Positions 1 to 27,607 of a stretch of 27,607 nucleotides of DNA are shown piece by piece (position 1 is the stretch's first letter; each line of letters opens with the position of its first letter). The notes under the pieces were generated by a model. The model saw only the letters and a program-made list of their open reading frames with translations, was not told where the DNA came from and made no database searches. Made by a program: the position numbers and the translations under genes. Origin of the DNA: a virus; the IMG/VR virus record IMGVR_UViG_3300042507_005356, positions 1 through 27,607 of that record. One strand, written 5' to 3'.

Positions 1-2537
1 AATGGATTGAGTTAGATTTATTTGAACAACTATCCATCAATGTTATTATCCAAGAAACGGACATAACAGATATTGAAGCTAGACGCTCACCTTATTCCAA
101 GACATTCCCCATACCAGGAACAAAGAATAATAATGATTTCTTTGAGCACTTCTATGAGGTGAATGCAATCGGTTATGACCCGTTGACTAGAAGACAATGT
201 GTGGTTCAATACAGAGGAACAGATATCTTCAAGGGTTTCCTAAGACTTAACTCTGTTGTGAGACAAAGAGACCAAATTGAATATGAGGTTTATATCCTAT
301 CTGAGATAACTGATTTTAGTTCAATAGTTCAAGACAAAAACCTAAAGGAGTTATCATGGCTTGAGTTCAATCATATTCAAAACTATAACACTGTAACTCA
401 ATCTTGGGCTGCAGATGGTGGGGATGTGAATGGATTATATGGTGGACAGATTATCTATCCAATGGTTCACTATGGTTATGATTATCAACCAGCATCAGCA
501 CAGACTCCTACCTTTAAATTTGCAATAAATCAACCCGATAACAAGGGTATTGATTTCAGTGGAAGTAGTATTCCCCCAACTTATTTTAAACCAGCCATGC
601 GTCTTAAAACAATCATAGAGAAGATTTTTGAGAGCAGTGGATATGAGGTTGAATCAAACTTTTTTGACTCAGAGTATTTTAGAGCTATCTACATTGACTT
701 AGCAATGAATGGTAGACTTGGTGTTGAGACAGCATCTGCAAGAACAAACCAAAACATCTTTAGAGTATACGGAAATGGTGCTGACCTATACCAAGAGTTT
801 AAATATTCAGATGGGGTAACACAACAAATCAAGATGGGTAGAATAACATCAACTGATGGTTATGACCCCTCATTTAACTTTAGTGAAACTTATTCAGCCT
901 ACCAAATCCCTTATTCAGGACAATACTCTTTTGAGTTTAAGGGTAAGGTCAATCAGAGATATTCTAATAACTATGTTTCAACATATTATGGTATTTCAAT
1001 ATTCAAAGCTTCAAGACCACAAGACTTGTCTGACCCAACAAAGCGTACAGCAGTTGGAGGAACAACTGATGGTCTAAGAGCATTCAACTATTCAAATTCA
1101 AATAACCAAAGAATATTCATCAACAACCTAAACCTAAATGTGGGTGAATGGATTGGTATATTCATTAGATTTAATACATCAGGTTCATCATTTAGAAATG
1201 CTGGTCTATGGGTTGGACCTACAGATTGGATTGGTTATGGAGCAAGATGGGATTTATATAACTCACCAAACTTTGTTGCAAATAACACAGTTGAAATGAA
1301 ACTACAATTCCCCGAGATTAGTTGTCTTGATTTTGTTAAATCAATTGTGAAGATGTTTAACCTCGTTGTTGTTCAAACTGAGGGGACAAAGAAACTTAGA
1401 ATGGAGCCACTCAACTGGTATTACTCACAAAACTTTGCTGAGACAAAAGACTGGTCCCAAATCCTTGATAAAAACGAGCCATTTAAAATTGAGCCAGTTA
1501 ATTTTCAATTACAAAAAGAATATAATTTCAAATATCTGCCAGCAGAAGATGAACATTTGGGTAAGATTTATGAAGATGAATACGAATTACCTTTTGGGAC
1601 GAAGAGATTTGTTGCCACTTCAGACATCCTAACAGGGACAGTTGACTTTGAATTCCCATTCAGACCATATCCATCTGATGTGATGACGGGGTCAACTAAC
1701 CTTGTTATTCCAATGGTTTACAAATATGATGTTGCAACAGCTAAGGAAATACCTTATTCAAACAAAAACCATATATTCTTTTGGTGTGGAAATAGATACT
1801 TCTATGCTGATGAAACAAAGACAACACCAAAGACTTGGTATATCACAAGTGGAGGAACACCAATCGCTTGGAATACCTATCCATGTGTTAACCATCTTAG
1901 TTCATTAGACAAACAAGATGTTGAGTTGATATCAGATTTGAACTTTGATAAAACAACTGATTTCTATGACGATGAAAATAATGTAATCCAACAATACACA
2001 GCTAATAACATATTCCAATTATGGTATGGGGATTACTTCACCAATCTATATTCTCCTGAGACGAGAAGGGTGACTGGTAAATTTATCTTTGAACCAATAC
2101 AGATATCACAGCTCAATCTCACAAATAAAATCTTTTTAAAGGATGCACTTTTTAATATTGAAAGGGTTAACGAAGCTGACCTTGTAAATTGGAAAGCAAC
2201 TGAGGTATCCCTAATCAAACTTGTAGCACCTTATAACAAAGTTGTTCCACCAGCCCCGAGTTATACTGTAACACCAAATCAAGCTTACCCATCAACAGCT
2301 GCATCATTTTCAATCACTGGTTTTGTTTCAACAAATCAATCAGAGGTATGTAATAACGCAGCGACAATATTTAACTTGTATAGTTCAACAAACCCTGTTG
2401 TGGAAGGTTCATCAGTATACTACAACTCACTTGGAACAAGTGCATTAACGACGGGAACATTCTTCAGACAGACAACCACAGGGACAACATTCGTTGGTAT
2501 TAACAACTTGGGTCAGGTGTCTGAAAATCAATGCTAA
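1..2537 (+). CDS. Large virion structural (tail/baseplate-like) protein, 5' partial
   Basis: The frame is open from the left edge (first full codon at base 3), with 844 residues visible. The GTG at 159 is not the true start, because coding sequence with the motif ARRSPYSKTFPIPGT precedes it in frame. The protein is aromatic- and Asn-rich with many beta-prone segments. Its last 90 or so residues form a separate Cys-containing module (ending GQVSENQC) preceded by a Pro-rich hinge, a C-terminal module I recall from structural proteins of Bacteroidota phages. It lies 27 bases upstream of the tape measure. A tail-tip or baseplate role is inferred from position and size. No enzymatic motif is visible. 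Confidence 0.6.
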   Translation, partial: WIELDLFEQLSINVIIQETDITDIEARRSPYSKTFPIPGTKNNNDFFEHFYEVNAIGYDPLTRRQCVVQYRGTDIFKGFLRLNSVVRQRDQIEYEVYILSEITDFSSIVQDKNLKELSWLEFNHIQNYNTVTQSWAADGGDVNGLYGGQIIYPMVHYGYDYQPASAQTPTFKFAINQPDNKGIDFSGSSIPPTYFKPAMRLKTIIEKIFESSGYEVESNFFDSEYFRAIYIDLAMNGRLGVETASARTNQNIFRVYGNGADLYQEFKYSDGVTQQIKMGRITSTDGYDPSFNFSETYSAYQIPYSGQYSFEFKGKVNQRYSNNYVSTYYGISIFKASRPQDLSDPTKRTAVGGTTDGLRAFNYSNSNNQRIFINNLNLNVGEWIGIFIRFNTSGSSFRNAGLWVGPTDWIGYGARWDLYNSPNFVANNTVEMKLQFPEISCLDFVKSIVKMFNLVVVQTEGTKKLRMEPLNWYYSQNFAETKDWSQILDKNEPFKIEPVNFQLQKEYNFKYLPAEDEHLGKIYEDEYELPFGTKRFVATSDILTGTVDFEFPFRPYPSDVMTGSTNLVIPMVYKYDVATAKEIPYSNKNHIFFWCGNRYFYADETKTTPKTWYITSGGTPIAWNTYPCVNHLSSLDKQDVELISDLNFDKTTDFYDDENNVIQQYTANNIFQLWYGDYFTNLYSPETRRVTGKFIFEPIQISQLNLTNKIFLKDALFNIERVNEADLVNWKATEVSLIKLVAPYNKVVPPAPSYTVTPNQAYPSTAASFSITGFVSTNQSEVCNNAATIFNLYSSTNPVVEGSSVYYNSLGTSALTTGTFFRQTTTGTTFVGINNLGQVSENQC

Positions 2538-2564
2538 TAAAAACCCAAATAACTATTTATCAGT

Positions 2565-5500
2565 ATGGCTAAAAATATCGCACTTACCCTCACCATTGGT
2601 GGTGTTAAACAAAACATCACAAACATCAAGGAGCTTGAGAATGCAATTAAATCTGCTGAAGAAGAGTTAAAAGGTTTAAACATTGGTTCAGAAGGATTCA
2701 AGAAATTATCCACAGATGTTAAGAATGCAAAAAGTGTATTAGAAGATTTCGGTGAATCAGTTAAAGGACAAGACCTTGAGAAAAGAGTTGGAGCCTTCGC
2801 CAAAGTGGGGGAAGGTATCACAGCATCTTTTGCAGGTGCACAAGCTGCCATAAGTTTATTTGGAACAGAATCGGAAGCAGTAGCTGAAGCTGCCGCTAAA
2901 GCCCAAGCATTATTAACCATCGCACTTGCTGCCAGGTCGGCTGCTGAAGGAGTTGTTGCCGTTAGAACGGTCGCTGCCAACATCGCAACATTCGCCTCAG
3001 CAGCGGCAGCTAACGCAGCGACCACAGCCACGAGAGTATTGTGGGCAACTTTAGCGGCTAACCCATTAGGAGCAATCTTAGCTGTGGTAGGAGCTCTTGT
3101 TACAGCCTACATAACACTTACTGATTCAACTGAGGAACAAGTTAATGTTCAAGCCGAACTTAATAAGGTTAATTCTGATGAAGCCACAGGTCTTAAAAAC
3201 TCGTTGATTATTCTTACCGAGTTTAACAATCAAAGAGATTTACAAAGACGAGAGATTGATAAACTTGTTAAACAATATCCTGGTTTCAACGCCTTTATTG
3301 ATAAAGAAAACAAGTTAACTGCACAAGGTATTAACTTTATCAAACTGAAAATCAAACAGTATGAACTTGAAGGTCAGGCTAAGTTAATCACACAAAAGAT
3401 TGCTGAAAACTCAATCAAGATTTTGGAGATTGAGAGTAGTTCAATATTGGAGAATGTATCGTTTTGGGAGAAGGCGTGGAATGTTATCAAATCGGGGGGT
3501 AATGTTTCAGGTGCTCTTTTAGCAGACTTTCAGACAGGTTTAAAAAATCAACAAACAAAAATCAAGGAAGTAACAGCTGAAAACGAAAGATGGAGAAAAT
3601 CCTTAACAGATGTCTATGTACAAACAGATGATGTTTTAAGACAACTCAAACCACTTGAACAAACTCTTACCACTCAAGTTGAGACTGAAAAGAGACTGAC
3701 TACAGCAAAACAAAACGCAGCTAAAACACAAGAGGAATTAAATGCTGCTTACAAGAAGGGATTAACCTCCACTATGGATTTAGCAGGTGCTGTTAAAGAG
3801 TTGGACGATTCCCTTAAGAAATATGATGAAACAATCAATAGAGTTTCAAAGATTGAATATGATGCCCCAATCCTTGAACAACTTAAAAATATTAAAGAAG
3901 CCACAAAGCAAGCTGCTGTAGCTTTGGTTGATGATACCACAAGAATAAATGAGAGTCTCCTATCATTGGGTGCAAAAGGTTTACCTACAGACCAGTTAAT
4001 CAATGTATTCAAAGACCTAAGAAATGAATTAGAAGGAGCTTTTATTCAAAGATTTGACTTTGGTAAACTAGTTGATGTTGCTGATATCAGAAAAAGATTT
4101 GTAACGGAAGCTAAGAATCTAACACAAGACCAAAAGAATATCCTTAGTGACCTCATTAGTTCGTATGAAGATGTGTTCAGATTTATCAATGAAAACCAAC
4201 TCTATGAACTTGGAACACAACTAAAAGGTATTACAGTTGCTTGGAATGACTTTAGAGGTGAGATTGGAGAATCTGAAAAGGGTGGTAAAGCATTACTTAA
4301 TATCCTTGGGGAAATCACTGCGGCTAACAGACAATTCGTTAATGAATTTACAGGTAAAGATAATAACATATTTCAAATACAATTTGACCCCAACACAGTT
4401 GCAAAAAATGCTAGTGAGTTCATAAAGGTATTAGAAAAAAATGTGTTCCAAACTATTGCAACAAGACTAATAGCAAATCAGATTGACCTTGAGAGGGATA
4501 TTGTTGCTAAAACAACAGGGGTTGTACAAGCTGAAGCCAAGGGTAGATTTGATGCGTTATCAGTTCAATTTGAAACCTTTATAAAGACAGGTCAGATTGT
4601 AGGTAAAGACACCAAGATAACTGCAGAGATAGTTGATGCTCAGGTTAAAAAGATTGTAGACAAGTTCATAAGTTTGACGGGAGCAATCACTGTTGCAGAA
4701 CAAAAGATTATTAAGACAAACCAAGAGGTTAATAAGTTAGTTCAAGAGTTTGAGAAATCACCTGAGTTATTATCACAAGCTATTGGTGGGGTTGTATTAC
4801 AAAACATTGATACTATTTCAACCCTACTCATTGGTGCAAGAACAGCGGAACAAAAGATTGAGAAGGACTTTATTGATAAAGTTAAAGCTGACCGTAGTGG
4901 TCTTGAGACATTCAAAAAGAATTTGATTGCAGCTGGTATTGATGTTGAAAAAGCTTCATACGATGACTTGTTAAAAGCTTACATTGAATACAAGAAAAAA
5001 GAGGTTGAAGTAGATAAAAATGCAGAGAAGGAAAAAGAAGATAGTAGGAAAAAAACAACTCAAGATATCATAAGAGGTTTTGAATTATTTTCACAAACAC
5101 TTAATCAGATATCAGCTCTTACTCAAGAGAGAGTTAGAACAGATTTGGAATCATTAAAAATTGCAGAGAAAAGAACACTTGACCAAGTGGTTGGTGATTC
5201 AAAACAAGCTGCAGACAAGAGACTTGAAATCCAAGCTGAGTATGAGGAAAAAGCAAAAGCTATTGAAAAAAAGGGAAGAATAGCTTCACTTCAATTGTCT
5301 TTAGTGCAAACAATTGCTAACGGAGCACAAGCATTTGTTAGAGCATTAGCTGAACTTGGACCTATCCTTGGACCTATTATGGCTGGTGTAAATGCAGCCT
5401 TAACTTTGGGACAAGTAGTTATTATCCAAGACCAAATATCAAACGCTCAAGCGATGAGAAGGGGTGGTTATCTTAAAGCACAAGGTGGAATGTTATTAAG

Positions 5501-5792
5501 AGGACCATCACACGAGAATGGTGGAATACCATTAGCCCAAATGGGGATTATTGCAGAAGGTAATGAGGCTATAATTAACAGACAATCCACAATGAATTTC
5601 CAAGGTTTATTATCAAGTATAAATCAATCAGGTGGAGGTCGTCCACTTGTGATGAATAACTTTGATGATTCAAGGATTATTGAAGCCTTAGCTAAACAAA
5701 AACAAACCCCAATCCGAGCTTATGTATTAGGTTCGGATATAACAAACGAACAAATGATATCCAAGAGATTGGATGACTTAAGTAAATTTTAA
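2565..5792 (+). CDS. Tail tape measure protein
   Basis: At 1075 residues this is the longest gene in the window. Layout: a charged N-terminus (1-90); a very Ala-rich hydrophobic stretch (about 94-185, including LAANPLGAILAVVGALVTAY); a long Lys/Glu-rich helical or coiled-coil middle; a second hydrophobic helix pair (about 905-955, with GPILGPIMAGVNAALTLGQV); and a C-terminal Gly-rich domain with RGPSHENGGIPLAQMG and EGNEAIINR, a tail I recognise from Bacteroidota phage tape measures. The family sets tail length and is threaded inside the tail tube. The start ATG follows the leader AACTATTTATCAGT, which has no Shine-Dalgarno. The next gene starts 3 bases after its stop. The long - strand reading frame over its Ala-rich part is only a shadow. 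Confidence 0.9.
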   Translation: MAKNIALTLTIGGVKQNITNIKELENAIKSAEEELKGLNIGSEGFKKLSTDVKNAKSVLEDFGESVKGQDLEKRVGAFAKVGEGITASFAGAQAAISLFGTESEAVAEAAAKAQALLTIALAARSAAEGVVAVRTVAANIATFASAAAANAATTATRVLWATLAANPLGAILAVVGALVTAYITLTDSTEEQVNVQAELNKVNSDEATGLKNSLIILTEFNNQRDLQRREIDKLVKQYPGFNAFIDKENKLTAQGINFIKLKIKQYELEGQAKLITQKIAENSIKILEIESSSILENVSFWEKAWNVIKSGGNVSGALLADFQTGLKNQQTKIKEVTAENERWRKSLTDVYVQTDDVLRQLKPLEQTLTTQVETEKRLTTAKQNAAKTQEELNAAYKKGLTSTMDLAGAVKELDDSLKKYDETINRVSKIEYDAPILEQLKNIKEATKQAAVALVDDTTRINESLLSLGAKGLPTDQLINVFKDLRNELEGAFIQRFDFGKLVDVADIRKRFVTEAKNLTQDQKNILSDLISSYEDVFRFINENQLYELGTQLKGITVAWNDFRGEIGESEKGGKALLNILGEITAANRQFVNEFTGKDNNIFQIQFDPNTVAKNASEFIKVLEKNVFQTIATRLIANQIDLERDIVAKTTGVVQAEAKGRFDALSVQFETFIKTGQIVGKDTKITAEIVDAQVKKIVDKFISLTGAITVAEQKIIKTNQEVNKLVQEFEKSPELLSQAIGGVVLQNIDTISTLLIGARTAEQKIEKDFIDKVKADRSGLETFKKNLIAAGIDVEKASYDDLLKAYIEYKKKEVEVDKNAEKEKEDSRKKTTQDIIRGFELFSQTLNQISALTQERVRTDLESLKIAEKRTLDQVVGDSKQAADKRLEIQAEYEEKAKAIEKKGRIASLQLSLVQTIANGAQAFVRALAELGPILGPIMAGVNAALTLGQVVIIQDQISNAQAMRRGGYLKAQGGMLLRGPSHENGGIPLAQMGIIAEGNEAIINRQSTMNFQGLLSSINQSGGGRPLVMNNFDDSRIIEALAKQKQTPIRAYVLGSDITNEQMISKRLDDLSKF

Positions 5793-5795
5793 TAT

Positions 5796-8423
5796 ATGGC
5801 ACTGAAAGTAATTGAATTATTGGTTGATGACGCTTTAACAGGTGATACAAGAGTTGAAGAGATTGCTCTGGTATTACAACCAGCGATTGAAACTGAATTT
5901 ATGTGGTTCGGGAGACAATCCTTTGAAACCTATAATGACTATCCAAAAGCAGCAAAAGAAAATGCTTGTAAGGTATTAAGATGGAGAGACGAGCATGGTG
6001 ATGATGTTCAAGGAATGACCCAAGTCGGTTGGACAAGAGCAAATCAACTTTGTAGTGGAGAAAACATTTCAAGAGAAACCATTGCCAGAATGAGTGCGTT
6101 TATTAGACACAAACAAAACTCACAAATTGCTCCTGAGTTTCAAGGTGAACCTTGGAAGGATGCAGGTTATGTTGCTTGGTTAGGTTGGGGTGGAACAGAA
6201 GGTGTTGAATGGGCACAAAGAAAATTACAACAGATTGATGAAGCCATGGCAATTGATACCTCAAATCTTAAACCTTGGTCAAAAACAACAGGTGATACTG
6301 AGATGTGTGGATGTGGTGAGAAGACATATCAGATTCTTGAAGAAGGTCCATGTTGGGAAAACTATATTATGATAGGTTGGAAGAGAAACGCTGAGGGTCA
6401 AAAAGTCCCCAATTGTGTTCCAAAAGAGGAGTTATCAGCCTATGAGCTTGATGTTTTTGGTTATAAAACGAAGTATTTTTACATCTGTCCTGGCGCTCAA
6501 GCAACCTTTAAGGACATAATGTCTGTTAAACCAACAGAAGATAGTATAGGAATGATTAGGTCTGCAGCTGTTGTTGCTGATAAAGTGTTTGAAATTGAGG
6601 CAGATGTCCTTGAATATAAGACAGCTAGTGAAGACCAACTATCTGAAGCTAAGGTTTTGGTTGAAGATTTCAAAGATATCATTGGTGAGATTGAGAAGAT
6701 TCAAGGTAAGACATTTGATGTGTCTTATATGGATAATCATATCAAGGTAATTGAAGGGTATGTTGGTCAAGAGAATATGGCATATCCTATTGGTCAGATA
6801 CAGAAGGGAACAATAATTGACCAAGGTAGTGATTGTGGTTGTGGTTGTCCTGATATGGAAGGTTGTTGGGATAATGGTGGAACATACTTTGGAACAACAA
6901 TGATTAACGGGGTACCAGTATTTGATAACCCTGATGAAGCTGCAACTTACGCAGAAACAATTGGTTGTAATGGTTCACATGTACACATGGTAGATGGTGT
7001 TGAGATGTATATGCCTTGTACAATTCACGACCAAGCAATCAATGAAGATGATGAGGAAGATGAACTAGCAGAATATACTGAAGAAGAGTATGAGGTAGCT
7101 AAACTATTACAATACCTATCAAAAACAGACAAACAAAAGTTTGAAGCAGTTATCGCTTCAATGAGGGGTTCAACTCTTCAAGAAATTAAAGACAGAGACC
7201 ACAAGACCCCAACAATATACTTCAAGTATGAGAGGGTATTGACTGGTTCACCTGATAGAGAATTCTGTGATAGTATTGAAGGAAGATATTTTAGAAGATT
7301 GGAGATAGACCTTTTAAGAGATACCAATCGTGATTTTGGTCATAACAGAGAGCCATATTCCAAGTGGTTATATAAAGGTGGACCTAATTGTGTTCACGCT
7401 TGGAGAAAGTTTTTGGTTCAAGGAAAAGATGTTGTTGATGAAGGTTTTGCACAAGGTAAAGCAGGAATGCCACCTAAGTCAATGCCGAACAATGGATACT
7501 ATTCAGAAGAAACCAAAAAAGCAAGTGAGAGAGCTTATGCGATATCACAATCACAGAAGATGACCAGAGCTTCTTCACAGGTTATCATTGTTGATATGGA
7601 TGATACTTTGGTTAGAGGTAATTCCCCAATCAAAAAAACCATAGATTATATTAATGATAAAGCTAAGTCTTATAGAATCGTTGTTGTATCAGGAAGACAA
7701 AAATCAAGAACAGAAGAAACCAAAAGACAACTTGATTCACTTGGGGTATTGTGGGACGACATCTATTTGTCTGATTTCCCTATAGGTCCAAACTCATCAA
7801 ATGCATTCAAGGAATACAAAGCTAAATGGTTAAGAGAAAAAGGTTTTATGATTGTGGAAGCAATTGATAACGACTCTGAAGCTAGAAGACTTTACCAAAG
7901 AGCAGGTGTTAGAGCGGTATCCCCAACCTCACTATCTGCTAGTTTCAATAAGTCAGCTCAGTTTTCAATCAACGAGGAACAAAGAATGTTATATTCACCA
8001 GCAATGAAACCTGGTATTTTGATTCCAAGGATTGATGAAATGACGAGAGAGAAGTATTTTGTAACATTCAAACCTGAAACAATCAAGGTAATGAGTCAAA
8101 GATTTCTTATTGAGAAAAGAACAGACAAGACAAACTATGAACATTCAGACCAAAAGTTTGGTGGGGTTTACTTGGTTGAATCTTGGATTGTAGACGGGGA
8201 ACAAGATAAAGCCTATTCAATGGGTTATTCAAAACAAGATGTTCCATTGGGGACATGGATGGTTGGATATAGGATAGACAATGACGAAGTATGGGATATG
8301 ATTAAGCAAGGAAAAGTCAAAGGTCTATCAATTGAAGGAAATTTTGAGTATAAGTTTTCGGTAGAAAAAACTGATGAATATTTACTTAAAGAAATCATAA
8401 ACATTTTAAATCAAACAAACTAA
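5796..8423 (+). CDS. Multidomain head protein: XkdF-like prohead protease with inserted HAD phosphatase-like domain
   Basis: Modules in order of its 875 residues: about 45-145, a Trp-rich helical domain (ETYNDYPKAAKENACKVLRW; AWLGWGG); about 165-215, a Cys-rich segment with PCWENYIMIGWK; about 340-410, a Cys/His segment with CGCGCPDMEGCW and MYMPCTIHD; about 470-545, a MuF-like piece (GSPDREFCDSIEG; GGPNCVHAW); about 596-720, a HAD-type domain with D600-x-D602-x-T604 (DMDDT), VVSGR near 630 and DND at 691-693; about 739-850, an XkdF-type serine protease domain with candidate catalytic His783 (NYEHS) and Ser845 (GLSIEGNF). The XkdF family processes scaffold and capsid during head maturation, which fits the following scaffold and capsid genes. 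The roles of the extra modules are inferred. No internal stop or frameshift is seen. Confidence 0.8.
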   Translation: MALKVIELLVDDALTGDTRVEEIALVLQPAIETEFMWFGRQSFETYNDYPKAAKENACKVLRWRDEHGDDVQGMTQVGWTRANQLCSGENISRETIARMSAFIRHKQNSQIAPEFQGEPWKDAGYVAWLGWGGTEGVEWAQRKLQQIDEAMAIDTSNLKPWSKTTGDTEMCGCGEKTYQILEEGPCWENYIMIGWKRNAEGQKVPNCVPKEELSAYELDVFGYKTKYFYICPGAQATFKDIMSVKPTEDSIGMIRSAAVVADKVFEIEADVLEYKTASEDQLSEAKVLVEDFKDIIGEIEKIQGKTFDVSYMDNHIKVIEGYVGQENMAYPIGQIQKGTIIDQGSDCGCGCPDMEGCWDNGGTYFGTTMINGVPVFDNPDEAATYAETIGCNGSHVHMVDGVEMYMPCTIHDQAINEDDEEDELAEYTEEEYEVAKLLQYLSKTDKQKFEAVIASMRGSTLQEIKDRDHKTPTIYFKYERVLTGSPDREFCDSIEGRYFRRLEIDLLRDTNRDFGHNREPYSKWLYKGGPNCVHAWRKFLVQGKDVVDEGFAQGKAGMPPKSMPNNGYYSEETKKASERAYAISQSQKMTRASSQVIIVDMDDTLVRGNSPIKKTIDYINDKAKSYRIVVVSGRQKSRTEETKRQLDSLGVLWDDIYLSDFPIGPNSSNAFKEYKAKWLREKGFMIVEAIDNDSEARRLYQRAGVRAVSPTSLSASFNKSAQFSINEEQRMLYSPAMKPGILIPRIDEMTREKYFVTFKPETIKVMSQRFLIEKRTDKTNYEHSDQKFGGVYLVESWIVDGEQDKAYSMGYSKQDVPLGTWMVGYRIDNDEVWDMIKQGKVKGLSIEGNFEYKFSVEKTDEYLLKEIINILNQTN

Positions 8424-8428
8424 TACTC

Positions 8429-9334
8429 ATGAACGCTACACTAGCACTAGACAAGATTGTTAAGTTATTAGGTTTGAGATTCAAAAAAGAATCTTTTTTC
8501 ACAACTATTTTAGAGGACGGAAAAACAGAAGTTACCAACAATGCTGATGGTGACCTTCAAGTTGGACAAACTCTTTATGTTTTGGGAGAAGCTACATTGC
8601 AACCAGCACCTGCAGGAGTTCACACAACTCGTGAAGGTTTGGTATTAACACTTGATGAAGAATCAACTATCGTTAAGATTGAAGTAACTACAGCTGAAGC
8701 TGAAGTAGAAAGAAATCAAGAAGAGGTTGAGAGTTCAAAAGTGAAAATGACCATTGCTGAAGATGCTCAAGGACAGAAATTAGAATCACCAACATTTGAT
8801 GTAGGTGAGGAAGTATATGTTCTTGGACCTGATGGAGAGAAGACTTTGGCACCAAATGGTGAGCACCAAGTTGTTCTTAAAGATTCATCTGGTAATGAAA
8901 ACAAAATTAGAATCCAAACTGTTGACGGCAAGATTGTTCAAAGAGAAAATGTTGAACAGATGGCTGAAGAAGACATGGCTGAATTTCCTTGGGATGAATG
9001 CATGTTGAAAATGGCAGAAGAGGGTTATTCAGAAGAGACAGCTGCAAAAATTTGTGGTTCAATCAAAGCAAAAAATATGACCAAAGCAAAGATGTCTACG
9101 GACCTTTACTTTGAGCAAGTTGCTCAGGTTGAAAAACTTAAAGACGGTATTTCTCAACTGTTATCACTCGTAGAAACAATAAATGGAAAATTCAAAACAG
9201 AATTATCCGAATTAAAGTCTGAGTTTAATACTTTTAAAAATTCACCTGAAAGAAAACCTGTGGATAAAAAAGTTGATTACAAAGAAAAGTTTGAGGACTT
9301 CAGAGTAAGCATCCTCAAAGATTTAAGAAAATAA
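8429..9334 (+). CDS. Scaffold-like head assembly protein
   Basis: 301 residues, directly between protease and capsid genes, the usual scaffold position. The N-terminal half holds two degenerate copies of one beta-rich domain: about 20-90 (DLQVGQTLYVLG then APAGVHT) and about 105-175 (FDVGEEVYVLG then APNGEHQ). Next comes a short helical Cys motif (FPWDECMLKMAEEGYSEETA, about 188-207) also seen in head proteins of related phages, then a Lys/Glu-rich coiled-coil C-terminus (about 230-301). A charged coiled-coil end suits a scaffold that binds capsid subunits. The role rests on position and composition rather than a strong motif. It starts 5 bases after the protease stop. Confidence 0.65.
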   Translation: MNATLALDKIVKLLGLRFKKESFFTTILEDGKTEVTNNADGDLQVGQTLYVLGEATLQPAPAGVHTTREGLVLTLDEESTIVKIEVTTAEAEVERNQEEVESSKVKMTIAEDAQGQKLESPTFDVGEEVYVLGPDGEKTLAPNGEHQVVLKDSSGNENKIRIQTVDGKIVQRENVEQMAEEDMAEFPWDECMLKMAEEGYSEETAAKICGSIKAKNMTKAKMSTDLYFEQVAQVEKLKDGISQLLSLVETINGKFKTELSELKSEFNTFKNSPERKPVDKKVDYKEKFEDFRVSILKDLRK

Positions 9335-9360
9335 ACTAAAACAAACTAATAAATTTTATT

Positions 9361-10314
9361 ATGAAAAAGAATGAAAAATTTTCATATAACCTCAATAACT
9401 TGAGTGTATGGGTTGACGAAAACGCAACAGACATGCTTATCAAGAGTATTTTAGGTGAGGTTTTACCAAGATACGCTACTATCCGTCCTAACATTAAAGG
9501 AACAGAGCAGGTAGGTTTCTTAACAAACAATGTTATCTTCCAAGATGGTTCATGTGGATTTAACGCTACTGGTGATACAACAATTTCACAAGTAACAATT
9601 GCTACTTGTAACAAAAAGGTTAACCAATCACTTTGTGCTTATGACCTTTATGATTACTTCTTGAGTCAGAGATTATCTAACTCGAATTTTCAGGAGAGCG
9701 TTCCCTTCGAGGAGCTCATCATAACCGATATCTCAAATCGCATAGCGGACAGTATCGAAAAACAGCTTTGGAGAAACACAACTGCGACTGGTGCTACTGA
9801 GTACAACTCACAGTGTTTTGACGGAGTTTTAGCACTTGTTACTTCAGGTAACGGAGCTACTCAAGTTGCTTACACAGCAGCTACAGCTACAAATGGTTTA
9901 GATGTATTCTCTAGTTACTATCAAAGAATACCTGCGAATGTATTACACAGAAACGATTTAATCATGTTCTGCTCTTACTCTGATTACAGAGGTTTAGTAG
10001 CTTCAATGAGAAACAGCTCTTATGTAAACTTATTCTCATTTGATGATGCTTCTGCAGCACAAGGTCAAGAGTGGACAGTAATGTTACCTGGTACGAATGT
10101 TAGAATTATACCTACTCAAGGTCTTGATGGACAATCAGCTGTTGTTGCAGGTCCAGCTTCTTACTTCATGGTAGGTATGAACGCAACTGATAATGGTGGT
10201 ATTGAAATCAAAGGTATGTATGACCCTTACGAAGACATCGTAAAAATCATCGCTCGTATGGTATATGGTCTTGGAGTATTCTCTGTAGATTCATTTGTCC
10301 TTGCGAAAAACTAA
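9361..10314 (+). CDS. Major capsid protein (HK97 fold)
   Basis: 317 residues, following protease and scaffold. The N-terminus (SYNLNNLSVWVDENATDML), the middle block EELIITDISNRIADSIEKQLW (spine-helix-like) and the C-terminal block ending ARMVYGLGVFSVDSFVLAKN match the compact capsid proteins I know from Bacteroidota siphoviruses. It has no long N-terminal delta domain, in keeping with a separate scaffold. The leader AATAAATTTTATT before the ATG is A/T-only, as usual for Bacteroidota. A patch at about 9680-9800 uses GC-rich codons unlike its surroundings (see findings). Confidence 0.85.
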   Translation: MKKNEKFSYNLNNLSVWVDENATDMLIKSILGEVLPRYATIRPNIKGTEQVGFLTNNVIFQDGSCGFNATGDTTISQVTIATCNKKVNQSLCAYDLYDYFLSQRLSNSNFQESVPFEELIITDISNRIADSIEKQLWRNTTATGATEYNSQCFDGVLALVTSGNGATQVAYTAATATNGLDVFSSYYQRIPANVLHRNDLIMFCSYSDYRGLVASMRNSSYVNLFSFDDASAAQGQEWTVMLPGTNVRIIPTQGLDGQSAVVAGPASYFMVGMNATDNGGIEIKGMYDPYEDIVKIIARMVYGLGVFSVDSFVLAKN

Positions 10315-10340
10315 TAAACCAAATTTAAATAATATAAACT

Positions 10341-10883
10341 ATGTCGTGTTATATAGACCAAGGATATAACCTTGATTGCAGAAACGCATCAATCGGGGGT
10401 ATCAAGGAAATGTGGATTTTAGGTGATAGTGCTCACACTATTTCTGGTTTCACAACAAATGTTTCAGAGGAAATCACTAGCTTTAGTGGTCGTGGTACAT
10501 GGTATCACTTTGAACTTGTTAAACAATCTTCTTCATTCACTGAAGACATTTTGGTTAACGATGTTGCTCAATCTGTAACATTCCAACCTGCTGTGGTAAT
10601 ATCCTTACCGAAACTTAACCAAACACTTAGAAATTTATTCTTTGATTTGGTTAAACAAAATGAACTTTACATAATCATAAAAGACAATAACGAGCGTTAT
10701 TGGGCTGTTGCTTGGAGTAACGGAGCTATGGTGACCACTGCGAGTCAGCAGACAGGCCAGGCCTATAACGACCTCAACGGTATTTCTGTTACGATGACTG
10801 GTGGTGAACCAAACCCAGCTCGTGAGATTGATGTAACAACAACTCTTGCGGCTATCGCTACAGGATTCACAGTTCAAGACTAA
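10341..10883 (+). CDS. Tail-tube-like or head-tail structural protein
   Basis: 180 residues, the last gene before a strong terminator. The N-terminal CYIDQGYNLDCRNASIGGIK is characteristic of a small structural family commonly found just after the capsid gene in Bacteroidota phages. The rest is beta-rich, with a C-terminal NDLNGISVTMTGGEPNPARE typical of tube-type proteins. A major tail tube role is the best guess from size, fold-like pattern and position, but a minor head protein is possible. A short run at about 10730-10780 is again richer in G/C codons than its surroundings. Confidence 0.55.
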   Translation: MSCYIDQGYNLDCRNASIGGIKEMWILGDSAHTISGFTTNVSEEITSFSGRGTWYHFELVKQSSSFTEDILVNDVAQSVTFQPAVVISLPKLNQTLRNLFFDLVKQNELYIIIKDNNERYWAVAWSNGAMVTTASQQTGQAYNDLNGISVTMTGGEPNPAREIDVTTTLAAIATGFTVQD

Positions 10884-10892
10884 TATATAAAT

Positions 10893-10920
10893 AAAGGGGG
10901 GGTCATTCCCCCCTTATTTT
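10893..10920 (+). terminator. Rho-independent terminator after the capsid/tail-tube genes
   Basis: Seven G (10896-10902), a short loop TCATT, then six C (10908-10913), flanked by A/T pairs and ending in TTATTTT. It lies 10 bases after a stop and 18 bases before the next start, so it separates the head genes from the fibre block. Confidence 0.85.
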
Positions 10921-10937
10921 AAGCCAACATTTTATAG

Positions 10938-12887
10938 ATGAGATTACAATGGAAAGGTCGTTCATATAGACCAGCAACAAACTTTGTTAGAGTTTACAAA
11001 CCCGATGTTAATGAACTGATGAAACCATTATCAATGAAATCTGGTTTGGGTTCAGCAATCCTTACAGGTCAATACATTTCAGGTAATGGAAATCAACCTG
11101 ATGTTCCTGTTGTTTCTCCTAGTCCGACCGCAACAGCTCAACCGACACCCACTCCGAGCATTACAGCTTCACCAACTTTAACCCCATCCATCACTCCATC
11201 CTCAACGCCATTCCCATTCGTTCAACCAAGTCTATGGTTTGATGCTTCTGATAGCACAACTATGAACTTGATATTGTCGGGTGGAACAACTTATATTTCA
11301 CAACTTACATCTAAAGGAACAAGTAATTGGACTTTAACAGGTCAAACATCTGATAGATACCCAACTTATTCTGCTTCAACATCATTACCTGGTAGTCCAA
11401 ACATTATTAGATTCACACCAAATGCTCTTCCGACTTTGAGAAAAGGTTTGGTAGCTTTTGATAGACCAACTTTAACACATACTGGTTCAACAATCTTTAT
11501 GGTTTGGTCTCAACCAGCTGGAAGCCCCGCATTCATAAATCAATTATATTCAGGTAATACGAATGGAACATTGGTTCAGAGTGGTACAGATACATTGGAT
11601 AGATTACAATTTGGAGCAATAGCAACAAATATCCAAAATACAAATGTATATCCACAATCAACAGCTCAAAGTGCTGGTGTACCACCACCTTTTTCAGCAA
11701 CAAACTTGAATGGTAAATATTTGATGAAAGCTGTTTTACCTGCTAATCCAGGTTATGGTAGTTGGGAATTGAACCAATCGGGTGGAACAGGAACACTATT
11801 ATTTACAGGAACAACAGTAACTCCTCAGTGGAATGCATTTAACCTTGGTTGTACTTCTAATAACACACAACAATTATATAGTATCAACAACAACATTGAA
11901 TTAGCCGAAATGATGGTCTATAACTCTGAATTGACTTCAGCAGAACAAGAAGCTGTTGAACTTTATTTAAGAGACAAGTGGAGATATGACGAATGGGCAT
12001 CACCTGTTCCGACTCCTACGGCAACTCCTCAGGTTACTGCGACTCCGACCGCAACTCCTCAGGTTACTGCGACTCCGACAAACACCCCGACTCCAAGTGG
12101 TGTTCCTGCAAGTGGAACAACTGAGGCTCAAACTTATTTAAGAGCTGTAGTTGATGGCGGTGGAACAGGGATAACATCTACAGTATCTGCGGCTACAATA
12201 ACATTATTCACATCATTGGTATCAAATGGACTATGGGATAAAATGATAGCATTCTATCCAATGTTAGGGGGTAATAGTTCAGGTTGTAAGTTTAACGGTA
12301 AAAACCCTGTTGATACGGACGGAGGTTATAGATTGGTATTTAATGGTGGTTGGACTTTCAATTCTTCGGGCTCAACCTCTAATGGAAGTAATGCTTTTGC
12401 TAACACTTTTTTAACTGCTTCAACAATAACTCCGTTGAACTCCCAACATATGAGTATCTATTTGGGTAGTAATGTTGCACCAGCAGCTGGTAAAACATAC
12501 GCAGGAGTAGCAAGTTCTGTACCTCATTATTTTGTTATAGGACAAGACGGAACACCGAGATATTTTTATGGTGTAGGTGATAATGGTATTTTAACTAGTT
12601 TAACTCCTAACACACAGGGAAATATAACAATATCATCAAGTGGTAGTACGAATAGTGCTTTATATAAAAATGGTGCTTTCATTTTTAATGGTTCAAACTC
12701 AAACGCAAACACAATACCATTCTCAATATATTTGGGAGCAATGAATAACGCTGGAACTGCTATACAATTCTATAACAACGAATTTAGATTTGCTACAATG
12801 GGAGGGGGATTAAGTACACCTGAAGTATCTACTTTATCAACAATCATAAACACTTTCCAAACAACTATAGGAAGAAATACATATTGA
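10938..12887 (+). CDS. Modular fibre/adhesin-like protein with two lectin-like domains and Pro/Thr linkers
   Basis: 649 residues. The N-terminal 45 residues (RPATNFVRVYKPDVNELMK) probably anchor it to the virion. A Pro/Thr linker (about 58-92) leads to a concanavalin/LamG-like jelly-roll (about 95-350) that opens with PSLWFDASDSTT and closes with ELAEMMVYNSELTSAEQEAV, the usual end of LamG-type domains in phage proteins. A second linker (about 355-390) contains a 10-residue tandem repeat. A second beta-rich domain follows (about 393-649; AFYPMLGGNSSGCKFNGKNP, IPFSIYLGAMNNAG), also LamG-like. Binding of surface polysaccharide is inferred from the fold family. The small genes downstream start within 1-2 bases of each other, suggesting one transcript. 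Confidence 0.65.
   Translation: MRLQWKGRSYRPATNFVRVYKPDVNELMKPLSMKSGLGSAILTGQYISGNGNQPDVPVVSPSPTATAQPTPTPSITASPTLTPSITPSSTPFPFVQPSLWFDASDSTTMNLILSGGTTYISQLTSKGTSNWTLTGQTSDRYPTYSASTSLPGSPNIIRFTPNALPTLRKGLVAFDRPTLTHTGSTIFMVWSQPAGSPAFINQLYSGNTNGTLVQSGTDTLDRLQFGAIATNIQNTNVYPQSTAQSAGVPPPFSATNLNGKYLMKAVLPANPGYGSWELNQSGGTGTLLFTGTTVTPQWNAFNLGCTSNNTQQLYSINNNIELAEMMVYNSELTSAEQEAVELYLRDKWRYDEWASPVPTPTATPQVTATPTATPQVTATPTNTPTPSGVPASGTTEAQTYLRAVVDGGGTGITSTVSAATITLFTSLVSNGLWDKMIAFYPMLGGNSSGCKFNGKNPVDTDGGYRLVFNGGWTFNSSGSTSNGSNAFANTFLTASTITPLNSQHMSIYLGSNVAPAAGKTYAGVASSVPHYFVIGQDGTPRYFYGVGDNGILTSLTPNTQGNITISSSGSTNSALYKNGAFIFNGSNSNANTIPFSIYLGAMNNAGTAIQFYNNEFRFATMGGGLSTPEVSTLSTIINTFQTTIGRNTY
12021..12080 (+). 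repeat. Two tandem 30-bp repeats in a Pro/Thr linker
   Basis: Bases 12021-12050 and 12051-12080 are identical except for the last base. Each encodes ATPQVTATPT, so copy-number change keeps the frame. The same TPQVT core recurs in linkers of other proteins in the window. Confidence 0.9.
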
Positions 12888-12888
12888 T

Positions 12889-13140
12889 ATGAGTGAATTA
12901 GTCGCTATTTTAACAATTAATCAGAAGGATAGTTTAGAAGGACAATTAGTTTGTCCCGATGTTTTTTTTAATCCAACACTTGATGTAAATCAGGATTGGT
13001 TTATATCACAAGAAGAGATAAACAATTCAATTTATCCACAACATGATTGGATAAAGGATTTAACTTTATCAGTTTATGCAGGTCCTTATGTACCGCCTCA
13101 ACCGACACCTGTTCCGTCTGGTTCAACAACCAACATCTAA
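12889..13140 (+). CDS. Small protein of the fibre block, unknown function
   Basis: 83 residues, starting one base after the previous stop, so probably translated from the same message. It has an acidic, aromatic body and a short Pro/Thr tail (PPQPTPVPSGSTTNI) that looks like the beginning of the linkers in its neighbours but ends at once. The stretch LDVNQDWFISQEEIN resembles an EF-hand-like D-x-N-x-D loop, but only loosely. I do not recognise the family. It could be a fibre-associated protein or chaperone, or a remnant of a longer linker protein. Confidence 0.6.
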   Translation: MSELVAILTINQKDSLEGQLVCPDVFFNPTLDVNQDWFISQEEINNSIYPQHDWIKDLTLSVYAGPYVPPQPTPVPSGSTTNI

Positions 13141-13142
13141 TT

Positions 13143-13436
13143 ATGGTAAACTATATTATTTTTATCAATGAGCAAGAAGCTCAAAATTTAATCACAAGAA
13201 TCAATACTTGTATGGGTTATCCATCTGCTGGAACAACTACCTATATGACTTCTCCTGATGTTATGTGTGAGTTTGATTTGGAAACAGGTGAAAAACAAAA
13301 CATTGGATATGGTATTTTGATTAAAGATTTTATTCTTGATTGTTTAACAACTCAAGAAAAAGAAGAAGTATTTGCACTTCCTTCAAACATTAACACTTGT
13401 TCCTATGTGGTTTCAGGAGCAACAGAGAATATCTAA
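13143..13436 (+). CDS. Small protein of the fibre block, unknown function
   Basis: 97 residues. I chose the ATG at 13143, right after the previous gene's TAA, rather than an in-frame ATG at 13047 that lies inside that gene. The start follows CTAATT, exactly as for the next gene. The N-terminus MVNYIIFINEQEAQNLITRI is an amphipathic helix pattern, and the C-terminus SGATENI resembles the upstream gene's SGSTTNI. The family is not recognised. A fibre accessory or assembly role is only positional. Confidence 0.6.
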   Translation: MVNYIIFINEQEAQNLITRINTCMGYPSAGTTTYMTSPDVMCEFDLETGEKQNIGYGILIKDFILDCLTTQEKEEVFALPSNINTCSYVVSGATENI

Positions 13437-13438
13437 TT

Positions 13439-15022
13439 ATGTCTCAACAAAGGAGAGTATTTTTAAAGACTTGGTGGAGTCCATATCTTGGTGAGTGGAG
13501 ACCATTCCACGACAATTATATCTATGCTTACAACACAGGTTGTACCTTCTCAGGTAGTGCTGTGTTTACGCTTGTGCCTCCTACTCCGAGCATTACACCA
13601 ACTTTGACGATGACCCCAACGCCAAGTGTAACAACTACTCCAAGTATTACTCCTTCTTTAACCCCTACGGAAACTCCACAAATCACACCATCAGTAACCC
13701 CAACAATTACAAACACGCCATCAATTACGGCTTCAGAAACTCCAACTTTAACACCTTCAGTTACGCCTACGACTACTACTACATTGACTGCAACTCCTAC
13801 GAGCACACCTGAAGCCACAACAACAAACACTCCTACTTTGACGAACACGCCAACCCCGAGTGTTACTCAAACGCAAACTGCTTCAAGTACACCGACTTTA
13901 ACTCCTACGACAACTACAACTTTAACATCAACACCTGGTCTTACACCTAGCCCAACTAACACTGCAACTCCAACTAGTACACAACCTATATTCAGCCCAT
14001 CATCACTCGGAAATCTTCAGTATTGGTTCAAATCAGATGAGGGAGCAACTGAATCTAGTTGGACAAACTATGGTTTAATTGGTTCAGCACTAACTCAATC
14101 GGTTGTTGCCAACCAACCAACTATTGTTGCTAACAGTACTTGGGGTGATTCATACACAGGACAGAGTGTATTTTTCGGTAGTCGTGATTTTATGGATTTA
14201 AGTCATCCAAGTTCAGCGACAACATTTACAGGAAAAACATTCTTTTTCGTATTAAAAGTTACTCAAAAAAGTATACAAGGATGGTCAATCAATGTACAGA
14301 ATGGACCAGTATATACGAGTACAAATAACATTTGGGATTATCAAGTTTTTGATGGTACTTTAACATCCATATCAAGAAGTAAACCTACAAGTAGACAATT
14401 CAATTTTACAACAGGACATACATTGTATGCCTCATCTGGATTAACAACCACAGGGTTCACTGCATCTGTTAACGATATTATTGGAACATCGGGAACAACA
14501 ACTTATAATGGTGAAATTGCAAACTTTATAAATTTTGGATATGACCCAGGTTTTTCTAATACAAATAGTATATCCGTATTTGAATTCCTTGGTTATAATA
14601 GGTTATTAACCCAATCTGAATTTAACCAAGTGTTGAATTATCTTAAGACAAAGTATAACTATTCAACCCCTCCTGTTACTCCGAGCGTGACTCCTACGAG
14701 AACACCAGCGGCAACTCCGACTTTAACACCTAGTCCGACCTCAACAATTCCTGTAACACCGTCAGTGACTCCGACAAGGACAAGTCCATCGTATTTATAC
14801 TATAATGTTGAAGCTTATGATAAATCATCATGTGCTCTTGTAACAACAGGTGTTCTTAAAATTGAAACACCAGCAAGCTTAACAATTGGTTTCCATTATT
14901 GTAATAGTGCTTCAACTTACAAATATAAACTATTGAGCCTAACCTCAGGTCCATCTTCAAATTTCCAAATGAATGTTCCTTGGGTTGGTCAAGCAAGCTG
15001 TGGAGGATTAACTTGTATTTAA
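13439..15022 (+). CDS. Modular fibre/adhesin-like protein with a very long Pro/Thr linker and a LamG-like domain
   Basis: 527 residues. I chose the ATG at 13439 because an earlier in-frame ATG (13397) lies inside the preceding gene, while 13439 follows its stop by two bases. Modules: an N-terminal anchor (1-45; RRVFLKTWWSPYLGEWRPFH); a Pro/Thr/Ser linker of about 140 residues (about 46-186), the longest in the window; a concanavalin/LamG-like domain (about 187-405; NLQYWFKSDEGA at its start, VFEFLGYNRLLTQSEFNQVL at its end); a second linker (about 408-447); and a Cys-containing C-terminal module (about 448-527; ending SCGGLTCI). The layout suggests a flexible stalk presenting two sugar- or surface-binding heads. 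Ligands cannot be read from the sequence. Confidence 0.65.
   Translation: MSQQRRVFLKTWWSPYLGEWRPFHDNYIYAYNTGCTFSGSAVFTLVPPTPSITPTLTMTPTPSVTTTPSITPSLTPTETPQITPSVTPTITNTPSITASETPTLTPSVTPTTTTTLTATPTSTPEATTTNTPTLTNTPTPSVTQTQTASSTPTLTPTTTTTLTSTPGLTPSPTNTATPTSTQPIFSPSSLGNLQYWFKSDEGATESSWTNYGLIGSALTQSVVANQPTIVANSTWGDSYTGQSVFFGSRDFMDLSHPSSATTFTGKTFFFVLKVTQKSIQGWSINVQNGPVYTSTNNIWDYQVFDGTLTSISRSKPTSRQFNFTTGHTLYASSGLTTTGFTASVNDIIGTSGTTTYNGEIANFINFGYDPGFSNTNSISVFEFLGYNRLLTQSEFNQVLNYLKTKYNYSTPPVTPSVTPTRTPAATPTLTPSPTSTIPVTPSVTPTRTSPSYLYYNVEAYDKSSCALVTTGVLKIETPASLTIGFHYCNSASTYKYKLLSLTSGPSSNFQMNVPWVGQASCGGLTCI
13577..13990 (+). repeat. Long degenerate TP/TPS repeat coding for the Pro/Thr linker
   Basis: About 138 codons dominated by Thr, Pro and Ser in 6-10 residue steps (e.g. 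TPTPSVTTTPSITPSLTP). Synonymous codons vary freely, so the protein repeat is better conserved than the DNA repeat. This argues for selection on the peptide rather than recent slippage. Confidence 0.85.
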
Positions 15023-15023
15023 T

Positions 15024-16058
15024 ATGGCATATTCAGTAATCATAACATTAACAGATATGGGTTCAGCAGTTGGACCTTTTGACCTTTATTCAGATGTGGA
15101 TAACTATGCAACCCCATTTGAATCAAACATACCTGCGTCAGCCTTTACCTTTGGTTATTTCACAACCCTTGTCCCAAATAACACACTTACCATCAAGGTT
15201 CAATCACAAGGTGAATGTGTGAATTTCATATTAGCTGTAGTTGAGAATTTACCAACATCAACTGTAACCCCGACCGTTACATCCACTCCGACTAGAACAC
15301 CTGGTGGAACACCACAGGTAACACCTACGCAAACTAATACCCCATCAGTTACTCCAACTTGTGGAACATTTACAGTTCAATATCTTAAATCAGAATTGCA
15401 AGGTAATAGTCAAATTAGATTTAGACTATACAACGATGCAGGATTTACAAGTAATGCTAATGCTGTTTGTGATTATACCTTTACAGGAACATTTGATATC
15501 AATGGAGGGGCTATAAATCAGCCATATTCAACGGTAATGGCTACAAATGACCATGACCATTCTTTTAATGCAGGTAGTCAAATAACAGCTTATACGATAT
15601 CTACAATTACTTATGCTTGTCCTTGTGTTAGTGTTATTTCAAATCTAATCACACCGACGCCGAGTCCTACCACAACTCAGACAGCGACCCCAACTTTGAG
15701 TTTAAGTGCTTCGCCAACCCCTACCCCTAATGTTACTCCAACTCCGAGCACAACTGAACCTGGTGGAACACTTTATGTTTACGCTAGATTTGTGAATACA
15801 AGTCAGGAGTTTGGTTATAGTTTAAATGGTGGTAGTTACATTGCAATTGGTCAACCTGGTAGTTCATCTTGTGTATTCGTTCATACGATTACTGGACTTG
15901 TAAATGGGGATGAAATTGACTTTTCTACACTACTTACTTGTGGTATAAATGGTGATACTGCCGATTGTCCTAACTCAGTTAGTGGATGTCTATATACTCA
16001 CTTCTTTGTGAGTACAACGAATGTCTACATAACTGTTGATGGAAGTGTTTGTTGTTAA
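15024..16058 (+). CDS. Three-module fibre-block protein with Pro/Thr linkers
   Basis: 344 residues, starting one base after the previous stop. Three beta-rich modules are separated by two linkers: about 1-76 (MGSAVGPFDLYSDVDNYATP, one Cys); a linker about 76-111 containing TPQVTPT; about 112-207 (QIRFRLYNDAGFTSNANAVC, ending ACPCVSVI); a linker about 208-244; and about 245-344 (TLYVYARFVNTSQEFGYSLN), rich in Cys at its end (CGINGDTADC, finishing VCC). The first module resembles small beta-sandwich domains common in uncultured aquatic Bacteroidota phage fibres. A receptor-binding or decoration role is inferred from the company it keeps. Confidence 0.6.
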   Translation: MAYSVIITLTDMGSAVGPFDLYSDVDNYATPFESNIPASAFTFGYFTTLVPNNTLTIKVQSQGECVNFILAVVENLPTSTVTPTVTSTPTRTPGGTPQVTPTQTNTPSVTPTCGTFTVQYLKSELQGNSQIRFRLYNDAGFTSNANAVCDYTFTGTFDINGGAINQPYSTVMATNDHDHSFNAGSQITAYTISTITYACPCVSVISNLITPTPSPTTTQTATPTLSLSASPTPTPNVTPTPSTTEPGGTLYVYARFVNTSQEFGYSLNGGSYIAIGQPGSSSCVFVHTITGLVNGDEIDFSTLLTCGINGDTADCPNSVSGCLYTHFFVSTTNVYITVDGSVCC

Positions 16059-16071
16059 AAATGAATAAAAA

Positions 16072-16503
16072 ATGATATACTTAGAACAAGGAAATAACGA
16101 CCAAGAAGCACTTGTAACCTGTTCAAGGAACAAATCCCTGACTGGTGCGGTAACTTATTTGTGGACTGTTAGACACAAGTTATCACAACAGACAGCAAAG
16201 TTTATCCCCTATCGTGAGATAACAACTTTGGGTTATGAGCCTTCAAAGGACTTGTTTTATATTTCAATTGATGATACATCTCCTGAAGTATTGATTGGTA
16301 GTGCAACAACAATCTGTAATATCCATCTGATACCAGGTGAGTGGTATTTAAAAATTTATGAACAGTATTCAACCACGAATTTACAACCATCACAATCCTA
16401 TGATGTTGTTTATGAGGGAATGCTTATTGTAACATCTGATGACCCAATTGGAACATTAAACTATACTGGTACCACAGAAGCTGTTATCATATATCAAAAT
16501 TAG
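16072..16503 (+). CDS. Conserved-type phage structural protein, fibre/neck associated
   Basis: 143 residues. The pattern GEWYLKIYEQYSTTNLQP near residues 86-103, after a beta-rich N-terminal half, is familiar from small proteins found beside fibre genes in Bacteroidota phages. The function is unknown to me. It sits between the adhesin block and the portal. The start at 16072 is preceded by AATGAATAAAAA; an ATG a few bases upstream is out of frame and stops at once. A virion component is likely from position. Confidence 0.55.
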   Translation: MIYLEQGNNDQEALVTCSRNKSLTGAVTYLWTVRHKLSQQTAKFIPYREITTLGYEPSKDLFYISIDDTSPEVLIGSATTICNIHLIPGEWYLKIYEQYSTTNLQPSQSYDVVYEGMLIVTSDDPIGTLNYTGTTEAVIIYQN

Positions 16504-16506
16504 CCC

Positions 16507-16514
16507 TATATTTA
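16507..16514 (+). promoter_or_regulatory. Possible -7 box (TATATTTA) upstream of portal
   Basis: TATATTTA lies 8 bases before the portal ATG. It matches the box in the divergent promoters near 20.6 kb, but no TTTG is found about 19 bases upstream, so this is weak. Confidence 0.25.
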
Positions 16515-16521
16515 TTAGAAG

Positions 16522-17604
16522 ATGAAAAAAGTTATACAAAATGTCGGATTTGCCAATGTTGTAGATACCTTAATAAAATTTGAGGAGCGTGTAATGCGTG
16601 GTGTGCCTTGGGTAAGTTGGGGACAAGATAATATATTTGTTATGGGTCTTTATGACCTATTGGACTTTTCTCCAATCCACAATGCTTGTGTTCGTTCCAA
16701 GATTGATAATATTGTGGGTCAAGGATTCATTACAGACTATCGTATTTCAACAAAGGAAACTTTGGATGATGTATTCAAGGATATGGTATTTGACTATATC
16801 GTAACAGGCAATTTATTCATTGAGGTAATTTGGAAGGAAGATAGAAGCCAAGGATTAGCAGGATTACACTATATACCTGCAAAATATATGAGGGTTGGAT
16901 TACCTGATAACGCTGAACTTGAGGTTGAAAAGTATTTCTATTGTAGAGATTGGTTGAACTTCAAGAAGGCGGGTGTTATTGAGTTTCATCAGTTTGACCC
17001 AAAGAATTTTACCAATCGTCAAATCGTTCATATTAGGGACAGAAACCCCGCATATTGGGCTTATGGAGCTCCGCAGTATCTAAGTGTCGTAAATGATATT
17101 AGACTCAACCACGCCATATCTGTGCACAATTTAGGACTAATTACCAATGGGGGTTATCCTGGTTTATGGGTTCACTTCTCTGATGGATTCCCTGAGTCTG
17201 AACAAGAAGAAAGGGACATACTGAGGCAAGTGGAGCAACGCTACTCAGGTCCAAATAATAGTGGGCGTATAACTGTATCGTATTCGGATGGGGATTTGGG
17301 TAAACCCGAAATCACACAGATTAGTTCACAGATGCAAGGTGGAGCTTACGCTGAAATCTTTGAACTCATCCAAAGACAAATCCTATCAGGTCATAAGATT
17401 CCTGATGGGTCATTGATTGGTCTTCCTTCACCAACAGGATTTAATTCAGGTGCTGAACTTCTTGAAACAGCTCACAAACTATTTATGAAGACATCCATTT
17501 TGCCAGTTCAGAATTTCTTACTTAGAGAATTAAAACCTCTTATTGAACTTGTAAATGTCGGCGTACCTGTTGACCTAAAAATTGAACAAAACACTGCACT
17601 ATAA
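16522..17604 (+). CDS. Portal protein
   Basis: 360 residues. Diagnostic blocks of the phage portal superfamily (PBSX-like branch): LLDFSPIHNACVRSKIDNIV (about 46-65), TGNLFIEVIW, YGAPQYLSVVNDIRLNHAI, LITNGGYPGLWVHF and a C-terminal KIPDGSLIGLPSPTGFNSGA. The portal ring sits at one capsid vertex, binds TerL during packaging and then the neck. This one is compact for the family (often 400-550 residues), as in related Bacteroidota phages. It lies downstream of the capsid and fibre genes and about 7.4 kb before TerL, whereas TerL-portal-protease-capsid is the common order. Its stop overlaps the next gene's start (TAATG). Confidence 0.85.
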   Translation: MKKVIQNVGFANVVDTLIKFEERVMRGVPWVSWGQDNIFVMGLYDLLDFSPIHNACVRSKIDNIVGQGFITDYRISTKETLDDVFKDMVFDYIVTGNLFIEVIWKEDRSQGLAGLHYIPAKYMRVGLPDNAELEVEKYFYCRDWLNFKKAGVIEFHQFDPKNFTNRQIVHIRDRNPAYWAYGAPQYLSVVNDIRLNHAISVHNLGLITNGGYPGLWVHFSDGFPESEQEERDILRQVEQRYSGPNNSGRITVSYSDGDLGKPEITQISSQMQGGAYAEIFELIQRQILSGHKIPDGSLIGLPSPTGFNSGAELLETAHKLFMKTSILPVQNFLLRELKPLIELVNVGVPVDLKIEQNTAL

Positions 17605-18182
17605 TGACTGAAGTATTTTTTATATCAGAGGATTATCTAAAAACCAATACGAGCATTTCGGAGAACATTGACTCAGGTGAACTAAGATTTTGTATTCTAA
17701 CTGCCCAAAATATCAATGTTCAAGAAACTCTTGGTCAACCTCTATATGAGGAAATACAAGACCAAGTATCAGGTAATACTTTAACTCCTGATAACAAGTA
17801 TTTATTGGACAAATATATTGTTCCTGCCACAACTCAGTGGGCTTATTATCATGGTCTTGATAATTTCTTTGTTAAGTGGGTTAATGTGGGTCTTGTTCAA
17901 AATAGGAACGAACAGGGTACAAATGTTGATATTAGAACATTCAAATACCTCAAAGATAATGCAAGGTCAACTGCTGAATTCTATGACCAAAATATGAGAA
18001 GATGGTTATGCGCAAAATCAAACCTATATCCAAAGTATAATGTTGTGGACATTGGTAAGATTATGCCTGAGAGAGGTTCAGCTAACCGTAGGTCAATTGC
18101 AATGAGGTCAGGTAATTTCTATCCGTATTGGTATGGACCTGTGAATTCAACTATCCAAGGTTCATTCCCCGCTCAAGCTTAA
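17604..18182 (+). CDS. Head-tail connector / neck protein (DUF6712-like)
   Basis: 192 residues, translationally coupled to the portal through a one-base overlap. The pattern ISEDYLKTNTSISENID at the start, LGQPLYEEIQDQV (about 43-55), a helical middle with IVPATTQWAYYHGL, and RSTAEFYDQNMRRWLCAKS near 118-136 matches the helical connector-type family that follows the portal in Bacteroidota phages. A gp6/gp15-type adaptor role below the portal is inferred from fold-like pattern and position. Its stop codon overlaps the stop of the convergent gene on the other strand. Confidence 0.65.
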   Translation: MTEVFFISEDYLKTNTSISENIDSGELRFCILTAQNINVQETLGQPLYEEIQDQVSGNTLTPDNKYLLDKYIVPATTQWAYYHGLDNFFVKWVNVGLVQNRNEQGTNVDIRTFKYLKDNARSTAEFYDQNMRRWLCAKSNLYPKYNVVDIGKIMPERGSANRRSIAMRSGNFYPYWYGPVNSTIQGSFPAQA

Positions 18183-18481
18183 GACAATGTAATCCATTCA
18201 GGATTACCATACTGCTCACAAATTGAATTATATTTTTCTGTCTGTTTGTCTGTAATAGGGTCAAATCTAAAGAAATATTGTACAGAGTCAGGAATACCTG
18301 ATTCTTTGTGTGCAATGATTTCTTTGCCTGCTTTGTTGAAATAAACAACATAAGCAATACAATGTATTCCACCTATTACACAATTTTCCCAATACCCTTT
18401 GTAAAAGGGTGAATAATTTTCATCAGACCAAGTTGTGTTGCGGTTTTTTGAGAAAGCTGAGAGTGAAGAGTATTTTTTCAT
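18179..18481 (-). CDS. Small - strand protein, unknown function
   Basis: 100 residues from ATG at 18481. An in-frame ATG seven codons upstream is possible, but it would sit against the promoter-like box, and the context ACACAATGAAAA at 18481 is shared with the other - strand genes. The sequence has aromatic clusters (YSPFYKGYWENC; VQYFFRFDP) and three Cys. The family is not recognised. It is the last gene of the - strand run and shares a TTAA with the opposing neck gene, so no terminator fits between them. Early phage function is inferred from strand and promoter style only. Confidence 0.6.
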   Translation of the reverse strand: MKKYSSLSAFSKNRNTTWSDENYSPFYKGYWENCVIGGIHCIAYVVYFNKAGKEIIAHKESGIPDSVQYFFRFDPITDKQTEKYNSICEQYGNPEWITLS

Positions 18482-18499
18482 TGTGTTTGATTTAAAGAA

Positions 18500-18507
18500 C
18501 AAAGATA
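18500..18507 (-). promoter_or_regulatory. Bacteroidota-type -7 box (TATCTTTG)
   Basis: On the - strand TATCTTTG fits TAnnTTTG, 18 bases before the chosen ATG. It is followed by TTCTTT, as is the box at 19016. No clear TTTG lies 19-20 bases upstream. Confidence 0.5.
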
Positions 18508-18513
18508 ATGGAT

Positions 18514-18795
18514 TTAATCAATGATTGATAATTTTTTTTGTGTGGTTATTTCCCAAATTCTTGCGTCAAGTTGTAACTCATCGTCCGCTTCAAAAACACC
18601 AACATTCCAAAAATCTTCTGAGTCTATTTTACAAAACTCATAGAATTCATACATATCTGTGAATCTTCCTTGCTCCAAATCAACAAGTAGAGCAGAATAT
18701 TTTTCATCAGTGAATTCAAAAAAGATGGTCAAACCACCATCAATTTCATAACCAAGTGTACCTGTTTTTTTTGTGTCTAATGTTAAGATTTTCAT
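18514..18795 (-). CDS. Small acidic protein, unknown function
   Basis: 93 residues with about 21 Asp/Glu against 9 Lys/Arg, so strongly acidic. It has alternating hydrophobic segments (GGLTIFFEFTDEKYSALLVD) suggesting a small beta-rich fold. The start ATG lies in the shared context ACACAATGAAAA. No family is recognised. Small acidic early phage proteins are sometimes DNA mimics or inhibitors of host enzymes; that is only a suggestion here. It lies between two other small genes, each with its own promoter-like box. Confidence 0.6.
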   Translation of the reverse strand: MKILTLDTKKTGTLGYEIDGGLTIFFEFTDEKYSALLVDLEQGRFTDMYEFYEFCKIDSEDFWNVGVFEADDELQLDARIWEITTQKKLSIID

Positions 18796-18819
18796 TGTGT
18801 TTATTTTAATTGTGAGTTG

Positions 18820-18827
18820 CTAAGATA
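18820..18827 (-). promoter_or_regulatory. Possible variant -7 box (TATCTTAG)
   Basis: TATCTTAG on the - strand differs from TAnnTTTG at one base and lies 24 bases upstream of the ATG at 18795. It falls just past the stop of the upstream gene. No upstream TTTG is seen, so it is the weakest of the set. Confidence 0.35.
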
Positions 18828-18829
18828 TA

Positions 18830-18985
18830 TTATTTTTCTGATTCTGAGAAAAATCTTTCATATTCTTTTTTTAATTTTCCTTGAGCCATGAGAGACCATA
18901 ACAAACCTGAAATTTGTTCTTCATTTAAGATTTGAGCTAAAGTCCAAACGCATGTGTCTTCTGAGCTGACGAGTAATTTTTTCAT
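18830..18985 (-). CDS. Small 51-residue protein, unknown function
   Basis: A short - strand gene: ATG at 18985, TAA at 18830-18832. The product starts MKKLLVSSEDTCVWTLAQIL and continues with a helical, Lys/Glu-rich second half ending FFSESEK. It is supported by a TATCTTTG box 30 bases upstream, a start context (CAATGAAAA) like its neighbours', and the fact that it fills an otherwise empty 250-base gap. The family is not recognised. At 51 residues it is easily missed by length cut-offs. Confidence 0.6.
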   Translation of the reverse strand: MKKLLVSSEDTCVWTLAQILNEEQISGLLWSLMAQGKLKKEYERFFSESEK

Positions 18986-19015
18986 TGTAGTTGTGTTTTG
19001 TTGTTATTGAAAGAA

Positions 19016-19023
19016 CAAAGATA
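19016..19023 (-). promoter_or_regulatory. Bacteroidota-type -7 box (TATCTTTG)
   Basis: TATCTTTG followed by TTCTTT on the - strand, 30 bases before the ATG at 18985. The -33 position holds TTTTC at 20 bases, one base off TTTG. Confidence 0.55.
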
Positions 19024-19048
19024 TAAAATATTACTGATTTTGGGAAAA

Positions 19049-19297
19049 TTATTTTTCGTAGAACATATTAACATCAGACTTTACGGATTTCATAACTGAA
19101 GTCATATCATAACAACCCCCCTTTTCAATGGGGCTAATTCCGTATAACAAAGTTTGACCACCAAATCTTTTACCTTTTCTGACTTTTTTAACTTGTTGAA
19201 ATATTTGTGTTCCGTCGTTCCATTCTTCAACTACTGCTGTGTATTGTCCGTACTTTTTTGTGATTCTTTTCTGAATTGTGTAAGTGATAGTTTTCAT
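19049..19297 (-). CDS. Small basic protein, unknown function
   Basis: 82 residues from ATG at 19297. I prefer this start to an in-frame ATG 11 codons earlier because that one would overlap the promoter box at 19320-19327, and ATAACACAATGAAAAC at 19297 fits the shared start context. The protein is Lys-rich (RITKKYGQYTAVVEEW; KKVRKGKRFGG) with a likely beta-rich N-terminal half. It might bind nucleic acid, but no motif proves it. The family is not recognised. Confidence 0.6.
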   Translation of the reverse strand: MKTITYTIQKRITKKYGQYTAVVEEWNDGTQIFQQVKKVRKGKRFGGQTLLYGISPIEKGGCYDMTSVMKSVKSDVNMFYEK

Positions 19298-19319
19298 TGT
19301 GTTATTTTTTAATGTTGAA

Positions 19320-19350
19320 CAAAGATACACAGATAATTTATTCCACCAAA
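19320..19350 (-). promoter_or_regulatory. Bacteroidota-type promoter (TTTTG, 19 bases, TATCTTTG)
   Basis: On the - strand TTTG (19350-19347), a 19-base spacer, then TATCTTTG (19327-19320). The match to the Bacteroidota consensus is complete at both boxes. It drives the gene starting at 19297. Confidence 0.75.
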
Positions 19351-19358
19351 ATTATTTT

Positions 19359-19387
19359 AAAAAAAAAGGGGAATATTTCTACTCCCC
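19359..19387 (-). terminator. Rho-independent terminator after the 19415-19711 gene
   Basis: In the - strand transcript GGGGA pairs with TCCCC around an A/T-rich loop, followed by nine T. A second small inverted repeat, AAGACT-CCCC-AGTCTT (19401-19416), lies just upstream and overlaps the gene's stop codon. Confidence 0.75.
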
Positions 19388-19414
19388 TAATCTAAACACA
19401 AAGACTCCCCAGTC

Positions 19415-19711
19415 TTAGAATACTTCAATATTTTTAAGGTCTTTGAATAACTCCTGTAATTGTTGGTCTCTTTTTAACTTGAAGTAAGTATCCATCTTGG
19501 TTACCCAAGCTTCATCACCTGTCTGAAACCACTGCAATACTCTTTTATTGACCAACATAATGTCTTCCATTGACCACTGAAGGTTATGAGCGGACATAAA
19601 TTGAAGAGTTGTTTTCATAGCTGCTTCTCTGTCTACGATAGGTTGTACGGCTTCTTTGAAGAGTTGAGTCCTATCAAATCCCAACGGTTTTGTTTCGTAA
19701 TTCTTGTTCAT
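19415..19711 (-). CDS. Small helical protein, unknown function
   Basis: 98 residues, predicted almost entirely helical (KEAVQPIVDREAAMKTTLQF; LKRDQQLQELFKDLKNIEVF), with several Trp. It has the best-formed promoter of the - strand run upstream and a clear terminator downstream, so it is probably a single-gene transcript. The family is not recognised. A small helical early protein that binds a host or phage partner is plausible but not shown. Confidence 0.65.
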   Translation of the reverse strand: MNKNYETKPLGFDRTQLFKEAVQPIVDREAAMKTTLQFMSAHNLQWSMEDIMLVNKRVLQWFQTGDEAWVTKMDTYFKLKRDQQLQELFKDLKNIEVF

Positions 19712-19730
19712 AGTATTTGTTGTTTTTTTA

Positions 19731-19762
19731 CAAATATAAATGATTTCAAATTACCAGACAAA
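19731..19762 (-). promoter_or_regulatory. Bacteroidota-type promoter (TTTG, 20 bases, TATATTTG)
   Basis: On the - strand TTTG (19762-19759), exactly 20 bases, then TATATTTG (19738-19731), ending 20 bases before the ATG at 19711. It matches both boxes of the consensus. Confidence 0.75.
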
Positions 19763-19945
19763 TTATTTTGGTTTTTTTTTATAACCAAATGGTCTACCAC
19801 TTTTTTTTGGTCTGCCAGGTTTTAAAACAATATTTTGATATCTGTTTATAAATTGTGCATGAATTTCTTCATCGGTATTGTATCCAAGTAATTGAAGCAA
19901 CCTCTTAGCTTCAGGATATAGTATTTGTTCTTCGTATTTAGTCAT
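19763..19945 (-). CDS. Small protein with AT-hook-like tail
   Basis: 60 residues. The N-terminal part (residues 12-36, EAKRLLQLLGYNTDEEIHAQ) matches the C-terminal 25 residues of the protein at 20274-20585, so the two share a small helical domain. The C-terminus is very basic with two GRP cores (PGRPKKSGRPFGYKKKPK), like an AT-hook that reads the minor groove of AT-rich DNA. A DNA-binding regulatory role is inferred. The ATG follows directly on the T-run of a terminator hairpin, leaving no obvious promoter (see findings). Confidence 0.65.
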   Translation of the reverse strand: MTKYEEQILYPEAKRLLQLLGYNTDEEIHAQFINRYQNIVLKPGRPKKSGRPFGYKKKPK

Positions 19946-19978
19946 AAAAAAACCCTCACCAGTAAATACCGATGAGGG
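19946..19978 (-). terminator. Terminator hairpin whose T-run touches a start codon
   Basis: In the - strand RNA an 11-bp stem with an AUUU loop forms between CCCTCATCGGT and its partner, followed by seven U and then at once the AUG at 19945. Two of the pairs are G-U, which exist only in the - strand transcript (the + strand would have A-C mismatches), so the direction is clear. Confidence 0.75.
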
Positions 19979-19995
19979 ATATAAATAAAAAACAA

Positions 19996-20013
19996 AGAGT
20001 TATGGCAAACTCT
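19996..20013 (-). terminator. Weaker hairpin overlapping the stop of the winged-helix gene
   Basis: AGAGTT and AACTCT (6 bp, loop of 6) followed by TTGTTTTTTATTT in the - strand transcript. It overlaps the TAG of the gene ending at 20012 and may act in tandem with the hairpin at 19953-19978. Confidence 0.45.
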
Positions 20014-20272
20014 AGCAAGTTTTCATTGCTTCCTTATAAGTATTTAACACTTCGTTATAAACCTGTTTTCCCTTGGAAGATAATGTGAATAGTGATGGTT
20101 CACCGTCAAATTTCTTCTTCGTGAATAGACATAGGTTTTCAAGTTTTCTAACTCTCATGTAGAAATTCTTGTTTTGATTTACGGAGCTAGCTGCCATTGG
20201 GACATCTACCCCACCTCCCTCAATTACGAAGGTTAGGATTTCCAAATCTTTTGCTGTGATTAAGTCTTGCAT
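20012..20272 (-). CDS. Winged-helix DNA-binding protein (putative regulator)
   Basis: 86 residues. Helical N-terminus (TAKDLEILTFVIEGGG), a recognition-helix-like segment (SVNQNKNFYMRVRKLENL, about 31-48) followed by a wing-like strand pair (LFTKKKFDGEPSLFTLSSKG) and a final helix. This order fits a small MarR- or replication-regulator-like winged helix; the match is by pattern only. It starts one base after the stop of the upstream gene (TAA-A-ATG), so the two are translated together. It ends in two tandem hairpins. Control of the early/late switch at the nearby divergent promoters is a reasonable guess. Confidence 0.6.
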   Translation of the reverse strand: MQDLITAKDLEILTFVIEGGGVDVPMAASSVNQNKNFYMRVRKLENLCLFTKKKFDGEPSLFTLSSKGKQVYNEVLNTYKEAMKTC

Positions 20273-20273
20273 T

Positions 20274-20585
20274 TTAATTTAATTTATGTTTTTTATTGAA
20301 CTGTTCTGCCACATTTTGTGATGTGTCGTACCCAAGTTTTTGTAATAATTTCCTTGCTCCAATGAAATCTGATTCAGTAATCTTTGAAAATTTCAAGTGA
20401 GCATTATCCCCATCATCATCTTTATCCTTCTTGGTGAAGTGTCTCTTACACCTTGAGGATTTTCCCCAACTACTTTTATTATCTTTATAGAAATCCTTTT
20501 CAGGTCTATACTGTCCACAAATGGTACAAAAGTAGCTAACACCATTTTCTTTATCCCAAATCCTTCTGTTTATCAAATCCTTCAT
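20274..20585 (-). CDS. Zinc-finger-like protein with C-terminal LLQxLGY domain
   Basis: 103 residues. A probable zinc site is formed by Cys20, Cys23, Cys46 and His49 (CTICGQYRPEKDFYKDN ... SRCKRHFTKK), a spacing reminiscent of HNH/recombination-type zinc knuckles but without a clear nuclease motif. An acidic linker (KDKDDDGDN) leads to a C-terminal helical domain (GARKLLQKLGYDTSQNVAEQ) that is paralogous to the N-terminus of the 60-residue protein at 19763-19945. First gene of the - strand run, divergent from the replication gene, with a good promoter-like pair upstream. A DNA-binding role is inferred. Confidence 0.65.
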   Translation of the reverse strand: MKDLINRRIWDKENGVSYFCTICGQYRPEKDFYKDNKSSWGKSSRCKRHFTKKDKDDDGDNAHLKFSKITESDFIGARKLLQKLGYDTSQNVAEQFNKKHKLN

Positions 20586-20590
20586 AATAA

Positions 20591-20621
20591 TAAATATAGT
20601 TATTTGGAAAATAAATCAAAA
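20591..20621 (-). promoter_or_regulatory. Promoter-like pair (TTTTG, 18 bases, TATATTTA), - strand
   Basis: TTTTG (20621-20617) and TATATTTA (20598-20591) precede the ATG at 20585 by five bases. The last base differs from TAnnTTTG, and the short leader is unusual. Confidence 0.5.
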
Positions 20622-20634
20622 TATTTCACATTTT

Positions 20635-20665
20635 TTTGGAATAAATTTTTTTTCTCTTATATTTA
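20635..20665 (+). promoter_or_regulatory. Promoter-like pair (TTTG, 19 bases, TATATTTA), + strand
   Basis: TTTG (20635-20638), a 19-base spacer, TATATTTA (20658-20665), 18 bases before the ATG at 20684. It uses the same -7 variant as the divergent - strand promoter 40 bases away. Confidence 0.6.
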
Positions 20666-20683
20666 TAATAAAAACAAATAATT

Positions 20684-21517
20684 ATGAGTAAATTCAGTCC
20701 TATGCTACACGAAGAGGTAATAGCTTGTTTAAGAACATTAGATGACGATACACTATCGTCTATCATGAGAATGATTTTTGATTGGAATGATGGTATTGAA
20801 GTAAAACCAAAAACACAACTTGAAAAGTTTGCTTGGGCTTTAGTGCTTCCAAAACTTGAACAAAATAGAGAAAACTACAATGCAAAAGTAAAACAGACAA
20901 CAGAAGCAGCAAACAAAAGATGGAACAAAAACACGGATACGAACGCATCCGAACGAATGCGTGAGAAACCTAACTATAACTATAACTATAACTCTAGTAA
21001 TAATTCTTCTAAAGAAGAATTATTAAATAATAAACAACCTCCTTCGTCTGTGGACGAGTCGGTTGTTTCTAAGGGGTTGGAGAGTCTTGAAAATATTTTC
21101 CCTCAAGGAAGAAACTATGTTGGAATTGACGAAGTCAATTTATGGAATAGTTTGACCCAAGAACAAAAAAAGGTTATGATTAAAAGGGCTTCAATGTATA
21201 TCAGAAACGAAAAGAAAAAAGATGAAGGGAAATATATCAAAGGAATGGGTAAGTGGATGCGTGAACAATGTGAGAAAGGTTTGGAGGAAAAACAACCTTC
21301 AATGAAAAACTCAACGAAGGCTGATGACCCAAGGTTATTGAAGATGACCGATGGGTCAATCTACTCAATCCTACTTGAAAAAGTATCAGGACAAACTAAA
21401 CAAGCTGATAAACTCTATTATCTCCTCAATAAGAAGGAAATGTTCACAAGTAAGGGTGAACTACTAACCTTCGTAACATCTCTCAACCAGAGGGAAATAA
21501 ATGACCTTATAAACTAA
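20684..21517 (+). CDS. Replisome organiser / replication initiator-like protein (DUF6291-like N-terminus)
   Basis: 277 residues. The N-terminal about 75 residues (FSPMLHEEVIACLRTLDDDT; FAWALVLPKLEQNRENYNAK) match the DUF6291-type domain found at the front of many phage replication initiators, followed by KRWNKN, as usual before a variable linker. The linker (about 85-135) is low-complexity (NYNYNYNSSNNSS; PPSSVDESVVSKG). The C-terminal domain (about 140-277) is helical and may contact the helicase or loader. The DNA coding for the linker contains tandem repeats and a large palindrome that look like a replication origin, as in phage lambda's O gene. Assignment is by pattern and position; no helicase or primase is in the window. 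Confidence 0.65.
   Translation: MSKFSPMLHEEVIACLRTLDDDTLSSIMRMIFDWNDGIEVKPKTQLEKFAWALVLPKLEQNRENYNAKVKQTTEAANKRWNKNTDTNASERMREKPNYNYNYNSSNNSSKEELLNNKQPPSSVDESVVSKGLESLENIFPQGRNYVGIDEVNLWNSLTQEQKKVMIKRASMYIRNEKKKDEGKYIKGMGKWMREQCEKGLEEKQPSMKNSTKADDPRLLKMTDGSIYSILLEKVSGQTKQADKLYYLLNKKEMFTSKGELLTFVTSLNQREINDLIN
20934..21057. other. Candidate replication origin inside the initiator gene
   Basis: Visible elements in order: two tandem 10-bp units CGAACGCATC / CGAACGAATG (20940-20959); two overlapping inverted repeats, CGGAT..ATCCG (20934-20951) and ACGCAT..ATGCGT (20943-20962), mutually exclusive as hairpins; 3.7 copies of AACTAT (20972-20993); a 28-bp palindrome with 13-bp arms (20998-21025); an A/T-rich run; and TCGTC-TGTG-GACGA (21044-21057). 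This is a GC-rich island followed by AT-rich DNA, in the linker-coding part of the gene. Confidence 0.45.
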
Positions 21518-21525
21518 TTTAAGAT

Positions 21526-21795
21526 ATGAATGTATACCAACAAAACTACGACCCTGAATTTATCAAGCAATTACCTGTTGATTTCAACAAAATGAAGAAC
21601 ATGGATTTATCAACGATACCCGAAGTATTCCACGATTTATTCACAACAGATTGGAATTGGGGGAATCATTCCAAGATGAAATATCAAATGAGAAACATTA
21701 TGAATGAATTACATACTGAGTATGTTAACTGGATGATATTTGAAAAAGACAAACCAAAGAAACAAGCAGAGGTATTCTTAGGAGGGTTTGATTAA
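21526..21795 (+). CDS. Small protein, unknown function
   Basis: 89 residues, 8 bases after the replication gene and so probably in its operon. Helical and rich in Asn, Met, Trp (TDWNWGNHSKMKYQMRNIMN), ending KKQAEVFLGGFD. No motif is recognised. It may assist replication by position, like small genes next to initiators in other phages. The next gene's promoter-like element overlaps its 3' end. Confidence 0.6.
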   Translation: MNVYQQNYDPEFIKQLPVDFNKMKNMDLSTIPEVFHDLFTTDWNWGNHSKMKYQMRNIMNELHTEYVNWMIFEKDKPKKQAEVFLGGFD

Positions 21796-21819
21796 TTTAT
21801 CCTCAAGGGTACATATTTA
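21787..21819 (+). promoter_or_regulatory. Possible promoter (TTTG, 21 bases, CATATTTA)
   Basis: TTTG at 21787-21790 and CATATTTAT from 21812. It lies upstream of the chosen start at 21836 and argues against the earlier ATG at 21788. Confidence 0.35.
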
Positions 21820-21835
21820 TCATTGTAAATTACCA

Positions 21836-22111
21836 ATGATGAATGAAATGTTATTAACAACACTTGTATCAACTGTAACGGCTGTATCAGGTTTTATATA
21901 CGGAGTTCAAAAGAACAAAAAAGATTTGATATCCCAAAGCTTGAATAATTTGCAGCAACAAATTACAATTTATCAAGATGTGATTAGTTCACTTCGTGGA
22001 GAGATTGAACACCTAATATCCAAGGTAAATGAGCAAGAAAAGATTATTCAGTCCTTGGAGAAAAAGATTGACGGATTGAAGCCAAAGGTTAAGACCAAAG
22101 TTATTGAGTAA
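21836..22111 (+). CDS. Membrane-anchored coiled-coil protein
   Basis: 91 residues from ATG at 21836 (or 21839). An earlier ATG at 21788 overlaps the previous gene and adds a segment with no hydrophobic or conserved character. A single membrane segment at the N-terminus (MLLTTLVSTVTAVSGFIYGV, about 5-24) is followed by a basic NKKD and a long coiled coil (about 30-80; heptad-like Leu/Ile in VISSLRGEIEHLISKVNEQE). Small one-helix coiled-coil proteins in phages include spanin-like and holin-like lysis proteins; no lysis gene is recognised nearby, so the role is open. A strong terminator follows. Confidence 0.6.
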   Translation: MMNEMLLTTLVSTVTAVSGFIYGVQKNKKDLISQSLNNLQQQITIYQDVISSLRGEIEHLISKVNEQEKIIQSLEKKIDGLKPKVKTKVIE

Positions 22112-22174
22112 GGGTTTCTGATTCTGATATCCCATTATACATATTCTTGCATGTTTTTTTTTTCCCTTACTCAT

Positions 22175-22201
22175 AACCCCACTTAATGTGGGGTTTTTTT
22201 T
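22175..22201 (+). terminator. Rho-independent terminator after the replication operon
   Basis: AACCCCAC and GTGGGGTT form an 8-bp perfect stem with a TTAAT loop, ending in a run of eight T (22194-22201). It separates the replication genes from the packaging operon. Confidence 0.9.
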
Positions 22202-22202
22202 A

Positions 22203-22233
22203 TTTATAAATGAAATATTTATTATTATAATTG
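22203..22233 (+). promoter_or_regulatory. Possible promoter (TTTA, 19 bases, TATAATTG) of the packaging operon
   Basis: It lies right after the terminator and 6 bases before the first ATG. Both boxes are one base off the Bacteroidota consensus, but the spacing (19) is right. Confidence 0.4.
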
Positions 22234-22239
22234 AATAAG

Positions 22240-22503
22240 ATGGATTGGAATTATCCTATCAACAAATATTTTGAATTGACGGAGGAACAACAAGATGAGT
22301 GTATTGTGGAGCTAGCAAAGTTTTATTCCAAAAGATTCATTTCAAGACGAACAAAAGAATTGTTTGAGTTCACTCTGAACGATTTAATAACAAGATTGGA
22401 CTTAGAACATAAACACGGAGTTGATACAGAAAACTATGAGAGAGCAGAAATCTTTTATAGATTGACTCAAATATTCATGGAAATTCAATACGAGGAAAAT
22501 TAA
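22240..22503 (+). CDS. Small helical protein, unknown function
   Basis: 87 residues from ATG at 22240; a TTG three codons earlier is in frame but lies in the promoter-like box. Acidic and helical (FELTEEQQDECIVELAKFYS; ENYERAEIFYRLTQIFMEIQ). First gene of the packaging operon; the next gene starts two bases after its stop. The family is not recognised. Confidence 0.65.
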   Translation: MDWNYPINKYFELTEEQQDECIVELAKFYSKRFISRRTKELFEFTLNDLITRLDLEHKHGVDTENYERAEIFYRLTQIFMEIQYEEN

Positions 22504-22505
22504 CA

Positions 22506-22763
22506 ATGTGTAACTGCAAAAGACAAAAACAAGTAATCAACAATTTATCCATACCAAGTTATGTCCAACTTGGAATTGATGCTTGGAATAAGGTTAAGGA
22601 TACAAAGTTTGAAGACATACAAGACGAAGATTGGGTTGAACTATATTCAGTATATTGGAAAATATATCCAAACTCAAAAGGACAACCATCAAAAGAAGAG
22701 CTCCTTCAAATAATAGAGAAGGTTCAATCATACAAAAAACAAGTATATGTTAAACGAAAATAA
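22506..22763 (+). CDS. Small protein with N-terminal CNC motif, unknown function
   Basis: 85 residues, starting MCNCKRQKQ, then a helical, Trp/Tyr-rich body (DEDWVELYSVYWKIYPNSKG) and a Lys-rich end. The two Cys near the start could join a metal site only with a partner, since no other Cys is present. It overlaps the TerS gene by 17 bases. It fits the group of small genes often found just before TerS; function unknown. Confidence 0.6.
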   Translation: MCNCKRQKQVINNLSIPSYVQLGIDAWNKVKDTKFEDIQDEDWVELYSVYWKIYPNSKGQPSKEELLQIIEKVQSYKKQVYVKRK

Positions 22764-23181
22764 CGAATTACCAAAGAGACCTGTTGGAAGACCAAGGGTT
22801 GAAACTTACATTGACCCTGAGTGGTATCAAATCATTATTGAATCAGGTAGAAATGGAAAACATATAACAGATTTCCTAATTAAGCTTGGTATAAGTTATG
22901 ATACACACTATGAACTTATAAAAAGAAATATTGTATATGCAGACGCAATCAAAGAATACAACAAACTCTGTGAGCAGTGGTGGTACGAAAGAGCCCACGA
23001 AGCAGTTGAATCAGGTAACTCAAACAAATTCAACCAGAGATTGTGGTTGCAAATCGTCAAAAACAAGTTCAGAGACAATTGGAAAGACGAAAAGCAAATA
23101 GATGTAACAACTCAAGGAGATAAACTGAATGATAACAAATCAATTCAGATTGAAATAATCCAACCTGATGGCAAAGAATAG
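22747..23181 (+). CDS. terS: Terminase small subunit
   Basis: 144 residues. Basic N-terminus with KRPVGRPRVE (AT-hook-like), then a helix-turn-helix region (HITDFLIKLGISYDTHYELI, about 39-58), a helical core (KEYNKLCEQWWYERAHEAVE) and a C-terminus with NQRLWLQIVKNKFRDNWKDE and VTTQGDKLNDNKSIQIEIIQ. This arrangement is that of the small terminase family of Bacteroidota phages, which recognises phage DNA and stimulates TerL. Unusually, about 1.8 kb with four other genes, including two methyltransferases, separates it from TerL. The start is an ATG inside the previous gene. Confidence 0.8.
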   Translation: MLNENNELPKRPVGRPRVETYIDPEWYQIIIESGRNGKHITDFLIKLGISYDTHYELIKRNIVYADAIKEYNKLCEQWWYERAHEAVESGNSNKFNQRLWLQIVKNKFRDNWKDEKQIDVTTQGDKLNDNKSIQIEIIQPDGKE

Positions 23182-23299
23182 TGGAGGTAGTGTAAGGAAG
23201 ATTACCTTTGGAACAAGGAAAAAGGGTAAAGCAAAAAAATCATTCAATAAACACGATAGCAAGTCAAGTTATCATCGTAGAAATGCAAGTAGAGGTTAA
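23168..23299 (+). CDS. Tiny basic protein (43 residues)
   Basis: ATG at 23168 overlaps the end of terS by 14 bases, and TAA at 23297-23299 overlaps the methyltransferase start by 17. The product starts MAKNSGGSVRKITFGTRKKG and ends SYHRRNASRG, with about 15 Lys/Arg in 43 residues. I recall similar tiny Lys/Arg/Gly/Ser-rich proteins in Bacteroidota phages, also with a K-x-T-F-G-T-R core. Otherwise 23182-23282 would be empty in a packed operon. Nucleic acid binding is likely from charge; the role is unknown. Confidence 0.7.
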   Translation: MAKNSGGSVRKITFGTRKKGKAKKSFNKHDSKSSYHRRNASRG

Positions 23300-24116
23300 T
23301 CAAATTTATAACGAGGATTGTTTAGAAACGATGGGTAGAATGCCAGACAATTACATTGATTTGGTATTAACATCCCCACCTTATGATGCGATGAGAAAGT
23401 ATGGTGGAGATAAGACCTACCATCAAAGATTAAACGATACAGGATACTCATTTCCATTTGAGGAGATTGCGTTGGAGATGATAAGGGTATTAAAGCCAGG
23501 TGGGGTAATAATGTGGAATGTTGCAGACCAAACAATCAAAGGTTCAAGGACTGGTAATTCAATGAGACAATCATTATTCTTTATGGATAATGGATTAAGA
23601 TTACACGACCATTTAATTTGGTATAAGACAGGAACACCATTCCCATCAATATACCGATACAGAAATGTGTGGGAGAATATGTTTATTCTTACCAAAGGTA
23701 AACCAACAACATTCAATCCCATACTAAAAAAAAATAAGACAGGTGGGGATTCAAGAAAGGCAAGACGATACAGAAATCACGATGGAGTGTTGATTAAAAA
23801 AGAACGAGTAGTAACTACCAAAGAATATGGTATTGACGATAATGTATGGCACATCTCAAATGGATATGCTGATGCCAAAATGTTTAAGGATGCTGAATCA
23901 CATCCCGCTGTAATGCCAAAAGAAATAGCGAGAAGGCATATCGTTACTTGGACTAATGAAGGGGATATTGTTTATGACCCATTTCTTGGTTCAGCAACAA
24001 CCACAATAACAGCAAAACAACTAAACAGAAAATGGATAGGTAGTGAATTGTTCACACCCTATTTTGATATTGCAAAAAAAATAATGAATACACCAATTCA
24101 ACAAAAGTTATTATGA
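23283..24116 (+). CDS. DNA methyltransferase, beta class (TSPPY; probably N4-cytosine or N6-adenine)
   Basis: 277 residues from ATG at 23283. A TTG at 23208 would extend it, but it overlaps the tiny basic gene and adds no conserved sequence. The catalytic motif IV TSPPY (30-34) precedes the S-adenosylmethionine motif I DPFLGSATT (about 232-240), the order of beta-class enzymes; TSPPY favours N4-cytosine. FEEIALEMIRVLKPGGVIMW lies between. Motif I reads GSATT where GSGTT is usual. The target-recognition region (about 130-200) is very basic. It lacks a restriction partner, so protection of phage DNA from host restriction or marking of packaging sites is inferred. Its end overlaps the next start (ATGA). 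Confidence 0.85.
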   Translation: MQVEVNQIYNEDCLETMGRMPDNYIDLVLTSPPYDAMRKYGGDKTYHQRLNDTGYSFPFEEIALEMIRVLKPGGVIMWNVADQTIKGSRTGNSMRQSLFFMDNGLRLHDHLIWYKTGTPFPSIYRYRNVWENMFILTKGKPTTFNPILKKNKTGGDSRKARRYRNHDGVLIKKERVVTTKEYGIDDNVWHISNGYADAKMFKDAESHPAVMPKEIARRHIVTWTNEGDIVYDPFLGSATTTITAKQLNRKWIGSELFTPYFDIAKKIMNTPIQQKLL

Positions 24117-24607
24117 GTTATAAAAAAGGAAAAAATAGGTCAGATAATTTTCAAACACCAAATAATGCATTACAACCAATCCTAAAGTATATTCCAAAAG
24201 AATATACCATTTGGGAACCAGCTTGTGGTGATGGGAACATCGTTAGATTTTTTGAGCAGAATAGTTACAACATAATCGGAACAGATATAAGAAGCGGGGT
24301 TGATTTCTTCACAAGTAATATTGAAGCCGATTGTATTATTACCAACCCACCATACACAATCAAAGATAAATGGTTGGAAAGAGTTTATGAGTTAGATAAA
24401 CCATTTATGTTACTACTACCAATCACAGCCCTTGAAGGAAAAAAAAGACAACAACTTTATAGACAATATGGACTTGAATTGATACTAATGAACAAGAGAA
24501 TAAATTATGAAACACCAAGTGGAAATGGGAGTGGAGCATGGTTTGCATCTGGTTGGTTTACTTACGGTTTTAATTTAAATAAACAAATTTCATTTGAACA
24601 ATTATGA
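24113..24607 (+). CDS. Short DNA adenine methyltransferase-like protein (NPPY)
   Basis: 164 residues, coupled to both neighbours by ATGA overlaps. Motif I WEPACGDGNIVRFFE (about 34-48) comes before motif IV TNPPY (77-81), the gamma/TaqI-like order for N6-adenine methylation. At 164 residues it has a bare catalytic core and almost no target-recognition domain, so it may need a partner, possibly the methyltransferase next to it, or act non-specifically. Stretches such as MLLLPITALEGKKRQQLYRQ are shared with small methyltransferase-like proteins of other phages. Catalysis is likely but not certain. Confidence 0.75.
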   Translation: MSYKKGKNRSDNFQTPNNALQPILKYIPKEYTIWEPACGDGNIVRFFEQNSYNIIGTDIRSGVDFFTSNIEADCIITNPPYTIKDKWLERVYELDKPFMLLLPITALEGKKRQQLYRQYGLELILMNKRINYETPSGNGSGAWFASGWFTYGFNLNKQISFEQL

Positions 24608-25062
24608 GCAGAAGAAAACATTTTGAACTAATCCAATACCCTGAGTTTCAAATACACGGGGGGATGATTGATGTGAACAAACCAAAGACAATTTATTTAC
24701 AAATCAGAACACACTTATTTGCGGACAACAATCAAGGTCCACAAGAGTTAAAACATTTCTTTTGGGGTATCAAACAATCAATCAACAAAGCCTTAGATAA
24801 TAGTATTTGTGATAAAAGATTCATATCTGAATTAGATTTTTCCGAGTCCTTCAAAGATAAACCTTACAGTTATGTTATAATGGATTTTACATTCTACCTT
24901 CTTGACCAATATGATGATACTACTTATGAGTATTTTTTAAATCAAGTAGTCAAAACCCTCCACAGAGAAAATGTAATTTCAACACCATTTAAATTGTATA
25001 GAGACAAAAAACAATCCAAACTTGAAAATCAAAACATCGGTAGTCTTCGCTCATTTGATTAA
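24604..25062 (+). CDS. Packaging-operon protein, unknown function
   Basis: 152 residues, ATGA-coupled to the methyltransferase and overlapping the TerL start by 41 bases. The segment FQIHGGMIDVNKPKTIYLQI then RTHLFADNNQGPQELKHFFW suggests a beta-rich start and helical middle, and the C-terminus is basic. I recall similar sequences in Bacteroidota phages, but no function. Its place between methyltransferase and TerL suggests a role in packaging or DNA processing. Confidence 0.6.
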   Translation: MSRRKHFELIQYPEFQIHGGMIDVNKPKTIYLQIRTHLFADNNQGPQELKHFFWGIKQSINKALDNSICDKRFISELDFSESFKDKPYSYVIMDFTFYLLDQYDDTTYEYFLNQVVKTLHRENVISTPFKLYRDKKQSKLENQNIGSLRSFD

Positions 25063-26173
25063 AGCTGAAGAGCAAGGTAAGAAACTTGTTTGTCTACAGG
25101 GGGGGTCAAGGTCGGGAAAAACGATGAACACCTTAATCTGGTGGATTCAAAAGTTATTGAGAGAAAAGAAAACTCTATCAATAGTTAGAAAAACTTTACC
25201 ATCACTTAAGAATTCAATCTTAAAAGATTTGATTTATGTCCTTGAGATGTATGAGATTTATGACCCTTCAAAGTGGCACAAACAAGATGGTTATTATGAA
25301 CTACCAAATGGTTCAATAATCAACTGGTTTAGTTGTGATGAACCACAGAAACTAAGGGGGTCAAAAAGGGATTACCTTTATTGTAATGAAGCTAACGAAC
25401 TTGACCTTGAAGATTGGAGACAACTCATTATGAGAACAGAGGGGATGGTAACCTTAGACTTCAACCCATCAGAGATTAACTCTTGGGTTTACGACCTTGA
25501 ACTAAGGGATGACTGTTACTACTTCAAAACAACATGGAGAGAAAATCCATTTCTACCCCAAACATTGATTGATGAGATTGAGAGGTTAAAAGACACTGAC
25601 GAAAACTATTATAGAATCTACTCACTCGGGGAAAAGGGTATACCAACAACCTTAGTTTTCAACAAATGGTTCACAATAGACAAAGTCCCAAGTGATGCTA
25701 AACTACTTGGAAGGGGTATGGACTTTGGTTTCAACGATGCAACAACCCTTGTAGAAGTATATCAAAGAGGTGATGAGTTATACCTTAACGAACTTATGTA
25801 TGTTAAGAATTTGACGATGGGTGATATTATCTATAAAATGGGGGAATTTTCAATTGAAAAGACAGACAACATATGGTGTGACTCTGCTTTACCACAAAAT
25901 ATTGAGGAATTAAGAAGACAAAGGTGGAATGCAAAACCCGTATCCAAGGCATCAATCCTTAGTGGAATAGATAAAATCAAACGACATAAAGTATTCATAA
26001 CAGATAGGTCTGTGAATATCCTTAGAGAGTTTGGTTCATATAAGTGGAAAACAGATAAAGATGGAAAACTATTAGATGTTCCACATGACGCAGATAACCA
26101 TACAATTGACTCAGTTAGATATGTATTAGAATCAACATTAAATAAACATCAAGGAAGATATAGAGTATTATGA
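25022..26173 (+). CDS. terL: Terminase large subunit
   Basis: 383 residues from a TTG start at 25022. No in-frame ATG lies between an upstream stop (24974) and the Walker A, and the next Met is inside it. Walker A GGSRSGKT (27-34), Walker B-like YLYCNEAN (about 117-124) with the acidic Glu, a coupling-type DFNPS near 143, and nuclease motifs GMDFGFNDATT, DNIWCDSALP and a final acidic HDADNHTIDSVRYVL. The order ATPase then RNase H-like nuclease is complete. It packages DNA into the prohead through the portal and cuts it. Its stop overlaps the next start (ATGA). Confidence 0.9.
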   Translation: MKIKTSVVFAHLIKAEEQGKKLVCLQGGSRSGKTMNTLIWWIQKLLREKKTLSIVRKTLPSLKNSILKDLIYVLEMYEIYDPSKWHKQDGYYELPNGSIINWFSCDEPQKLRGSKRDYLYCNEANELDLEDWRQLIMRTEGMVTLDFNPSEINSWVYDLELRDDCYYFKTTWRENPFLPQTLIDEIERLKDTDENYYRIYSLGEKGIPTTLVFNKWFTIDKVPSDAKLLGRGMDFGFNDATTLVEVYQRGDELYLNELMYVKNLTMGDIIYKMGEFSIEKTDNIWCDSALPQNIEELRRQRWNAKPVSKASILSGIDKIKRHKVFITDRSVNILREFGSYKWKTDKDGKLLDVPHDADNHTIDSVRYVLESTLNKHQGRYRVL

Positions 26174-26859
26174 TTACAATAACATTAGGAAAAAAAGAGT
26201 ATGATGTTCCAACAGAAATGTCTGTGGAACAATACCAAAAGATTCAGACACAGAGATTATTCTTAGATAACTCTGACCCATCAAAACTACTTGCAGCCTA
26301 TTTGGATATAGATGTTAAGGAAATTAAAAATGCAAACAAAGAACAAGTTAAATTCCTTGAAGCATTTGTATTTGAGAGACTTACAAAGAATGTATCCAAA
26401 GATGTTATCTTCACCTTTGACTATGAGGGGGTAACTTATGGATTTGAAAACGATTGGAAGAAACTAGCTTGGGGTGCATGGCAAGACCTTGAATTCCTAA
26501 GTTCAGAAAATGTAACAGATAACATACACAAGATACTAGCTGTTCTTTATAGACCAGTAACCAAGAGCAATGGAACGAAGTATAAGACAGAAGCTTACGA
26601 CGCTAACACAATTGACGATAGAGCTGAGTTATTCAAGAAGGTCCCAATCAAGATTTGGTTTGGAGCAGCACAACTTTTTTTTTTCATCAGCAAAACATAC
26701 ATAGACAATATAAAGAATACTATGGAGTCTCAGATGAAAATGTACCGACTGATGGAGAAGGGGAAAAAGATACTCCCAAAATGGCTCCAAAAGAAGCTAC
26801 CGCTAGATTCTATTTTGCAGCGACAATTGAACTTACAAACAACGACATTACAAAAATAA
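26170..26859 (+). CDS. Tail assembly chaperone-like protein (first frame)
   Basis: 229 residues, ATGA-coupled to TerL. The N-terminal half (ITLGKKEYDVPTEMSVEQYQ; FDYEGVTYGFENDWKKLAWG) matches proteins annotated as tail-assembly or tape-measure chaperones in Bacteroidota phages. The C-terminal half has a hydrophobic patch (WFGAAQLFFFISKTY) and a Lys-rich tail. A second reading frame in the -1 register overlaps its last 79 bases and continues past its stop, as in the gpG/gpGT pair of lambda. Two candidate slippery heptamers lie in the overlap (see findings). The role as chaperone is inferred. Confidence 0.55.
   Translation: MITITLGKKEYDVPTEMSVEQYQKIQTQRLFLDNSDPSKLLAAYLDIDVKEIKNANKEQVKFLEAFVFERLTKNVSKDVIFTFDYEGVTYGFENDWKKLAWGAWQDLEFLSSENVTDNIHKILAVLYRPVTKSNGTKYKTEAYDANTIDDRAELFKKVPIKIWFGAAQLFFFISKTYIDNIKNTMESQMKMYRLMEKGKKILPKWLQKKLPLDSILQRQLNLQTTTLQK
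26679..26685 (+). other. Candidate -1 slippery site T-TTT-TTC
   Basis: A run of ten T (26675-26684) then C, read in the zero frame as TTT TTC with T before, a classic -1 heptamer. A slip here would join the second frame 32 codons before its internal ATG. Confidence 0.35.
26775..26781 (+). other. Candidate -1 slippery site C-CCA-AAA
   Basis: Read in the zero frame as CCA AAA preceded by C. A slip here gives ...ILPK then MAPKEATARFYF. It also overlaps the ATG at 26781 by one base, so a slip and a restart are equally placed. Confidence 0.4.
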
Positions 26860-26981
26860 AAGAGGTAGACCAATTACCCATTTATTTATGTCTTAATATG
26901 TTAGCAAGAAACAAAGACATTAGAGAGGCTGAGAGAAGAGAGATAGAAAAGATTAAAAAACAAACCCCCAAATTAAGATGA
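26781..26981 (+). CDS. Second tail-chaperone frame (frameshift extension or overlapping gene)
   Basis: 66 residues if started at ATG 26781, in the -1 frame relative to the 26170 gene, and open upstream to 26655. The product begins MAPKEATARFYFAATIELTN, then KIKEVDQLPIYLCLNMLARN and a Lys/Arg-rich end; the composition is that of a real protein, more so from about 26781 onward than before it. Either it is made by a -1 shift from the first frame, giving an extended chaperone, or it is translated from its own start. No other gene covers 26860-26981. It is followed 33 bases later by the next tail gene. Confidence 0.6.
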   Translation: MAPKEATARFYFAATIELTNNDITKIKEVDQLPIYLCLNMLARNKDIREAERREIEKIKKQTPKLR

Positions 26982-27014
26982 CGCATATAAGTTATCATTT
27001 CAATATTTAAGATT

Positions 27015-27607
27015 ATGGAGCTTTATTTAACATACCACAAAGTTTTAGATAAATTACAATCATTCCAAGAAAACTATTGTTGTCTTGAATCATTTGGTTA
27101 TGGCAACCTTGTTGACTTTGGAAAGAATGTTTCAGGTCAGACAGTAACTTACCCCTATCTATTCGTTGTTCCTTTGTCTGTTTCTTACGACCAAAATACA
27201 ACAACATATCAATTATCTGTTCTCTTTGCTGATAGACTAAATGAAAATCTTGATAACGAAAAAGATGCTGTTTCTGATATGTCCTTAGCAGCAAGACAAT
27301 TGTTATCTGAAATATGGAGGGGTAATCTACAAGACTTTTTTGAAGCACCACTACCTGTAAATGGACAACCATTTATGGAGAGATTCAATGACTATGTTGC
27401 TGGTATTGCAATTGACCTTAACCTTACAGTTATGGAAGATATCAACGCTTGTGAGCAGTGGTTTGTTACACCTAGCCCCACCCCGACTTTACCTTTAACT
27501 CCTACCGTCACCCCGACCAATAGTTCAACTCCACAAGTAACACCAACTAATACTGGAACTCCACAAGTTACCCCAACTAATACTGGAACACCTCAGATTA
27601 CACCTAC
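27015..27607 (+). CDS. Tail-associated protein with Pro/Thr linker, 3' partial
   Basis: Open at the right edge; 197 residues visible from ATG at 27015. Residues 1-150 form a helix/strand domain (MELYLTYHKVLDKLQSFQEN; FLWD-like aromatic patches; PYLFVVPLSVSYDQNTTTYQ; FEAPLPVNGQPFMERFNDYV) that resembles small tail-completion-type proteins following chaperone genes. From about 150 it becomes a Pro/Thr linker (TPSPTPTLPLTPTVTPTNSS) with 10-residue tandem repeats TPQVTPTNTG, the same style as the fibre block 11-16 kb away. What follows the linker cannot be seen. The long reading frame on the opposite strand is a shadow. Confidence 0.7.
   Translation, partial: MELYLTYHKVLDKLQSFQENYCCLESFGYGNLVDFGKNVSGQTVTYPYLFVVPLSVSYDQNTTTYQLSVLFADRLNENLDNEKDAVSDMSLAARQLLSEIWRGNLQDFFEAPLPVNGQPFMERFNDYVAGIAIDLNLTVMEDINACEQWFVTPSPTPTLPLTPTVTPTNSSTPQVTPTNTGTPQVTPTNTGTPQITP
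27528..27607 (+). repeat. 30-bp tandem repeat in the Pro/Thr linker, running off the edge
   Basis: Units 27528-27557, 27558-27587 and a partial third from 27588. They encode TPQVTPTNTG with a few silent changes, and the third unit reads TPQITPT. Unit length and peptide match the repeat at 12021-12080. Confidence 0.85.

Follow-up and report, generated by a model that had tools for sequence, protein, structure and literature searches.

Iteron origins embedded in the gene of the initiator are known from the phages lambda and SPP1. In lambda, four 18–19-bp iterons and a 38-bp AT-rich tract lie in the middle of gene O (PMC3349717, PMC7466680). In SPP1, oriL is placed in gene 38, where direct repeats and an AT-rich unwinding element occur inside the gene of the origin-binding protein (PMC6316719). 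Hairpins in origin DNA are recognised as single strands for priming at ssiA and ssiB of RSF1010 (PMC4434180), and the RepA_N initiators of Gram-positive plasmids and of the PLE satellite bind semi-palindromic direct repeats (PMC7145576).

Here, we analysed a fragment of a viral contig (IMGVR_UViG_3300042507_005356; its whole 27,607 nt are called the window) in which the linker-coding part of a putative initiator gene holds DNA-conserved tandem repeats, an adjacent AT-rich element of low stability, and two hairpins (Table 1). On sequence grounds, this region is very probably a phage replication origin embedded in the linker-coding part of its own initiator gene, and by its layout it is to be classed with the lambda/SPP1-like, initiator-embedded iteron origins.

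Table 1. Features of the candidate origin region (window coordinates)
Feature	Position	Strand	Description or basis
Divergent intergenic region upstream of the initiator gene	20586–20683		ORF map; transcription direction switches
Putative replication initiator gene	20684–21517	+	277 aa
Iteron block, presumed initiator-binding sites	20935–20964	+	three GNATNC hexamers exactly 10 bp apart
Presumed DNA unwinding element	20970–21030		nearest-neighbour duplex stability scan; 18% GC
Tandem AACTAT hexamers, first part of the presumed unwinding element	20971–20996	+	sequence, repeat search
Hairpin/cruciform I	20998–21025		13-bp arms; alternatively 12 pairs and a C-G-closed TAAA loop
Hairpin II	21034–21066		ACAACC .. 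TTCGTC (TGTG) GACGAG .. GGTTGT

Like the origins of lambda and of Stx phages, the locus lies in the middle of the initiator gene and places tandem iterons before an AT-rich, presumably unwinding tract. Unlike in lambda, the units are 10 bp apart, 6-bp repeats and a pair of covarying hairpins come after them, the putative initiator belongs to DUF6291, and no P-like loader was recognised beside it. The initial annotation had likened the region to gene O for its in-gene iterons followed by AT-rich DNA and a palindrome; the first two likenesses hold, whereas a lambda palindrome behind them is not described in PMC3349717 or PMC7466680. SPP1 oriL also combines repeats with a weak AT-rich element within the initiator gene, but SPP1 also possesses another origin (oriR) and encodes a loader and a helicase of its own, and conserved hairpins are not described in the passages of PMC6316719 covered here. 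Lambda and SPP1 both have a loader gene beside the initiator gene, whereas no helicase loader, helicase or primase was recognised among the window proteins scanned, the window being a fragment and the small neighbours belonging to no known family.

The ssi sites of RSF1010 offer a model for a possible role of hairpins I and II, although RSF1010 has its own primase, RepB', and one site per strand, neither of which was seen in the window (no primase of the RepB' kind was recognised among the proteins scanned). The likeness to RepA_N systems lies in semi-palindromic direct repeats as initiator targets, binding being presumed in the window; the PLE repeats differ in being non-coding, and DUF6291 has no sequence or fold match to solved structures. 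A DnaA-dependent origin was considered and rejected. There is no DnaA-box cluster in the window, where 8 loose boxes (6.2 expected) are scattered, and no DnaA-box enrichment points to another origin within the 27,607-nt fragment; one beyond its ends is possible.

The DUF6291 protein and its relatives

The DUF6291 domain (Pfam PF19808) occupies amino acids 7–82 at the N-terminus of the window initiator (E = 4.7e-11) and scores 43.1 bits against a curated cut-off of 27.2. The AlphaFold2 model, built with 19 sequences, has a helical N domain with one long helix (45–91), a linker (about 92–128) predicted to be disordered with pLDDT under 50, and a helical C domain. The iteron block encodes the last part of the long helix together with the first linker residues, and the hairpins encode the remaining linker.

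Relatives of the window protein match PHROG families of replication initiation, O-like, primosomal and DnaD-like proteins, and the O-like phrog_345 is matched by 4 of 19 DUF6291 proteins. The sole convincing PHROG match of the window protein itself is phrog_16304, of unknown function; no PHROG annotated as an initiator was matched at a convincing E-value, and the O-like families, which would have indicated membership of the lambda O family, gave no convincing match. Because the window protein is without a direct functional match, its initiator role is deduced through these relatives. In Flavobacterium phages, a primase gene lies directly downstream of the DUF6291 gene, which carries GCGAACGCAT and GATAGT-type repeats. 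Foldseek returned nothing significant for the DUF6291 fold in the PDB, which has no related solved structure, so that DNA binding by DUF6291 is presumed; against viral models it returned other DUF6291 proteins and replisome-organizer proteins, with poor whole-chain superposition. DUF6291 is not mentioned in the literature searched, a partial set outside subscription papers, and on it the initiator family is, as far as we found, undescribed.

No meaningful match was obtained among GenBank phages by tblastn with the window protein or blastn with the region. The divergent neighbour of the initiator gene (20274–20585) encodes a small minus-strand protein with weak endonuclease VII matches, whose C-terminus is similar to that of a protein encoded just upstream of the initiator gene in the relative L002 (3517–4014). 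Elsewhere in the window, positions 5796–8423 encode a single 875-aa protein, apparently a fusion, with polynucleotide-kinase-like and head-maturation-protease family matches. Long proline-threonine repeats (PTPTPTNTPT) occur in several virion-region proteins (10938–16058 and 27500–27607), have a strong negative GC skew and are shared with L002 (1–620). A near-identical phage from another sample (L001, 6674–8837) extends past the right end of the window and completes the gene truncated at 27607.

Iterons and the weak stretch behind them

The iteron block reads GGATAC GAAC GCATCC GAAC GAATGC, and its unit can be written as GNATNC plus four bases. It includes both of the tandem 10-bp CGAACG units of the initial annotation (20940 and 20950), and neither CGAACG nor CGTTCG occurs elsewhere on either strand of the 27,607 nt; the GNATNC-N4 triple at 20935 is likewise the only one in the window. 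The 10-bp repeat score was reached in 1 of 5000 synonymous-codon resamplings with the phage's own codon usage. The block is also the GC-rich island noted before (53% GC, in the 1% stable tail of the window). The two competing inverted repeats that had been described do exist in the block, which is explained by the near-dyad form of the iteron units, but they are not kept in L002 (68% identity in the best segment), where the units form a perfect 10-bp tandem repeat instead.

Behind the iterons, the AACTAT hexamers (20972–20995) and the A/T-rich run were found as annotated. The hexamers are in frame (NYNYNYN), and 6-bp repeats behind iterons are also present in relatives and in unrelated initiator genes. 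Hardly any 60-bp stretch of the window has a less stable duplex than 20970–21030 (the fraction of equally long windows that are less stable is given as 0.000). Reading the hexamers as a DnaA-trio was judged by eye to be a poor fit.

The period of the repeats was followed through IMG/VR by scanning for three CGAACG copies with period 10, the counts being those among the matches listed and hence lower bounds. At least 101 carrier ORFs were listed, and 61 of these 101 match families related to replication initiation: 61 match phrog_21423 (unnamed), 60 phrog_3729 (replication initiation) and 15 DUF6291. With the frame-compatible control period of 9, the families among the matches listed were mainly tail fibre and collagen-like, and none was a replication-initiation family. 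Most CGAACG triples in chromosomal contigs are from GC-rich genomes and look like chance.

The IMG/VR loci had been selected by the repeat pattern itself, so a second set of DUF6291 genes was drawn solely by HMM. It came from 196 genomes of the class to which a Ruminococcus genome belongs and from 395 of that of an Echinicola genome. Among the 22 distinct genes so picked, lags of 10, 20 and 30 stand above the synonymous null (z = 5.4, 3.7 and 4.5), followed by lags 6 and 9 (z = 2.2 each) and lower values for the remaining lags; all nulls used here take related genes to be independent. Among 15 proteins whose domain ends in RW, 11 have GNATNC pairs with 10-bp spacing, as do 0 of the 17 others (Fisher's exact test, P = 1e-5, an optimistic value because the motif was chosen after some of these genes had been seen and the genes are related). 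GRP-type DUF6291 proteins tend to have AACCC or AATCC repeats instead. The type of iteron appears to track the end of the DUF6291 domain, a lead for initiator–iteron binding.

In four loci (L343, L344, L345 and L346), the frame stops right after DUF6291 while iteron-like and 6-bp repeats run past the stop codon, and in L266 and L285, CGAACG arrays likewise lie outside a long frame. Protein selection cannot explain repeats beyond a stop codon; recent truncation could in part. The short proteins of L343–L346 are possibly stand-alone DNA-binding proteins with a free-standing origin.

Two other arrangements of the repeats were seen. Initiators of the phrog_3729 type (L025, L026, L028, L054, L067, L096) often have two CGAACG arrays about 150–255 bp apart, one in the linker and the other in the N-terminal domain, where it fixes the residues SNATERGRTQ. 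Tandem 10-bp ACGAACGATT repeats in chromosomal genes of unrelated bacteria (Saprospiraceae, Sunxiuqinia, Echinicola, Facilibium; L260, L263, L269, L276, L289) encode NDYERLRTITNDYERL-like stretches that lie close to the C-terminal end and immediately precede a helix-turn-helix-like segment; these repeats have the core and period of the phage iterons in a different protein family.

Two hairpins and their covariation

The 28-bp palindrome of the initial annotation is exact, TAATAATTCTTCT-AA-AGAAGAATTATTA; no other perfect inverted repeat in the window has arms of at least 11 bp within 60 bp. The annotated interval (20934–21057) contains it and ends inside a second hairpin that had not been described. 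Of 2000 synonymous resamplings, 1 produced a 13-bp hairpin arm somewhere in the gene, and 3 of 1000 reached the joint fold of the stretch that spans both hairpins. Folded as single strands of DNA, the two hairpins are much more stable than dinucleotide shuffles, whichever strand is taken.

Homologues were found by a search with the C-terminal domain, giving eight distinct sequences with the window included, and all eight keep hairpins I and II in the same order with changed arms. The arms have become CAATACATCT/AGATGTATTG in L333 and AATAATATATCT/AGATATATTATT in L338, and those of hairpin II read GAAGCCC/GGGCTTC in L340; covariation in hairpin II consists of G-C/A-T/C-G exchanges in L333, L337, L338 and L340. 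In the alignment of the eight, 92.9% of cells are paired and 10 of 25 pairs have double changes. There are 23 double-sided compensatory cells against 8.0 ± 2.0 in shuffled alignments, a number reached in 0 of 500 shuffles, and slid controls came out far lower; misalignment of L339 in hairpin II lowers the count. Hairpin I alone has 5 pairs with double changes (11 double-change cells, 3.8 when shuffled). Each of the 8 homologues folds better than its own synonymous resamplings (z from −1.8 to −4.3, Stouffer −9.4). A covariance model of the two hairpins matches all homologues at 68–103 bits, and matches to other initiator loci are weak and mostly partial.

The residues encoded over the hairpin arms vary (NSSKEEL to NTSKDVL, NISNDIL and NISEDIL), and in L002 the palindrome core is unchanged across an adjoining 9-bp in-frame deletion. 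In the iterons and hairpin I, all 14 of 14 comparable codons have identical synonymous third bases, compared with 42 of 57 domain codons (one-sided P = 0.024). The initial annotation had asked for an alignment with relatives and would have given up its reading had they lacked the repeats and the palindrome; the relatives keep both at the DNA level while linker residues change, which argues for selection on DNA and not protein. As these comparisons show, the iteron DNA is under selection, as is base pairing in both hairpins, and the same layout recurs in many phage initiator genes. The 3' end of L002 and the 5' end of L309/L339, contigs of one sample, share about 120 bp of overlap where the hairpins lie; the assembly thus seems to break off at the presumed origin. 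We found no description of conserved tandem hairpins in in-gene origins in the partial literature covered, and on that basis they are undescribed as far as we found.

The hairpins might act as RNA in the initiator mRNA, in translation, stability or antisense control, with only the iterons and the AT-rich part serving the origin. We regard this as possible but unlikely. It leaves the main explanation intact for everything else in the region, the stem-loops lie within a transcribed gene, and covariation alone cannot separate RNA from DNA. UNAC-type loops are known RNA folds, and hairpin I is closed by C-G around TAAA, TAAC or TGAA loops. However, G-T occurs in just 2 of about 183 paired cells and nearly all changes swap Watson-Crick pairs for one another, the pattern expected where both strands of the DNA are important; this leans toward DNA over RNA without deciding. 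Moreover, no Rfam family came near its gathering score for the hairpin region, which has a mid-gene position away from the start site and no T-run behind it.

The exact 20-bp palindrome core was found at 13 IMG/VR loci, nearly all in linkers of initiator-like genes, and in L310, L311 and L314–L317 the flanking N- and C-terminal domains are unrelated and the upstream repeats differ. Such a pattern would fit a recombination joint where initiator N-terminal modules swap, the hairpin being kept for promoting exchange. This is improbable, since a homology joint needs no pairing, whereas pairing is kept despite base changes in L333, L337 and L338, and a second hairpin of changing sequence is kept too. 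The probabilities given to the alternatives are not mutually exclusive as regards the hairpins.

Beyond the homologues, 94 distinct CGAACG-array genes listed contain 39 perfect hairpins whose loops are four bases long, where codon permutation gives an expectation of 9.3, and 16 of the 39 have a C(TRAM)G loop (0.74 ± 0.79 expected). The loop is also present in a Rhizobium phage, in the initiator gene of a Mycobacterium phage and in the HMM-sampled L350. It is recurrent, not universal. Its polarity (16 against 0 in reverse) was discarded as strand evidence, as coding constraint explains it and the null expects 0.00 reverse loops.

Proposed initiation and what it would mean

We infer initiator binding, melting and origin activity. 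The DUF6291 domain would bind the 10-bp-spaced iterons on one helix face, and the initiator–iteron complex would melt the adjacent weak stretch; these two steps are modelled on lambda and SPP1 (PMC3349717, PMC7466680, PMC6316719). The exposed strand or strands could then fold into hairpins I and II, and, more speculatively, the hairpins together with the C-terminal domain of the initiator might help to place helicase and primase of the host, on the model of RSF1010 ssiA and similar priming hairpins (PMC4434180). Loading or priming the replisome is our best guess for the role of the hairpins. The priming idea has a single basis: the loop includes a CTA or CTG trinucleotide, at which several bacterial primases start (PMC5204125). 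Tentatively, and with more doubt than confidence, this may extend to many dsDNA phages without their own replisome, in which one or two in-gene hairpins, often with a C(TRAM)G loop and standing behind iterons and a weak stretch within the initiator gene, would load or prime the host replisome after melting.

The GC-skew check proposed with the initial annotation gave a cumulative local minimum at 20710 (18–24 kb), but it is not usable as evidence because the coding strand flips at the same place.

Iteron initiators often autoregulate too, and the iterons could be an operator, perhaps an internal one acting as a roadblock, through which the DUF6291 protein controls its own gene while replication starts elsewhere. 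The 10-bp ACGAACGATT repeats in a chromosomal family that is not obviously replicative (L263, L269, L276, L289) would be in line with this. Nevertheless, an operator would account neither for the weak stretch nor for the fixed positions of two covarying hairpins, nor for the match of period-10 arrays to initiator families, and we give it a slightly smaller chance than the recombination joint. That the repeats are a by-product of a low-complexity polar linker, through codon repeats and slippage and without DNA function, is the least probable alternative and already largely refuted: although the linker is disordered and the in-frame AACTAT hexamers could arise by slippage and protein tolerance, the 10-bp iteron period rotates the frame and stands out against synonymous nulls, the hairpin arms covary while residues change, and the repeats persist outside the frame in L343–L346.

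An origin within the initiator gene would provide a sequence rule by which phage origins could be located without experiments, namely 10-bp-spaced units, then 6-bp repeats, then hairpins, in the linker of the initiator. DUF6291, a domain of unknown function in phages and prophages of Bacteroidia and Clostridia, would gain a likely function and a testable DNA code, and covarying hairpins are possibly an overlooked part of in-gene origins. If the hairpins do load or prime the host replisome, a single-strand initiation signal would be built into coding sequence and added to a double-stranded phage origin. Host primase could be tested directly on the loop motif.
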